Shown here one piece after another: positions 1-64,000 of a DNA stretch of 64,000 nt; the first letter of the stretch is position 1; each line of letters opens with the position of its first letter. The DNA is from Okeania sp. SIO2C9. GTDB lineage: Bacteria; Cyanobacteriota; Cyanobacteriia; Cyanobacteriales; Microcoleaceae. The stretch covers positions 78,255-142,254 of the forward strand of contig NZ_JAAHGO010000011.1 of NCBI RefSeq assembly GCF_010672455.1, written 5' to 3'. Position numbers and translations under genes: made by a program. The notes beneath the pieces are model-generated. The model ran no database searches. It was not told the DNA's origin and saw nothing but the letters and a program-made list of their open reading frames with translations.

Positions 1-109
1 TCATGGGATCATCAGCTTTATGATCTCACTTGAAGTCACTAAATACCATAAGTAATTCTACTTAATTAAATAGACAAGTTTTTTTGTGGTATGTTGTAAT
101 TCAAATTGA

Positions 110-349
110 AGTGCGGAATGTGGGTTAGATATAGATTTTTTAGAACAAATACAATGTTTCTGTAAACCCATATTTCAAAATTGTGAATTGAGATATACGG
201 GATTAGATATAGCTCTAGATACAAATAATAAACTCTGGTTAATTGAAGCGAACTCTGCACCAGGGTTTTATTATTTAGTTAGAGACTGCGGAGAAGAATT
301 AGTAATAGAATGGTACAGGAAAACACTGCTATTAATATTCTCCCAATAA
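110..349 (+). pseudogene. ATP-grasp family C-terminal remnant
   Basis: The plus strand has an open frame without a start codon; an in-frame TGA lies just upstream at 107-109. It encodes about 79 residues containing LDIALDTNNKLWLIEANSAP, the typical metal-binding and C-terminal signature of ATP-grasp enzymes (the E-x-N of the ligase core), and it ends in TAA. Only the last part of the fold is present, so this is a truncated relic. The upstream 110 bases carry no continuation. The parent enzyme (glutathione synthase-, RimK- or peptide-ligase-like) cannot be told. Confidence 0.6.
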
Positions 350-1465
350 CATTACTCCAAATAATAGTTTAGTAATTTTGGTGTTGGTGAAGCGCGTGTA
401 TGATATTAATTTTAATTACTTAGGAGTCAGTCCTCAGGAGTCAGAAGTGAGGAGGGAAGAAAGAAGAAGAAACAGAAGTAGAAGGAAAAAGTTTTTTGGT
501 TGCGTAAAGGTCACGGAGTTCTATCGAACTCTTATGAGGACATGATATCATACCTCAAATCACCAACGCCGTAATTTTTAGCCCCACTCAAAAATTTACT
601 CTTAAGTTTTGAGATTTGCAACAAACCTTAGTTTCTCCTAAATTGATACTTCCGAATCAAGATACTATTACTTTTGCCCACTGAAGATATTGGTAGTCCT
701 GTATAGTAATGGTGAATGGTGGCTGAAATGCTTGCTATACCGTTACCGAAAAAATTACAATGCACCACTACCTAATACCAATTTCATAAAATATTGCTAC
801 ATTCATGGAAGAGTGAGCACTGGAACACAGGAGTAAAAAGTAGGGAGCAGGGAGTAGGGAACAAGGGGAAACTTGTTTGCACAGCATTCCGCACCGAAAA
901 AATATTCTCTCTCAAAAGAAGAACATTTTGATTATGACTAATTAATGAGACTTGATATATAGCAGAAAAAAGAAGGAAGAAGGAAAAAGAAAAAATCTTG
1001 CTTTGTCTGAGTTTTAAGCTTTTGATCTGTCCTCTCCTTTGCTTCGACTGCCATAACTAGCTTTGCGTGAATTTGGTATCAGATTAACAAAATTATGAAT
1101 TGTTTTCTTTTCCTCCTAATCCTTGCCATATTAAGATAATATTTGAATTGAGATACTGCTCTGATTATCTAAACAGAAGTGTCAGTTATTTTTTGATAGA
1201 TTTGTCTGCTTGCTTCTTAGCTATTGCTTTTTCTATATTCATTACTTCCAATTTTAATTAGACAATAGCAATTTAAGCTTGAAATGAGTGAGATTGTTAC
1301 TTTTAAGAAGACTATGATAATCCGAAATAATTCACGATAATTTGATTGCTGCGGTTTTTTCTATCCTCATATTCTCTATTCATTAAAAGTCTAGAATATC
1401 TAAAAACTCAAATTAATATTTCCATTCTATATTTCAGAAAAAAAAATTATAGATCGACCAAACAA
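350..1465. other. Intergenic repeat-bearing stretch
   Basis: No credible gene was seen here. The stretch holds one MITE-like element (380-571), runs of GGAGTCAG and GAAGGAAGAAGG type, and a GGGAGTAGGGA-like run near 845-865. The final 200 bases are very AT-rich and probably contain the promoter of the nuclease gene. Confidence 0.5.
380..571. mobile_element. MITE-like element, family E copy 1
   Basis: The ends form an imperfect terminal inverted repeat: GGTGTTGGTGA on the left and TCACCAACGCC on the right. The core holds short simple repeats (GGAGTCAG units, then purine-rich GAAGAAG). The same ends and the same inner motif TATGATATTAATTTTAATTA occur in inverse orientation at 55133-55298. No coding capacity. 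Confidence 0.6.
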
Positions 1466-2275
1466 ATGCTAATTTTACCAAAAAAACTTACTACTTTAAT
1501 CATAATACTTGTACTTACACTTGCCAGTGGATGTTCTCTATTGTTAAAACCTTCTCCGAAAGTTCATATAACTCTAGGAAACCCAAGTAATGCCACAGCT
1601 TCTATTGAAAATACAGATAATTATTTAATAGAAAAACCTCAATATGTATTGTCATATAACCGGGATAAAGGAACAGCAAATTGGGTAAGTTGGCAACTGA
1701 ATAAATCTTGGTTAGGAAATGTAGAAAGACAGGATGATTTTCGCCCTGATGATAGTTTACCTGAAGACTGGTATCAGGTCAGACCTAGTGATTATCGAAA
1801 TAGTGGTTATGACCGAGGACATTTAATTCCTTCAGCAGACCGTACAGCTAATGAAGAAGATAATTCAGCCACATTTTTAATGACAAATATAATTCCTCAG
1901 AGTCCAGATAATAACCGTGAAACTTGGCGGGAATTAGAACAATATTCTCGCGAACTTGTAAAACAAGGAAATGAACTTTATATTATCGCTGGAGGATACA
2001 GAAAAAAAGCAACTCTTGCCAAAGGTAAAGTAACTATTCCTAGTCGTACATGGAAAATTATAGTAGTGGTAAAACCTGGTTCTGGTTTGAGGGGAGTTGA
2101 TAAAAATACCAGAGTAATTACAGTGGATATGCCTAATTCAAATCGGATTAGAAGTGACTGGAAAGCTTACCGAGTTTCAGTGGATAAAATTGAAACTGAG
2201 ACTGGTTATGATTTTCTTTCAAAAGTTCCTCAAGAAATTCAAGATGTAATTGAAAGTAGAGTTGATAAGCAGTAG
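1466..2275 (+). CDS. nucA: NucA-type non-specific DNA/RNA endonuclease, lipoprotein
   Basis: The product is a sugar-non-specific nuclease of the beta-beta-alpha-Me (NUC, PF01223) family, probably exported and lipid-anchored. From the ATG at 1466 (269 residues) the N-terminus is MLILPKK, then a hydrophobic run, then the lipobox LASGC with Cys23. An upstream TTG-initiated extension would bury this signal, so the ATG is preferred. The catalytic motif DRGH lies at 116-119 (His119 as general base), and the Mg-ligand Asn is in PDNNRETW near 150. The H-to-N spacing of 31 equals that of Anabaena NucA (H124/N155, from memory). Length is close to Anabaena NucA (about 274). A NuiA-type inhibitor gene converges from 3595, which supports the identification. 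Confidence 0.88.
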   Translation: MLILPKKLTTLIIILVLTLASGCSLLLKPSPKVHITLGNPSNATASIENTDNYLIEKPQYVLSYNRDKGTANWVSWQLNKSWLGNVERQDDFRPDDSLPEDWYQVRPSDYRNSGYDRGHLIPSADRTANEEDNSATFLMTNIIPQSPDNNRETWRELEQYSRELVKQGNELYIIAGGYRKKATLAKGKVTIPSRTWKIIVVVKPGSGLRGVDKNTRVITVDMPNSNRIRSDWKAYRVSVDKIETETGYDFLSKVPQEIQDVIESRVDKQ

Positions 2276-3184
<909 letters not shown>

Positions 3185-3595
3185 TCAAGTTTCAATAGAA
3201 ACTGTAGCTACACCTGCATAATCTCCTGTATTTGTCTTACCAACTATATAAACATCTTTTCTAACCTCACCCACCTTATAAACCTTTAAATCACTCAAAT
3301 ATTGCTTCATGATACTGACAAGTTTTTGATATTTCCTTACCACTTCAGACTTTTGTGCGTTATGCCAATCTTTTGCTGTAATTACCAATCTAAAAAAAAC
3401 TTCAAATTCTATTACTTTAACTGTAGTCTCTAGAGAATGTTTAGTAATTTTCAAAACAATTTCATTATTTAATGAAATTCTCTCTCCAAATTCCCAAATA
3501 AAAGCTTCAAAAGGATAATCAGATTCACTCATCCATAGCAAACCTTTTACCAGTTCATCTAATTGCTCAAAAATTTCTAAATTAGTTAAAGCCAT
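3185..3595 (-). CDS. nuiA: NuiA-type nuclease inhibitor
   Basis: This 136-residue protein matches the nuclease A inhibitor family (PF07924): an N-terminal helix, then GLLWMSESDYPFEAF at 18-32, followed by a mixed alpha/beta body. In Anabaena, NuiA (135 aa) blocks NucA with its Glu24 and its C-terminal Thr near the catalytic metal (recalled from the published complex). Here Glu24 is present and the last residue is Thr. The gene converges on the nucA homologue about 900 bp away, separated by a MITE. It probably protects the cell from its own nuclease before export. No strong Shine-Dalgarno sequence is visible. Confidence 0.85.
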   Translation of the reverse strand: MALTNLEIFEQLDELVKGLLWMSESDYPFEAFIWEFGERISLNNEIVLKITKHSLETTVKVIEFEVFFRLVITAKDWHNAQKSEVVRKYQKLVSIMKQYLSDLKVYKVGEVRKDVYIVGKTNTGDYAGVATVSIET

Positions 3596-3825
3596 TGTAA
3601 TTAATGCTCAAATTACTAATACATTTATAGACTATTGAGGTGAAATATCTAATCCTTGTTTACCTCCCCATAGGCCAACACATCAATAATAGGCGTTGCT
3701 GAGGGGCGGGATGAAACTTTTGGGAGAAGGTACATCCCATGCGCGTGTTTTTTATACTTCCCGTGTTCGAGAGCCTAAAATTCATCCCCCACTCTATGCA
3801 ACGCCATATATTTACTCATCTAGAA

Positions 3826-4730
3826 GCGATGTAGCTACCATAGTTGCTCTGCCAACGCAATATTCACAAATCCAGAAAATTATCATCCTGTGAAGCTCCA
3901 AAAAAACGGCAAGGTATTTCCCCTTGCATCCTCAAAAAAATTATGATACTATGTAATTATTGGGTGTTACTCGTACCTACACATGACTTTTTATTCAACC
4001 CCAAAACAGCATATCGTGACTGAATACATATAGAAGACATACTCACGCAATCAAAGCAGAGAAAACTATCATCCGGTGAAGCACTTCAATAATAAAGAAA
4101 TGACAAGAAGTAGCGACACCGAAAAATTTTCACCCCATCAACACATCCATACATTGACTCATGCAGAAGCGATGTAGCTAACGCACTTGCTCCGCCAACG
4201 CTATCTTCACAAATCCAGAAAATTATCATCCTGTGAAGCACCAAAAAAACGGCAAGGATTTTCCCCTTGCATCCTCAAAAAGCGAGTGTGTAATTCCGAG
4301 GTCTCCTCGGAATGAAAGACACACTCAAGACAAATCATAGTAGTATGTAATCATTGGGTGCTGCTCGTATCTACACATGACTTTTTATTCAACTCCAAAA
4401 CAGCATATCGTTACTAAATACATATAGAAGGCATACTCACACCATCAAAGCAGAGAAAACTATCATCCGGTGAAGCACTTCAATAATAAAGAAGTGGCGA
4501 CACCGAAAAATTTTCATCCCATCAACACATCCATACATTGACTCATGCAGAAGCGATGTAGCTAACGCACTTGCTCCGCCAACGCTATCTTCACAAATGC
4601 AATATATCATCTTGTGAAGCACCAAAAAACGGCAAGGATTTTCCCTTTGCATTCCCAAAAAAATCATAGTAGTATGTAATTATTGGGCTTCTTTCGCCTA
4701 TAAACATGACTTTTTATTCAACTAAAATAG
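3826..4730. repeat. Tandem repeat of about 340-385 bp, 2.5 units
   Basis: Units start at 3826, 4166 and 4548 with GAAGCGATGTAGCTA. They share ordered landmarks: CCGCCAACGC, a TGTGAAGC tract, ACGGCAAGG..CCCCTTGC, ACATGACTTTTTATTC and the closing CATACATTGACTCATGCAGA. Unit 2 is longer because it carries the palindromic insertion at 4282-4328. Unit 3 is truncated at about 4730. Each unit contains several short inverted repeats (e.g. GCAAGG/CCTTGC). Confidence 0.75.
4282..4328. repeat. Small palindromic element, copy 1
   Basis: Nested stems GAGTGTGT/ACACACTC and ATTCCGAGG/CCTCGGAAT form a REP-like hairpin of about 47 bp. It is present in unit 2 of the surrounding tandem repeat but missing from the equivalent position in units 1 and 3, where the flanks (CTCAAAAA... 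and AAATCATAGTAG) join directly. Confidence 0.7.
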
Positions 4731-4822
4731 AAAAACTTATATTTTGCGTTGATACTTAATCTAAAAATCATTACTACTCAGCAACGCCCTTTTAATGGTG
4801 CTTATTATTAATAAATCTACCC

Positions 4823-5028
4823 TTCAACAATGAATAATGAATAATGAATAATGAATAATTACCTCTTCTTTTCAAGGAGAGGATTGACAAATTCATGAAA
4901 ATTTTTCTTCACAGGAGTCGATTGGATATGGCGAGGAGACCTCCCCATCCCATCCTAGGTCATGCTGCGCAAACGACCGCTTATTATCCCCTATCCAAGG
5001 GGAGGCGCATACCCACAATTTTTCGGTA
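4823..5028 (-). mobile_element. Family C element, copy 1 (with internal insertion)
   Basis: Read on the minus strand it begins TTACCGAAAAATT and ends with repeated ATTATTCATTATTCATT then GTTGAA, like the other family C copies. The CCTCTTC...GAGAGG hairpin is present. An extra block containing GGTCGTTTGCGCAGC lies in the middle. Confidence 0.55.
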
Positions 5029-5093
5029 AATTTTTTTCAAATATTGCTCGTTCTAGTGGCACTACCGGGAAGTTAAAAGTCATGCATTTAAAA

Positions 5094-5136
5094 GCGAGTG
5101 TGTAATTCTGAGGTTTCCTCAGAATGTAAGACACAC
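5094..5136. repeat. Small palindromic element, copy 2
   Basis: This is the same nested palindrome as at 4282. The inner stem is ATTCTGAGG/CCTCAGAAT: relative to copy 1 both arms have changed so that a C-G pair becomes T-A. The pairing is kept. Confidence 0.65.
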
Positions 5137-5804
5137 ATCTGACAGTCAAAAGTATTGAAGCGTTTCTCAAGGTAATAAGGTACATTTGCCGATCTTCATT
5201 TATCAATTCCTACAGAACCAGAATTACTACTCCCTAAAACCAAGGAATTTTGTACAGAAACGCTTTTTGGGAATTGCTATATGTTTTGAAAATAATTATA
5301 TTAACTCCCAAAAACTACCCTTTAATATATTTTGATGATTAAGCGATCGCTAAAATAACTTATTTGATTGTTATTGTTTTTGTATCACCTTTAGCTTTCA
5401 AAATCACAAAAATAAAGCAATTTTAAAATCAGAAGTCAAGAGTAGAATGTTGTAACTTTTAATTTTTGATTTTTTGCTTACTTTCTAGAGTGTTTCTAAC
5501 ATTTTGAGGCACTCTCAGAATTACCTCCTCACCCTTGACCAAAAAGTAAGGTCATAGTCTCCCCTTTTAAGGGGATGAAAAAGCGGTCGATCTTCGGAGC
5601 TTCCCGGAGGGTGGGATGGATGGGTGTCCTAACCATATCCAATCGACCAAGAGAAAATCAACTTCAGTATTTTCGTAGCTTCCCTATTGCATGAGGTGCT
5701 GATAACTGATAACTGATAACTGAAATGACTTGCCCGAAGCAATATTAGGTTGTCTAAAATACATTTGTAAACTAATTAAATTATCACCAGTAGAGGAAAC
5801 ACTT

Positions 5805-7124
5805 ATGGCAATGACTATGGTTGAAAAAATCCTGGCCAAAGCATCAGGAAAATCTACCGTTACCCCAGGAGAAAATATTTGGATTAACGTAGATGTTCTA
5901 ATGACCCATGATGTGTGTGGTCCTGGCACTATTGGCATCTTTAAAAAAGAATTTGGCGAAAAAGCCCAAGTTTGGGACCGGGAAAAAATCGTTCTTATCC
6001 CAGACCACTATATTTTCACCGCCGACAAACGAGCTAACCGCAACGTAGATATTCTGCGAGACTTTGCCCAAGAACAAAACATCAAATACTTTTACGACAT
6101 TATCGATCGCTCAAATTTCAAAGCTAACCCAGACTACAAAGGAGTTTGCCATGTTGCTCTCGCCCAAGAAGGGCACACCCGTCCAGGGGAAGTTTTATTT
6201 GGCACAGACTCCCATACTTGTAATGCAGGTGCTTTTGGACAATTTGCCACAGGTATCGGCAATACCGACGCTGCTTTTATTTTAGGTACTGGCAAACTTT
6301 TGGTAAAAGTGCCAGCAACTATGCGGTTTGTCTTAAATGGGGAAATGCCGGACTATTTATTAGCAAAAGACTTAATCTTGCAAATTATTGGAGATATTTC
6401 TGTTTCCGGCGCTACTTATAGAACAATGGAATTTGCTGGAGAGACGGTGAAACAGATGACAATGGAAGAACGAATGACCCTTTGCAATATGGTCATTGAA
6501 GCAGGTGGTAAAAATGGAGTTATCGCTGCGGATGAAACTACTTTTAAATATTTGCAAGGTCGAACAGATAAAACATTTGAATCATTTCAGACAGATGAAA
6601 ATGCCACATTTTATAGCGATCGCTCCTACGATGTGACAAAACTAGAACCTGTAGTAGCGAAACCTCATTCTCCAGATAATAAGGAACTTGCTCGTAATTG
6701 TCAGGATGTCAAAATTGACCGAGTTTATATTGGTTCTTGTACAGGTGGAAAAACTTCTGACTTTCTTCATGCAGCTAAACTTATTAAAGGTCATCAAGTG
6801 AAAGTTCCCACCTATTTAGTACCAGCAACCCAGAAAGTTTATGAGGATTTATTTAACTTAAAACATGATGGAAAAACCCTCTCAGAAATATTTTTAGATG
6901 CTGGTTGTATTGAACCTGCTGCTCCTTCTTGTGCTGCTTGTTTAGGCGGACCAAAAGATACATTTGGGCGATTAAATGAACCAGAAATTTGTGTGTCTAC
7001 AACTAATCGTAATTTCCCTGGTCGAATGGGTAATAAACAGGCACAAGTTTATTTAGCTTCTCCCTATACAGCAGCAGCTTCAGCACTGACTGGATATGTT
7101 ACCGACCCACGAGAATTTATGTAG
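5805..7124 (+). CDS. leuC: 3-isopropylmalate dehydratase large subunit
   Basis: An aconitase-family [4Fe-4S] enzyme that isomerises 2- to 3-isopropylmalate in leucine synthesis. It acts with a small subunit LeuD, which is not in this window. The ATG at 5805 follows AGAGGA at good spacing and gives 439 residues; the longer in-frame reading has no such signal. Cluster ligands are visible as GSCTGG (Cys312) and SCAAC (Cys376, Cys379). Substrate-loop motifs GTDSHTCNAGAFG (about 133-145) and GPGTIGIF are intact. SCTGGKTSDF and the overall length resemble the LeuC2/HacA-like branch rather than E. coli LeuC. The stop codon TAG is formed by the TA end of a family A MITE, so the last residue (Met) may not be ancestral. 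Confidence 0.92.
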   Translation: MAMTMVEKILAKASGKSTVTPGENIWINVDVLMTHDVCGPGTIGIFKKEFGEKAQVWDREKIVLIPDHYIFTADKRANRNVDILRDFAQEQNIKYFYDIIDRSNFKANPDYKGVCHVALAQEGHTRPGEVLFGTDSHTCNAGAFGQFATGIGNTDAAFILGTGKLLVKVPATMRFVLNGEMPDYLLAKDLILQIIGDISVSGATYRTMEFAGETVKQMTMEERMTLCNMVIEAGGKNGVIAADETTFKYLQGRTDKTFESFQTDENATFYSDRSYDVTKLEPVVAKPHSPDNKELARNCQDVKIDRVYIGSCTGGKTSDFLHAAKLIKGHQVKVPTYLVPATQKVYEDLFNLKHDGKTLSEIFLDAGCIEPAAPSCAACLGGPKDTFGRLNEPEICVSTTNRNFPGRMGNKQAQVYLASPYTAAASALTGYVTDPREFM

Positions 7125-7361
7125 GGTTTGCGCTCATAAAGCTTTTTGGTAGGGTTAGGAGACAGGAGAAATGAGTCGGGAGAAATGAGTCGGGAGCGAG
7201 GAGGTAGGAGTAAGAATTGCTCCTCAATTTTTCTGTCCGAAGGTTTGCCTTTTATGCTAACTTTTTGAGGGTTTTAGACTAAAACAAGGGTACTTTTGGG
7301 GGACTAAAGAAGGCAAAAACCTTTACCTATCAATGGTTTTATAATTAATCAGCAAGCCCTA
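7122..7361 (-). mobile_element. MITE, family A copy 2
   Basis: A 240-bp copy in reverse orientation. The left end TAGGGTTTGCG overlaps the leuC stop codon and the right end is AGCAAGCCCTA. Inner landmarks (AATTAATCAGCAAGCCC, TCAATGG, the GGAGAAATGAGTCGGGAG simple repeat) mirror copies 1 and 3. Confidence 0.75.
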
Positions 7362-7621
7362 TGTAAACTTCTTGCGAGTTGATCAATAAAGCATTTAGGA
7401 GTCAGGAGTCAGAATTTAATTTTGTATGTAGGAATGGATAAATAAATTGTTGAAAAATATCCAGTCAATCTGATATTGATTGATATTCGATTAGTGATAG
7501 TGGAAATTTAACAAATACAGCATTAATTAATTTTGACTCCCGACTAATTTATATTGCTAATATCACAATTTTCTTGCCTCTCTATTACAGGAGGTACTGA
7601 TAACTGATAACTGATAACTGA

Positions 7622-8582
7622 AGTGACACTTTAAAACCTATCTAAAATCTCATAACCCAGACACTATAGTTGAAAAAATCATCAATCTACCATCTATAGC
7701 GCTGTGCGCAGGCAACAGCTCATCTGGCAACAGCTCATCTGGGGGAATAAAAAACTGATAGCATAAGACTTTTAGCTATTGGACAGTTGTTGTAATTTGT
7801 AAATATGCCAGCGCACATTGCTATACATCAGAGCGATCGCCACAAAAAAACCTATCTAAAATCTAATAACCCAGGCGCTATAGTTAAAAAAATCATCAAT
7901 CTACCATTTACCATTTACATCAGAGCGATCGCCACAAAAAAACCTATCTAAAATCTAATAACCCAGGCGCTATAGTTGAAAAAATCATTAATCTACCATT
8001 CATACTAGAGCGATCGCTACACAGAAAATCTATCTAAAATCTAATAACCCAGGCGCTATAGTTGAAAAATCATCAATCTACCATCTACATCAGAGCGATC
8101 GCTACACAGAAAATCTATCTAAAATCTAATAACCCAGGCGCTATAGTTGAAAAATCATCAATCTACCATCTACATCAGAGCGATCGCTACACAGAAAATC
8201 TATCTAAAATCTAATAACCCAGGCGCTATAGTTGAAAAAATCATTAATCTACCATTCATACTAGAGTGATCGCTACACAGAAAATCTATCTAAAATCTAA
8301 TAACCCAGGCGCTATAGTTGAAAAAATCATTAATCTACCATTCATACTAGAGCGATCGCTACACAGAAAACTTATCTAAAATCTAATAACCCAGGCGCTA
8401 TAGTTGAAAAATCATCAATCTACCATCTACATCAGAGCGATCGCTACACAGAAAACTTATCTACAATCTAATAACCCAGGCGCTATAGTTGAAAAATCAT
8501 CAATCTACCATCTACATCAGAGCGATCGCTACACAGAAAATCTATCTAAAATCTAATAACCCAGGCGCTATAGTTGAAAAAA
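7622..8582. repeat. Tandem array, about 84-94-bp unit, 9-10 copies, HIP1 in each
   Basis: The block CTATCTAAAATCTAATAACC followed by CAGGCGCTATAGTTGAAAAA recurs nine times from about 7850 (AACCCAGGCGCTATAG at roughly 7868, 7960, 8046, 8130, 8213, 8300, 8385, 8470 and 8557). A degenerate first copy lies at 7626-7690. Most spacers between blocks carry AGAGCGATCGC(C/T)ACA, i.e. one HIP1 octamer per unit. Copies are almost identical with small indels, which suggests recent expansion. No unique spacers are present, so it is not a CRISPR array. Confidence 0.85.
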
Positions 8583-8624
8583 ATACCAACTTAGTAGTCT
8601 CTACCTCAGGGCAAACGCATCTAA

Positions 8625-8772
8625 TATCATGTCCGTTGGTATCGTTTGTGTATAAAGTTGGGGAAATATCTAGCGCCATATAAGGTTTTTCCTTCTCTTA
8701 AAGCTTCTTCCTTCTTCCTTCTTCCTTCTTCCTTACCTTCTCTATACAATACCGATGCTACCGGACATGATA
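8625..8772 (+). mobile_element. MITE, family B copy 1
   Basis: Ends TATCATGTCCGTTGGTATCG and CGATGCTACCGGACATGATA are inverted repeats bounded by TA. The core is a run of CTTCTTC units. Other copies lie at 8855, 45099, 45808, 51671 and 58438. Confidence 0.75.
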
Positions 8773-8854
8773 TAAATTCTGGAAACTTCTGCCGTTAAGC
8801 TTTAGAAGAGTAATAAGTATAAATATTCAAAAGTCTGGCATCTTTACCCTGTAA

Positions 8855-8984
8855 TATCATGTCCGTTGGTATCGTTTGTGTATAAAGTTGGGGAAATATC
8901 TAGCGCCATATAAGGTTTTTCCTTCTTCCTTCTTCCTTCTTCCTTACCTTGCTCTATATAATACCGATGCTACCGGACATGATA
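8855..8984 (+). mobile_element. MITE, family B copy 2
   Basis: Nearly identical to the copy at 8625 but with fewer CTTCTTC units. TA lies at both borders. Confidence 0.75.
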
Positions 8985-9105
8985 TAAGAACTTCAAAATA
9001 AGATGCGTTTGCCCTGATCTCTACCTAAAGAAAATAATATATAGCAACTGCCAAGTTGATGTTTGACAATTAGAGCATCTTGCTCGCGTCATAAATCATC
9101 ATAAT

Positions 9106-9346
<241 letters not shown>

Positions 9347-9349
<3 letters not shown>

Positions 9350-9829
9350 ATTATTAATTATTGAAGACCAATTTTTCCAAGGATTTTTCGATAAATTAGA
9401 ATTAGTATATCTCTTATCGTGAGATACTTCTTCTCCTATCCAATCTGGCAATTCAACTTCTTGATTTTCATTATCAAGCTCAACTTCAGCCACAATTAAA
9501 CCTTGATTATCTCCAGCAAACTCATCAACTTCCCAAATAAAATTACCATGAGAAACCTTATATCTAACCTTTTCAATTAAAGGTGAACTACACAAAGTAT
9601 TCAACATCTCTTGAGCATCTTCAACTGGAATAGGATACTCATATTCTGACCGTGAATTACCCACAGAAGGTCCTTTAATAGTTAAATAGCCTTGGTCCCC
9701 TGCAATTCTTGCCCTTAATGTTATGCCATCTTCTGTAGACATATAACCTTGACGATAAACTTGTCCAATAGCTTGATTACGCCACCCGTTGCCTTTCACT
9801 AAAAACTTACGTTCTATTTCTATTGCCAT
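9347..9829 (-). CDS. CYTH-domain triphosphatase
   Basis: A triphosphate tunnel metalloenzyme of 160 residues. The diagnostic ExExK motif is EIERK at 4-8. Tunnel residues follow as alternating charged beta strands (LRARI, YLTIKGP, EYEYPI, RYKVSHGNFIWEVDEF, VAEVELD). Bacterial CYTH proteins of this size mostly hydrolyse inorganic tripolyphosphate or thiamine triphosphate; the substrate cannot be read from sequence. It is divergent from the gluconokinase gene, with 33 bp between the two start codons. The stop codon is created by the border of a family A MITE, so the tail SSIINN may be slightly altered. Confidence 0.85.
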
Positions 9830-9862
9830 TTTAATATTTAAGAACTTTTGAGAATTAATACA

Positions 9863-10348
9863 ATGATTATTATCATAATGGGAGTTTCTGGTTCTGGTAA
9901 ATCTACTATTGGAAAATTATTAGCAAAATCTCTAGATTATGAATTTTATGATGCCGATTCTTTTCACTCCCAAGCTAATATTGAAAAAATGAGTAGTGGT
10001 AATCCTTTAAATGATGCAGACCGAATTCCTTGGTTAGTAGAAATGAGAAACGCGATTGAGCAATGGTTAGAGAATAATAAAAATATTATATTAGCCTGTT
10101 CTGCTCTGAAAAAAGCTTATCGTCATCTACTGATAAAAGACTCACAAAATATTAAACTTGTCTACTTAAAAGGGTCTTTTGATTTGTTAGCCCAAAGACT
10201 AAAGGAACGAGAAAATCATTTTATGAAAGTTGAAATGTTAAGAAGTCAATTTAACGATTTGGAAGAACCAGAAGAAGCAATAATAATAGATATAAATGCT
10301 GTAAAATCTCCCGAAGATATTATCAATTCTATTAGGAATAGTTTGTAG
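9863..10348 (+). CDS. gntK: Gluconokinase
   Basis: A 161-residue P-loop kinase that phosphorylates D-gluconate to 6-phosphogluconate, feeding the oxidative pentose-phosphate pathway. The Walker A sequence GVSGSGKST is at 7-15. Family hallmarks follow: YDADSFHSQANIEKMSSGNP, LNDADRIPWL and ACSALKKAYRHLL. The ATG at 9863 is chosen over an in-frame TTG at 9848 because it puts the first beta strand (MIIIIMG) directly at the N-terminus. Length is normal for GntK. It shares a short divergent promoter region with the CYTH gene. Confidence 0.88.
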   Translation: MIIIIMGVSGSGKSTIGKLLAKSLDYEFYDADSFHSQANIEKMSSGNPLNDADRIPWLVEMRNAIEQWLENNKNIILACSALKKAYRHLLIKDSQNIKLVYLKGSFDLLAQRLKERENHFMKVEMLRSQFNDLEEPEEAIIIDINAVKSPEDIINSIRNSL

Positions 10349-10916
10349 AAATTTTCTTTATTATAGGTAATCAACTGGGAGAAGGGCAGGAGATAGAGAA
10401 TATGGAATTCAAATATATAGAAAACCATCTAAAAAAAGGTATTTAGAGAGCAAAATTGTTTGAATATTTGCGTAATAATTCTCCCTTCAAATATTTACTT
10501 TTCTTCTCCCTAATGGAAAAGCTTTAAAGTCTTTTTGCCACTCATTTATCCCTAACCTTTAATTTATAATACCAATTTTATCTAAGGCTGCACAGAATGA
10601 GGTTTTAGGTCGTAGGTGTTGGGTGTTATACCAATTTTATGTGAAGTGGCATAGAATTATGAAATTAATTAACAAGTCTATCTCGATCTACAGTCAACCC
10701 TGATCGAGATATTATTCTATGCAGTTTTGAAATGAGTTTGGTATAATTCCTGCCTTGAATAGTCCAGTCAAAGTAGTAATATTATCTTTTCTTTCACGGG
10801 TTTAATACCTCACCATCAACAGGAGTGCTTAAAATTGTTTGGGGTTTTAATTCCCATGCAATTTTGCCTTCTGCCTTCTGCCTTCTTCAAATCACCTAAA
10901 ACCTAAAACTTTTCCT
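10349..10916. other. Intergenic region with one palindromic element
   Basis: No gene was seen. It contains a MITE-like palindrome (10627-10745) and AT-rich sequence. Confidence 0.5.
10627..10745. mobile_element. MITE-like palindromic element, family F
   Basis: Left end TTATACCAATTTTATGTGAA and right end ATGAGTTTGGTATAA are roughly inverted. The inner arms CATAGAAT/ATTCTATG also pair, and the centre carries the perfect stem TCTCGATC/GATCGAGA. A related element with TTATACCAAATCC...ATTCTATG lies near 39682-39755. Confidence 0.5.
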
Positions 10917-11438
10917 TTACTTCAAAAAACGACTTGCCATTCCCATCATATCTGAAATATCAACATCCCCATCTCCATCAGCATCCAAAAAGCTATTTAA
11001 AACATTATTAGATGCCTGATTAGGATTTTGAGTGTCATTACCAGTCTTCAATAAATTCAGAATTAGTGGCACTAAAGTAGGCAATAAATTCTGGATTTGT
11101 GAGAGGTCAAAACCTGTTTTTTCAGATATACTCTGAACAATTTCAGTTATTTGATTAGCTGAAAATAGAGATGCCACAGCTTGGGGGTTAGGGTTTGTAC
11201 CTGCAAACTGATTAACAATTGCTTGAACTGCTCCATTACCAGACTCTTCTCGCTTCTGCTGTAAAGCTGAACGTACATGACCACCTAAAATTGACATAGC
11301 AACTTGAGTTGCACCAGAATTTCCTCCGAAATTGCCACTTAGTTGCTGCACTGTACCAAGAATACTGCTCAATTGATTCGTACTAGCTTCTTGATTAGGG
11401 TTATTAATAGCACCAACAATTTGATCGAAAAGTCCCAT
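10917..11438 (-). CDS. DUF937-like protein with EF-hand-type loop
   Basis: A 173-residue protein with the helical, Gln/Asn-rich body typical of DUF937/YidB-like proteins: MGLFDQIVGAI at the start, ILGGHVRSALQ, and NQITEIVQSISEKTGFDLSQ. Near the C-terminus DADGDGDVDISD is a canonical Ca-binding EF-hand/dockerin-like loop, followed by MMGMASRFLK. The combination is common in cyanobacterial members of the family. Function is unknown; calcium binding is a reasonable inference. No signal peptide or membrane helix. It stands alone, transcribed away from its neighbours. Confidence 0.75.
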   Translation of the reverse strand: MGLFDQIVGAINNPNQEASTNQLSSILGTVQQLSGNFGGNSGATQVAMSILGGHVRSALQQKREESGNGAVQAIVNQFAGTNPNPQAVASLFSANQITEIVQSISEKTGFDLSQIQNLLPTLVPLILNLLKTGNDTQNPNQASNNVLNSFLDADGDGDVDISDMMGMASRFLK

Positions 11439-11534
11439 TATTTTTAAACTGTGATTACTTAGTTGACAACGAGCTTTATAAAGACCAATAACTTCTACCG
11501 AAGTCGTCTTTAATTATCTATCTTTGTTACCGCT

Positions 11535-11570
11535 CAACTAAACTTACTCAAAAATCTGAAAGTTTAGTTG
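11535..11570 (-). other. Hairpin at the 3' end of the broken tnpB
   Basis: CAACTAAACTT at 11535-11545 and AAGTTTAGTTG at 11560-11570 form a perfect 11-bp stem with a 14-nt loop. It overlaps the tnpB stop. A subterminal hairpin here fits the right end of an IS200/IS605-type element, where the 3' tnpB region also forms the omega RNA (inference). Confidence 0.5.
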
Positions 11571-12806
11571 AACGCAAGTGGCTCGACCACTACAGGGTTA
11601 AACGGCAAACCCTTTATTCCTTGGTCTAAGACATCAGGAATTACTTTTTTAATTATATTAAATGACCCATTTACATCTGCATTTAATAATTTATTTTCTC
11701 TGGTTTTATATAACCCTCTTGTTACTCTTTTTCCACTAAATTTCGGTTTTTTCTCTCCATATTTTGGTAAATCATCCCCATCTAAACAGCTTGATTGAGA
11801 TGTATAGGATTCTTCTGTAATTATTACTTTTATTCCTCTTAGTTGGGCTTTATATCTTAACATCTCTATTAACCTATAGTGAGGGATATTAACAAATTGT
11901 TGATTGTTCTTTTTCCCTAATTTTATCTCTTGTTTCCAATTCTGATTATGCCCAATAATTAAGATTCCTATTTCATGGTTTACACACCAATCTATTACTC
12001 TTTTGCTTGCTGTATGGAGATAGTTTTCTACTCGAAAATTTCGTTTCGGCTAAGAGCCGACATGAATGTGAGTTAATTTTTTTAACCGATGATAATTAGT
12101 TTTATTGTGGTTTGTTTTTAATTGAGATTGTAAACAAGAGCGTTGTTTATTATAAAAGGTGTTAATTGCTTTTAATGGTCTGCCTTTAATCAATAGAGGT
12201 GAATTTCTTGTTTGATTTGTAGTTACAGCTATTAAATTATTTACTCCTAAATCTACTCCTGCTACTTGTTGATTATTTGTTATTTCCTCCTGTTTTTCAT
12301 AGACTATTTCTATTATGTAAAAGCTACTTTTGGGTATTATTCTAGCTTCTATTATTTCTGTCTGTGAAGTGGGGATTTTTATTTCACTCATCGACAGATG
12401 ACAAATTCCTTTTTTTAAGGTTTTTTTGTAAATTGATTCATCTGGATAGGGCAGAAGATTTCTGCATGCATGTTTTATGTTTATATTTGGGAATTTTTGG
12501 TTTCCCTAAAAATTTATTTAGCTGTTTTTGCCATACTTTTAAAGCTGCAAAATAACTATTCCAAGCTGAGTCTAATTTTCTGATTATTTGCTTACTGACT
12601 TTGGTAGTTAAAGCTTGATAATCGTCGCTTTTAGATACCTTGTGATAAAGTTCAGTAAAATTTAATTTCTTTTGATAGGAAAAGAAATGTTGGCGATAAT
12701 GGTAATTGGCTAAATTGAACAGATTTTTTGACAAAAAAGCCTTGTGGTCAATTTCTGACCACAAATCATGTGATTTGGTAATAACATGACGTTCAACTAG
12801 CTTCAT
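11564..12806 (-). pseudogene. tnpB: TnpB-family RNA-guided nuclease, frameshifted
   Basis: Three frames on the minus strand add up to one TnpB. 12806-12438 gives the N-terminal helical part. 12391-12050 carries the RuvC-I motif GVDLGVNNL. A frame from about 12045 to 11564 carries KRVIDWCVNHEIGILIIGHN, the RuvC-II motif ITEESYTSQSS and the RuvC-III motif NADVNGSFNI. Frameshifts lie near 12400-12438 and near 12050. The usual CxxC zinc-finger pairs are absent (SSCLDGDDLP instead), as in a common cyanobacterial TnpB subgroup. No tnpA accompanies it. All three catalytic acidic residues are still present. Confidence 0.8.
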
Positions 12807-12904
12807 ACCTTTATTGTAGCTGATAGTGACTCAATGGATAGACAACTGAATAAACTTACTCATTTTAGTTTGATAGCTATAGTTATGAGTCAGTTTGATA
12901 AACT

Positions 12905-13284
12905 TTAGCTAAATCGCTCTTGAGCCTCACGCCATAATCTGTGATTTGGCGACCAGATGAATCGGCGGTAAATTAATGGGACTCGATGTCCCATTAATTT
13001 ACAAATTTTTATGTTATCATCGAACTATGCTGGTCTGCAGCTCATCGCCGCCAGTAATGAACCATGAAAATTTAATAGGATATGGGGTTGTTAGCCCAAA
13101 TTCCTAGTAAACTGTGGGAAAACGTAAAATCTTATTCCGGAACTAGGTGAGCAGTTTTTTATGTGCAAAAAGAGCGGTGGGGCATCTCGTTCTTAAAGCT
13201 CGTCGAGTCCGACGGGATACCGGGACTGTGAAACGAGAAGCCCACACTAACCTGACGGTATAGTGTGGGAGTATGTCACACAAG
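12905..13284 (+). ncRNA. Structured RNA element, HEARO/omega-RNA-like, no protein partner
   Basis: This 380-nt non-coding stretch is much more structured than its surroundings. Stems seen include CGCCA/TGGCG (about 12930-12953), a perfect 14-bp stem 12969-12982/12988-13001 with 5-nt loop, GGCGG/CCGCC enclosing it (12964/13050), TCTCGTT/AACGAGA (13185/13232), and a terminal 9-bp hairpin CCCACACTA/TAGTGTGGG (13241-13269) followed by AGTATGTCAC. Motifs GGCGACC and CCGGAACTAGG recall the IscB-associated HEARO omega RNA. A TnpB omega RNA/right end is the alternative. No iscB or plus-strand tnpB adjoins it. The structure is seen directly; the family name is recalled and uncertain. Confidence 0.5.
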
Positions 13285-13300
13285 TTTCTACTTTTTGTAT

Positions 13301-14278
13301 TTACCCCAAATAGTTACTTAAAAATGCCTCAACTTCATCTACAGTAGGTTGAGCAGACATTGCTCCTTTCTTAGTAGCGCTTAAAGCACCCACCGCACTA
13401 GCATAAGTAACAATTTTTTTTGCTACCTCTGGTTGCTGTAGTTGACGAATACCATATTGGCGCAACTGATGTACAAAACCTGCGACAAAGCTATCACCAG
13501 CACCAGTAGTATCCATCACATCTATTGAAAAAGCTGGTACTTTCCCTTCATTTTCTGACAAGTAGTAAGCACAACCTAGATCGCCAGCAGTTATTAATGT
13601 GCCTTCTACCGAATTTAATTGGTAAGTAATTGCCGCAGGTTCGGTAGATTCAAATAACCACTCAGCTTCTTCTATAGAGAGTTTGACAAAATCCACTCTT
13701 TTTAGTAAAGAGTATATAAGCTCTTTAGCTTCATCTGGATTCGGCCAAAATAAAGGACGCCAGTTGACATCTACCATGATTTTAAGATGGTATTGGTCAG
13801 CCAATTCAAGAGCTTGGTAAATTGCTTGCCTAGTTTCAGGATAAGCTAGTCCAAGGGTTCCTAAAATTAAAAAATCACCATGCAAAAATAAAGATTCTGG
13901 CAAAAGTTCAGCTTGTAAATGGGTATCAGCAAATTCTGTTGTCTGGCGATCGCCAAAACCAACAAATTCACGTTCCCCTGTTGTAGAGTGTAATACATAG
14001 ACCTTCCGTGTTGGTGCATCAGAATTTTGCTGGATACCTGTAGTGTCTACTCCCACTTCTTGCAAAAGTTGTACCAGTGTTTTGCCTTCTGTATCTTGAC
14101 CTACTGCACTAATTAAAGCAGTAGGAGTCCCTAGTTTGACTAAACCACAAGCAACATTGGCAAGGGCACCACCAGGGTAGATTGTCCAAGACTGAACTTG
14201 ATTTAGAGGTATTCCGGGTCGATCGGCCAAACAATCAAATAAAATTTCACCGAGACAAAGAACATGAAGATGGGTCAT
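13301..14278 (-). CDS. PfkB-family carbohydrate kinase, probably fructokinase
   Basis: A 325-residue ribokinase-fold sugar kinase. PfkB signature 1 is around GGALANVACGLVKLG (36-50) and signature 2 is DTTGAGDSFVAGF, with the catalytic base Asp and the anion-hole glycines intact. CLGEILFDCLAD at the start and DVNWRPLFWPN in the middle are typical of cyanobacterial and plant fructokinases, which phosphorylate fructose released from sucrose or sucrose-like osmolytes. No sucrose genes are adjacent. Substrate specificity remains inferred. The gene stands alone, divergent from a LuxR-type regulator. Confidence 0.82.
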   Translation of the reverse strand: MTHLHVLCLGEILFDCLADRPGIPLNQVQSWTIYPGGALANVACGLVKLGTPTALISAVGQDTEGKTLVQLLQEVGVDTTGIQQNSDAPTRKVYVLHSTTGEREFVGFGDRQTTEFADTHLQAELLPESLFLHGDFLILGTLGLAYPETRQAIYQALELADQYHLKIMVDVNWRPLFWPNPDEAKELIYSLLKRVDFVKLSIEEAEWLFESTEPAAITYQLNSVEGTLITAGDLGCAYYLSENEGKVPAFSIDVMDTTGAGDSFVAGFVHQLRQYGIRQLQQPEVAKKIVTYASAVGALSATKKGAMSAQPTVDEVEAFLSNYLG

Positions 14279-14525
14279 ATTAATTAGAGTATCTCAAGTT
14301 ATATATAGGTTAGGTAGGGAAATTAGGAATATTTTAGTGGTGATTAAAATCTAAGGTATATTTAAAATCAATAATTTTTTATTTTTTTTTAAAACATAAT
14401 TAACTAATTTTATCCTCCCTCAGCTTTTTTATACTTTTCCCACTTATAGATTGTCATTAAGGTGAATTTTGTCAAGATGTCTCTAAAATTATAATTAGGC
14501 AGATATACATATATAGGCAAAAGTT

Positions 14526-14831
14526 ATGACTGGTTGCGAGTCTCAAACCAAAATATCCCTTTCAGAAAGGGAACTTCAAGTTGTGGAGCTAGTGGCAGAT
14601 GGGTTGACTAATGAAAAAATCGCCGAGAAGCTAGAAATTAGCAAGCGAACGGTAGATAATCATATCAGTAATATTCTGAGTAAAACTTCAACCCATAATC
14701 GAGTAGAACTGGTTCGTTGGGCTTTGCAGTGGGGCAAAGTATGTTTGGATAGTATCAACTGTTGTAATTTACCAGATACAACGGAACAATTGGTAAATCA
14801 TAGCTTAGAGGGCGATCTATTGGGAAGGTAA
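14526..14831 (+). CDS. Small LuxR-type HTH regulator
   Basis: A 101-residue protein made almost wholly of a GerE/LuxR DNA-binding domain: LSERELQVVELVADGLTNEK, then IAEKLEISKRTVDNHISNIL (the recognition helix region). It has no receiver or sensor domain, so it resembles free-standing NarL-like HTH proteins of cyanobacteria. It is followed after 8 bp by a small gene that is very likely cotranscribed. Target genes are unknown. Confidence 0.8.
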   Translation: MTGCESQTKISLSERELQVVELVADGLTNEKIAEKLEISKRTVDNHISNILSKTSTHNRVELVRWALQWGKVCLDSINCCNLPDTTEQLVNHSLEGDLLGR

Positions 14832-14839
14832 ATATTAAG

Positions 14840-15145
14840 ATGCAGACTGCGAAACAAAAACAACAACGTTATCAAATTAGCTGTCAAGGATTACCACTAG
14901 CAGTATATCGAGAAGTAGCAGCTCATTTGCGTCAAGTCGGCAAAGTAAAAGTGGACTTATTTTTTCTTCCTGCCTCAGAACAATTTGACTATGAAAAAAG
15001 CCAAATAGGAAGTCTGTGCTTAGAGTATACAGAAGATGCTGAAGATGGTGTCCGTCAAAAAGTAGACCAAATATTGGCCTATTATCAATCTAAATTCGGG
15101 CCTTGGGAAGCCAATCAAATTGCAGGTAATGGTGAGGGAGATTAG
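14840..15145 (+). CDS. Conserved-looking small protein, function unknown
   Basis: A 101-residue soluble protein. Visible parts are a basic, Gln-rich N-terminus (MQTAKQKQQRYQISCQGLPL), a helix YREVAAHLRQV, a strand KVKVDLFFLPA, an acidic segment (YTEDAEDG) and a helix VRQKVDQILAYYQSKFGPW. No enzymatic motif or membrane segment was seen. It follows the LuxR-type gene at 8 bp, which suggests an operon. Confidence 0.65.
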   Translation: MQTAKQKQQRYQISCQGLPLAVYREVAAHLRQVGKVKVDLFFLPASEQFDYEKSQIGSLCLEYTEDAEDGVRQKVDQILAYYQSKFGPWEANQIAGNGEGD

Positions 15146-15473
15146 TCATTGCTCAAATATCAAATCTCAGGGACTAATGACTGTCCCCTCTCTCAATTTT
15201 TTTAGTAATTATTGTTCTAATATCTGGCATTAAAGTTACTCTAGAAGATCAAACAAAAGTCTTAATTTTTACTAATAAACTCTATTTTCAACAATAACAA
15301 AAAGAGCTATAGCAATTCCCAAGAAGCGTGAGGTACAAAATTCCTTTGTTTTAGGGAGTAGGGAGTAGGGAGTAGGGAGTAGGGAGTAGGGAATAGAAAA
15401 ACAACTGTATCTTAGTAACTTGAGAAACGCTATATGTTAGTATGTAGTAATTATTTGTAGTAAATTAGTTATT
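15146..15473. other. Intergenic region with GGGAGTA heptamer repeats
   Basis: Five to six consecutive GGGAGTA units lie near 15354-15390, flanked by CAATTCCCAAGAAGCGTGAG and GAGAAACGCTATATG, which resemble the flanks of another repeat block near 5215-5285. No gene was seen. Confidence 0.5.
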
Positions 15474-16368
15474 ATGTCTAAATCTAAATTACCTAATTTT
15501 ATTATTTTTGGCTCTAGTAAATCAGGCTTTACTTCGCTTTGTAACTATCTTGTTCAGCATCCAGATATTTTTATTAGTAAAAAGAAAGAACCTAATTTTT
15601 TCTTGTATGATGAAGGTAGCATTATAACTGATCAAAAAGGAAAGACTACATTTTATACTATAGATTGGTACAAGTATTGGTTTAGAAAAGCACAAGAGAA
15701 AGCTATTGGAGAAGCTTCTGTATCTTACATAGCTAATGAACAAGCTCCTATTAGAATTAAATAAAGATTACCTGATGTTAAATTAATTGCTTTATTACGC
15801 GTTCCTGTGTCTCGTGTCTATTATCATTATTTATTTAATCAAAGAAACAATAAACACGAAGGTGAAAAATCTTTGTTAAAAGCAATAGAAGCTGACCAAA
15901 AGCAAGGATATCCCGAGCAATATTTTGAAAAAGGGTTGTACTACTATTACCTAAAAAAATATTTTGATATATTTGACCGTCAAAATATTAAACTTTTCTT
16001 ATTTGAAGATTTTACCTCAGATCCTCTAAAGGTTGTCAAGGATATATTTACATTCTTAAATGTAGACAGTACCTTTGTACCTGTTGTTGGAGCCAAAGAT
16101 GCTTCTTCAGGAATCCCAAAAAATCAGACTATTTATAATTTTATTTATAAAGATAATTTCCTTAGAAAAGCTTTACGTCCAATTATGAGAACTTTATTTC
16201 CTAACCGTGAAAAAAGAAGAGCATTGTGGACAAATCTAAGTAAGTCGAAATTTATCTCGGCCTCCTCTACCCTCAGAAATGAGAAAAGTCATATTCGAGA
16301 TGTATAAACCTGATATCATAAAATTACAAAAACTAATAGACCGAGATTTGTCAAAATGGTTGTCTTAA
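15474..16368 (+). pseudogene. Sulfotransferase family gene, broken
   Basis: The N-terminal frame (15474-15764) has the 5'-phosphosulfate loop region FIIFGSSKSGFTSLCNYLVQ. The same frame resumes directly after an in-frame TAA at 15762 with LIALLRVPVSRVYYHYLFNQ, the 3'-phosphate-binding part, and FLFEDFTSDP. Near 16275 a frameshift moves the ending MRKVIFEMYKPDIIKLQKLI to another frame that stops at 16366. One nonsense codon plus one frameshift make a functional enzyme unlikely. The family transfers sulfate from PAPS to glycans or other acceptors. Confidence 0.8.
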
Positions 16369-16663
16369 TTTAAGCAATTGCAAGTAATACTTTTACAAAT
16401 TATTCATTAAGTAGAACATAGTAATTTTTGGGCGCTATGTATCAAATTGTAAATTAGCTCAAAAGTTTATATTAATTGCTTTTAGGAGTTTTTTGATTAA
16501 AAATGCAACGTCTTTTTTTTGCCTGCTCTATTTATCTATTAGTAATTATTGAATACTATATTGCTCCTACACTAGCTTTGTTTAGAATTGACTGATATCG
16601 AGAGATAAGCAGAATTATTATAATTCTGAATTAATTAACTATTGAAACATCAGAGATGTTGCT
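16369..16663. other. Intergenic region, nothing recognised
   Basis: AT-rich sequence that presumably holds the promoter of the ZorA-like gene. No repeat or gene was seen. Confidence 0.4.
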
Positions 16664-18124
16664 ATGCCACCAATACCATCTTATTTAATCCCTCTAGTAA
16701 TTGTTTTAGTAATTGTACCATCTGTAGTTGCTATATTATTAAGAATTTTACTTCATTTTGACTTAGTAAATCAAGGAAATAAAGTTAGAAGACTAATTAA
16801 TCAGCAGTCAGTAAATAAGCCAAGATTTATCGAATATTTAGAGGACAGATTTACAGATGCAAGTAGCAAACTAGAGCAAGTTAATACAGGAGCATTAATA
16901 GACCAAGTTTATAGTAGACAAAGATTATTTAAATTAATATCTTATGAACAAATAGAATATTTATGTCGAATTTTACCTAATCTACTTGTGTCTTTTGGAT
17001 TATTAGGTACTTTTATTGGCATTACCATTAACTTGACTTCTTTAAGTCAAACAGTTAGTGATACTAATGCTACTGATGTTAGTAGTTTGCTCAGGGAATT
17101 ACAAGTACCATTACAAGGCATGGGAATTGCCTTTACGAGCAGCTTAGTAGCAATATTATTTAGTGCAGTAGTTACATCAGTTAATTTTATTTTTAATACT
17201 AGCCTTGCTAAAACTAGATTAATCAGTTCAATAGAAGACTATTTAGATAACATTTACTTACAAACAATAGAAGGTCAAACTCAGCTTGATAAAGTAGTAA
17301 AAGCTGTTGCTTATTCTTTTGAAGGATTTTTAACAAGATTTGGTCAAACAGTCAGAGTAGGAGTAGAGTCAGCTCTGCAAGATAAAATTCAAGAAATTCA
17401 TAATGCTAATACTACTACCAGTAAATTAGCAGAACAGACTTTTGTGCGATTAGGAGAAGCTGCTGCTACAGTGGCAAAAAGTTCTAAAGATTTTCAGATA
17501 GCTTCTGATAAGTTTCTAGAAGTAGCACAGATATTTGAACATAGTCAATTTCCGCAAAAGTTAGCTAATTCTACAGCACAATTAGCCAATATTCAAAGTA
17601 ATTTTTCTCAATCAACTTCGACTCTAGCTACTGCTGTTCAAGCAATAGAAATAGTAGTAATTGAACTACAGGGATATAGTAAGAGACTAGCCAAATTTGG
17701 AGAACAAATTACCAGTAATAATCAAACTTCATTAAGACTATTAGAATCTCATCAAAGTAATCAAAAATCTTTAGCTGAGATGATTCGACAATTACAAGAA
17801 GCATCACAAGGTTTTCAATTAGCAGTGGGAACTCTGGATACTTTACAAAGAAGAGTAGTATCTAAAGCAGATAATTTAGATGAAGTACAAATTCAACTAA
17901 AAACTTTAGCAAATGCCTTGAATAATTCTACAGATGGTATTAGTCAGAGCATTAAATCTTTAGGAGACCAAATAGGGAAAGGTATGAGTAATCAAGCCAA
18001 TCTAAATAATTCCCATTTAAGCGTCATTGCCACAAATTTACAGGAATATATTAGTCAAATGAAAGAAACTAAAAATGAAATTTATCGGCTGACACATATT
18101 ATAGATAGATTAGCAAATAAGTAG
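16664..18124 (+). CDS. ZorA/MotA-TolQ-ExbB-like ion-channel subunit with long tail
   Basis: A 486-residue inner-membrane protein. Membrane helices are at about 6-28, 105-125 and 153-177. The MotA/ExbB core is recognisable as LPNLLVSFGLLGTFIGITIN and PLQGMGIAFTSSLVAILFSA. From about 200 to the end there is a soluble, Gln/Ser/Asn-rich, coiled-coil-prone tail with repeated heptad-like stretches, as in ZorA of the Zorya defence system, where the tail extends into the cytoplasm. A MotB/OmpA-like partner follows at 18753. No ZorC, ZorD or ZorE gene is nearby, so a role in defence is a hypothesis. A TolQ-like or unknown stator role is equally possible. Confidence 0.7.
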   Translation: MPPIPSYLIPLVIVLVIVPSVVAILLRILLHFDLVNQGNKVRRLINQQSVNKPRFIEYLEDRFTDASSKLEQVNTGALIDQVYSRQRLFKLISYEQIEYLCRILPNLLVSFGLLGTFIGITINLTSLSQTVSDTNATDVSSLLRELQVPLQGMGIAFTSSLVAILFSAVVTSVNFIFNTSLAKTRLISSIEDYLDNIYLQTIEGQTQLDKVVKAVAYSFEGFLTRFGQTVRVGVESALQDKIQEIHNANTTTSKLAEQTFVRLGEAAATVAKSSKDFQIASDKFLEVAQIFEHSQFPQKLANSTAQLANIQSNFSQSTSTLATAVQAIEIVVIELQGYSKRLAKFGEQITSNNQTSLRLLESHQSNQKSLAEMIRQLQEASQGFQLAVGTLDTLQRRVVSKADNLDEVQIQLKTLANALNNSTDGISQSIKSLGDQIGKGMSNQANLNNSHLSVIATNLQEYISQMKETKNEIYRLTHIIDRLANK

Positions 18125-18752
18125 ATGTCATTTCAGTTATCAGTTATCAGTTATCAGTTAGCCTCATAAGGTTATAACTGCGGACTTCAGTACCTCTAGC
18201 TAAAGCAAATGGAAAAGCCTCTAATTAAATAGATTTCTATAGTTACTACATAACTTCTCTCTTTTGTCAAGCTTTATGTTAAGACAGATGTGGGTCATTT
18301 CAGTTATCAATTATCAGTACATCTGCAATAAAGAGGCTTGACATCAGGAATATTACCTTTTTTTATCCCCTTAAAAGGCTATCTCTTACCCATAAGTCTT
18401 GAAACCTTTGTGGGGAGCAGGGGAGAAAGGAGAAAAAATCATAGTAGCCAAGTAAAACTACTGAATTTGTCAAAAAAATGTATGAAAAAGTACATTTTTT
18501 CTCCCGAAAAAGCCTAACCAAGACTCATTCATGACTTGTCTATTTTGTCAAGTTTTATATTAAGAAAGATGTGGGTAATGGATAGCTTAAAAGGGGAGGC
18601 TTTAGACCGAATTTTTCGGTAATGGATAGAATTATAGAATCCGGTTATACAATATATCTTTATAATTCTATAATTACTTCAATATTCAATCTTCCCTACT
18701 CCCTCACTCCCCCACTCCCCTACTCCCCTACTCCCTATTTTTAGAAATAATT
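18125..18752. other. Repeat-filled gap between the two channel genes
   Basis: 628 bp without a gene: TTATCAG runs (18130-18160), an approximately 240-bp block (18360-18600) that recurs inverted at 19860-20105, a family C fragment (18570-18620) and a CTCCCCTACTCCC run (18697-18737) directly upstream of the next gene. The gap probably separates an ancestral two-gene operon. Confidence 0.6.
18360..18605 (+). repeat. Inverted-repeat arm, left copy
   Basis: Shares with 19860-20105, in inverse orientation, the ordered pieces CCCATAAGTCTTGAAA, the GGGGAGAAAGGAGAAAAAATC stretch, TACATTTTTTCTCCCGAAAA and TATTAAGAAAGATGTGGGTA. The pair brackets the ZorB-like gene. Confidence 0.65.
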
Positions 18753-19598
18753 ATGCGTCATCGTTCACGACTTGTTGAGGATAATCGCGACCTAGAAATT
18801 TGGCCGGCATTTACAGACTTAATGTCTAACTCTTTTATGATATTAAGTTTATTATTGCTATTAGCTATTATTAAATCTCTATTTATAGAGTCAATTTCTG
18901 ATGCCAACGAAAATCGTGCCCTACAACTGCAACAAGAAATTACTAATTTACAAAATCAAATTCAACAAAAGACTGGTGAAGTAACAGGATTACAAGGACA
19001 AATTGGTAATTTACAAAATCAAGTAACAAAATTACAAGGATTAGTAACTACATCTAAAGATGAACTAGAGCAAAAGTCAAATAGAGTCACACAACTAGAA
19101 ACAGAAATTGAAAAATTGAAGTCTCCACCTGTGATAGTAATTAGAGATTCTCAGTCTCGAAGATTTGAATCAGGAAGTGCGGAAATATCGGGAGATTTAA
19201 AAAGTTTTATTGAGGGAGATTTAATTAAACAAATAGAGGATTTTGCTAAGGAATATAAAGGTTATGTTGTTGAAGTAATAGGTCATACTGATGGTCAAGT
19301 AAATCAGAGAAGTGGAAGTAATTTAGATACTCAGTTAGAACAAGTTGCTAAGGGTAATGAATCTGTTAATAGTTTAGTACCAGGTTCAAATGCAGATTTA
19401 GGTTTGATGCGTGCTTTATCTGTTGTACAAGAACTGCAAAAAAATCCTCGTTTGAAAAAATTGGGTTTAAAATTTCGGGCTTATTCTGCAGCACAATTAT
19501 ATAATCCTGGGGGAGATTTTGCCGGGGTAAATCGTAATCCAAACCAGAGTCGGCGTCGGATAGAAGTTCGGTTTACTCCTAGTGCGGTTGAGAGGTAG
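18753..19598 (+). CDS. ZorB/MotB-like stator subunit with OmpA peptidoglycan-binding domain
   Basis: A 281-residue single-pass membrane protein. A short N-terminal cytoplasmic part leads into EIWPAFTDLMSNSFMIL with Asp22 at the start of the helix (about 22-43), the position of the ion-carrying Asp in MotB/ZorB proteins. Residues 50-125 form a coiled coil (LQQEITNLQNQIQQ repeats). Residues 130-275 are an OmpA-like domain with VVEVIGHTDGQ and NQSRRRIEVRF. It pairs with the MotA/ZorA-like gene upstream. Membrane topology and domain order agree with ZorB; no Zorya effector gene follows (next is uvrB). Confidence 0.72.
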   Translation: MRHRSRLVEDNRDLEIWPAFTDLMSNSFMILSLLLLLAIIKSLFIESISDANENRALQLQQEITNLQNQIQQKTGEVTGLQGQIGNLQNQVTKLQGLVTTSKDELEQKSNRVTQLETEIEKLKSPPVIVIRDSQSRRFESGSAEISGDLKSFIEGDLIKQIEDFAKEYKGYVVEVIGHTDGQVNQRSGSNLDTQLEQVAKGNESVNSLVPGSNADLGLMRALSVVQELQKNPRLKKLGLKFRAYSAAQLYNPGGDFAGVNRNPNQSRRRIEVRFTPSAVER

Positions 19599-19645
19599 GT
19601 TAAAGTTGAAAGCAAGATTTTTAGCACAGATGTAATTATAGATTT

Positions 19646-19774
19646 ATGAACACGGAACCAAAACTGATGTATGAATGGAGGGACATCAACTGGCGAAAAT
19701 TGGATAAGTTTGCCGAATATAGTGGCATTAATCCTCAGGACTCGTTTCAACAATTAATAATGAATCATGAATAA
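19646..19774 (+). pseudogene. Possible group II intron reverse transcriptase N-terminal scrap
   Basis: A 42-residue frame starting MNTEPKLMYEWRDINWRKL resembles the start of cyanobacterial group II intron maturases (W-x-D-I-x-W-x-K-L) and then diverges and runs into the family C repeat. The match is short and recalled rather than computed. Confidence 0.35.
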
Positions 19775-19859
19775 TGAATAATTACCTCTCCTTGAAAAGA
19801 AGAGGATTGACAAATTCATGAAAATTTTTTTTTATTATTAGTCAATCTTCTTCCTTTTA

Positions 19860-20105
19860 GGGCTATCCATTACCCACATCTTTCTTAATATAAAGCTTGA
19901 CAAAATAGACGAGTTATGCGTTAGTCTTGGCTCGGCTTTTTCGGGAGAAAAAATGTATTTTTCCATACTTTTTTTTGGACAACTTTAGTAGTTTTACTTA
20001 GCTACTATGATTTTTTCTCCTTTCTCCCCTGCTCCCTGCTCCCCTTCCTCTCCAGGGAGGGGTTAGGGGTGTAGAGGTGAGTCCCACAAGGTTTTCAAGA
20101 CTTAT
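19860..20105 (-). repeat. Inverted-repeat arm, right copy
   Basis: Inverse counterpart of 18360-18605. It contains an additional GGGAGGGGTTAGGGGT stretch. Confidence 0.65.
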
Positions 20106-20107
20106 GG

Positions 20108-20240
20108 TTCAACAATTAATAATGAATAATGAATAATGAATAATTACCTCTCCTTGAAAAGAAGAGGATTGACAAATTCATGAAAATTTTTTTTATTATC
20201 CCCTTAAAAGGGGAGGCTTTAAACCATAATTTTTCGGTAA
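20108..20240 (-). mobile_element. Family C element, copy 2
   Basis: Read on the minus strand: TTAC target, then CGAAAAATTATGGTTTAAAG, the palindrome TCCCCTTTTAAGGGGA, the CCTCTTCTTTTCAAGGAGAG hairpin, ATTATTCA repeats and terminal GTTGAA. Confidence 0.7.
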
Positions 20241-20479
20241 GGGATAGCTTTTAGGGAGAGGTAATTATCAATTATTCATGATCAATTATCAATTATCAAT
20301 TATTGAAATGGCTCCTAAGTTTGAAATTAAAATATATAGCGCTACGCATTAAGGTGTTTGATATGAATAGAAGCAGCAAACCCTTTTGTATTTCCCCTAT
20401 TGCCTTCCGGAGCTTTTGCCTGTTGCCTTGCGCGTAGCGCTATACAATTGAGAATAATATAAATACTGCTAAAATTATT

Positions 20480-22477
20480 ATGGCAAAATTTTGTTTGCAA
20501 GCTCCCTTTAAACCTACTGGTGACCAACCTGGAGCGATCGCTCAATTAACTGTTAATATTCAAGCTGGACATGACTTTCAAACATTACTAGGAGCTACAG
20601 GTACGGGTAAAACTTTTTCCATAGCTTCTGTAATTAAAAATGTTGGCAGACCGACGTTAGTTTTGGCTCATAATAAAACATTAGCTGCTCAATTATGTAA
20701 TGAGTTGCGCGATTTTTTTCCTAATAATGCGGTTGAGTATTTTGTTAGTTATTACGATTATTATCAACCGGAAGCTTATATTCCGGTGACGGATACATAT
20801 ATAGAAAAAACTGCTTCTATTAATGATGAGATTGATATGTTGCGTCACTCGGCAACTCGGTCTCTTTTTGAACGTAGAGATGTAATTGTTGTGGCTTCTA
20901 TTAGTTGTATTTATGGTTTGGGAATGCCTGCTGAATATTTAAAGGCTGCTATTTCTTTGCAGGTGGGAGAAGAAGTTAATCAACGACAAATTTTGAGAGA
21001 TTTAGCGACAGTTCAATACACCAGAAATGATTTAGATTTAGGTAGAGGAAAGTTTAGAGTTAAGGGCGATGTTTTGGAAATCGGACCTGCTTATGAGGAT
21101 AGAGTTATTCGGGTAGAATTTTTTGGGGATGAAATAGATGCTATTCGTTATGTTGACCCTGTAACTGGAAAGATTCTGCAAAGTTTAGAGTATTTAAATG
21201 TTTATCCTGCGCGTCACTTTGTTACTCCTGAAGAGAGGTTAGAAGCAGCTTGTAATGATATTGAAGCAGAATTAGATGAGCAATTAGAGGAATTAGAAAA
21301 GGCAGGAAAGTTGTTAGAAGCTCAACGTTTGGAACAGCGTTGTAGATATGATTTGGAAATGCTGCGGGAGGTGGGATATTGTAATGGTGTGGAAAATTAT
21401 TCTCGGCATTTAGCAGGTAGAAAAGCAGGGGAAGCGCCGGAATGTTTGATTGATTATTTTCCGGAAGATTGGTTATTAGTTATTGATGAATCTCATGTTA
21501 CTGTTCCACAAATTCGCGGAATGTATAATGGCGACCAAGCTAGGAAAAGAGTTTTAATTGAACATGGGTTTCGTTTGCCTAGTGCTGCGGATAATCGACC
21601 TTTAAAATCTGATGAATTTTGGCAAAAGGTTAATCAATGTATTTTGGTTTCTGCTACTCCTGGAAGTTGGGAAATAGAAAAGTCTGAGGAGAGAATTGTT
21701 GAGCAAATTATTCGTCCGACTGGTGTTGTTGACCCGAAAATTTTTGTGCGTCCGACTGAGGGTCAGGTTGATGATTTATTAGGGGAAATTAGGGAAAGGG
21801 TTAAGCAGGAAGAGAGGGTTTTAATTACAACTTTAACTAAGCGGATGGCTGAAGATTTGACTGAATATTTGCAGGAGCAAAATGTGAGGGTTCGTTATTT
21901 GCATTCGGAGATTAATTCTATTCAGAGAATTGAGATTTTGCAGGGGTTGAGAGAGGGAGATTTTGATGTTTTAATTGGGGTGAATTTATTACGGGAAGGT
22001 TTAGATTTACCGGAGGTTTCTTTAGTAGCTATTTTAGATGCGGATAAGGAGGGATTTTTACGAGCGGAACGTTCATTAATTCAGACTATTGGTAGGGCGG
22101 CGCGTCATGTCCGGGGTCAGGCTATTTTATATGCTGATAATTTGACGGATAGTATGATTAAAGCTATTGATGAAACTGAAAGAAGGCGAGGAATTCAGTT
22201 GGCATATAATAAGATGAATAATATTACACCTAAGCCTATTGTTAAGAAACAAAGTAATGCAATTTTGGCATTTTTGGATGTGTCGCGGCGTTTAAATGCT
22301 CAACAGTTGGAAGAGGTTTATGAGCAGGTGGATGAATTGTCTTTGGAAGAGTTACCGGAGTGGATTAAAAAGTTAGAAAGTCAGATGAAGGAAGCGGCGA
22401 AAAAATTGGAGTTTGAAGAGGCGGCTAAATTGCGGGATAGAATTAAGTATTTGCGGGATAAGTTGGTGGGTAATTAG
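20480..22477 (+). CDS. uvrB: UvrABC excinuclease subunit B
   Basis: A 665-residue nucleotide-excision-repair helicase, a normal family length. Walker A is GATGTGKT at 38-45. The DNA-clamping beta-hairpin region [12 protein letters not shown] is present, as are the Walker B/DEAH-like [11 protein letters not shown], the helicase motif VSATPG, motif [11 protein letters not shown], and the C-terminal UVR domain that contacts UvrC ([20 protein letters not shown]). The ATG at 20480 gives the conserved start [17 protein letters not shown]. The last approximately 140 bp, including the UVR helix-hairpin, are repeated downstream as orphan tails at 23248, 24159 and 26821. Confidence 0.97.
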
Positions 22478-22563
22478 GTTAAATAGATTTCTGTACTAGG
22501 AAAATTCTTAATTAAAGAGAGAAGATTAGTAATATGGTAGTTATCAGGTTAGTCAGATATTTA

Positions 22564-22674
22564 CAGCAGATTCCAAGTATATAAAGTACACATATTAATA
22601 ATTTTAATAATTTAATGTTCCCAGTGCGAGCATCTTGCTCGTGCGGGTGTACCTCAGCAAGGTGGAATCCGCTG
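22564..22674. mobile_element. MITE, family G copy 1
   Basis: A 111-bp element with ends CAGCAGATTCCA / TGGAATCCGCTG (one mismatch) flanked by TA on both sides. It contains the inner hairpin GCGAGCATCTTGCTCGTGC. The paralogous position in the fourth duplication unit (26992-26993) is an empty site with a single TA. Confidence 0.8.
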
Positions 22675-22745
22675 TAAGTCTTTTCTGAAAAGAAAATTAT
22701 TGTCTTAGTTATTGTCTAATGTTCAATTTTTAATGGAGAATTTTC

Positions 22746-23210
22746 ATGTTAAAAACTCTTACTGATATTTTAACTGACTATAAATTTTTTCTGGGATTAT
22801 TTCTTTCTGTTCCATTTGCCGTACTTGCCAATTTGTTAACTCCCAAGATTGAGAAATTTCTCTCATCTCGCAATTACCAATTAAAACAAGAGAGAATTAG
22901 AAAAATTAAGCAAGAGTATCAACAGGTAAAACAATATTATGAAAATAGAATTATATTGGTTGAGTATCTTTTAATTAATATATTAAAGACTATAGCTATA
23001 GGTTTTTTAATGATACTATTTGTTACTTGGCTTGATTCTACTTTTTCCGTTAGTATAGCTAATATATTAGCAAATTCTCTATCAAAAATATTAGTAATTT
23101 TGGGTTCACTCGTTATTGTAAATTGGACAACAAATGCACTGGATATTTATGCAAAAGTAAAAAACTATAACGATTATCAAAAAGAAGTATCAGATATTGT
23201 TCAGGAATAA
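22746..23210 (+). CDS. Small multi-pass membrane protein, paralogue 1
   Basis: A 154-residue protein with three hydrophobic segments: FFLGLFLSVPFAVLANLL (about 13-30), LINILKTIAIGFLMILFVTW (about 77-96) and ILVILGSLVIVNWTT (about 117-131). Between the first two lies a basic coiled helix (LKQERIRKIKQEYQQVKQYY). A Shine-Dalgarno-like TGGAGA precedes the ATG. Not recognised as a known family. It is the first of three near-identical paralogues produced by the tandem duplication with the uvrB tail. No function can be assigned. Confidence 0.75.
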   Translation: MLKTLTDILTDYKFFLGLFLSVPFAVLANLLTPKIEKFLSSRNYQLKQERIRKIKQEYQQVKQYYENRIILVEYLLINILKTIAIGFLMILFVTWLDSTFSVSIANILANSLSKILVILGSLVIVNWTTNALDIYAKVKNYNDYQKEVSDIVQE

Positions 23211-23247
23211 AATACTTTAATTATTATTTGACAAACAGGTAGATTAA

Positions 23248-23388
23248 TTATCTTTGGATGATATTCCGGACTTGATCAAAAAGTTAGAAAGTCAGATGAA
23301 GGAAGCGGCGAAAAATTTGGAATTTGAAGAGGCGGCTAAATTGCGGGATAGAATTAAATATTTGCGAGATAAGTTGGTGGGTAATTAG
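23248..23388 (+). pseudogene. uvrB: Orphan uvrB 3' tail, remnant 1
   Basis: 47 codons ([20 protein letters not shown]...) nearly identical to the UVR domain of uvrB and ending at the same TAG. A TAA at 23245 replaces the Glu codon just upstream (QVD-stop), so no protein is expected. Confidence 0.85.
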
Positions 23389-23474
23389 GTTAAATAGATT
23401 TCTGTACTAGGAAAATTCTTAATTAAAGAGAGAAGATTAGTAATATGGTAGTTATCAGGTTAGTCAGATATTTA

Positions 23475-23585
23475 CAGCAGATTCCAAGTATATAAAGTAC
23501 ACATATTAATAATTTTAATAATTTAATGTTCCCAGTGCGAGCATCTTGCTCGTGCGGGTGTACCTCAGCAAGGTGGAATCCGCTG
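23475..23585. mobile_element. MITE, family G copy 2
   Basis: Identical in position and almost in sequence to copy 1 within the second duplication unit, flanked by TA. It was duplicated together with the unit. Confidence 0.8.
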
Positions 23586-23656
23586 TAAGTCTTTTCTGAA
23601 AATAAAACTATTGTCTTAGTTATTGTCTAATGTTCAACTTTTAATGGAGAACTTTC

Positions 23657-24121
23657 ATGTTAAAAATTTTGAGTGATATTTTAACTGATTATAAATTTTT
23701 CCTAGGATTATTTCTTTCTGTTCCATTTGCCGTATTTGCCAATTTGTTAACTCCCAAGATTGAGAAATTTCTCTCATCTCGCAATTACCAATTAAAACAA
23801 AAGAGAATTACAAAAATAAAGCAAGAGCATCAACAGGTTAAACAATATTATGAAAATAGAATTATATTGGTTGAGTATCTTTTAATTAATATATTAAAGA
23901 CTATAGCTATAGGTTTTTTAATGATTCTCTTTGTTACTTGGCTTGATTCTACTTTTTCCGCTAGTATAGCTAATATATTAGCAAATTCTCTATCAAAAAT
24001 ATTAGTAATTTTGGGTTCACTCGTTATTGTAAATTGGACAACAAATGCACTGGATATTTATGCAAAAGTGAAAAACTATAACGATTATCAAAAAGAAGTA
24101 TCAGATATTGTTCAGGAATAA
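23657..24121 (+). CDS. Small multi-pass membrane protein, paralogue 2
   Basis: 154 residues, more than 90 percent identical by eye to the product of 22746 (first residues MLKILSDIL; differences such as KRITKIKQEHQ). It has the same three hydrophobic segments and the same TGGAGA signal. Both copies are intact, which argues for selection or for a very recent duplication. Confidence 0.75.
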   Translation: MLKILSDILTDYKFFLGLFLSVPFAVFANLLTPKIEKFLSSRNYQLKQKRITKIKQEHQQVKQYYENRIILVEYLLINILKTIAIGFLMILFVTWLDSTFSASIANILANSLSKILVILGSLVIVNWTTNALDIYAKVKNYNDYQKEVSDIVQE

Positions 24122-24158
24122 AATACTTTAATTATTATTTGACAAACAGGTAGATTAA

Positions 24159-24305
24159 TTATCTTTGGATGATATTCCGGACTTGATTAAAAAGTTAGAA
24201 ACTCAGATGAAAGAAGCGGCGAAAAATTTAGAGTTTGAAGAGGCAGCTAAGTTGCGGGATAGAATTAAATATCTACGGGATAAATTAGTGGGTAATAGGG
24301 AGTAA
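24159..24305 (+). pseudogene. uvrB: Orphan uvrB 3' tail, remnant 2
   Basis: The same UVR-domain codons as remnant 1. The original stop is lost and the frame runs on through AGG GAG to TAA. It is preceded by the same QVD-stop. Confidence 0.85.
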
Positions 24306-24492
24306 GTTTTAGGTATTAGTTATTTGAACAATTTTGTCAGACTTATTATGATTGTCAGGTGAAAATTATGTCGAAAACGAGTAATGTTAAAGATTGAATA
24401 TCTCCAATGTTTATATAGAAGTGGCTAAATTAAATAAAGCTATCTTAGGATAGAGTTAACCTTAAAACTAAATCATTGATAAAAGTATAGAA

Positions 24493-25750
24493 ATGGATGA
24501 AAGAACTCAAGGTGCTTGGATTATTCATCATACAGATAAACTCCAAGATATGAAATATGCTGCCAATGATTATGAGAATATTAATCTTGCGGGAAAGTGT
24601 GGTTTATTACTATCTAGTTTGGCTGCTTCTGAAGAAATGTCTATATCTCACAAAAGGTTAAAAACTCTGGGTAAAGCTGCTAATATTAACTTGAAAACTA
24701 GAGATGCCAGTTATTTTAGATAAACTTGAAAAGCAAAAATTAATCAGCTCTAGCTCTACTGAAATTCATATTCTAGGACTGACTACTCCTGCTACATTGG
24801 AACATACAACATCAATTTTTTATGATGAAAATCCAGATAATACTGAAATTGCTGTTATAGATTTATCAGAAAAAATTTCTGAATTACCACAGGGGTATAA
24901 AAAAGCAAAAGAATATATAAGTGACACTTACAAAATATCTAATAAAAAAACTGATGATTTGCTAATTGGTTCAGAAGAAATTGGATTTATAGATGCAGCT
25001 AGTGTAGATGATTCTAGAAAAATTTTATTTAATGGTAATTTATTTAGGCATGATGATATAAGGAAAATTAATGCCGTCTGTTCTTCTTTATCTGAATCAG
25101 AAACTAGGAGAATTAAGGAGCTAGATGAACTTCTGAAATATCAAAGTTGTTTGCCTTTAGATATCGCACAATAAATTGTTGAGGAGAAACTATTTAGGAA
25201 ATTACATTCTATAGGTATATATGATGTCAATACTGTGAGTAATTAACTAGGCATACACAAATTTGTGACAAAACCATCTGCATTTTCAAAGTTTGGTAAT
25301 GCTACTGTTGAAGACGCATTTGATTTAGCTAAATTATTTGTAACGTCTTTAACATTTGGCATGACGAAAAGTCATTCTTATAGAGGAAAAATTACAATGA
25401 TTCAGAGACTTATGGAAAAGCTAATTGATGGAGAATGGGTTAGTCCAGCAACAGCTATTGGAAACGACTATAAAGTGTTAGAACTTCGCGGTGTAATTCA
25501 GGTTGAAGTATCGCTACAATATTTAAATAGATACAATATGAAACTTTTGAAAAAAGATGTTGGAGAATTAGCATTAAAAGTAATTAATGATGGTGATATT
25601 AGCACTGAAGTACTTATGTCAATTCCTAGTGCTTCAATAACAAACTATATAGCTCCTGAGCAAAATAGAACTTACGAAAGAAAGTCACAAAACTCACAAA
25701 CTGGAAAAAATGTTGCAGAATTATTAGATATATTGAGAAGTGGTAAATAG
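24493..25750 (+). pseudogene. Cassette gene 1: unknown protein, frameshifted and with two stops
   Basis: Four pieces read as one ancestral protein of about 415 residues: 24493-24723 (MDERTQGAWIIHHTDKLQDM, Ala-rich helix), a frameshift into 24704-25174 (winged-helix-like EMPVILDKLEKQKLI, then an Ile/Glu-rich body), an in-frame TAA at 25172, a short stretch KLFRKLHSIGIYDV, TAA at 25244, then 25265-25750 from a GTG (MTKPSAFSKFGN..., HSYRGKITMIQRLM, VLELRGVIQVE). The last piece (161 aa) could still be made alone. It ends 6 bp before the ATG of the nuclease-like gene. No known family was recognised. The coupling suggests a regulator or specificity partner of gene 2 (inference). Confidence 0.6.
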
Positions 25751-25756
25751 TTGATT

Positions 25757-26788
25757 ATGAAGCAAGAACTTGGCAAGGGTGAAACAGCAGAAGAAGCACT
25801 TAGAAAGTATTTTATCGAACAAAGTTATTTTGTAGTTCGTTCACTTCCATTTACATATAATCAAATTGACATTACAGATGTTGATCTATGGTTGTATAGT
25901 AAAGCTTCAGCTTTTTCTAGAGAACGGACTAATGTTGACATTAAAAACAAAAAGGATCCTAGAGCATTTGAAAGAATAATTTGGGCTAAGGGTTTACAGA
26001 CTACTTTAAAATTAGAAAGAGCTATTGTTGCTACAGCATCCACAAAAGATGAAGCTCAGAAATTTGGTTTGGCAAATAATATTATTGTGATAACTGGCGA
26101 TGTGTTAAAACAAATAATTTCTCGAAGAGTTAACTCAAATAGAATTACAGAAGAAAATTTTATTTCAGATATATCGACTCAAAATGTTGAAAAAAAAGAA
26201 GATGATTATAAAAGAAGATACCAGATGTCAAAAGGTAGGCTTTTAAGCAATTTTAATTTTAATGGTTGTAATGAATATCTCCAAGAAATAAATTTTTTTC
26301 TAGAACAAACTATGACAAAAGCAGATAATAATATCAGTATTCTAAGGCTTTTATATATCAATACAGCCTTTTTACTAATTTGTACTGACTTTGTTATTAA
26401 AGGATTTACTTCTGTTGATATAAAAACTAGAGTTGAAATTTTACAGAATGGATTTAATTACGGAGAGAGAGGTAAAGAAGGTACAGAAAGGATAACTAAT
26501 GCTGCTATTAAATTAGCATCTTCAGTAATAGGAAATAAAAATATTGCTACAACGCTTAAAAGAGAAGTTGATAAACAAACTAAGAATAGACCTGTTGAAA
26601 TTTTGTCAGATTACTTTTCTCAAACTACTAATATGAACTCCTTATTTAAAAATGCTAAATTTTTTGAGAGTTGTGCTTATTCAGAAGTTGTTACAACACC
26701 TTCAAAACTCCCAATAGAGCTGCAAAGTATAATCGGTTTATTGACTGATTTTTTCCGAATGGATAGAAAAAAAATATTGAATCTATAA
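25757..26788 (+). CDS. Cassette gene 2: PD-(D/E)XK-like restriction-type protein
   Basis: A 343-residue protein. The N-terminal 110 residues look like a restriction-endonuclease fold: GETAEEALRKYFIEQSYFVV (helix with Glu), then TDVDLWLY and, after a strand, NVDIKNK, i.e. the D...(D)xK active-site spacing (Asp43, Asp61, Lys63 counted from the ATG at 25757), then WAKGLQTTLKLERAIVATAS. The remaining approximately 200 residues are helical (LLSNFNFNGCNEYLQEINFF, LRLLYINTAFLLICTDFVI) and of unknown function. An in-frame TTG at 25751 is a less likely start. The gene follows the decayed partner by 6 bp. A defence or restriction role is inferred from the fold and context only. Confidence 0.6.
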   Translation: MKQELGKGETAEEALRKYFIEQSYFVVRSLPFTYNQIDITDVDLWLYSKASAFSRERTNVDIKNKKDPRAFERIIWAKGLQTTLKLERAIVATASTKDEAQKFGLANNIIVITGDVLKQIISRRVNSNRITEENFISDISTQNVEKKEDDYKRRYQMSKGRLLSNFNFNGCNEYLQEINFFLEQTMTKADNNISILRLLYINTAFLLICTDFVIKGFTSVDIKTRVEILQNGFNYGERGKEGTERITNAAIKLASSVIGNKNIATTLKREVDKQTKNRPVEILSDYFSQTTNMNSLFKNAKFFESCAYSEVVTTPSKLPIELQSIIGLLTDFFRMDRKKILNL

Positions 26789-26820
26789 ATTTATTAAATC
26801 TCTAGTAAATAATTCTTAAA

Positions 26821-26907
26821 AAAGCGGCGAAAAATTTGGAGTTTGAAGAGGCAGCTAAATTGCGGGATAGAATTAAATATTTGCGGGATAAATTAGTAGG
26901 TAATTAG
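26821..26907 (+). pseudogene. uvrB: Orphan uvrB 3' tail, remnant 3
   Basis: The last 28 codons of the UVR domain (EAAK-like [17 protein letters not shown]...) ending in TAG at 26905. This is the left part of the fourth duplication unit. Confidence 0.85.
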
Positions 26908-26989
26908 GTTAAATAGATTTCTGTACTAGAAAAATTCTCAATTAAGAAGAGAAGATTAGTAATATGGTAGTTATCAGGTTAGTCAGATA

Positions 26990-26995
26990 TTTAAG
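26990..26995. other. Empty insertion site of MITE G
   Basis: In this unit AGATATT-TA-AGTCTTTT is continuous. In units 1 and 2 the same flanks are separated by 111 bp with TA on both sides. This defines TA as the duplicated target. Confidence 0.8.
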
Positions 26996-27062
26996 TCTTT
27001 TATGAAAAGCAAATTCTTGTCTTAGTTATTGTCTAGTGTTCAGCTTTTAATGGAGAACTTTC

Positions 27063-27518
27063 ATGTTAAAACTTTTGAGTGATATTTTAACTGATTATAA
27101 ATTTTTCCTGGGATTATTTCTTTCTGTTCCATTTGCTGTATTTGCCAATTTGTTAACTCCCAAAATTGATAAAATTCTCTCATCTCGCAGTTACAAATCA
27201 AAACAAAAGAGAATTAGAAAAATCAAGGAAGAATATCAACAAATTAAACAATATTATGAAAATAGAATGATGCTGGTTGAGTATCTTTTAATTAATATTT
27301 TAAAGACTATAACTTTAAGTTTTTTAATTATTTTCTCTGCTACTTGGTTTGATTCTCTTTTTTCCTCTAGGATGTTAGCAAATTCTCTATCAAAAATATT
27401 AGTAATGTTGGGTTCACTCGTTATTGTAAATTGGACGACAAATGCACTTAATATTTATACAAAAGTGAAACACTATAACGATTATCAAAAAGAAGTATCA
27501 GATATTATTCAGGAATAA
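27063..27518 (+). CDS. Small multi-pass membrane protein, paralogue 3
   Basis: 151 residues and the most diverged of the three paralogues (MLKLLSDIL..., SYKSKQKRIRKIKEEYQQIK, a three-residue deletion near SSRMLANSL). All three hydrophobic segments are kept. The higher divergence suggests that this unit split off first. Function unknown. Confidence 0.72.
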   Translation: MLKLLSDILTDYKFFLGLFLSVPFAVFANLLTPKIDKILSSRSYKSKQKRIRKIKEEYQQIKQYYENRMMLVEYLLINILKTITLSFLIIFSATWFDSLFSSRMLANSLSKILVMLGSLVIVNWTTNALNIYTKVKHYNDYQKEVSDIIQE

Positions 27519-27567
27519 AATACTTTGATTATTGTTTTAGGAATATTTGAATAAATAATGCTATTTT

Positions 27568-27707
27568 GTAAGCATTCAGCTATTAGCAATAATATCCAGT
27601 CTTTAAAGCTATCCATTATTATAGAAAATAAAGTTTTATGTGGGGATGGTTTAAATCTAAAACCAAAAACAATAGCTGATAGCTGATGGCTGACAGCTGA
27701 ATACTTA
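27568..27707 (+). mobile_element. MITE, family D copy 1
   Basis: Ends GTAAGCATTCAGCT / AGCTGAATACTTAC. Flanks GCTATTTT and CCTATTTT make an 8-bp target duplication with one mismatch. The right half consists of TAGCTGA-type heptamers. Confidence 0.75.
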
Positions 27708-27758
27708 CCCTATTTTTATACTAAAATTTAAGCATTTGTAATCTTGAAAATAATAATC

Positions 27759-27989
27759 ATGCTATCTATTGATGAACTAATGAAAGAAGCTTTATATCTA
27801 TCAAATACACAGAGAGCTTTTTTAGCAGAAAAGTTGGTAGAAAGTTTAGAGTTTGATATAGATGAAAAGACTCAAAAAGCTTGGATAAGTGAAGCTAAAA
27901 AACGTCGATATGAAATCTATAATGGTAATGTGTCACCTATACCAGGAGAAGAAACTTTAGCTGAAGTGAGGAAAATTTTAGAGCAATGA
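27759..27989 (+). CDS. Addiction-module antitoxin (Unstab_antitox-like)
   Basis: 76 residues from the ATG at 27759 (an in-frame TTG at 27744 is less likely). MLSIDELMKEALYLSNTQRA and LAEKLVESLEFDIDEKTQKA plus the ending ISEAKKRRYEIYNGNVSPIP are typical of the putative addiction module component family (PF09720), whose partner is a RelE/ParE-type toxin. The expected toxin start overlaps the stop as ATGA at 27986, but only six codons remain. The antitoxin is therefore an orphan. Confidence 0.78.
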   Translation: MLSIDELMKEALYLSNTQRAFLAEKLVESLEFDIDEKTQKAWISEAKKRRYEIYNGNVSPIPGEETLAEVRKILEQ

Positions 27990-28006
27990 AATATATTTTT
28001 CATTGA
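27986..28006 (+). pseudogene. Six-codon stump of a RelE/ParE-type toxin
   Basis: ATG AAA TAT ATT TTT CAT TGA overlaps the antitoxin stop in the usual translational-coupling arrangement (MKYIFH, a normal start for this toxin type). The reading ends exactly where the opposite-strand MazF relic ends, so a recombination joint is likely here. Confidence 0.5.
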
Positions 28007-28344
28007 TAACCTAAAGTAAATAATACAATACTTTCTAATTCATTTATGATGGTTGGACTTAGTTTTCCTAACTGGCGACCTAAACGAGTTTTATCTAATA
28101 CTCTTAATTGATGACATAAAGCAACTGAATCTTGATTTCATCCACCTTCATATTTAGGAATAAGTAAACAACTAGGCAAAGAACTTCGTCTTAAATTAGT
28201 AGTTAAAGGGATGGCAATAATAGTTGTAGTAAATTGATAAATTGTGTTTTCTTGAAAGATAATGACTGGACGAATTCCGGCTTGTTCATAACCTTGTGTG
28301 GGGTTAAGACTGGCAATCCAAATTTATCCTCGTTCAGTTTTCAT
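28000..28344 (-). pseudogene. MazF/PemK-type toxin with two in-frame stops
   Basis: The minus-strand frame begins MKTERG, then TAA, then IWIASLNPTQGYEQAGIRPV, the standard PemK/MazF start. It continues IPLTTNLRRSSLPSCLLIPK, an in-frame TGA, then NQDSVALCHQLRVLDKTRLG and a natural stop. All blocks of an endoribonuclease of about 114 residues are present, but two nonsense codons inactivate it. Its start overlaps the antitoxin stop (ATGA). Confidence 0.82.
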
Positions 28345-28574
28345 AGTCGTTCTTCTTGAGTTAATAAATCAGCAGATTCATTGATTCCTTCTTCGGCAAG
28401 TTGACGATCTTCTTCTGCAAATTCTTGATAAAGTTGGGCTAATTTTTCTGTATTTAGGTTAGGTTTAATTAACTTTTCTCTGAATTTTAGAAAGGTGATA
28501 AAGTCAGCAACTTGGTTAAGTTGTTCTTCATTTAATTGGTTCAATTGTTGATTTATTTGTTCTTTTGCGTTCAT
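28341..28574 (-). CDS. Antitoxin of the MazF-type module
   Basis: 77 residues from the ATG at 28574: MNAKEQINQQLNQLNEEQLN, VADFITFLKFREKL, then an acidic tail with LAEEGINESADLL. The form is that of DUF2281/MazE-like cyanobacterial antitoxins encoded directly before PemK toxins. The toxin downstream is broken, so this is a surviving antitoxin. A longer TTG/ATG-initiated reading upstream has no support. Confidence 0.7.
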   Translation of the reverse strand: MNAKEQINQQLNQLNEEQLNQVADFITFLKFREKLIKPNLNTEKLAQLYQEFAEEDRQLAEEGINESADLLTQEERL

Positions 28575-28747
28575 AGTATTAGTTGAGATGTATAAAAAAA
28601 TAAATACTAAATGGGTTCTATACTCATAGCTAGCAAATTCCTGTTTCAACTAGACCCTACAATTTTGAATATTTTTATTGTAGCAAAAGTTTTGATAATA
28701 TCAAAAGAGTAGAGGAAAAAAATCCCAGGATAAAGGCAGATAAATTT

Positions 28748-30109
28748 ATGCTAAAAAAACTACGACTAGAAAACTTTAAAAACTTCAAAAATGCCGAACT
28801 ATATCTAGACTCATTTACTATTTTAATCGGCACTAACGCTTCTGGAAAAAGTAACATTCGAGATGCCCTACGATTTTTACATGGTATTTCTCGTGGCTAT
28901 AACCTTGCTGAAATTATGGGGGAAAAATATGTAGAAGGTGGTGTTTTGCAATGGCGTGGTATTAGGGGAGGTACAAAAGAAGCTAGTTTTCAGGGTAATA
29001 ATTTTGGTTTGGAAGTGACATTTTCTATCCCCGACTATTCTCAAGAAAAGGAAACTGAACAAGAAGCAATTTATGAGATTGAGGTTAATTTAGGAAGCGA
29101 TAATCAACCACCGAATATTATGACAGAAAGATTGACATTTACTGGAGAATCAGAAAGTTTAATTGAAGCTAAATTACAGGTTGAAAAAGAAACAAAAAAT
29201 TTAATTGTTAAAGTATATAATCAACCCTACCAAAATCCGCTAATTCCTTTAAGTTTTCACCAACCTATTCTTTCACAAATGGCACAAATAACTAATGTTC
29301 CTATAGTAGAAGGATATATACGACCAAGTTTGTCAAGAGAGAAGTTAAAAGCTGCCCTACAAGAATTAGATCTTCCTGTAGGAGAAGAATATATACTAAC
29401 AACTTCTTTAAGAGACAAGTTAAAATTTACCCTACAAGCATTTAGTAATATGAGATTTCTGGATATCAACCCAGAAGTGATACGTTTACCATCCTTTCCC
29501 GGACAGAATGTTTTGGGCGATCGCGGTGAAAATCTTTCATCTGTACTGTTAGATATTTGTCAAAATACCCAAAAAAAAGAAACACTGCTGGAATGGATAC
29601 GGGAACTTACTCCAATGGATGCTAAAGATTTTGAGTTTCCGACTGATTTTACAGGCAAAACTTTACTAACCTTAGTAGAAGAAAACGGACAAAAAATATC
29701 AGCTTATAGTGCATCAGATGGCACTCTACGTTTTCTAGCAATAATTGCAGCTTTGCTTGGTTCAGAGTCAGCTCAATTTTACTTTTTTGAAGAACTAGAT
29801 AATGGCATTCACCCCACCCGTTTGCATTTCCTACTTCAACTTATTGAAAGTCAAGCTTCTCAAGGAAAAATCCAAATTATTGCAACTACTCATTCTTCCC
29901 AGTTGCTTAGATTGGTGAGCGATCGTACCTTAGAAGCAGTATCATTAATCTATCGTTTAGAAAACCGATCCGATGCCAAAATTATCCGTGTTTTAGATAT
30001 TCCAGATGCACCGCGTATTCTCAATGAACAAAGTTTGGCTCACCTTCACGAGTCAGCATGGTTAGAAAATGTGATGGAGTTTATCAGTGATGATGAGGTA
30101 GATGAATGA
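28748..30109 (+). CDS. AAA-type ATPase (SMC/RecF-like, OLD/AriA-type architecture)
   Basis: 453 residues. The start KKLRLENFKNFKNAELYLDS is the classic RecF/SMC-type N-terminus. Walker A is GTNASGKS at 28-35. Near the C-terminus are the ABC-like signature SASDGTLRFLAIIAALL, Walker B FYFFEELDNGIHP, and the His of ATTHSSQLL. No coiled-coil insertion is large enough for an SMC. The stop codon overlaps the start of the next gene (ATGA at 30106-30109), so the two are translationally coupled. ATPase plus TOPRIM-like partners are found in PARIS, RloA/RloB and Class 2 OLD systems. A defence role is inferred. Confidence 0.75.
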   Translation: MLKKLRLENFKNFKNAELYLDSFTILIGTNASGKSNIRDALRFLHGISRGYNLAEIMGEKYVEGGVLQWRGIRGGTKEASFQGNNFGLEVTFSIPDYSQEKETEQEAIYEIEVNLGSDNQPPNIMTERLTFTGESESLIEAKLQVEKETKNLIVKVYNQPYQNPLIPLSFHQPILSQMAQITNVPIVEGYIRPSLSREKLKAALQELDLPVGEEYILTTSLRDKLKFTLQAFSNMRFLDINPEVIRLPSFPGQNVLGDRGENLSSVLLDICQNTQKKETLLEWIRELTPMDAKDFEFPTDFTGKTLLTLVEENGQKISAYSASDGTLRFLAIIAALLGSESAQFYFFEELDNGIHPTRLHFLLQLIESQASQGKIQIIATTHSSQLLRLVSDRTLEAVSLIYRLENRSDAKIIRVLDIPDAPRILNEQSLAHLHESAWLENVMEFISDDEVDE

Positions 30110-30702
30110 ACGTTTTAGTCATACCGGAGGATTTTCGCAAAGACCAATATATGCTCAAACCTATTATTACTGCTATGATCAAAGCTGTGAAAAAAAGGAG
30201 TGGCAGCATTAAAGTCAGGATTTGTCAAAACCCTCTACTTGGAGGAATAAGTGAAGCTTTAAAATGGGAAAATATTGAAACCATTATCAATCAATATCCA
30301 ATGGTTGACCTGTTTCTACTCTGCGTAGACCGAGACGGTAAGGAAGGTCACAAAGTAGCTTTAGATAAAATTGAAAAACAAGCTACCGAGATTTTAGGCG
30401 ATCGGCAGTTATTTTTGGCAGAAAATGCTTGGCAGGAAATCGAAGTTTGGGTTTTAGCTGGTTTAAAAGACTTACCAAGAGAGTATAATTGGCAAGAAAT
30501 TCGTCAAGAAATTAATCCTAAAGAAATTTATTTTTTACCTTTACTTCAACAGAAAAAACTATTAGATTCTGTTGGAGAAGGTCGTAAAGAGTTAGCTAAA
30601 GAAGCGGCGCAACAGTATGACCGCATTCGTCAATTATGTTCTGAAGATATTGGCAACTTAGAAAGTCGAATTAAGGGGTTGCTTATTGGTAATGATTTTT
30701 AG
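30106..30702 (+). CDS. TOPRIM-like partner (DUF4276/RloB-like)
   Basis: 198 residues. MNVLVIPEDFRKDQYMLKPI has the strand-Glu of a TOPRIM-like fold, and VDLFLLCVDRDGKEGHKVAL provides the D-x-D acidic pair. A third conserved-looking region is AENAWQEIEVWVLAGLKDLP. The C-terminal half is helical. Overlap by 4 bp with the upstream ATPase makes a two-gene unit. The assignment to DUF4276/RloB versus DUF4435 (AriB) is uncertain; the acidic motifs are seen, the family name is recalled. Confidence 0.62.
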   Translation: MNVLVIPEDFRKDQYMLKPIITAMIKAVKKRSGSIKVRICQNPLLGGISEALKWENIETIINQYPMVDLFLLCVDRDGKEGHKVALDKIEKQATEILGDRQLFLAENAWQEIEVWVLAGLKDLPREYNWQEIRQEINPKEIYFLPLLQQKKLLDSVGEGRKELAKEAAQQYDRIRQLCSEDIGNLESRIKGLLIGNDF

Positions 30703-30815
30703 ATTAGGAAAACTTCAGAATTATGATGACTTCCTTTAATTCTAGCAACACTAAAACCTGTTTTTTTTAAAGCTGAAATCATTTCCTTTCCGGTAACTTC
30801 TGGAATATTAGTCAT
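30699..30815 (-). pseudogene. HicA-type toxin, truncated
   Basis: 38 residues (MTNIPEVTGKEMISALKKTG, then FSVARIKGSHH) match the first half of HicA, including the catalytic His in KGSHH. The frame runs into the end of the TOPRIM-like gene on the other strand and stops; the C-terminal strand is missing. Confidence 0.7.
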
Positions 30816-30862
30816 TGCTGAATTTCTACTCGTTATACACCCACAAAATCTAAGGGTTCAAA

Positions 30863-31006
30863 TTATTCGTTCTCCATTTCTAAACAAAGTTCAATAGCTT
30901 CTTGAATGCGTTCCATTAATTCATCATAACTTTTTGCTTGTATATGACATCCTTTTAATGCGGGAACAGATGCAAGTAAATAGTCATCTGCATCTTTAAA
31001 AGTGGC
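30863..31006 (-). pseudogene. HicB-type antitoxin, 5'-truncated
   Basis: 47 residues without a start: DADDYLLASVPALKGCHIQA, then KSYDELMERIQEAIELCLEM, the partial RNase H-like fold of HicB/UPF0150 antitoxins. An in-frame stop lies immediately upstream. It sits just before the hicA remnant, so an entire hicBA pair has decayed. Confidence 0.7.
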
Positions 31007-31505
31007 TCAAATTGACAAAATATTCAGCCAAGCTGCACAAGAATGGGACTTAGAAAGTCTTTATGCCGATTTAGCTTCTGCAAAAGGAAAACATCTTACT
31101 CCTATTGAAAAGGCTCATTTAAGAGGATTATTATGTGGCTTTAGTCCTTCGGAAATTGCCGAACATTTAGGTAAAATTCCTAGAGGTGTAGAGTCAGATT
31201 TATGTGCAACGATTTATAGATATGTCAAATCTCTTTTAGAGAAGGTTGAAAAAGTAGAAAACTGGCGGAAAATTTATGAATTGCTGGATGATTATGGTTA
31301 TAAATCTAAGTTAGAACAAGTGCCAGTTAAAAGTTTATTACCGGAACAAAGCATTGTAAATATCACGAATATTAATCTGGAACAAGATAAAATAGTCTTT
31401 CAATTTAATCTCACAATTCCCACATCAGAAGTTCCTGAATTATCGCTACAAGATTTGCAGGTTGACGAGCATCTGGATGAAAATAAAAATAATCATAATA
31501 ATTAA
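31002..31505 (+). CDS. HTH-like N-terminal domain protein of cyanobacterial conflict/signalling type
   Basis: 167 residues from a GTG at 31002. LTPIEKAHLRGLLCGFSPSE followed by IAEHL...GVESDLCATIYRYVKSLL is the HTH domain that in cyanobacteria normally precedes NB-ARC, AAA, WD40 or caspase-like modules (the vWA-MoxR-associated N-terminal HTH). Here it stands with an approximately 70-residue C-terminal segment (EQDKIVFQFNLTIPTSEVPE) and no effector domain. It may be a stand-alone adaptor or a truncated N-terminus. No cotranscribed partner is visible. Confidence 0.6.
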   Translation: MAQIDKIFSQAAQEWDLESLYADLASAKGKHLTPIEKAHLRGLLCGFSPSEIAEHLGKIPRGVESDLCATIYRYVKSLLEKVEKVENWRKIYELLDDYGYKSKLEQVPVKSLLPEQSIVNITNINLEQDKIVFQFNLTIPTSEVPELSLQDLQVDEHLDENKNNHNN

Positions 31506-31615
31506 ATTGTTTTTTGATGCTAAACAGGAGGTTATTTGTCAATAAGTATCATATTGTTGTATACCCATAAACTCTAAGGATTCAAATTCTTATTTCATGT
31601 TTTTGGTATTTTGTT

Positions 31616-32029
31616 TCAAGATAAACTATTTAAAAATTGACTTGGTGTAACAATCAAAATATCTCGAAAAGGATGCAATTCTAATAAGTCTTTGTCTCCT
31701 GTGATAATATGAGTAGCATTTCCAGAAACAGCTAATTCTAAAAATTTATTATCTTTAGGGTCTCGACAAATATCAATTGTTTCGGTAATAGCTATTAATT
31801 CTGTTTCTTTGGTTAAATTAGCTAAAAAATATTCACGAATTTCTCTTGATAGATAGCGGTCAAATTTTTGACGACTGAGTACATCAATTAATTCCGCTCA
31901 AATTTTAGCAGAAATTAAGATTAATCCGTTTTATTTCGCTTCTCTAAAGGCTTGCATTGTGGTCGATTTAGAGAATATTAATGCACTTACAATTATGTTT
32001 GTATCAATTACGATACGCTTAGTTTTCAT
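31616..32029 (-). pseudogene. PIN-domain toxin with two in-frame stops
   Basis: The frame starts MKTKRIVIDTNIIVSALIFS (PIN strand with Asp). It meets TAA and TGA around codons 37-50 (REAK-stop-NGLILISAKI-stop-AELIDVL) and continues with ETIDICRDPKDNKFLELAVS and ITGDKDLLEL, the remaining PIN acidic residues. Length and order fit the putative PIN-family toxin group. The start overlaps the end of the upstream antitoxin gene. Confidence 0.82.
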
Positions 32030-32240
32030 CATTAAGAATTGATTCTAAAATCTCTGGTGTCATTCCATTAGCAATTGCTTGTTGACTCGCTTCTTCCATG
32101 ATATCTAAGAGTGGTTTTTGGCTAATCGCTTTTTTCAGCATTAGGTTAAGAAAAATTTGGATTTTTTGCTGTTTTTCTGCTTCTGCTTCTCGGTAAGCTT
32201 TGGCAATTTCAGGGTCAACTTGAATGGTAATATTTTCCAT
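32019..32240 (-). CDS. Antitoxin of the PIN module, copy 1
   Basis: 73 residues: MENITIQVDPEIAKAYREAE (ribbon-helix-helix-like start), then EKQQKIQIFLNLMLKKAI, ending ANGMTPEILESILNDEN. It overlaps the PIN relic by 11 bp. The form is that of small cyanobacterial antitoxins paired with PIN toxins. The toxin is broken. A diverged duplicate follows at 32333. Confidence 0.7.
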   Translation of the reverse strand: MENITIQVDPEIAKAYREAEAEKQQKIQIFLNLMLKKAISQKPLLDIMEEASQQAIANGMTPEILESILNDEN

Positions 32241-32332
32241 GATAAATTAAAGTTAGTTAATCTATTTGAGGAGTTGATGAAGATAACAAAAGTCAACTGA
32301 TTCAGATATTAGTATCTAAAATAATTCGTAAC

Positions 32333-32551
32333 CTACTCATCTTGTAATAATTCTTCTAAGATTTCAGGTGTTAAACCATTTTCGTCCGCTTCTTGACGAA
32401 TTTGCTGGACAATTTCTTCAAAACTTGCATCTTTGAAAAGTTCTTTAAGAATAAGGTTAAAAACAAGAAGCACATTTTGCTGTTTTTCCGGTTCTGCTTC
32501 TCGGTACGCTTTGGCTATTTCAGAGTCAACTTGAATGGTAATATTTTCCAT
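32333..32551 (-). CDS. Antitoxin of the PIN module, duplicate copy
   Basis: 72 residues. The first 25 are almost identical to the neighbour (MENITIQVDSEIAKAYREAE) and the ending GLTPEILEELLQDE is similar, but the middle differs (VLLVFNLILKELFKDASFEE). Upstream sequences (AAATTAAAGTTAGTTAGTCT, AGATAACAAAAGTCAACTGA) are shared too, so promoter and gene were duplicated together. No toxin follows this copy. Confidence 0.65.
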   Translation of the reverse strand: MENITIQVDSEIAKAYREAEPEKQQNVLLVFNLILKELFKDASFEEIVQQIRQEADENGLTPEILEELLQDE

Positions 32552-33111
32552 AATAAATTAAAGTTAGTTAGTCTATTTGAGAAGTTGATAGAAGATAACA
32601 AAAGTCAACTGATTAAGATATTAGTACAGGACTTACGCTAAGAAACTATATATAGTTTTTGGTGCGTTACGCTAGCGCTAACACACCCTACTGGACTGTT
32701 TCACCTAAAATAGTGCATTAGATTAAATTCAAAAGTCATGCATTCAAAAGTCAAAAGTAAGAATTTTTAAGTTAAAAGCTAATGCACATTTTTAGATGAA
32801 ACGATACACTACCATTAGCTATTTCATAAGGAATTATTTTCTCAAAATTTATCAAAACAACATGGGTCTAAAACCCCGCCTTTTAAGGCGCAATATTTTT
32901 GGAGAGTTGCTCAAAATCCCTACTTCCCCTCCTGGGAGGGGTTAGGGGTGGGTTGACTTCTGACTCTCTTGGTGCGCGTTCCCTTGCGACTGGCGTCGTC
33001 GCGGGGTCGCACCGCTTCTGACTTCTGACTTCTGACTTCGTTAACTCTCCCTATATCTACTAGCTAAAACTTAAACTGAATAATTTTCACTTTACTCTTT
33101 ACTCTTTTATT
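32552..33111. other. Intergenic region, dispersed repeat pieces
   Basis: Contains the ACAGGACTTACGC...CTATATATAG motif also seen at 59234 and 59355, a GGGTCTAAAACCCCGCC stretch repeated inversely near 37885, and TGACTTCTGACTTC runs. No gene was seen. Confidence 0.5.
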
Positions 33112-34149
33112 CTAAGGTGTAGGATTAGGATATTTAGCATGAACAGCATCAATTTCAGCAATAATTTCCTCAGTCAAATTTATCTCCACACTACTAATAT
33201 TTTCCTTCAATTGTTCCATAGTTGTTGCCCCAATAATTGTACTAGCTACAAACCATTGGGAACGGACATAAGCTAATGCTAATTGTGCCGGAGTCATATT
33301 ATTTTTATGAGCAATTTCTACATAATTTTTTATTGCTTCAGTTAAATTTGTTTTACGATAACGTTGGTCAAATCCAGGAAATAAAGATAGACGAGAATTT
33401 TCTGGAATTCCATCTAAATATTTACCAGTTAAAATACCAAAAGCTAGAGGACTATAAGCCATTAATCCCACATTATTAAATCGACAAGCTTCGGCTAAGT
33501 TTATATGAAAAACACGGTTAACTAAACTAAAAGCATTTTGAATCGAAACTATTTTTGGGAAACCTAATTTTTCTGCTAAATGACAAAATTCACAAACTCC
33601 CCAACTTGTCTCATTACTTATTCCTAAATAACGAATTTTTCCAGCCTTAATTAACTCGCCAAATACTTCTAATTGTTCGGCAATAGGTGTAGTATCTCGT
33701 TCGTTTTTTGGGTCATAATCTGGTGCCCCAAATAGAGGTACATAACGGTCAGGCCAATGAATTTGATAGAGGTCAATATAGTCAGTTTGAAGACGACGCA
33801 AACTGTCTTCTATTGCTTGCTGAATATTGGGGCGGTTAACTTGATTATTTCCCCCACGAATCCAAGTCATTTTAGGATTTGGTCCAGCAACTTTTGTCGC
33901 AATAATTAATTTATCCCGCTGTTGTTTAGCCAACCATTCGCCAATATATTCTTCAGTTTTTCCTTGAGTTTCAGCCTTAGTTGGCACTGGATACATTTCT
34001 GCTGCATCAATAAAATTAATACCTTCAGCAACAGCATAATTAAGTTGTTGATGAGCTTCTTCAATGGTATTTTGTTGCCCATAAGTCATAGTCCCTAAAC
34101 AAATTTCTGATACATTTAGGTTACTATCACCAAGTTTGTTATATTTCAT
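33112..34149 (-). CDS. tas: Aldo/keto reductase, Tas-like
   Basis: A 345-residue NADPH-dependent (alpha/beta)8 oxidoreductase. The catalytic tetrad region FIDAAEMYPVP (Asp, Tyr), IIATKVAGPN (Lys) and YQIHWPDRY (His) are present, and the cofactor motif IIGATTMEQLKENI lies near the C-terminus. The pattern GTMTYGQQNT...AEMYPVP...ETQGKTEEYIG is very close to E. coli Tas. Substrate unknown. A single gene, convergent to nothing nearby; a repeat-rich gap separates it from the Gfo/Idh gene upstream. Confidence 0.88.
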   Translation of the reverse strand: MKYNKLGDSNLNVSEICLGTMTYGQQNTIEEAHQQLNYAVAEGINFIDAAEMYPVPTKAETQGKTEEYIGEWLAKQQRDKLIIATKVAGPNPKMTWIRGGNNQVNRPNIQQAIEDSLRRLQTDYIDLYQIHWPDRYVPLFGAPDYDPKNERDTTPIAEQLEVFGELIKAGKIRYLGISNETSWGVCEFCHLAEKLGFPKIVSIQNAFSLVNRVFHINLAEACRFNNVGLMAYSPLAFGILTGKYLDGIPENSRLSLFPGFDQRYRKTNLTEAIKNYVEIAHKNNMTPAQLALAYVRSQWFVASTIIGATTMEQLKENISSVEINLTEEIIAEIDAVHAKYPNPTP

Positions 34150-34600
34150 CGGTTTGTCTTTTAGAGGTTTTGTCTTTTAGAGGTTGTCTGAGAAGTCCCA
34201 TTTGCTAAATCCAAGCCCCCGCGCATCCCCCAATTTTGGGGGACTTTTAGAAGCAAATTGACTCTTGTTCTCCCCCAAAGTTGGGGGGCTAGAGGGGCAA
34301 AATTCAGTATCAAAAAACTTTTCAGATATCTTCTTAGTAAATTCTCTAATTTCATCCTAGCATTAACAGGAACAGAACTTACCGAAATATTATGGTTTAA
34401 AGCCTCCCCTTTTAAGGGGATAATAAATAAAAATTTTCATCTCTTTGTCAATCCTCTTCTTTTCAAGGAGAGGTAATTCTAAATTCGCGCATTCGCGCAT
34501 TCTAAATTCTTGAAGCATAACCACCATATCTTGGGGCGAATGGCATTCACCCTCTACAATTGGTGTATAGTTTCACATCTTGCGTAAGTCCTGTTAATAA
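34150..34600. other. Intergenic region with family C element
   Basis: Contains inverted CCCCCAATTTTGGGGG/CCCCCAAAGTTGGGGG hairpins (34225-34290) and the family C element at 34379-34514. No gene was seen. Confidence 0.55.
34379..34514 (+). mobile_element. Family C element, copy 3 (most complete)
   Basis: TTAC precedes CGAAATATTATGGTTTAAAG. Then come the palindrome TCCCCTTTTAAGGGGA, ATTTTCATCTCTTTGTC, the hairpin CCTCTTCTTTTCAAGGAGAG, repeated TAAATTCGCGCATTC and the terminal TTCTTGAA. No terminal inverted repeats. Confidence 0.75.
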
Positions 34601-35617
34601 CTAAACACAACCACAAATTGCATCTAATAAAGCTTGAGTTTTTTCACTCACTTGACAATAATTTGTTGTAGAATTAGTAACACCATTGAACACCACATCA
34701 GCAAAATTTTCAACCATTTTCACCTGAGAACTTTGCTCACTTTTTACCTCAATAAATTTGACATCCCCACGGGTATCCATACCATTTTTGAGATAAAAAC
34801 CCGCCTTGAGATGAGGATTTTTAAAGGCAAAACTATTCACCCAATCTAACACAAAATCATCTAGGGTAATAATGCCTTTTGTACCAATTAAAGCCAAATC
34901 CATCGTTATCGCACCTGAAGTATATCCTGCATCCCAAGTCGAGGTACTCTCATCATCAAAAGCGAGCATACCAGAACAACGAACAATCCCCCCAGTTTCG
35001 GTGTCTCGTTTAACTTTGACTGAAATTTGGCTTAAATTAATGTTAGGAGCTAAAAATTCAACTGTTGCCCGCATATTATACCAACCTAAGTCCCCTAAAG
35101 CTCCTTTTGGTTCCAATTCGGGATTGAAACGAATATTACTGCGATCGCTAAGGGGAAAATAGAAGGCACTTCGTATCGCTTGAACCTTACCAATGCTTTC
35201 CTCCATAGTTTGCTTAATGGTTGCAATTCTGGGATGATGGACAAAATGGGTTGCATCCATAAACAAGACTTGATTTTCCCTACAGGCTATGGTAATCTTT
35301 TGCAAAGACTCTAACGTCACAAAGGGTTTATCCACTAAAACGTGCTTTTTCTGTTGCGCAGCTACCACAGCAATTTCTTCTTTTAAGGCAGTAGGAGTTG
35401 CAATATAAATTGCATCCACCCCAGACCAAGCGATTAAATCTTGCCAACTGTCAAACCCTTTAACATCTCCGAATTGCTGGCCAAACTCCTGTGCTCGAGA
35501 GATGGAACGACTAGCTACTCCCACTAAAGCACAATTTTTGGCATCGACTAATCCTTGGGCAATCACCCTGGCAATAAATCCCGTTCCCACAATACCAAAT
35601 CGTAATGTATCTGTCAT
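34601..35617 (-). CDS. Gfo/Idh/MocA-family oxidoreductase
   Basis: A 338-residue NAD(P)-dependent dehydrogenase. Rossmann motif GIVGTGFIARVIA is at 8-20, the family signature VDKPFV (EKP-like Lys) is around 95-100, and the catalytic-face GDLGWYNMRA follows. A typical two-domain member (N-terminal Rossmann, C-terminal beta-sheet substrate domain). The substrate, generally a sugar or inositol derivative, cannot be predicted. An isolated gene. Confidence 0.85.
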   Translation of the reverse strand: MTDTLRFGIVGTGFIARVIAQGLVDAKNCALVGVASRSISRAQEFGQQFGDVKGFDSWQDLIAWSGVDAIYIATPTALKEEIAVVAAQQKKHVLVDKPFVTLESLQKITIACRENQVLFMDATHFVHHPRIATIKQTMEESIGKVQAIRSAFYFPLSDRSNIRFNPELEPKGALGDLGWYNMRATVEFLAPNINLSQISVKVKRDTETGGIVRCSGMLAFDDESTSTWDAGYTSGAITMDLALIGTKGIITLDDFVLDWVNSFAFKNPHLKAGFYLKNGMDTRGDVKFIEVKSEQSSQVKMVENFADVVFNGVTNSTTNYCQVSEKTQALLDAICGCV

Positions 35618-36457
35618 GCAACAGTCTCCTTAGTTAGATGCTGAATTCAGCCACATTTAATGTAACTTGGGCAATATTGATAAAGTTATACCAATCTGAT
35701 AAATTTTTACTACAAATAGTTAGCGGGACTTACACAAAACAGCAGCCTAAAATAGGCTATAAGATAGACATAAAGAGGCTTTTACGTCAAAAAGTATAAT
35801 TCCTTTATTACCGAATAATTAAGGTTTAGCGAAATCTTCTCTAAAACCTTTAAAGATGACAACGTAATTTGTGATATGCTTTCAGGGGGATGCGACTTCA
35901 GTAATTTTATCGATCAATGTGTAAAGTTCATTTCAATAGAAACTTCAGAACAATTTATTGAATGTTCTTACAAGAAAGAACGCAACATTAGATATCTCCA
36001 AAATAGAAAATAAGGTAAAATTATCAAAATCATTTATGTATGCGATCGCCAAAATGAATCCAACTTGAGAATAGAGTTGTCGCTAAATAAAGGGAAAAAA
36101 TAACTCTAACCTAGACAGAGCAATAATTCCAAGCATTTTTGCTATCCAATAGCTACAATCCTTACAGAACAAGGTTTTTGGGATTTTTGTAAGTTATAAA
36201 GCGACAAGTCTAATAGACTTATAATCATCCACTCATAAACAACAAGAATTATTGGTATTACTACAGCCTTTTTTGTTCCTAAATTCTGATATCCCCTAGC
36301 AAAACTTCTCTGCTCCATCTATTTTAGATTTATAAATGCGATATTCGCCTTTTCCTAAAAATTAAAATGTTTGTTTGATGAGTTATTTTAAATTCAGAGA
36401 ACAAATTACTGTGATGTGCTTGAATAGAGTAGCAGTTAAATTCAGGAATCAACATAC
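35618..36457. other. Intergenic region, nothing recognised
   Basis: 840 bp with stop codons in all frames and no clear repeat of the other families. Short inverted matches only (e.g. AGCCTAAAATAGGCT near 35741). Confidence 0.5.
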
Positions 36458-37573
36458 ATGGCCACCAAACTAATTAAACTGGAAGATGGGATTTTGGTTG
36501 AAGCTGAAGTTCCAGATAATGAAGCAAAGCCGATTTCTACTAATGTTGTTAAAGATGTTAAATCTAGTTTTGCACAAGTTAAACCTATATTAGTTAGTAT
36601 TAGTCGTCCTATTGCTGAAGCTTGGCAAGAAATTAATAAAGAGATGGAAATTGAACAAGCTGAAGTGGAAGTAGGTTTTAATTTCGAGGGGGAAGGTAAT
36701 CTTTATATTACTAAAGGAAAACCAGATGCAAATTTAAAGGTGAAGTTAGTGTTGAAACCAATTGCACCAAAACCATTTGATGTAATAATGGTAAATAGCA
36801 AAGGTGAAGAAATTAATCGTAGTTCCCATGAAGCAGTATTTTTTACTGAAGATTTGGGTAAAGGTGTAATGTTGGAAATGGTTTCTATTCCTGGGGGTAG
36901 TTTTGTTATGGGTTCCCCAGAAAATGAAGTAGAAACAGATAATTGTGAAACTCCCCAACATGAAGTTACTCTGCAACCTTTTTATATAAGTAAATACCCT
37001 ATTACTCAAGACCAATATCAAGCTATTATGGGTGAAAATCCCTCTCACTTTAAAGGAGGAAAGCGCCCTGTAGAAAATGTAACATGGCATAACGCTACAA
37101 AATTTTGTCAAAAGTTATCCCAAAAAATTGGGAAAACCTACAAGCTACCCAGTGAGAGTCAGTGGGAATATGCTTGTCGCGCTGGTACAACCACACCCTT
37201 TTATTTTGGGGAAACTATAACGACCGATTTAGTTAACTATAATGGTAACTATACTTATGGCGATGCCCCTAAAGGTGAATATCGAGGGGAGACAACCGAT
37301 GTGGGAATTTTTCCTCCTAATGCTTTTGGTTTATATGATATGCACGGGAATGTGTGGGAGTGGTGTCAGGATATTAGACACGATAACTATGAAGGTGCAC
37401 CTAATGATGGTAGTGCTTGGGAAACTGGAGAAGATAGTAAGATACGAGTGCTTCGTGGTGGGTATTGGGAGGATGAACCTTGGAATTGTCGGAGTGCTTT
37501 CCGTCTCTGGGGAGATGCCGACTTCTGCAACAATAACAGAGGTTTCCGTGTGGTTTATTTGCCTGGTGTATAG
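36458..37573 (+). CDS. Trypco1-like domain fused to FGE/SUMF1 C-type-lectin fold; possible DGR target
   Basis: 371 residues. Residues 1-105 resemble the CU044_2847/trypco1 domain (GFNFEGEGNLYITKGKPDAN strand pair), a module of NTP-dependent conflict systems. From about 130 there is a formylglycine-generating-enzyme-like domain: EMVSIPGGSFVMGSPENE, FYISKYPITQDQYQAIMG, RPVENVTWHNATKFCQKLS, LPSESQWEYACRAGT, GLYDMHGNVWEWCQD. The terminal VLRGGYWEDEPWNCRSAF...NNNRGFRV (about 327-365) is where diversity-generating retroelements place their variable region in cyanobacterial FGE proteins. Codons TTC, CTC and TTC occupy places often encoded by AAC. No reverse transcriptase or template repeat lies in this window. 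Confidence 0.7.
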   Translation: MATKLIKLEDGILVEAEVPDNEAKPISTNVVKDVKSSFAQVKPILVSISRPIAEAWQEINKEMEIEQAEVEVGFNFEGEGNLYITKGKPDANLKVKLVLKPIAPKPFDVIMVNSKGEEINRSSHEAVFFTEDLGKGVMLEMVSIPGGSFVMGSPENEVETDNCETPQHEVTLQPFYISKYPITQDQYQAIMGENPSHFKGGKRPVENVTWHNATKFCQKLSQKIGKTYKLPSESQWEYACRAGTTTPFYFGETITTDLVNYNGNYTYGDAPKGEYRGETTDVGIFPPNAFGLYDMHGNVWEWCQDIRHDNYEGAPNDGSAWETGEDSKIRVLRGGYWEDEPWNCRSAFRLWGDADFCNNNRGFRVVYLPGV

Positions 37574-37973
37574 TTTCTTAGTTTCGGAGTCTAAGATTTT
37601 TTCCCTCTGTTGTGCTGGTCTTTTTTTCCTATTTTTTTCTTTTCCCGCGTTAGGGTGTCGCGATTTCTTTAAGATTTAGGGAACAGTTTGATATAGTATG
37701 CGGATAATTAGTTATCGTATAATTCAGGAGGACCGAAGACCTAGTCAGGAGAGTGGGAATTATCTGGGGATATTCCGGCATTTTATGTCTGCATGGAATG
37801 GAAGTAGAGAGTGCGTTAAAGAAGTCAGAAGTCAGAAGTTATTTTTGTAACGGGTATTTGCCCCGCTCCAAAAAGATTTCGCCTTGGCGGGGTTTTAGAC
37901 CCATATTATTTTGATAACTGTATAACCGGATTTTATCTGAATTGCCAGAAATAGCATTGGCGAACCATTCTGA
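37574..37973. other. Intergenic region downstream of the FGE gene
   Basis: T-rich run with GCGTTAGGGTGTCGC near 37646, then GTCAGAAGTCAGAAG, and a GGCGGGGTTTTAGACCCA stretch that is the inverse of one near 32871. No gene, no A-rich template copy of the FGE 3' end. Confidence 0.45.
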
Positions 37974-38336
37974 ATGCTCACAAAAATGCACATAAAGGCT
38001 AATCTTTATCAATTGCAAGATAAATTAGAAAAATTAGCACCAAAAAAGTCTTTAACAGAAAATACCAATGAATCTTCAACAGATTTTTTTCCCTATCAGT
38101 CAGCAAAAGTTGAATCCTATATATTGTTGGCTAAACTTTCTCCTGCTGACGAATATTTTGAATTAAATGCTTGGTTAAAAAATATTGATGATCATAATTC
38201 AGTACCAAATAAAAAGTCTTCAAAATTTATATCTCTCATTGACTCTAATGAAACACGAATGGTAAGCATTCAGCCGTCAGTTATCAGCTATCAGCTATCA
38301 GCTATTGCTGTTAGTTTACGCTCAAAGCTTTATTAA
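37974..38336 (+). pseudogene. Unknown small protein gene cut by a family D MITE
   Basis: A 120-codon frame (MLTKMHIKANLYQLQDKLEK..., LAKLSPADEYFELNAWLKNI) whose last 23 codons are MITE sequence (VSIQPSVISYQLSAIAV). The genuine part is about 97 codons of unrecognised, charged, soluble protein. The original 3' end is not found. Confidence 0.35.
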
Positions 38337-38420
38337 TTGTCTTACTACAAAAGTTGGCTCCCTGATCCTTAAAGTCAGTTGTTAATTTAAACACTTTCCT
38401 ATATGAGAGAGTCTTGCTGA
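38262..38420 (+). mobile_element. MITE, family D, right end missing
   Basis: Begins GTAAGCATTCAGCCGTCAG and shares with the copy at 55965 the inner motifs AGTTTAC, ATTAATTGTCTTACTA and AGTCTTG. The right terminal repeat is absent. Confidence 0.6.
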
Positions 38421-38696
38421 ATTTAGACAAAATAGCGATCGCCTTATCCCACAAATACTAAAAAACTCCAACGTTATAGTTTTTAGATTTTAGATAAATT
38501 CTGAGAAAGTAGCGATCGCTAGATTGATGTTTTATTCATCTATTGTACAAGAGTTTTGAGATGGAGTGAAAATAGCGCTCACCTCCTTCCAGAAATAGAC
38601 ATATCAAAGAAACTCCAACGTTATAGTTATTGAATTGATGTTTTATTCAAATAAATGCTTACCTTCTTTCTCCTCTGTTTCCTTTCCTTATTTTCT
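38421..38696. other. Intergenic region with HIP1 octamers
   Basis: Several HIP1 or HIP1-like sites and two copies of AAACTCCAACGTTATAGTT (about 38462 and 38609). No gene was seen. Confidence 0.45.
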
Positions 38697-39548
38697 CTAA
38701 GAAATAATTTGATTTTTCAACCACTCATACCACTCATTTAAACCTTCCTCACTTGTGGCAGAAACCTGGAAAATCTTAATATTAGGATTTACCTGTTTTG
38801 CATATTCAATACAACGATTAACGTCAAATTGTACATAAGGTAATAAATCAATTTTCGTCAGAATCATTACCTGACTTTCTCGAAACATATAGGGATATTT
38901 AATCGGTTTATCTTCTCCTTCGGTAACTGATAGAATTGCTACCTTACAATTTTCTCCTAAATCAAATAAAGCCGGACAAACTAAATTCCCCACATTTTCA
39001 ATCATCAAAATTGAATCTAAAGGAGGGTTTAATTCTGTATAACCTTTTTCTACCATTGCAGCTTCCAAGTGACAGCCTTTACCAGTATTAATTTGCACTA
39101 CTTTACAACCAGTTTGGCGAATTTTTTCAGCGTCATTAATAGTTTCTTGGTCGCCTTCTATGACGCTAAATGTTAACTCAGATTTTAAATCGTTAATAGT
39201 CCGAGCTAACAAAGTTGTTTTGCCAGAACCAGGAGAACTAACTAAATTTAATGCCAGAATATTTCGACCTTTAAACCAACCACGATTTTGGGCAGCTATC
39301 AGGTCATTTTTCTGTAAAATTTTCTGTTCTAAACTAATAATAGTTCCGTGCATTTTGGCATGAACTTCTGCCGTTTCCTGATGATTATGTTCAGGAGTAT
39401 GATTATCAGAATGAGTATGAGTAATAATAGTGCCATCTGGGAGAGTATGAGTATGGGAATGATGCTTATCTACTGTCATTTTTTCTCCTGTTTGAGAATT
39501 AGTAATAGTAATTTGATTATTACCGGAACAACCGCAAGTTACACACAT
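38697..39548 (-). CDS. hypB: Hydrogenase nickel-incorporation GTPase HypB
   Basis: 283 residues. The metal-binding N-terminus MCVTCGCSG is followed by a His-rich stretch (HHSHTHTLPDG, HTHSDNHTPEHNH) that can store nickel. The G-domain has P-loop LVSSPGSGKTTLL, switch EGDQETINDAEKI and the specificity motif LTKIDLLPY (NKxD-type). HypB delivers Ni to the large subunit of [NiFe] hydrogenase together with HypA. It lies 4 kb from hypA, separated by a DUF2887 relic and a pentapeptide gene. All hyp genes here share the minus strand. Confidence 0.96.
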   Translation of the reverse strand: MCVTCGCSGNNQITITNSQTGEKMTVDKHHSHTHTLPDGTIITHTHSDNHTPEHNHQETAEVHAKMHGTIISLEQKILQKNDLIAAQNRGWFKGRNILALNLVSSPGSGKTTLLARTINDLKSELTFSVIEGDQETINDAEKIRQTGCKVVQINTGKGCHLEAAMVEKGYTELNPPLDSILMIENVGNLVCPALFDLGENCKVAILSVTEGEDKPIKYPYMFRESQVMILTKIDLLPYVQFDVNRCIEYAKQVNPNIKIFQVSATSEEGLNEWYEWLKNQIIS

Positions 39549-40149
39549 AATTTTTCTTTCTCCATTTCTTTGATTTTTTGTTTTTGAGATTTGATTATAA
39601 GTAGGTCATTTCAGTTATCAGTTATCAGTTATCAGTTATCAGTGAACCTCCGACTAAAATCAAAGACTTGAAATACTGAGTTATACCAAATCCGGGTTAA
39701 AAAAAAGGTGTATATATATAGTTAACACCTTTTATTCTATGCGGATTTGATATTAAACATTTTTTTCATCCTCTTAAAAGGTGGAGGCTTTGGACTTGGT
39801 TTTTTGGTAAGTGGGAAAATTTACCGAAAAATTAAGGTATAAAGCCTCTCCATTCATGGATAAAAAAGCGGTTGAGGGATGGCGTTAGCGGAGCGGGTCT
39901 GCAAGAACGGGTCTCCTCGCCATATCCAATCAACCAAGAGAAGAAAAAAAATTCCTTTTAGGCAATCCTCTTCTTTATAAGAAGAGGTAATTATTAATTA
40001 TTAATTGTTAATTATTAATTATTGAAAAGTACGTCATTGCGACTGTAACGAATTGGAAGGAAGCAATCTCAAGGGTTGAGACTGCACCAAAATTTGGTTA
40101 TATAGTGAAGTTGATTCGCGTCTACCTACTTAATTAAATTGAAAAAAAT
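39549..40149. other. Intergenic region with repeats
   Basis: TTATCAG run (39609-39640), a palindromic TTATACCAAATCC...ATTCTATG element (39682-39755), a family C-like copy (39821-40025) that contains an extra GAGGGATGGCGTTAGCGGAG block, and GC-poor spacer. No gene was seen. Confidence 0.5.
39821..40025 (+). mobile_element. Family C element, variant with internal block
   Basis: Starts TTACCGAAAAATTAAGGTATAA and ends ATTATTAATTATTGAA. The two hairpin regions are separated by a block also found near 4905-4960 and 5580-5660. Confidence 0.55.
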
Positions 40150-41116
40150 TTAATCTCTATTTTCAGTCAATTTTGCTAATCTTTGAACTTCCTGTAAAGG
40201 CAAATCTAAATATTCAGCAATAGTCTCTAAAGTTAAACCTAAACGAATCATATTAGATACAGATTTTAAGTTAGCTTCTACTTCACCTTCATCTTTACCT
40301 TCAGCAAAAGCTTCTTGATAAACTTTAGTTTTTTTCAATTCACTTAAACCTAACATTGCTTCAATCTCCTTTCTGGTTTTTTGGGGTAACTTATAAACAA
40401 TAATTGTTTCAATCAGGTCAATTAAATATTGTTGAATTTTTGGCTCAGTAATTTCCTGTTTTGCTTGATAAATTAAATATTTAGCCAAATTAATCGCTTG
40501 ATTTTCTGGCTTAATTACCACCAGTTTAACAACTATTATCCCTAATGAACCACTTACCGAATAATTAATAATTAATAATTAATAATTAAATAATTCTGGT
40601 TTAAAGCCTCCCCTTTTAAGGAGATAATAAATAAAAATTTTCCTTTGAGTCAATCCTCTCCTTGAAAAGAAGAGGTAATTCTAAATTCTAAATTCTAAAT
40701 TCTAAATTCTTGAAAGTTTCTTCCAATTCATCTAAATAAATCCGTTGGACTTTATTTGAGGCTAAAATACTGCTAAAGTGCTGATTTTGTTCTCTTTCGA
40801 TATTACGACTCGGATAAATAACAACTACTTGCCAAGGATTGGGGGGTTGATATTGTCGTAAAAAGAGAAATAATTCGGCAAATAGACGATAATAGAGATT
40901 ATCATCTGGTTGAAATTGGACTTCAACGAGGTAAAAAGGTTTATTAGGATTATTATCAGTTGGTAAAAATCAACCATCTAAACGGAAAGATAATTGTTTG
41001 ACTTCACGAGAGGTAAATTCATAAGTTTGAGTATTGGTATTTGGTTGGTTAATTAGTTCAAAGAAAATTTGAGGAAAGTTGAGAAATATTTGATAGAAAA
41101 TACTGTCTGTTTTCAA
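40150..41116 (-). pseudogene. DUF2887/Rpn-type PD-(D/E)XK protein interrupted by a family C element
   Basis: The minus-strand start (TTG, KTDSIFYQIFLNFPQIFFEL) continues FTSREVKQLSFRLDG, a TGA at 40970-40972, then PFYLVEVQFQPDDNLYYRLF (the nuclease core), VVVIYPSRNIEREQN and RIYLDELEET. At that point the 160-bp family C element intervenes. Reading resumes VSGSLGIIVVKLVVIKPENQ and runs to the stop at 40150 (with GLTLETIAEYLDLPLQEVQR at the end). Removing the element restores the frame exactly. This cyanobacterial family is often multi-copy and related to Rpn recombination-promoting nucleases. One nonsense codon plus the insertion make it inactive. Confidence 0.85.
40554..40714 (+). mobile_element. 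Family C element inside the DUF2887 gene
   Basis: Left flank CCACTTAC, element CGAATAATTAATAATT...CTAAATTCTTGAA, right flank AGTTTC. Joining the flanks gives GAA ACT GTA AGT GGT on the coding strand, in frame. No target duplication. Confidence 0.8.
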
Positions 41117-41256
41117 AATATTTATAGTTTAGTGGCAGTAGAAATATTTTATTATTGAGTTAATATTAATTTTGTTATTTCTCAGTCATTTGAGCAAAAT
41201 GTTCTATTAACATTCGGTGGATGAATATTTAAGCACTCACCTACTTTTTGGATAAA

Positions 41257-43203
41257 CTATGAAGCTTCTGCCTCAATCCAACCTTTGACCATTTCAATAG
41301 GAATCCCAATAGGACCAAATAGTACTTTCAATGCTTCAATTCCTCCTTCTTTAAGAGCATTAATTAATCTAGCTTTCAATGTGGGATTTTGTTTAATTTC
41401 TTGTTGTAAAGTTACAGCTAAAGCACTCTGTTTTTCAATTTCTGTTGCATTTGGATAATTTTGTTCTAGTTGTTGTAAAAGCTGTTGAATTTCTACTGCT
41501 GCATCTGCTAAGTTTTGTTTTTGTTCGGGAGGGTAATTATTAATTATTCCGCCTACATGGTTGGCATAAATTGGTCCGCTTATTCGGTTACCTTGAGATT
41601 TGTCAACATTGACAACTCCTTGAGAAAATTTTCCACCGCTAAAGTCATTTTTAGTGGTATCAGCCATAAAAATGTCTCCTTGACTTTGATAAGTTTGTGT
41701 ATAAAAACTAGGACGCTGTAACGCCGTTACTATCATATTCTCTAAATTATAAATCCTATTATCTTTTTCCGCTAAAAGTGCCTTTACTTCTGTCTGAGCT
41801 AAGGATTTTATTTCGTGATAAGTCTGAAAATATTCAGCATTCAACTGGGAAAGGTTAGCCCCAAGAGCAGTTGCCAGACGAAGTAGAAGATTATCTTGTC
41901 CTCGTTTCTCCATCGCTACAATTTCTAGCTCTGCATCTGGATGATTTTCGGCTAACTGCTTCAATGAAATGGCAATAGCGCGAGGGTCAACTCCTTGGTT
42001 GTGGTAAAGGTCGAGGGTATCAACTATTGGCTGGATAAAATCGGCAAAGTCTCCATTCTCAAATTCTTCTTGCCAGTTATCGGGTTTCCGGCGAGGGTTG
42101 GGGTCGTCTTTTGTAGGTAAGCGCATAAAGATGTAACGACATCTGACCCCATCTAATTTTGTATGACTTGTGATACCCCAATCTTCGATAGTAGCTCCGG
42201 TGAGTATTGCTCCTGTTAAGTCTGTTTGATCTAATTGGGTTTGTACTAACTTAGCTCTGGATAAGTCAGCATCCTGGAGGTTCGCCTGTTTAAGATTTGT
42301 TCCAATAAAGCTTGCGTCTTGGAGGTCTGCACCTTGTAAATTAACACCGCGTAAGTTTTGGTAGTCAAAGTTTTGGTTTTGAATCTTCCCAGTAACAATT
42401 AACTGGCGAATTTTTGGATTTGCTAAATAGCTTTTTCCAACACGAAGCTGATTAAATTTTCTCACATCCCTCCAAAATACATTGTGGAGAACAGCATAGC
42501 CAAAGTTAGTATTTTGTATGGTAGCTTGAGAAAAGTCTACATCAGTTAAGTCAGCTTTTCTGAAGCTTGTACCACTCAAATTAATAACCGTCATTTTTAT
42601 CAATTCATTGCTTATTGCTAAAGTAACACGAATTAAGCCATGTTTAACTTGAGCTATTGCTCCAGATACAATTCCTGCTCTAGACCCTCGAATGGATATG
42701 AGACTACCAACGATTAATACCCAGAGTAAGGGTAATAAACCAGTTGTAACTATAACCCTAGAAATAGAACCTGTAATAAATGTGCAAAATAACAGGGTAA
42801 AAAAAAAGGAAACAACACTTCCTATCCCTATAACTGTATTAATAGTGGCAAGCAATTCTCTAATTGTTGATGTTCGACCATGAGCAATAGAAATAATGGC
42901 TGTTGATAATATAGTAATTACACCTAAAACAACTCTTAAAGAACTAGACAGTGCTGCTAAAACCAGTAGGATAATGACTACCCCAGTATAAATAGTAAAT
43001 TGTGGTTGTTGTAATCCAGTTTTAACCCTACAAAACTTTGCACCTTTAAGATTAGCTTTAGTAAAATCTGCTCCTCTAATATCCGAACCACTAAAATCTG
43101 CTCCCGAAAGGTTTTTTCCTCTAAGAGATTCACCCCTGAGTTTTACCCCTTGAAAATTTCTTTCACCGTCCTGATATTGCCTCAGTAATTCACTAGCTTT
43201 CAT
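41257..43203 (-). CDS. Pentapeptide-repeat membrane protein with unknown C-terminal domain
   Basis: 648 residues. An N-terminal pentapeptide block (LRGKNLSGADFSGSDIRGAD) is followed by four to five hydrophobic helices (about 70-185, e.g. FTIYTGVVIILLVLAALSS, VIGIGSVVSFFFTLLFCTF), a second pentapeptide block (ADLTDVDFSQATIQ ... LQGADLQDASFIGTNLKQAN), a linker with WQEEFENGDFADFIQPIVDT, a helical region, then a segment with FSGGKFSQGVVNVDKSQGNR and INNYPPEQKQNLADAAVEIQ. The last resembles C-terminal parts of cyanobacterial signalling or conflict proteins. Topology suggests a membrane-anchored beta-helix platform. Function unknown. It sits between hypA and the DUF2887 relic. Confidence 0.7.
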   Translation of the reverse strand: MKASELLRQYQDGERNFQGVKLRGESLRGKNLSGADFSGSDIRGADFTKANLKGAKFCRVKTGLQQPQFTIYTGVVIILLVLAALSSSLRVVLGVITILSTAIISIAHGRTSTIRELLATINTVIGIGSVVSFFFTLLFCTFITGSISRVIVTTGLLPLLWVLIVGSLISIRGSRAGIVSGAIAQVKHGLIRVTLAISNELIKMTVINLSGTSFRKADLTDVDFSQATIQNTNFGYAVLHNVFWRDVRKFNQLRVGKSYLANPKIRQLIVTGKIQNQNFDYQNLRGVNLQGADLQDASFIGTNLKQANLQDADLSRAKLVQTQLDQTDLTGAILTGATIEDWGITSHTKLDGVRCRYIFMRLPTKDDPNPRRKPDNWQEEFENGDFADFIQPIVDTLDLYHNQGVDPRAIAISLKQLAENHPDAELEIVAMEKRGQDNLLLRLATALGANLSQLNAEYFQTYHEIKSLAQTEVKALLAEKDNRIYNLENMIVTALQRPSFYTQTYQSQGDIFMADTTKNDFSGGKFSQGVVNVDKSQGNRISGPIYANHVGGIINNYPPEQKQNLADAAVEIQQLLQQLEQNYPNATEIEKQSALAVTLQQEIKQNPTLKARLINALKEGGIEALKVLFGPIGIPIEMVKGWIEAEAS

Positions 43204-43590
43204 TGCATAATATTGACTCTAAATTAACCAACCTCTACTCAATTTGAGAAACTCTATTCCAGTTATCAGTTATCAGTCAATGCTGCTATAACCACAAAGT
43301 TAACCTGTAAGCATTCAGCTATTAGCAGTCAGCTATCAGCAATTAGTAATGAATAATTACTTCTCAGTTTTTTCAATTGGACTTTGGCAGTAAATTTTTA
43401 TTCTTTCTCAATTTCAAAGGTTGCTTTTACCTTCTCCAAAATTAATAGCTGATAGCTAATAGCTGACGGCTGAATGCTTACGTTAACCTTATTATATGAC
43501 CGCCTCGCAATGACAAGATAAATACTCAATTTTTTAATTATTATTTATATTATTTTGGTAGTAATTTTTCCCTGGCGATCGCCCTTGATA
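43204..43590. other. Intergenic region with family D MITE
   Basis: Apart from the family D element (43307-43481) only AT-rich sequence and one HIP1 octamer near 43577 are present. Confidence 0.5.
43307..43481 (+). mobile_element. MITE, family D copy 2 with perfect target duplication
   Basis: Ends GTAAGCATTCAGCT / AGCCGTCAGC-type and GAATGCTTAC. The 8 bp GTTAACCT occurs immediately on both sides (43299-43306 and 43482-43489). The core holds TATCAGC and TAGCTGA runs. Confidence 0.85.
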
Positions 43591-43935
43591 TTAGACACAT
43601 AATTCTTCTACTTCCATTTCCTTAATTTTAAGTTCTTGACCTTGAATAATATCTATTTCCACACTATTACAAACATGACAAACGCCGAATGGTTGCTCTA
43701 GAGAAAATTCTGCTCCACATTGACGACATTTTCCTAAACCGGGAATTTTAATAATCTCTAATTTTGCACCTTCTAAAACAGTACCTTTACTACAAACATC
43801 AAAACAAAATTCAATAGCATCAGACATAATGGCAGAAAGTTCGCCTATTTCTAAAGTGACTCGTTTAACAGTTTTTTCCTTAGCATTTTCAGCAACTATG
43901 GCAACAATATTTTGAGTGATTCCTAATTCGTGCAT
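43591..43935 (-). CDS. hypA: Hydrogenase maturation nickel metallochaperone HypA
   Basis: 114 residues. MHELGITQNIV provides the N-terminal nickel site (Met1, His2, Glu3), and the structural zinc site is CRQCGAEFSLEQPFGVCHVC. IGELSAIMSDAIEFCFD is typical of the family. It works with HypB, encoded about 4 kb downstream on the same strand. Confidence 0.95.
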   Translation of the reverse strand: MHELGITQNIVAIVAENAKEKTVKRVTLEIGELSAIMSDAIEFCFDVCSKGTVLEGAKLEIIKIPGLGKCRQCGAEFSLEQPFGVCHVCNSVEIDIIQGQELKIKEMEVEELCV

Positions 43936-44112
43936 ATTTACAAAATTTTTCCAGTTTTTCAGGTAATTTTTAAGTTAAAAGTTAGAAGATACGGAGAGAA
44001 CTTTCAGCATCAAAAATTTAGTTTGAGACTATTTATATTGACTGATAAAAAAGCTATTTTCTCTCTCCCAAAAAAATGTCAGTAGTAGGCGATCGCCCAC
44101 CACATTTTTTAA

Positions 44113-44889
44113 CTACAAAAGTTCATCAGGGTTAATACCTCTTTGTCTAAGAATTTCTGCTAGTCGGTCAGCTCGTTGTTTTTCATGTTCTGCACGTTGT
44201 TTTTCCTGTTCAGCACGTTGTTTTTCTTGTTCAGCTCGTTCATCTCCAGTTAACAAAATATTCCCCGAATCATCACACCATCTCAACCAATCATATTCTT
44301 TTCCTTCAAAAATACCATGCCAAATAGTTAAACCTAATCCCACTTGAGACAAATAGAAATTTCCTAGCTCTACATAACTATTACCCCGTAATTCATATAC
44401 TCGTAAAATAGTTTCCCCAAGTTGTTTGAGTGGGTCAAAAACTACATAATAACCAACCGCTGCAAAAGCATAATCTTGTAATTTACTACCCAACTCATTA
44501 CCGATTTTATTAGAGACAATTTGGATAGCTACTTCTGGAGGTTTACCAAAAGAAAATACAAAATAAGAACGATTCTGTTTTTGACTCCAATCTTCCGGTA
44601 CTTTGACTCGTAAACTGAGGAGAACGTCTGGTACAAGTGGTGGTATTTTATTACCGTAAAAAAGCCCGACATTCGCAGTTGCTAAAAATGGTAAATCTGT
44701 TAAAAAAGAACTATATAAAGTAGTAGTTAATAGTCGTTGTTGTTTCTCAGTAATTAAATTATCCACAGGAGTATCATCTTCAGTAATAAAATCACTAATA
44801 TCTGGTTCTACACATTCAAAATCTTTTGGTTGATTTTTGAAACTTTTGGGGGATGATTCAATATTTGTTTGTGTTGGTAATATAGACAT
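44113..44889 (-). CDS. Uma2-family putative endonuclease
   Basis: 258 residues with the PD-(D/E)XK Uma2 (DUF820) pattern seen in many cyanobacterial multi-copy genes: VPDVLLSLRVKVPEDWSQKQ, YFVFSFGKPPEVAIQIVSNK, LQDYAFAAVGYYVVFDP. The C-terminus is a short repeat-built coiled coil (EKQRAEQEKQRAEHEKQRAD) and ends LAEILRQRGINPDELL. The DNA coding for the coiled coil is itself a tandem repeat (TTTTTC(T/A)TGTTC unit, 44180-44245). Cellular role not established. Confidence 0.8.
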   Translation of the reverse strand: MSILPTQTNIESSPKSFKNQPKDFECVEPDISDFITEDDTPVDNLITEKQQRLLTTTLYSSFLTDLPFLATANVGLFYGNKIPPLVPDVLLSLRVKVPEDWSQKQNRSYFVFSFGKPPEVAIQIVSNKIGNELGSKLQDYAFAAVGYYVVFDPLKQLGETILRVYELRGNSYVELGNFYLSQVGLGLTIWHGIFEGKEYDWLRWCDDSGNILLTGDERAEQEKQRAEQEKQRAEHEKQRADRLAEILRQRGINPDELL

Positions 44890-44910
44890 AATTTTTTTCC
44901 TTTATTAATT

Positions 44911-45060
44911 AGGGAATAGGGAGTGTAAGAATAGGGAATAGGGAGTGTAAGAATAGGGAATAGGGAGTGTAAGAATAGGGAGTGTAAGAATAGGGAATAG
45001 GGAGTGTAAGAATAGGGAATAGGGAGTGTAAGAATAGGGAATAGGGAATGTAAGAATAGT
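44911..45060. repeat. Tandem repeat, 22-bp unit (STRR)
   Basis: AGGGAATAGGGAGTGTAAGA AT units occur about seven times, some shortened to 13 bp. The array lies just upstream of the Uma2 start and spans its likely promoter. A frame through it (ILTLPIPYSYTPYSLFLHS) is an artefact. Confidence 0.85.
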
Positions 45061-45098
45061 CCTATAAGTGTACCTCACTATCCTCAAAAGTGCTGTAA

Positions 45099-45227
45099 TA
45101 TCATGTTCGGTTGAATAGTTATGATTAGGATATAGATGGAAGAGATATCTCAAACCCGTGAGATTGCTTCCTTCCACTCCGTTCCAGTCGCAATGACTTT
45201 ATAGTTAGTGTTTATCCGAACATGATA
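45099..45227 (+). mobile_element. MITE, family B copy 3
   Basis: TATCATGTTCGGTTGAATAG / TTATCCGAACATGATA. Both inverted ends carry the same base change (TTCGG/CCGAA instead of TCCGG/CCGGA), so pairing is preserved. Confidence 0.75.
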
Positions 45228-45252
45228 TAAATCAATTATTAATTATTAATTA

Positions 45253-45540
45253 TTAATTGTTGAAAGACTGCCACAAGGCATCAACTTCATCAGGTGTATA
45301 AATATCCTCACTTGTTAATTCCACAAAATCTTGTAAACGACGATTTAAAAAAGTTCTAGCAACTTTAATTATTTCTGCTTCTGGATAATTAGAATGAACC
45401 CAAATATTAACTTCAAACGAATTTATTCCGGTTGACTGAAGTAAGAATTTAACCAGATGATACTTATCGGAAAATCCAGGACGTTCTTGATACTTATTAA
45501 TTTCTAGAATCTCAATCTTAGCATCAAAAAAAGTTTTCAT
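45253..45540 (-). CDS. Small unknown protein
   Basis: 95 residues: MKTFFDAKIEILEINKYQER, strand-rich middle (FEVNIWVHSNYPEAEIIKVA), acidic end (LTSEDIYTPDEVDALWQSFN). It looks like a genuine compact alpha/beta protein (good codon use, clear start). Not recognised. Confidence 0.55.
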   Translation of the reverse strand: MKTFFDAKIEILEINKYQERPGFSDKYHLVKFLLQSTGINSFEVNIWVHSNYPEAEIIKVARTFLNRRLQDFVELTSEDIYTPDEVDALWQSFNN

Positions 45541-45807
45541 GTTCTTTATAGCAGTTTTCTAGTTGATGAGGTACAAAGTTTTATTGCTCTAGGAAACAGG
45601 GAACAGGAAATACAAGAATAGTCTTGCAACTGTACCTCACTATCCTCAAAAGTGCTGTAAATATTCAAATTTTGAACTTCAACCATTAATAGCATTTCTC
45701 AAAAACTTTTCAATTTTGCTATTGAGTAGGGGAGTGGGGAACCCACCCCTAACCCCTTCCAGGAGGGGAAGTAAACATAAGAATAATTAACATTAACTGG
45801 GCTGTTA

Positions 45808-45940
45808 TATCATGTCCGGTTGAATACTTATAATTAAGATAGTAGGGGAGTAGGGGAATAGGGGAGTAGGGAAAATAGAAAGATTTACTGTTGAAGCACT
45901 CATGATAAGTTTTTTGATCACTAATTATCCGGACATGATA
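45808..45940 (+). mobile_element. MITE, family B copy 4
   Basis: TATCATGTCCGGTTGAATAC / AATTATCCGGACATGATA with TA borders. The core contains AGTAGGGGAATAGGGG repeats. Confidence 0.75.
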
Positions 45941-46004
45941 TTAATTAGTAAATCTAAAAATGGCAAATTTTCCTAATTTCAAGCCTCCTTATTGCAGAGG
46001 TACT

Positions 46005-46145
46005 AATAGACATCTCCAATAATAAAAAATCAAATCAATTATTCGACATAAATTATCAATTCTTTCCCCCTACTCTGTAGGGACGTTGCATGCAACGTCC
46101 CTACCCCCTACTCCCTAGTCCCTCTTTTGGTCGAGATGTCTAATA
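46005..46145. mobile_element. MITE-like element, family I, with 26-bp perfect palindrome
   Basis: Ends AATAGACATCTCC / GAGATGTCTAAT. At 46078-46103 lies a perfect palindrome made of TAGGGACGTTGCA and its inverse. Related elements lie at 50157-50271 and 51926-52022. Confidence 0.6.
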
Positions 46146-46620
46146 GTCGTTGAATTTTAGGAGGGGTTGCTCATCCCTTTTGTGTTCCGGAATAATTTTT
46201 AACAAATTCTTGGTAGTTGGTCTCCTACTAACATATCTACAATACGCTCGGTGCAAAAAGTAGCAAGCTTTTGTTGGGATTCGCTTCCTCAACCCAACCT
46301 ACGCCTGGAGATGTCTAATAGTCGTTGAATTTTAAAAGGGGTTGCTCATCCCTTTTGTGTTCCGGAATAATTTTTAACAAATTCTTGGTAGTTGGTCTCC
46401 TACTAACATATCTACAATACGCTCGGTGCCAAAAGTAGCAAGCTTTTGTTGGGATTCGCTTCCTCAACCCAACCTACGCCTGGAGATGTCTAATAGTCGT
46501 TGAATTTTAAAAGGGTTGCTCATCCCTTTTGTGTTCCGGAATAGTTTTTAACAAATTCTTGGTAGTTGGTCTCCTACTAACATATCTACAATACGCTCGG
46601 TGCCAAAAGTGGTTTGCAAC
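46135..46620 (-). repeat. hypE: Tandem copies of the hypE 3' end (about 175-bp period)
   Basis: GATGTCTAATAGTCGTTGAA occurs at 46135, 46310 and 46484. Each is followed by the same approximately 115 bp that ends the hypE coding region (TTCTTGGTAGTTGGTCTCCT, ATACGCTCGGTGC). Copies 1 and 2 then carry AGCTTTTGTTGGGATTCGC and CCCAACCTACGCC before the next copy. Only the third is joined to the full gene. Confidence 0.85.
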
Positions 46621-47654
46621 AGTAAAATTCCAGGAGGAGAAGCAATAACTTCCCCCACAATAGCAGCATCAATACCCGCAGGATGAGATTTCATCGCTGC
46701 CAAAACAGTTTCCGCTTTTTCTCCCGGAACCACTGTCACTAACTTACCTTCATTAGCAAAATATAAAGGGTCGAGACCGAGAATTTCACAGACTCCCTGC
46801 ACCTCCTCCCGCACTGGTAGGGAAGATTCAAAAAGTCGTATCCCTACTTCGGAACTCATGGCAAATTCATTTAATACTGTTGCTACACCACCACGGGTAG
46901 CATCTCGCATTGCCCTAACTTCCGGACAAACATCCAGAATAGTATCGACCAAACCATTCAAAGGTTGAGTATCGCTTTTAACTTCTGTTGCCAGAGCTAA
47001 GTCTCCACGGGCGATCGTTATTGCAGCTCCGTGGTCGCCTAGATAACCATTTACAATAATGGCATCCCCTGGTTGGAGATTTTGAGCAGAAATAGAAACA
47101 CCTGAACGAATTACACCTACTCCCGCAGTATTGATAAATAATTTGTCGGCAGCACCTCGGTGAACAACTTTTGTGTCTCCAGTGACAATTTTAACTCCGG
47201 CGACATCTGCTGCTGCTTTCATACTTTTGGCTATTTCTCGGAGGGAGTCAACGGGAAAACCTTCTTCAATAATCATTCCGCAGGAGAGGTATAAGGGTTT
47301 TGCTCCACTCACCGCTATATCGTTAACTGTACCGTTGACTGCAAGTTCCCCGATATTACCACCAGGAAAAAATATGGGGTCAATTACATAAGAGTCGGTG
47401 GTAAAAGCAAGTCTGTCTCCTTGAGCAGTGAGAGTTGCTAGGTCAAATGTTGCTTGGTCTTCGAGTTGGGAGAGGGTGGGGTTGTCGAAGTTGCGGACAA
47501 AAATATCTTCTATTAGGTCGCGCATTGCTTTACCACCGCTACCGTGGGCGAGAGTAATGTTGGTGTCGCGTACTTTTGTCGGGCGACGTCGTGCTTGTTC
47601 GATTTTTTGAAATAAAGGATTTTGGGTGGGTTCGTTGTCAGCAGAGTTTGTCAT
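46548..47654 (-). CDS. hypE: Hydrogenase maturation protein HypE
   Basis: 368 residues, PurM-like ATP-dependent dehydratase that converts the HypF-derived thiocarbamoyl group on its own C-terminal cysteine to thiocyanate, the CN source of the [NiFe] site. The N-terminal LAHGSGGKAMRDLIEDIF and ATTDSYVI-like TTDSYVIDPIFFPGGNIGEL region are intact. The C-terminus ends in the obligatory PRIC (Cys last). It lies on the same strand as the other hyp genes. Confidence 0.96.
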   Translation of the reverse strand: MTNSADNEPTQNPLFQKIEQARRRPTKVRDTNITLAHGSGGKAMRDLIEDIFVRNFDNPTLSQLEDQATFDLATLTAQGDRLAFTTDSYVIDPIFFPGGNIGELAVNGTVNDIAVSGAKPLYLSCGMIIEEGFPVDSLREIAKSMKAAADVAGVKIVTGDTKVVHRGAADKLFINTAGVGVIRSGVSISAQNLQPGDAIIVNGYLGDHGAAITIARGDLALATEVKSDTQPLNGLVDTILDVCPEVRAMRDATRGGVATVLNEFAMSSEVGIRLFESSLPVREEVQGVCEILGLDPLYFANEGKLVTVVPGEKAETVLAAMKSHPAGIDAAIVGEVIASPPGILLLQTTFGTERIVDMLVGDQLPRIC

Positions 47655-47725
47655 TTCAGTTACCAGTTATGATATTAAATATCAATTTAATTAATATTGC
47701 TAGTTTTTTAGATTTAGTAATCTAT

Positions 47726-49165
47726 TTACGATAGTATTTTTTTCAAATTTTCAACCTGACGTTGAATATCTGAATCATTTTTCATTGTATTTAAAGGAGC
47801 ATTGTATTTTTTTAACTGCTCAATAAATTCTCTTATTTCCTGATTAGAAACTTTGTTTGTCATTCTTTCCAATAATTCTCTAAACTTTTGTTGACATAAT
47901 TTATGTTGTAGACGAGCAGAAATATTTGAGTCATTGAAAGAAAGTATTGCTATAAGTGCTTGTTCAGAATCGAATTTTTCTAGCATAACTATGTATATCT
48001 CTTCAGCATCCCAAGCAACACCATTTCCATTGGTTAAGAATGCTTCTACTAAACAATAAACATATTCACGGTTTACTTGAGGTGGAATCTTACCCATATC
48101 GCCAACAAGTCTTTGGAGTTGTCGAGCAAATGGAGGCTCATTGTAGAAGTTATTTATTTCTCTATGAACTGTCAGTAAGTTTTCAATAGATGTCTGTATT
48201 TCAGCTGAACGAATATTATCTGGTATATAAGATTGTCCTGAAACTGTTTCGAGAAACTCACGAGCTAAATTTGCTTGAAGTTGTTCATTATTTGCTACAA
48301 ACCTTGCATACTTTGTGCCAAATTGATAGCGTGTATCCTCATCTAATCTATCCCATAAAAAAGGAATTATAAATCTGACATTTTGACGAGTTTGAGTTGT
48401 GGTATTAGGTTGAGTATAAATACCAAATAAACCAGCAGTTAAAGTGTTTATTTTCTCCAGTGGTAAATCTATACAAAAAGAGGCTATTTGTTTAGCCTCT
48501 TTCTGAGATATTTGGTTAGTCTTAATATTTTTAAGAAGCTTTTTAATCTCAACTACTACATTTGACAAAGGCAGAGTAATTACTTCGATAATACAAGTTT
48601 CTAGCATAGTTATAAGCTGTAAACCTGTAATTTGATTATGATTAGGATGGGCTGCACTTGCCCAGTTACGCATATATCTTGCATAATCAAGGTGTTGAAA
48701 ACCTAAGTCTGATATTAATCCAATTTCATTAGCAGCTTTGATTAATTCACTATCATTTATCTTAACTAAATCATCTTTATCTTTTAACTTCTTACGTCGC
48801 TCAGAACTAGCACCAACAGCAGTATCAAAAAAGTAATCTAAGTCATATTGTGAAACTCTTATTCGTAGTTCATAAATTGTTTCATCCCATAGATAATTTA
48901 AAGCAGCATCAAACAATCCTGCTGCTGAAGCCGCAATAAATTTTGAGATATAAAAAAAACGTTTTTTTTGACTATCTTCAATTTTTTCTACAACATCTTC
49001 TATGTTCTTAAAAACTTTGAGTCTTTCATTTACCGTTACTAATACAGAATCTGTAGGTAAACCATATTTGTTCATAAATTCAAGCAGCCCATTTTCAAAC
49101 TGCTTGATTTGGGCTGGATAATTTGAGCTTGGCGTAATATTAGAAACGTCTTCTTGGTTTGTCAT
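47726..49165 (-). CDS. HEPN-like protein of unknown function in the hyp region
   Basis: 479 residues, all-helical. Residues 145-180 contain YARYMRNWASAAHPNHNQI, an R-x6-H motif (Arg166, His173) of the kind found in HEPN ribonuclease and AbiV/RloC-like domains, preceded by helices with a short hydrophobic FIAASAAGLFDAALNYLW. The C-terminal half (VNREYVYCLVEAFLTNGNGV, LEKFDSEQALIAILSFNDSN) is a helical repeat-like region. Not recognised as a named protein. HEPN assignment rests on the single motif and helical context. It is placed between hypE and an acetyltransferase gene, with a good ATG. Confidence 0.6.
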   Translation of the reverse strand: MTNQEDVSNITPSSNYPAQIKQFENGLLEFMNKYGLPTDSVLVTVNERLKVFKNIEDVVEKIEDSQKKRFFYISKFIAASAAGLFDAALNYLWDETIYELRIRVSQYDLDYFFDTAVGASSERRKKLKDKDDLVKINDSELIKAANEIGLISDLGFQHLDYARYMRNWASAAHPNHNQITGLQLITMLETCIIEVITLPLSNVVVEIKKLLKNIKTNQISQKEAKQIASFCIDLPLEKINTLTAGLFGIYTQPNTTTQTRQNVRFIIPFLWDRLDEDTRYQFGTKYARFVANNEQLQANLAREFLETVSGQSYIPDNIRSAEIQTSIENLLTVHREINNFYNEPPFARQLQRLVGDMGKIPPQVNREYVYCLVEAFLTNGNGVAWDAEEIYIVMLEKFDSEQALIAILSFNDSNISARLQHKLCQQKFRELLERMTNKVSNQEIREFIEQLKKYNAPLNTMKNDSDIQRQVENLKKILS

Positions 49166-49343
49166 AGACTTATATTAAATTAAATAAAAAAATAGAAGTA
49201 TTCTTTTGCTCGAAATTTGTATTTGTATATTTAGTCAAATAATTTTAGTTAAATTAAATTCTTTCGGTTGGGTTGAGGTCTCCAAAAATCAACATAATCA
49301 CAAATAATCCATAAGCAATTAGACCTTCTACCTTCTACCTTCT

Positions 49344-49808
49344 TCAATTAATTTCCAGGCGACATAATCTCACCTTTTCTATAATATTAGCTCCTATTTT
49401 TTCGTAAAACTTAATACCATTATCGTTGTTAATATCCACAGTCCAATCAATTCTACCGCAACCTGTTTCTTCAGCTATTTGATATAGACGAGTCATTAAA
49501 GCTTTACCAATTTTTTGACCTCGGTATTCTGCTTGTAAATATAAATCATCTAGCCAAATTCCAGGTTTAGCTAAAAATGTTGAATAAATTCGATGATAAC
49601 TAGCGAAACCTATAGTTTTACCCCCTACTTCTGCTAATAAAATAGAAGTAAGGGGAGTTGTGCCGAATAAATCGTTATTTAGTTGTTCACTTGTTGCTTT
49701 TAAAGATTCAGGACAGCCGTCAAATTTTGCTTTTAGATAAAGCAATTCCATAATTATTTTTATGTCACTGGGAACTGCTTCTCTGATTACTATTTCTTGA
49801 TTCAGCAT
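49344..49808 (-). CDS. GNAT-family N-acetyltransferase
   Basis: 154 residues. The acetyl-CoA motif A is LQAEYRGQKIGKALMTRLYQ (R/QxxGxG/A) and motif B is NDNGIKFYEKIGANII. IWLDDLYLQAEYRG resembles diamine/polyamine acetyltransferases. Substrate unknown. It is transcribed with the tautomerase gene upstream (74-bp gap) and may share an operon with it. Confidence 0.85.
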   Translation of the reverse strand: MLNQEIVIREAVPSDIKIIMELLYLKAKFDGCPESLKATSEQLNNDLFGTTPLTSILLAEVGGKTIGFASYHRIYSTFLAKPGIWLDDLYLQAEYRGQKIGKALMTRLYQIAEETGCGRIDWTVDINNDNGIKFYEKIGANIIEKVRLCRLEIN

Positions 49809-49882
49809 GATTTTTAGACGGTAATTTTCAAAGAATTAATTGCTTACTTTTTCAAATTAACCGTCAACTTTTTCCAGACAAG

Positions 49883-50107
49883 TTAATTATTTTTTTCTAC
49901 TTTTTCTGCATGACGACCGGGATGTTTATCAATATGAAGTTGACCGCCGATCGCCCAATTTTCTCGACTAAATTCGTCGATATGAACTGTCACCCATTCT
50001 GGTTTTGTTCCTAAAGTAGAAACAACAGTATCAGTGACAGCTTTTGCTAGTTTGCGTTTTAATTCAACTGAATGACCATCAGCAATTTGAATAGTTATAA
50101 ATGGCAT
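49883..50107 (-). CDS. 4-oxalocrotonate tautomerase family protein
   Basis: 74 residues. The catalytic Pro is residue 2 (MPFITIQIADGHSVELKRKL), exposed after Met removal. VTVHIDEFSRENWAIGGQL is typical of the family. A strong GGAGGA precedes the ATG. Natural substrate in cyanobacteria unknown. Confidence 0.85.
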   Translation of the reverse strand: MPFITIQIADGHSVELKRKLAKAVTDTVVSTLGTKPEWVTVHIDEFSRENWAIGGQLHIDKHPGRHAEKVEKNN

Positions 50108-50156
50108 GGTTTTTTCCTCCTATTTTACTAATATATATAAAACCATTATTGAATCT

Positions 50157-50271
50157 ATTAGACATTTCCTCTAAAAGAGGGAGTAGGGAAGTTGTATGCA
50201 ACGTCCGTACAGGGAAATAATTGATAATTTATGTGCGTTGATTTTATTTTTGATTATTGGAGATGTCTATT
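50157..50271. mobile_element. MITE-like element, family I copy 2
   Basis: TTAGACATTTCC / GGAGATGTCTA ends, a GTATGCAACGTCC half-palindrome, and AAATAATTGATAATTTATGT shared with the copy at 51926. Confidence 0.5.
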
Positions 50272-50319
50272 TAATATTAAAATTAAATACTTTATCTTCT
50301 TCCTTCTTCCTTCTTATCC

Positions 50320-51492
50320 TTATTTCACATTAAAACTAAATACCTTATCTTCTTCCTTCTTCCTTCTTCCCTCTTCCTTTTTAAACAACCGACCATATTT
50401 ATAATAAGCAGCACAAGCACCTTCTGAGGAAACCATACAAGTGCCAATAGGATTTTCTGGAGTACAAGCAGTACCAAATACTTTACATTGCCAAGGTTTC
50501 AAAACACCTTTGAGAATTTCCCCACATTGGCAAGCTTTAGCATCAGCAACTTTTTTATTCGGCACACAAAACTTAATTTCCGCATCAAAACAAGCATAAG
50601 CATCAGTAATTTTTAACCCAGACTCAGGAATGTCTCCTAAACCACGCCACTCAAACTTATCCCGCACTTCAAATACTTTGCCCATTGCTTCCAGTGCTAC
50701 CTTATTACCTCCTTCTTTCACCACACGACTATATTGGTTTTCTACCTCGCAACGATCTTCTAGCATTTGCTGTAATAACATCCAGATAGACTGCAAAATA
50801 TCCAGAGGTTCAAATCCTGATACTACTAATGGTTTACGATATTTTTCCGAAATTACGCGGTAGGGTTCGGTACCAATAACCATACTCACATGACCAGGCC
50901 CGACAAAACCTTGTAATTCTAAATCTGGGTTACTCAATAATGCTTCTAAAGCAGGTACAACTAAAACGTGATTACTAAAAATACTGAAGTTTTCAATACC
51001 TTCCGCTTCTGCTTGCAAAATAGTTAATGCTGCACTGGGGGCAGTAGTTTCAAAACCTAAACCAAAGAAAATCACCTCTTTGTCTGGATTTTCCCTAGCT
51101 ATTTTCAAACTATCCAGGGGCGAATAAACCATCCGAATATCTGCACCTTGAGCTTTCGCTTGCAACAAACTTTTTTGAGAACCAGGCACCCGCATCGCAT
51201 CGCCGAAAGTAGTAAAAATAACATTGGATTTTTCCGCCAGAGCGATCGCATCATCCAATCTACCCCGTGGCATTACACAAACCGGACATCCAGGACCATG
51301 TATTAGTTCAATATTATCTGGTAATACTTCCTCAATGCCATACTTAAAGATAGAGTGAGTGTGACCGCCACAAACTTCCATTATTTTGAGTGGGCGATCG
51401 GTGCTGTATCCTAATTTTTGGCTGAGTTTATCAATTTCTTTAACTAAACCTTGTGCTTTGTGGGGGTCGCGAAATTCTTTAACATATTTCAT
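50320..51492 (-). CDS. hypD: Hydrogenase maturation protein HypD
   Basis: 390 residues from the ATG at 51492, preceded by AGGAGA; a longer upstream reading is not supported. HypD is the [4Fe-4S] scaffold on which the Fe(CN)2CO unit is assembled with HypC. Conserved blocks are MEVCGGHTHSIFKYGI, HGPGCPVCVMPRGRLD, FGLGFETTAPS, VSGFEPLDIL and CQCGEILKGVLKPWQC...CMVSSEGACAAYYKYGR. The natural end is followed by LFKKEEGRRKKEEDKVFS, where KEEGRRKKEED is encoded by a GAAGGAAGAAGG short tandem repeat that runs into the intergenic region. The tail is thus a repeat expansion. Confidence 0.95.
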   Translation of the reverse strand: MKYVKEFRDPHKAQGLVKEIDKLSQKLGYSTDRPLKIMEVCGGHTHSIFKYGIEEVLPDNIELIHGPGCPVCVMPRGRLDDAIALAEKSNVIFTTFGDAMRVPGSQKSLLQAKAQGADIRMVYSPLDSLKIARENPDKEVIFFGLGFETTAPSAALTILQAEAEGIENFSIFSNHVLVVPALEALLSNPDLELQGFVGPGHVSMVIGTEPYRVISEKYRKPLVVSGFEPLDILQSIWMLLQQMLEDRCEVENQYSRVVKEGGNKVALEAMGKVFEVRDKFEWRGLGDIPESGLKITDAYACFDAEIKFCVPNKKVADAKACQCGEILKGVLKPWQCKVFGTACTPENPIGTCMVSSEGACAAYYKYGRLFKKEEGRRKKEEDKVFSFNVK

Positions 51493-51670
51493 ATATTTTC
51501 TCCTATATAAAATTAAAATATCGTAGGTTGGGTTAAGCAGTAGCGCAACCAAACAAATGTCTATAGCAGAGAACAGGGAACAGTCGGAAAAGCAGTTCTC
51601 TGTCTAAAGTTCATCATCAGTCTATGTCAAACACCAACTCGTTCTTTGCTATCTATATACACAGGACTTA

Positions 51671-51828
51671 TATCATGTCCGGTAGCATCGGTCTTGTATA
51701 GCAAAGGTAAGGAAGAAGGAAGAGGGAAGAAGCAAGAGGGAGGAAGGCTACCCTCGCAAGAAAAAAACCATTATTTCCTGTAGATATTCACCCTTGGGTT
51801 TACACAAACGATATAAACGGACATGATA
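51671..51828 (+). mobile_element. MITE, family B copy 5
   Basis: TATCATGTCCGGTAGCATCG / CGATATAAACGGACATGATA with TA borders. The core contains GGAAGAAGGAAGAGGGAAG. Confidence 0.75.
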
Positions 51829-51925
51829 TTACGCATAAAGTACAAAAAATTAGGATTTGAGATTGCTTCCCTGTCGGTCGCAATGACGGAAATACGTTGT
51901 ACTACGTAAGTCCTAATACATATAA

Positions 51926-52022
51926 ATAATAGACATCTCCTCCAAAAGAGGGAGTAGGGGGAAATAATTGATAATTTCTGTGCAATAGTTGATTTTATTT
52001 TTGATTATCACGCCTATGTCTA
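51926..52022. mobile_element. MITE-like element, family I copy 3
   Basis: TAGACATCTCCTCCAAAAGA ... GATTATCACGCCTATGTCTA. Shares AATAATTGATAATTTCTGTG with copy 2. Confidence 0.5.
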
Positions 52023-52123
52023 ATGGATATGCTGGGTTTCTTTCTTCAACCCAACCTACATAATAATAGACCAAATATGTTGGGTTTCCTTCCTCAACCA
52101 AACCTACATCTAACACCTACCTT

Positions 52124-52372
52124 TTAATTCATCACCGCAGCGACTTCCTGTAATAATTTCAAAGTTTCTGTTGCTTCTTCCTCATCTAAACGGTTCATGG
52201 CAAAACCAACATGAACTAACACCCAGTCGCCAATACATGACTCAACCGGATGTTCTTCATCAACTATGCAGGCAATATTAACCTCTCGTTTCACCCCACT
52301 AATATTAACTGTTGCCAATTTATTGACAATATCCGTTATTTCAATAATTTGACCAGGAATTCCTAAACACAT
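52124..52372 (-). CDS. hypC: Hydrogenase maturation chaperone HypC
   Basis: 82 residues from the ATG at 52372, giving the obligate MCLGIPGQI start with Cys2. The longer frame upstream is rejected for that reason. ATVNISGVKREVNIACI and GDWVLVHVGFAMNRLDEEEA are the family core. HypC shuttles the Fe(CN)2CO moiety with HypD to the hydrogenase large subunit. Confidence 0.95.
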   Translation of the reverse strand: MCLGIPGQIIEITDIVNKLATVNISGVKREVNIACIVDEEHPVESCIGDWVLVHVGFAMNRLDEEEATETLKLLQEVAAVMN

Positions 52373-52548
52373 TTTTCTTAAATTAATCAAACTTTTACTA
52401 AAATAAAAAAAAATTTTTATCCATTTTTGAGTTGCTAGAGGGTGCATCAATAATGTAGTGTTAGTGTAGGCAATATTTTAATTTTACCTGCTTCACAACA
52501 AAACTGATATAAAACGTCACATAGCGTGATATTTTAATGTTTACTTCC

Positions 52549-52580
52549 TGCTGTACGGACGTTGCATGCAACGTCCCTAC
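52549..52580. repeat. GGACGTTGCATGCAACGTCC palindrome, second copy
   Basis: A 20-bp perfect palindrome between hypC and hypF. The same core lies at 46081-46100 and a half copy near 50199. Just downstream is a GC-richer stretch (GAGGCCGTGGGCGGC) unlike its neighbours. Confidence 0.7.
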
Positions 52581-52660
52581 GAGGCCGTGGGCGGCTACTC
52601 ATCCACAGGCATTCACGGGTCTTGCCCGACCGCATCCCTCAAATTTATACTCCCTACTCT

Positions 52661-55075
52661 CTACTCCCTACTCCCTGCCGCAGCAATCACAACTTGACCC
52701 AGAGACAAACCGCCATCATTAGGTGGAACCTGACTATGAGTCAACACCTCCAACCCCATCTTAAATAGACGATCGCTCACCCCAGAAAGCAACAACTTAT
52801 TTTGAAATACCCCACCGCTCAAAGCCACTTGATTAAACTCACAACTCTGATGTAACTCAGCCACCATCTCAGAAATAGCGATCGCTAATCCTTGATGAAA
52901 CCTCGCTGCCATCAGAGCCGGAGAAGCACTTTGTTTTATGTCTATCAGTAAGGATTGCCACATCGACTGTGACACCAGATAAGTAAGAGGGAATTTACTA
53001 TCTTTATCTAAGAAGAGCATATTAAATTGATAACCTTCTATTTCTTTAGCATCATTTAATAAATACTCCGTTGCCAAAGCCTCCAAATTTATCGCTGCTT
53101 GGCCTTCATAACTACAAAAATCTCGACAAATTCCAATGGCAGCAGCCACCCCATCAAATAACCGTCCGCAAGAAGAAGCTAGGGGAGAATTAATCCCTTT
53201 TTCCATCATTTGATTCATGGTGGCCAGAGGTTTTGTTTGGAAAAAATTAAATAATTCTAAATCTTCGTAATCCTTAAGAAAATCTAAACCAAAAGCAGTT
53301 ACTAAATGGGCATAAGTATTACGCCAAGGTTGATAAATAGCTTTTTCTCCTCCAATCATTGGCACAGGTTTAAAAGTTCCTAAACGTTCAAACCCGCGAT
53401 AATCTGCCAATAAAAATTCTCCTCCCCAAATACTTCCATCCTCTCCATAACCCAATCCATCCAAAGCAATTCCTAAAACTGGTTTACAATCAATATCTAA
53501 ACCATTTTCTGCCATACAAGCTGCAATATGACTATGATGATGCTGCACTTCAATCAATTTTAAATCATTAGCAACAGCCAAATCTTTTCCCAGTTTTGTT
53601 GATAAATATTCCGGGTGTTTATCCACAACAATTGTATTTGGTTCAGCCTCCAATAAACCTAAAAAAAGATTCAAAGTTTTTTCATAAGCTGTAGCAGCCA
53701 AATTATTTTCCAAATCCCCAATATGTTGAGACAAAATAGCCTGTGCATCACGCAATAAACAAAAGGTATTTTTCAACTCACTTCCCATCGCCAAAATCGG
53801 AGAAATATTTGCAAATCCTGGAGGTAAATTAATCGGTGCTGGTGCATAACCACGGGCGCGACGTAACACTTGCGGAACTTCCTTAATAACTCGCACCACC
53901 GAATCATCAACTCGATTAAAAATAGGGCGATTATGTATTAAAAAATAATCAGCAATTTCTGATAGTTTCTCCCGCGCTTCTTCATTATCAATACACTGAG
54001 GTTCGTCAGAAAAATTGCCACTTGTTAATACTATGGGAACATCCAAACGACGCAAAGCTAAATGATGCAATGGCGTATACGGAAGCATAAAACCTAGAGT
54101 ATTTTGTCCTGGTGCAACACTAGGTGCTAACTGTTGTCCAATAGTTTTCTGTGACAACACAAGTTCTGGTGCAACACTAGGTGCTAACTGTTGTCCAATA
54201 GTTTTCTGCAACAACACAATAGGAGCAGCAACACTTTCCAATAATTTCTGTTCCGCATCAGTAATATGACAATATTCAGAAATTACCTCTATATCTCTCG
54301 CCATCAAAGCCAGAGGTTTGTCCGGACGGCGTTTGCGATGACGTAACTTTTGCACCGCCTCCTCATTAGTGGCATCGCAGGCAAGATGAAAACCCCCTAA
54401 CCCTTTAATAGCAACTATCATACCCCGTTGGATCAGAGTACAGACCGCATCCACATCATCCAACATTGAAAACATATCAGCAGTTACAGGTTTACCATCC
54501 GCTCTTTCTAACCAAGCTTTCGGTCCGCAAACATGACAAGCAGTAGGTTGAGCGTGGAAGCGACGGTTAAGTGGTTCGGAATAGTTTTCCTGACATTCCG
54601 AGCAAAGGTGAAAATCTGCCATAGTGGTATTTTGGCGGTCGTAAGGTAATTTTTTGATAATACTCAGACGAGGTCCGCAATGGGTACAGTTAGTAAATGG
54701 GTAGCGATACCAGCGACTCATGGGGTCGAATATTTCGCTTTTGCACATCGAGCAGGTGGCAGCATCGGGAGCTATTTGGGTACTAACTTTATTAGTGGTG
54801 CTGGAGGTAATGATAAAATCCGCGAAATTTTGGTTGGGGAGTTGGTGTCTAGTGATGGTTTCGATGTTTGCCAGGAGAGGGCGTTCAGAATGTAATTTTT
54901 CGATAAATTCGTCAATAGTAGAGCGATCGCCCACAACTTTGATTAAGACACCTTGTCCATCGTTACTAACTTCACCGCGCAACCCCAATGCTTTAGCAAT
55001 GCGGTAGACAGTAGGCCGAAAACCGACACCTTGCACAGTGCCATAAACTCGAATTTCTTCTGTTATTTCAGACAT
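52661..55075 (-). CDS. hypF: Carbamoyltransferase HypF
   Basis: About 804 residues from the ATG at 55075. Domains in order are acylphosphatase (RVYGTVQGVGFRPTVYRIAK), two zinc-finger-like motifs (CSMCKSEIFDP...CTHCGP and CSECQENYSEP...CHVCGP), a YrdC-like domain (IVAIKGLGGFHLACDATNEE), and a Kae1-like domain (HHHSHIAACMAENG, ALSGGVFQNKLLLSGV, PPNDGGLSLGQ). It makes carbamoyl-adenylate and transfers carbamoyl to HypE. A 57-bp direct duplication (54111/54168) inserts a second QKTIGQQLAPSVAP block in the YrdC part, still in frame. The 5' end has a fragmentary relative at 57466-57519. Confidence 0.95.
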   Translation of the reverse strand: MSEITEEIRVYGTVQGVGFRPTVYRIAKALGLRGEVSNDGQGVLIKVVGDRSTIDEFIEKLHSERPLLANIETITRHQLPNQNFADFIITSSTTNKVSTQIAPDAATCSMCKSEIFDPMSRWYRYPFTNCTHCGPRLSIIKKLPYDRQNTTMADFHLCSECQENYSEPLNRRFHAQPTACHVCGPKAWLERADGKPVTADMFSMLDDVDAVCTLIQRGMIVAIKGLGGFHLACDATNEEAVQKLRHRKRRPDKPLALMARDIEVISEYCHITDAEQKLLESVAAPIVLLQKTIGQQLAPSVAPELVLSQKTIGQQLAPSVAPGQNTLGFMLPYTPLHHLALRRLDVPIVLTSGNFSDEPQCIDNEEAREKLSEIADYFLIHNRPIFNRVDDSVVRVIKEVPQVLRRARGYAPAPINLPPGFANISPILAMGSELKNTFCLLRDAQAILSQHIGDLENNLAATAYEKTLNLFLGLLEAEPNTIVVDKHPEYLSTKLGKDLAVANDLKLIEVQHHHSHIAACMAENGLDIDCKPVLGIALDGLGYGEDGSIWGGEFLLADYRGFERLGTFKPVPMIGGEKAIYQPWRNTYAHLVTAFGLDFLKDYEDLELFNFFQTKPLATMNQMMEKGINSPLASSCGRLFDGVAAAIGICRDFCSYEGQAAINLEALATEYLLNDAKEIEGYQFNMLFLDKDSKFPLTYLVSQSMWQSLLIDIKQSASPALMAARFHQGLAIAISEMVAELHQSCEFNQVALSGGVFQNKLLLSGVSDRLFKMGLEVLTHSQVPPNDGGLSLGQVVIAAAGSRE

Positions 55076-55132
55076 TATGGATAAATTCAAAATTCAAAAG
55101 TCAAAAGTCAAAAGTAAGATTTTAGAGGTTTT

Positions 55133-55298
<166 letters not shown>

Positions 55299-55389
55299 GA
55301 GGTTTTCAACCTCAACTTTCTCAAAAGATACCAAGTGGGTTCTATCATAACTGATAAAATTGATTTGGTATGATGAAGTCTGAAAAATT

Positions 55390-55569
55390 ATGACATTTAA
55401 TGATGTAGTAGAAATAATCAAAGGTCTTTCGACAGATGAAAAGGAAGAAATTCAATTGTTGTTAAAACAATACATCCGGGAAGAAAGACGCGACAAAATT
55501 TATAGTAATTTCAAGTTGGCTCAAGTTGAACAACAAAAAGGAGAACTGAAGTTTTTCTTCAAATGTTAA
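55390..55569 (+). CDS. Small protein, antitoxin-like, paralogue a
   Basis: 59 residues: MTFNDVVEIIKGLSTDEKEE, IQLLLKQYIREERRDKIYSN, charged tail. A near-identical gene with shared upstream sequence lies at 62188. The pattern LSTDEKEEIQLLLKQYIREE resembles small cyanobacterial antitoxin-type ORFs that precede PIN/RelE toxins, but no toxin follows. Confidence 0.5.
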   Translation: MTFNDVVEIIKGLSTDEKEEIQLLLKQYIREERRDKIYSNFKLAQVEQQKGELKFFFKC

Positions 55570-55964
55570 TGAATTCAGGAAACTCATAGAGAAATAATTG
55601 TGGAATTAAGTTTTAGTTTTTCGTTTAAACCTGCCTTAAAAAAGTTTGATTTATAATAGTCAATAAAGTTTGTATGCTATCTGTGCAAAATGATGAAATT
55701 CTTGTCAAGTATCAATCAGATATTCAACAGATTTTTCCAGGGTTGGAAATCTCATTTCTCTGCAATTTTACCCCATCCCACGGAAGCTAAAATTTTGATG
55801 CTATATGATGATAAAAATAGTTGGTTTATACCCAATCTTTGTATAAATAAAGATATACATCCTAGTAATTTTGGAACTATTCAAAAAGTAATAGAACAAG
55901 AACTTGAAATTTCGGCAAATATTTTATATTACGCTCATAATTATGACGATAAATCTAAATGTGA

Positions 55965-56176
55965 GTAAGCATTTAGCCGTCAGCAATCAGCTATCAGCTA
56001 TCAGCTATTACTTTTAGTTTACTATCAAAGCAATATTTAATTGTCTTACTAGAAAAGTAGGTTCCCTTGACCTTAAATTCTATTTTAATTTAAACACTGT
56101 CCCATAAGAGAAAGTCTTGTTGCTGATAGCTGACAGTTAATAGCTGTTTGCGCAGCATTCCGCAGGAAATGCTTAC
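55965..56176 (+). mobile_element. MITE, family D copy 3, in a gene, with 8-bp target duplication
   Basis: Ends GTAAGCATTT / AAATGCTTAC (perfect 10 bp). AAATGTGA occurs on both sides (55957-55964, 56177-56184). Excision with one copy of the duplication restores the codons AAA TGT GAA ATT. The interior shares AATTGTCTTACTA and AGTCTTG with the truncated copy at 38262. Confidence 0.9.
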
Positions 56177-56549
56177 AAATGTGAAATTCAAACTATATAT
56201 GTACTGGAACATAATTATTCGATAAAAGAACTTTTAGAAAAATTCAAAGATGCTGCTTGGGTTGGCATTGAAACTTTGAGAAATATATGCCTAAAATTAC
56301 CAGAACATAAATCAGTTATCCAAGAATATTTAACAGAAATTGAAAGTAGTGAAATTCCATAAATACGTCCACCTTGGGCTAGAAAAGGTTGGTTATACTC
56401 TGCAAAAAAATGGATTGAGGAGCAATTATTAGAATTAAATTATCAACAACTTTCTCCCGTAGAATGTATCAAAAATTGGGGTATATCTTGTGTATTGCGG
56501 GTTAATACCACAGCCGGAAATATTTATTTCAAGCAAGCATCTACACTAC

Positions 56550-56680
56550 CGAAATATTGTGGTTTAAAGCCTCCCCTTTTAAGGGGATAATAAATAAAAA
56601 TTTTCATCTCTTTGTCAATCCTCTTCTTTTCAAGGAGAGGTAATTCTAAATTCGCGCATTCTAAATTCTAAATTCTTGAA
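56550..56680 (+). mobile_element. Family C element inside the phosphotransferase gene
   Basis: Left flank ACACTAC, element CGAAATATTGTGG...TTCTTGAA, right flank CTCTTTTTTGC. Joining the flanks gives ACA CTA CCT CTT TTT TGC in frame. As in the DUF2887 gene, the element starts after a TAC and leaves no target duplication. Confidence 0.82.
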
Positions 56681-57465
56681 CTCTTTTTTGCAATGAACCA
56701 TTAGTCACAACGGAATTAGCAAATTTATTTCCCCAACATATTCCTACTGTCCTTACTATAAATTCTGAGCGTCACTGGATGTTATTAGCTGATTTTGGAG
56801 AACCTATTGGTAGAAATTCATCTATCAAGTTGCAAAAAGACATTTACCGTTTACTCGCTCAAATACAAATCAAATCAATTCAGCATATTGATAATTTATT
56901 GAGTATGGGATGTTTAGACCGACGTTTGGAAAAATTATCAACTCAAATTGATGTTTTATTTAACGATAAAAATGTTCTATCTCAATTCAAAGAAACTGAA
57001 ACTCAGAAACTACAAAAACTTGCTCCACATCTGAAAAAGTTATGTTCTCAACTGGCAGAATATAAAATTCCCCAAACATTAGTTCATGGAGACTTGCATT
57101 TAGGAAATGTTGCTTTGCATAACAATAAATATCTCATTTTTGATTGGACGGATAGCTGTATATCTCATCCTTTTTTTGATATGTTTCCATTATTTTTTAT
57201 CCAGAATAAAAACCCTTTTTTCTCGCCCTTAAAAAGTTTGCGAGATGAATACCTAAGTCAATGGAAAATTTATGAATCAAAGCCACGTTTACTAGAAGCT
57301 TGGAAATTAGCAAAACCTTTATGTGCTTTACATCATGCCGTTACATATCAGCATATTACTGCCTGTTTAGAACCGAGGGCAAAACAAGAGTGTAATGCTC
57401 TGCCCTATTTTCTGCGACAACTTTTGAAATGCAAAATTTAAGAATGGGATAATAATAGAGAGAAA

Positions 57466-57519
57466 ACTAATTCCTTGTACAGTGCCATAGATGCGAATTT
57501 GTTCTGCTATTTCAGACAT
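57466..57519 (-). pseudogene. hypF: Scrap of a second hypF 5' end
   Basis: The minus strand reads MSEIAEQIRIYGTVQG, almost the same as the start of HypF (MSEITEEIRVYGTVQG), then diverges at once. The phrase CAGACATTATAC mirrors the hypF upstream CAGACATTATGG. Confidence 0.65.
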
Positions 57520-57671
57520 TATACGATCGAGTATCATATAGGTTGGGTTTTGCTCCGCAAGATAAAAATCGCATCTCACAACTCAACAAAAATACAGATA
57601 GTGTGCGGGCTAAGTTGCCTCAACTGATATAATTTATATAGAACTGAAATCAACCCTAGAAAATCAAATCC

Positions 57672-58355
57672 ATGTTTGAACAACTACCAGAAGCTATTCA
57701 GCAAAAAGTCAAAACCTTAGCTACTGAAGCACAAAAATTAAACCCCACTGGATGGTTTGAAGTTCTATATTCAGAAGCACACAGAGATCCTACACAAATA
57801 CCTTGGGCACGTTTAACTACCCACCCCTACCTACAAGACTGGTTAAATTTTTCTCAACCTCAAGGAGAAGGAAAAAATGCTTTAGTGATTGGATGTGGGT
57901 TGGGTGATGATGCAGAAGCTTTATCCAAGTTAGGTTTTCAGGTGACTGCGTTTGATATTTCTCCAACAGCAATTTCTTGGTGTCATCAAAGGTTTCCTGA
58001 ATCTTCAGTCAACTATCTGGTTGCCGATCTATTGGCATTAGATGCAAACTGGCATCACTACTTTGATTTAGCAATCGAGTCACGCACTATTCAAGCTTTG
58101 CCCGTGGAGATGCGACAGAGAGTTATTAACTGCATTGCTCCAGTGGTAGCAGAAGGGGGAACACTTTTGGCGATTACTCGTATACGGGATACGGATGTTA
58201 TACCTGATGCTCCTCCTTGGCCTTTATCAGAAAAGGAGCTGGCTCAGTTTATCGACTTAGGATTTCAGGAAGTGCATCGCAATTTTTTCTGGTCTGAAGC
58301 GGGTCAAAATACTATCAAACAGGCTTGGATAGAGTATTGTTTGCATCAACAGTGA
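57672..58355 (+). CDS. Class I SAM-dependent methyltransferase, TPMT-like
   Basis: 227 residues. SAM motif I is ALVIGCGLGDDAEALSKLG (about 74-92). Motif II/III follow as VTAFDISPTAISWCHQRFPE and YLVADLLAL. The PW-rich DAPPWPLSEKELAQFIDLGF at the C-terminal side is typical of thiopurine-methyltransferase-like proteins. Substrate unknown. Good ATG, isolated gene. Confidence 0.82.
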   Translation: MFEQLPEAIQQKVKTLATEAQKLNPTGWFEVLYSEAHRDPTQIPWARLTTHPYLQDWLNFSQPQGEGKNALVIGCGLGDDAEALSKLGFQVTAFDISPTAISWCHQRFPESSVNYLVADLLALDANWHHYFDLAIESRTIQALPVEMRQRVINCIAPVVAEGGTLLAITRIRDTDVIPDAPPWPLSEKELAQFIDLGFQEVHRNFFWSEAGQNTIKQAWIEYCLHQQ

Positions 58356-58437
58356 CATTTTGAAATTTTTCAAAAGTTGAGCGATTGCTTTCTTTCCTTA
58401 AAGCTGTTGATTTTTCATATTCAAAGGGAGGAGATAA

Positions 58438-58586
58438 TATCATGTCCGGTTGAATAGTTATAAATAAATAACGGAGGAGTCAGAAGTCAGTCCTCAGGAG
58501 TCAGGAGGGAAGAAAGAAGGAAGAAGTAAGAAAAAAGAAGAGGAAAAAGAGAAAGTTTTTTTATCACTAATTATCCGGACATGATA
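58438..58586 (+). mobile_element. MITE, family B copy 6
   Basis: TATCATGTCCGGTTGAATAG / AATTATCCGGACATGATA with TA borders. The core is GGAGTCAG then GAAGAAAG repeats. It ends 7 bp before the start of the xisI relic, where the xisH partner would be expected. Confidence 0.78.
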
Positions 58587-58593
58587 TAACTTT

Positions 58594-58924
58594 ATGGAAA
58601 AACTAGATTATCGCGAATTAGTTCAGAAAATTATCAATCAACACGCTTACGAACATTCTGAGGAAGATTTGGAAACGACTGAAATAGTTCGACTTAGAAC
58701 GCGATCGCTATTTATTGTTATATGTGGGATGGCGTGATGAAGAGCGAATGTATGGATGCCCAATTCATATCGATATTAAGGATGGAAAAATTTGGATTCA
58801 GCGCGATTTTACAGAAGAAGGGTTAGCTCATCAGTTGGTAGAATTGGGTGTACCCTCATCAGATATTATTTTGGGATTTCGAGCGCCTTCTGTTCGACAA
58901 TTTACAGGTTTTGCCGTGGTGTGA
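58594..58924 (+). pseudogene. xisI: XisI-like protein, frameshifted
   Basis: The start MEKLDYRELVQKIINQHAYE and, in another frame from about 58692, LERDRYLLLYVGWRDEERMY then GCPIHIDIKDGKIWIQRDFT, EEGLAHQLVELGVPSSDIIL and FRAPSVRQFTGFAVV match the XisI family (fdxN-element excision factor; widespread paired xisH/xisI genes in cyanobacteria). A 1-2 base indel near 58690 separates the parts. No xisH lies upstream; a MITE does. Confidence 0.82.
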
Positions 58925-59802
58925 ATTATAGGGGCAACCGTTTGCCCTGTTTTAGCTGTTTCCTGTGTTGTCAGCATATCCTGACCAAACCTCCCCAGAG
59001 ATTGCATAACTGGTAGTGGATATTGTTCATGTGCAGATAGAAGCTATTTGGTATCTTTGCCCGCGGTACGGGTTTTTGGCAAAGGAGTCAGCTAGGGGAG
59101 CCGTTGGTAGGGCAATTTACAGGGATCGGGAGCTAGAGAAATAGAGTATTTGTTCTGGAATGGGATGAATTCTAATTAATGTTGTCATAATTAAGTTCTT
59201 CAGTATTGAAATAATTATACAAAGTTGAATATACAGGACTTACGCAAAGACACTATATATAGCTTCTACTAATTTAGGCGATTGCTGACGCAAAGCTCCG
59301 AATGGTGCTTGAAAAATTATAGCGATCGCCTGAATGACAAAATCATCATAACTTATACAGGACTTACGCAAAGGCATTATGTATAGAGTCCAGTAACTAT
59401 TGGACAATAGTTTTGAGCGCTATATATATAGAACCCCTAAGCGTATCTCTGCAAAGGTGAGGGTTTTTGGTAAAGGAGTCAGGAGATTGAGAAATAAAAT
59501 ATGGGAAAAAAGTTGAAATTTGCCCCACACTCCCCACACTCCCCATCTCCCCACACTCCCCACACTCCCCACACTCCCCACACTCCCCACACTCCCAATC
59601 TATAGATCCCAAATGGGTTCTATAGGGTATCTGCGTAAGTCTTAAATTCGTTTAACTTATACTACATTTTCCACTAATAAATTGAAGCACAAGAAAGACT
59701 TGTTTTGAATTTTTAACCCATACAACTCAAGCTAATCAAGCTGATAGCTGTTTGCGCAGCATTCCGCACCGAAAAGCTGACTGCTGAATGCTTACAACTA
59801 AT
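58925..59802. other. Intergenic region with dispersed repeats
   Basis: Holds an approximately 85-bp stretch (59148-59233) repeated at 63262-63350, two copies of ACAGGACTTACGCAAAG...TATATA (59234, 59355), a CCCCACACT tandem run (59524-59596) and a family D right end (59735-59787). Short frames through the CCCCACACT run (GECGECGE) are artefacts. Confidence 0.6.
59524..59596. repeat. CCCCACACT-type 9-bp tandem repeat
   Basis: About eight units of CACACTCCC with one CATCTCCC variant. A shorter block with the same motif occurs at 62435-62452. Confidence 0.8.
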
Positions 59803-61494
59803 TTATTTTATTTTTTCCGAAAGTGCAGTTATAAATTTAGAAAAATCTCTAGCAGAAAGCGGACGACTAATTAAATAACCTTGAATTAATTCGCAACCAT
59901 GAGCATATAAGAAATCACTTTCTTCTTGGGTTTCTACTCCTTCTGCAACTACTTGAAAACCTAATTGTTTAGCCATGCGAATAATAGCACTAGTAATAGC
60001 AGCATTTTTTAGATTTTTATGAATATCCTTAACAAAGGAGCGGTCAATTTTTAGAGTATTAAAATCGAAATGTTGTAAATATCCTAATGAAGCATATCCT
60101 GTACCAAAATCATCAATAGAAATTTCAATTTTGGCTTTTTTTAAAATTTTAAACTGTTCTAATGTCATGTCAATATTTTGGACTAATAAACTTTCAGTTA
60201 ATTCTAATTTAAGACATTGGGGTTCGATTTCGTATTTGTTTAAAATATTTAATATTTCCTCAGCTAAGTTAGGTTGATGAAACTGTTTACTTGAGATATT
60301 TATAGCAATTTCTAGATTTGGTAATCCCTCTTTTTGCCAATCTTTTATTTGTTTACAAGCAGTTTCTAATATCCATTGACCTAGAGGAATGATTAAACCT
60401 ATTTTTTCAGCTAAGGGAATAAATTCAGTAGGAGGAATTCTACCTTTTTCAGGAGAATTCCAACGTATTAAAGCTTCTGCACCAAAAACATTTTTTTTCC
60501 TTAAATTGAACTGTGGTTGATAATATAATTCAAATTGGTTTTCTTCAAGAGCTTGATGTAATTCAAGTCCTTGTTTTTCTAATAAAAAAGCTTTTTCATC
60601 TTCAAGTTGATTAACTCTATGTTGTAAAATTTCTAAGAGACCAGACATTTCAATGGGATCGATCATATTAGCTAGATCGGTTTCTGTTATTATTCCTAAT
60701 AATTCCTCTTTTTCACCTGTTATAACTAACCTTCTGATTCGTGATTCTTCCATTTTTTGATAGACTTGAAGCAGATTATTTTCTGGTTTCAAACAAAATA
60801 ACGGACAACTCATTACTTGTTCAGCAGTAAGCTCTTTTAGATTTAACTCTAGTGACTGAAACTGTATAATATCTTTTTCTGTAATAATTCCTAGTGGAAT
60901 CAAAATATCTGATTTATCTTCGACCAAAAGAACACAACTAACCTTATTAAAAACCATTTTTTTTGCTATTTCCATAACAGAAGTAGAGGGAACATCCCAA
61001 ATTACATTACGAGTCATAACTTCATCAATTTCTCGAAACCGCAAAAAATAACGTGGACTGAGAGTTTGACGCAAACTAGACAAAGTAACTAACCCAATAG
61101 GATAATTGTGTATATCTAAAATAGGTAAATGGCGAATACGATGACGACGCATTAAATTATAGGCAATGTATAAATCACTAAATTCTTCGTAGGGAAGTGA
61201 TATAACTGGAGTCGTCATTAGTTCACTAATCACTGTATTTTGTAATATTTTTCCTTGAATAGTTAATTTGACTAAATCTCTTTCTGTGAGAATTCCTACT
61301 AATTTTTTATTTTCTACAATTAAGATACAACTGCTAGTTTGACTAACATTTTTTGACGTAGGTATTCTATGATCGCTATAACTAACCTGACAAGAACTTC
61401 CTTTTGCTTTTGTCATTAGATTAATAGCTTCATTTAAACTTGTTGAGGGTGTGAGAATACAGGGAGAAAAAATAATACTTTTATCTATATTCAT
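59803..61494 (-). CDS. CBS-domain / EAL cyclic-di-GMP phosphodiesterase
   Basis: 563 residues. The first approximately 280 are four CBS motifs in two pairs (e.g. LVGILTERDLVKLTIQGKIL, HRIRHLPILDIHNYPIGLVT, PLGIITEKDIIQFQSLELNL, RIRRLVITGEKEELLGIITE), probably a nucleotide-sensing module. After a short coiled linker follows an EAL domain with the catalytic set intact: EALIRW, INISSKQF, ELTESLL, IDDFGTGYASLGYL, TLKIDRSFV, EGVETQ and QGYLISRP. It should hydrolyse c-di-GMP to pGpG and thereby affect motility or biofilm, controlled by ligands of the CBS domains. No GGDEF domain. Stands alone. Confidence 0.92.
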   Translation of the reverse strand: MNIDKSIIFSPCILTPSTSLNEAINLMTKAKGSSCQVSYSDHRIPTSKNVSQTSSCILIVENKKLVGILTERDLVKLTIQGKILQNTVISELMTTPVISLPYEEFSDLYIAYNLMRRHRIRHLPILDIHNYPIGLVTLSSLRQTLSPRYFLRFREIDEVMTRNVIWDVPSTSVMEIAKKMVFNKVSCVLLVEDKSDILIPLGIITEKDIIQFQSLELNLKELTAEQVMSCPLFCLKPENNLLQVYQKMEESRIRRLVITGEKEELLGIITETDLANMIDPIEMSGLLEILQHRVNQLEDEKAFLLEKQGLELHQALEENQFELYYQPQFNLRKKNVFGAEALIRWNSPEKGRIPPTEFIPLAEKIGLIIPLGQWILETACKQIKDWQKEGLPNLEIAINISSKQFHQPNLAEEILNILNKYEIEPQCLKLELTESLLVQNIDMTLEQFKILKKAKIEISIDDFGTGYASLGYLQHFDFNTLKIDRSFVKDIHKNLKNAAITSAIIRMAKQLGFQVVAEGVETQEESDFLYAHGCELIQGYLISRPLSARDFSKFITALSEKIK

Positions 61495-61738
61495 AAATTT
61501 ATATTTAGAGCATAAATTGTACGTATAGCAATCCTATTTTATTCGTGTCAAAAATTTTACTGCTTTTTAGGAAACAGGGAACAGGGAAAAGGTAAGAGTT
61601 TCAGTTTTTTTTATCTACTTTTTTATTGGTCACAACCTATTTAGGATTGCTATATTGTAGCTTTTACCTGAAAATGCTAGTCCATGAAAGAAACTATACA
61701 GGTATAATATTAACGGCATTCCTAAAATATGAAAAACT
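61495..61738. other. Divergent promoter region
   Basis: A 244-bp AT-rich gap between two divergent genes. It contains a GGAAACAGGGAACAGGG run and an inverted pair AGCAATCCTATTT/AATAGGATTGCTATA-like (61528/61640). Confidence 0.45.
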
Positions 61739-62152
61739 ATGACTGACAAATTTAAGAGTTTTCTTGCATTAGCAAAGCAGAGGTACAGAATAACACTTAC
61801 TTCTGTTGAGCAAAAGTTATTAAGGGCTATTGTTAAAGGAGAAGTGGCTGATTATCAAGTTAAATCCCCAGAACTTACTTTGCTTAAGGAACAGTTAGAT
61901 TTAGAACTGTTAAAAGAACAGTTAAAAGAGTTAGAGGATGTAGAAAAATTAGAAGATTTGGAAGGTTTAGACTTAGAAAAGTTAAAGGAGTTAGAAAAGT
62001 CAGAACATCCAGAACAGTTAAAACAGTTATTAGCAGCGATCGCTAAAGAAAAGGAATTTAATCATCCAGTTACAGCAGAATCATGGGGAGAAGAGCGGAG
62101 ATTATCGGCTAAGTTTATTGAGTGCTTATGTACAGAATGGTATAATAATTGA
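61739..62152 (+). CDS. Charged leucine/glutamate-rich protein, probably a truncated N-terminal module
   Basis: 137 residues. RITLTSVEQKLLRAIVKGEV and, at the end, ESWGEERRLSAKFIECLCTE resemble the N-terminal module (W-x-x-ER-x-I-x-A-x-x-I-x-x-LC) of cyanobacterial pentapeptide-repeat and related membrane proteins. The middle is a low-complexity EL-K repeat (KEQLKELEDVEKLEDLEGLD). The frame stops just after the LC motif, where the rest of such proteins would begin. It is therefore probably a relic or a stand-alone fragment. Confidence 0.5.
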   Translation: MTDKFKSFLALAKQRYRITLTSVEQKLLRAIVKGEVADYQVKSPELTLLKEQLDLELLKEQLKELEDVEKLEDLEGLDLEKLKELEKSEHPEQLKQLLAAIAKEKEFNHPVTAESWGEERRLSAKFIECLCTEWYNN

Positions 62153-62187
62153 TAAAATTTGTTTGGTATGATGAGGTCTGAAAAATT

Positions 62188-62358
62188 ATGATATTTAATG
62201 ATGTAGTAGAAATAATCAAACGTCTTTCGACAGATGAAAAGGAAGAAATTCAATTATTGTTAAAGGAATATATTTGTGAAGAAAGACGTGACGAAATTTA
62301 TGATAATTTCATGTTAGCCAAAATTGAAGAAGAAAAAGGGAAACTCAAGTTTTCCTGA
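62188..62358 (+). CDS. Small protein, antitoxin-like, paralogue b
   Basis: 56 residues: MIFNDVVEIIKRLSTDEKEE, IQLLLKEYICEERRDEIYDN, charged tail. About 80 percent identical to the 55390 gene. The upstream 30 bp (TTTGGTATGATGA, GTCTGAAAAATTATGA) are conserved too, so the whole locus was duplicated. Confidence 0.5.
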   Translation: MIFNDVVEIIKRLSTDEKEEIQLLLKEYICEERRDEIYDNFMLAKIEEEKGKLKFS

Positions 62359-62534
62359 AATGTTAACGATCTCAGATAACTAATATCAACTATAGAATAG
62401 GGGAAAAAGGTTTAAATTTACTTCCAGATTCACTACATCCCCACACTCCCCCCCTATATTTTTAAATAGAACCCATTTGGGATCTATCAGGCAAAGCGAG
62501 GCGAAGTCAGACCTTAATACTAAGGAACTTCGGC

Positions 62535-63122
62535 TCAAAAGTTTCCATTTTCCATATCAATCATCCATTTAACTGGTTTACGAATGTATGTAGAAACTGC
62601 AAGTTGAATTTCCACAAAACCTCTAATATCATCACTGTCTTCGACTACAGTTTCCATAATGCGTTTACGATGTTGGACACGACGATTCTTTGATAACAAG
62701 CATAAGACTTGGTTAGATACAAATATACGATGATTAACCCTGCAGACTAGCGCCTCTGCCACACCAAGTTGAGTTACACTCACATTTGGTGCTTCAAGTA
62801 GGAGTTTCTCAAGTGCTTGTTGATGATTCGTATTATCTTTTAAGTGGTAGTGAACTAGAGAAAGGCCAAGATAAGCAACTGCTTTACGGAAGTTTTTCTC
62901 TAATCCTATTGCTCTATTGAAACTAGAGCGAGCCTCTCGGAGCAAACTATCTTTCTCTTGCTCAGAAATACTTGCCTGTTCAAGGGAACGTAAGGCAGCA
63001 GATAAATCAGCCTGAGACAACCGATCTATCTTTGCATCAACAGAATCAATTATTCCCGTTAGTGCAGCTATAGATAATGCGATTTTAGCGGTAGAAAATA
63101 TCAGACCAATTTCCATTTCCAT
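62535..63122 (-). CDS. Unknown protein with TPR-like helices
   Basis: 195 residues from the ATG at 63122, which follows AGGAG; a TTG 18 bp upstream is less likely. A hydrophobic N-terminal stretch (IGLIFSTAKIALSIAALTGI) could be a membrane anchor. It is followed by helices LREARSSFNRAIGLEKNFRK, AVAYLGLSLVHYHLKDNTNH and QQALEKLLLEA that resemble tetratricopeptide repeats. The C-terminal part is basic (LSKNRRVQHRKRIMETVVED). No named family recognised. Confidence 0.6.
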   Translation of the reverse strand: MEMEIGLIFSTAKIALSIAALTGIIDSVDAKIDRLSQADLSAALRSLEQASISEQEKDSLLREARSSFNRAIGLEKNFRKAVAYLGLSLVHYHLKDNTNHQQALEKLLLEAPNVSVTQLGVAEALVCRVNHRIFVSNQVLCLLSKNRRVQHRKRIMETVVEDSDDIRGFVEIQLAVSTYIRKPVKWMIDMENGNF

Positions 63123-63458
63123 TTCCAAACTCCTAGACAAGATAGGAAAATTATCATTTGTGAGCTGTCTAACTTAGAATTGTATCGCAGTTGTGGTACA
63201 ATATCCTGTATAAGGTAAAAATATCGCCAAAATTTCAAACCCTTCTTACTCACCATCTGAATTTGTTCTGGAATGAGATGAATTATAATTAATGTTGTCA
63301 TAATTAAGTTCTTCAGTATTGAAATAATTATACAAAGTTGAATATAGTTAAACATTTACTATGATATACTAGATTTATATCTAATTTATTAACAATATCT
63401 GAAGCAGCAGAACTCCTGAGAGTACCAACAAATAAAAGAAGCAGCTGACTACTTAAAA
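63123..63458. other. Intergenic region with duplicated block and recombinase scrap
   Basis: 63262-63350 repeats 59148-59233 (TTTGTTCTGGAATG..., TGTCATAATTAAGTTCTTC, GAAATAATTATACAAAGTTG). 63371-63448 holds the resolvase scrap described separately. Confidence 0.55.
63371..63448 (+). pseudogene. IS607-type serine-recombinase (TnpA) N-terminal scrap
   Basis: A frame without start reads NLLTISEAAELLRVPTNKRS then TGA. LTISEAAELLRV is the MerR-like HTH start of IS607 TnpA. It lies 10 bp before a tnpB gene, the order found in IS607 elements. The catalytic recombinase domain is deleted. Confidence 0.5.
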
Positions 63459-64000
63459 ATGAAGTCAATAAAGACTAAACTCAAAGTCAATAACAAACAA
63501 AAAACACTGCTCGCTAGACACGCTGGTGTGGCTCGTCATGCATATAACTGGGGATTAGCTACTTGCATTTCTGAGTACGAATCAACCAAGAAACGCCCTA
63601 GTGCTATCAGTTTGCATAAGCGTTTAGTAGCTGAAGTTAAATCAATTAATCCTTGGTACTATGAGGTATCTAAATGTGCCCCACAACAAGCATTAAGAGA
63701 CTTAGAAAGAGCATTTGAAAATTTCTTAACTATTCCTAAATGTGGATTCCCTAAATTTAAGAAAAAGGGGAAAAAAGACAGTTTCTATCTAGAAGGAAGT
63801 ATTAAAATTATTCAAGGAAACTACATAAAACTACCAAGAATAGGAATAGTGAAAACTTATGAAATCTTACCCACTGTACCAGTAAAAAATGTCACAATAT
63901 CAAAAAAAGCAGATAATTGGTACATTAGTTTTAAATATGACTATCAAACAAACCCTACTGCAAAAGGACGAGATATTATCGGTGTAGATGTTGGTATAAA
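63459..64000 (+). CDS. tnpB: TnpB-family RNA-guided nuclease, N-terminal part (runs off window)
   Basis: Open from the ATG at 63459 to the window edge (about 180 residues). MKSIKTKLKVNNKQKTLLAR, HAGVARHAYNWGLATCISEY and CAPQQALRDLERAFENFL are the N-terminal DNA/RNA-binding part. PKFKKKGKKDSFYLEG, IKLPRIGIVKTYE and NVTISKKADNWYISFKYDY lead to the first RuvC motif DIIGVDVGI with the catalytic Asp. No stop or frameshift so far. The associated recombinase is only a scrap. Confidence 0.88.
   Translation, partial: MKSIKTKLKVNNKQKTLLARHAGVARHAYNWGLATCISEYESTKKRPSAISLHKRLVAEVKSINPWYYEVSKCAPQQALRDLERAFENFLTIPKCGFPKFKKKGKKDSFYLEGSIKIIQGNYIKLPRIGIVKTYEILPTVPVKNVTISKKADNWYISFKYDYQTNPTAKGRDIIGVDVGI

Follow-up and report, generated by a model that had tools for sequence, protein, structure and literature searches.

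What do two adjacent genes do together when one of them has decayed and the other, which looks like a nuclease gene, has stayed open? This question is raised by a cassette at 24306-26817 of the window, by which we mean the whole stretch of 64,000 nucleotides analyzed here from Okeania sp. SIO2C9 (contig NZ_JAAHGO010000011.1). Gene 1 (24493..25750, forward strand), which would have encoded a winged-helix protein, carries one frameshift and two stops, and gene 2 (25757..26788, forward strand) runs uninterrupted from an ATG at 25757 to a stop at 26788, with 6 bp between the two genes. The 343-aa product of gene 2 comprises a PD-(D/E)XK nuclease-like domain (residues ~1-125) and an all-helical C-terminal part (~130-341). 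The ORFs of the window, taken together with the profile match, split gene 1 into four open pieces. The frameshift lies near 24,700, where profile positions 1-69 and 68-226 fall in different frames, and the stops occupy 25172-25174 (between profile positions 226 and 229) and 25244-25246 (between 251 and 256). The decay of gene 1 and the intactness of its neighbor, as given in a preliminary description of this DNA, were thus confirmed.

The cassette had also been described as lodged inside a tandem duplication, with uvrB tails on either side, and this was borne out. A repeat that we take, by eye, to be the tail of uvrB is seen at 23236-23385, 24147-24299 and 26818-26904 as well as at 22325-22474, where the real gene ends, and no further copy was found in this genome beyond the four. 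The complete repeat to the left of the cassette (24147..24299) and the partial one to its right (26818..26904), both on the forward strand, share 87 bp at 93% identity. A 911-bp tandem unit, made of a 154-aa ORFan and a uvrB tail, is present in two copies before the cassette (96% identical). The ORFan, membrane-like by eye, is encoded on the forward strand at 22746..23210 in the first unit and at 23657..24121 in the second, and a third copy of 151 aa, 80% identical to the first as protein, follows the cassette (27063..27518, forward strand). When 119 other genomes from the same order were searched for it, a single one gave a weak match. The uvrB-tail repeats are a local curiosity.

Other features of the window deserve mention. 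In the region 28748-30702, an AAA_21/AAA_15 ATPase gene located 2 kb downstream of the pair matches the PADLOC candidate PDC-M07A (E 1.3e-72) and overlaps a 198-aa gene without a Pfam family, a second defence candidate. Between them and the cassette, the region 27774-28649 holds an Unstab_antitox-type addiction gene and, on the opposite strand, a 102-aa gene whose Pfam matches all stay below threshold; by eye, the stretch separating these two genes resembles a broken addiction-module toxin gene. Finally, the gene at 18753-19595 (region 18249-20294) is surrounded by long repeats, of which those of 128, 66 and 50 nt are inverted and one of 87 nt is direct.

Pairing, distribution and neighbors of the two genes

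A search for the pair in other bacteria placed a gene 1 homologue directly 5' of gene 2 in all 46 loci, namely the window and 45 others (L001-L023, L028-L030, L065-L076, L078-L082, L087, L090) that were reached through searches with either gene, some of them near-copies of each other (e.g., L071-L073; L069 with L070). Gene 2 was in one open frame in 46 of the 46 loci and gene 1 in 42. In two Rubrobacter plasmids the profile matches only the first third of gene 2, and the annotated genes are full length. Where measured, the spacing between the two genes ranged from -4 to +7 bp, and uninterrupted gene 1 homologues at these loci were 413-429 aa long. Distance matrices of the two genes correlated strongly over 23 loci (r = 0.948, a value reached by none of 5,000 shuffles), with a mean identity of 50% for protein 1 versus 46% for protein 2. 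Gene 1 and gene 2 evolve in coupled fashion.

When one genome per species was scanned, gene 2 had 23 relatives with 33-42% identity in many phyla. Within the phylum of the window it was found in 4 of 386 genomes, corresponding to the gene itself, two full relatives (66 and 41% identity) and one fragment. Seven plasmid records and seven viral contigs also matched gene 2, and no match was obtained in 50,697 phage genome records. Searches with gene 1 retrieved 2 of 395, 3 of 386 and 6 of 398 genomes, nine viral contigs and again those seven plasmid records. Among 5,426 complete E. coli genomes, 22 carry the pair, annotated as two hypothetical proteins. The gene 2 tree grouped several phyla on supported branches, a mixing that fits horizontal spread, short of proof.

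We then considered which genes accompany the pair. Proteins of 150-1500 aa encoded within 4 kb of the pair at 23 loci were compared with PADLOC models (cut-off E 1e-15), together with control proteins passing the same filter. The 130 flank proteins (of 131, one of 1455 aa being left out) matched 351 models and the 128 controls matched 17, counts that refer to models rather than proteins, with overlap among related models. Controls were drawn at random (131 of 235, three long ones being left out of the scan) from 20 other regions of the pair-holding contigs in 13 of the 23 genomes, the nearest lying ~6 kb from a flank region. The first 25 of the 351 flank models include type I restriction enzymes, type II and III methyltransferases, Gabija, Lamassu and AriA, and the 17 control models include mad2, mad3, mad8, RtcR, RecD-like, SoFic, DolB and candidate PDC models. 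Similarly, the first 25 of 114 Pfam families found in the flanks comprise type I restriction subunits, Vsr, UvrD, AAA_15, ArdA and integrases. Neighbors of other copies include a CAP12/Pycsar TIR gene (L074), a reverse transcriptase gene (L067) and an ABC-three component gene (L090). The enrichment in defence islands, for which a check had been proposed, was therefore observed, and carriage on mobile elements, described below, also backs the defence reading. No single PADLOC model, methyltransferase models included, matched more than 3 of the 130 flank proteins.

Of note, in three E. coli genomes (L087, L088 and L089) the pair adjoins hxsDBCA, a His-Xaa-Ser radical SAM system, as well as a TIGR04141 or DUF6119 gene. 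In two Chryseobacterium loci (L011, 5826-6365, and L015, 5823-6362), a 180-aa gene lies directly upstream of the pair, and by eye these two genes are probably the source of the two ArdA antirestriction matches in the flanks.

Predicted folds and a candidate mechanism

The AlphaFold2 model of protein 2 was of high confidence (pLDDT 89.9, pTM 0.90) and showed, in order, a helix, three strands, a helix and a strand, followed by ~200 residues of helices. Using Foldseek, it matched MspJI (the top match) and BamHI with a probability of 1.00 and Can2 with 0.99, the best E-value being 4.7e-3. The better matches include MspJI, AspBHI, EndoMS, BamHI, Can2, Ecl18kI, NucC and Cap4, all of which we take to be PD-(D/E)XK enzymes. 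None reached an E-value below 0.001, and the same held for a viral structure library, in which the matches were generic and several were named restriction endonucleases. Residues E12, D41, D43, D61 and K63 were invariant in all 36 aligned gene 2 sequences, the most distant included, as were K7, G8, R28, E72, R73 and G79 and, in the helical part, four further residues. Since D41, D43, D61 and K63 are kept in all 36 sequences, the D..DxK spacing first noticed in the 343-aa protein is not due to chance. Fold and conservation both uphold the earlier PD-(D/E)XK assignment, and the large helical C-terminus mentioned with it corresponds to the all-helical part of the model. Protein 2 is very probably a PD-(D/E)XK nuclease.

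Neither protein was placed in a family by the libraries scanned. For Pfam and PADLOC the queries were the window proteins plus the members of the two alignments; for NCBIfam and PHROGs they were the window proteins alone. Among the components listed in PADLOC-DB 2.0.0 (2023), a CARF-nuclease model, the generic PD_DExK, matched one of 26 gene 2 members (6.5e-4), which was the sole family hint with the right fold, and 0 of 23 gene 1 members had a match at E 0.01. Pfam scans detected no SRA or PUA domain in the pair and no CARF domain in protein 2. Sequences of solved structures gave nothing useful with gene 2 or with either alignment. A housekeeping origin for the 343-aa protein, for which profile searches had been recommended, was rejected, as no such family matched in Pfam, PADLOC, NCBIfam, PHROGs or the solved-structure sequences. 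A YacP-like match of gene 2 in Pfam (E 0.009, one of 26 members) was set aside.

For protein 1, we modeled an uninterrupted relative (locus L025), with moderate confidence (pLDDT 74.3, pTM 0.64). The model consists of helix-rich units, each ending in beta hairpins, and its Foldseek matches include the multi-winged-helix proteins RPC62, TFIIIC, ScpB, MAGE, SarS and Fur, with no structural match at E <0.001. We infer that protein 1 is made of four tandem winged helices. Because the model is moderate and the matches are weak, DNA binding by this protein is a guess. Residues 251-356 were the most conserved of the five stretches compared (61% mean identity). A link of gene 1 to Cas7g/Csb1 (E 0.005 with the last piece; 0.014 in one of 23 members) was set aside as probable chance.

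Taken together, these observations lead us to favor, as the probable answer, a mobile two-component anti-phage module of restriction-like type in which protein 1 is the reader and protein 2 the nuclease. A winged-helix reader joined to a nuclease would explain the pairing, the folds, the genomic setting and the direction of decay. In such a module, protein 1 would most likely bind DNA through its tandem winged helices, sensing or positioning, and would recruit or license protein 2 on foreign DNA; protein 2 would then cut phage DNA in a metal-dependent manner. We infer this defence role and mechanism, from DNA binding by protein 1 and complex formation to the cutting of phage DNA and a rule sparing the DNA of the host. 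No methyltransferase was detected within the pair (Pfam and PADLOC scans) or as a constant flank partner at the 23 loci, although such an enzyme may be encoded elsewhere in the genome, and the pair would represent restriction-like defence without a dedicated methyltransferase. Since no methyltransferase is a constant neighbor, the rule sparing the host would have to lie in recognition by protein 1 or in a trigger.

One such rule would be that of modification-dependent (type IV-like) restriction, with the winged helices reading modified bases and the nuclease cutting nearby. Such a rule falls within the restriction-like reading as one form of it, so that the odds of the two overlap, and we regard it as possible if somewhat doubtful. 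It agrees with the flanks, where no single methyltransferase model matches more than 3 of the 130 proteins, and with the top Foldseek match of protein 2, MspJI, being a modification-dependent enzyme, a resemblance of fold only. Moreover, the winged-helix domains of DpnI and HhiV4I act as 6mA sensors (PMC11037411). However, the likeness to MspJI is limited to the nuclease core, no PUA or SRA domain was seen in the Pfam scans, the winged helices of the pair sit in a separate protein, and the present data do not distinguish this target rule from others.

Broken copies of gene 1

A partner decaying beside an intact nuclease gene, the feature found unusual in the preliminary description, is not peculiar to the window and recurs in a few other records. 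Gene 1 was broken and gene 2 open at 4 of the 46 loci (the window, L005, L012 and L065) as well as on one Vibrio plasmid. At L005, only gene 1 positions 195-415 are left, near the contig start and behind an ORF that is transposase-like by eye. L012 has a frameshift in gene 1, possibly an error since the genome was assembled from a metagenome. At L065, an insert interrupts gene 1 at around residue 23, and its ORFs also look transposase-like by eye. Of the four Vibrio plasmids, one has gene 1 disrupted by an annotated IS5-like element and gives a single unbroken match for gene 2, according to the match tables only. Overall, gene 1 was broken five times and gene 2 never, leaving out the doubtful L027, a fragment resembling gene 2 (33% identity, E 1.4e-4) with five stops, which was not counted because the profile does not find it. 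Should L027 be a genuine remnant, it would be the only decayed gene 2 observed, and it has no adjacent gene 1.

This 5-to-0 direction is only suggestive. By length, gene 1 would receive ~55% of the breaks, giving a chance of ~0.05 for five of five, and loci found through gene 2 are biased towards a whole gene 2. Searches with gene 1, which lack that bias, yielded three broken copies of gene 1 (the window, G304 and the Vibrio plasmid) and no broken gene 2.

In the window, gene 1 departs at 4 of the 56 columns that do not vary among the other relatives, versus 0 of 56 for its nearest relative, L025, and at 12 of 105 columns conserved at the 90% level, versus 6 for L025. Based on these departures, it looks like a recent pseudogene, and the module of the window is therefore probably off, with gene 2 still open. 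Gene 2 departs at 3 of 39 invariant columns in both the window and L025, and at 10 and 7 of 71 columns at the 90% level, respectively. When rows were left out in turn, the window gene 2 departed at 7 of 68 near-invariant columns; of the 25 other rows, three departed at more such columns, and the window thus exceeds 22. Gene 2 retains an open frame and the residues of the active site, but in view of these departures full constraint on it is not clear, and it may be relaxing too.

The broken copies bear on whether the pair could be a toxin-antitoxin or abortive system, with protein 2 as a toxic nuclease and protein 1 as a neutralizing, DNA-binding antitoxin and autorepressor. A winged-helix gene placed tightly upstream of a nuclease gene, on mobile elements, has the right layout. 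Yet a typical antitoxin is small, and protein 1 is the larger of the two proteins and no less conserved than protein 2. Furthermore, a lone toxin should be the first to go, and gene 2 is open where gene 1 is broken, a point that loses force if such breaks are polar and shut down gene 2 as well. That all the broken copies lost gene 1 is a weak argument against gene 1 as an antidote, and weakly favors an activator or targeting subunit over a restrainer. The fit to the layout is also poorer than the decay suggests, and we find a toxin-antitoxin pair unlikely.

Returning to the reader and nuclease, a fuller version may be proposed tentatively. The winged-helix array of protein 1 would read a feature of foreign DNA and license a Card1/MspJI-like nuclease, forming an immune system that tells self from non-self without a methyltransferase across many phyla, and breakage would hit the reader before the nuclease, since a nuclease left on its own would do no harm. 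That gene 1 has been broken repeatedly is in any case a natural hint as to which half carries the cost.

Mobile carriage and relation to known systems

Among the five viral contigs read by eye, the pair lies antisense within P2-like tail genes in L069 and L073 and within Mu-like head genes in L074. In E. coli W2-5, the one examined of 19 similar genomes, its proteins are WP_023142848.1 and WP_023142847.1, and it is the first cargo after the integrase gene at tRNA-Pro. The presence of the pair on plasmids, prophage-like contigs and integrative elements could mean that it serves the DNA of these elements (transfer, replication or exclusion of rivals) rather than host defence, but no constant element type or third partner gene was seen, the flanks are rich in unrelated defence systems and the scan of one genome per species also found the pair on contigs of 23 genomes spanning many phyla, which makes this very unlikely. 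Strict pairing in 46 of 46 loci, flank enrichment and mobile carriage instead support the two-component restriction or defence system initially suggested.

The pair is probably an undescribed bacterial immune system that recurs in many bacteria, and adds a conserved and compact defence candidate absent from the family libraries scanned. In the literature, in which papers are not searchable by sequence, no publication could be tied to the pair and none contained the accessions searched. DefensePredictor led to 42 E. coli transcription units that were validated, with PD-(D/E)XK domains present in 13 of the 31 that make up one group (PMC13092281); the pair may be among these validated units. The E. 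coli version could be tested in a laboratory strain, and the pair raises the question of what keeps a nuclease that has a winged-helix partner from cutting the DNA of its host when no methylase is a constant companion.

Several known systems share part of this organization. Gabija is a two-gene cassette with a nuclease-like effector. PARIS (AriA-AriB) has the same layout as the pair and was described from a P4 satellite hotspot (PMC9122126); in contrast to both systems, no ATPase family was matched in the pair by Pfam scans. The tripartite HTH-wHTH array of BrxA/DUF4007, a defence protein of BREX and related systems, can be likened to protein 1 (PMC12839542), whereas all 23 gene 1 members lack a PADLOC match and the pair is without the BREX ATPase, PglZ or methyltransferase. 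DpnI, HhiV4I and related type IV endonucleases combine a winged helix with a nuclease, as the pair does (PMC11037411), but in one fused polypeptide rather than in two genes with an array of winged helices. With MspJI, Can2/Card1 (CARF nucleases) and BamHI, protein 2 has in common the nuclease core fold and the D...DxK active site. It differs from them in being devoid of SRA or CARF domains in Pfam scans, and in having its own all-helical C-terminal part and, at every locus examined, a winged-helix partner gene.
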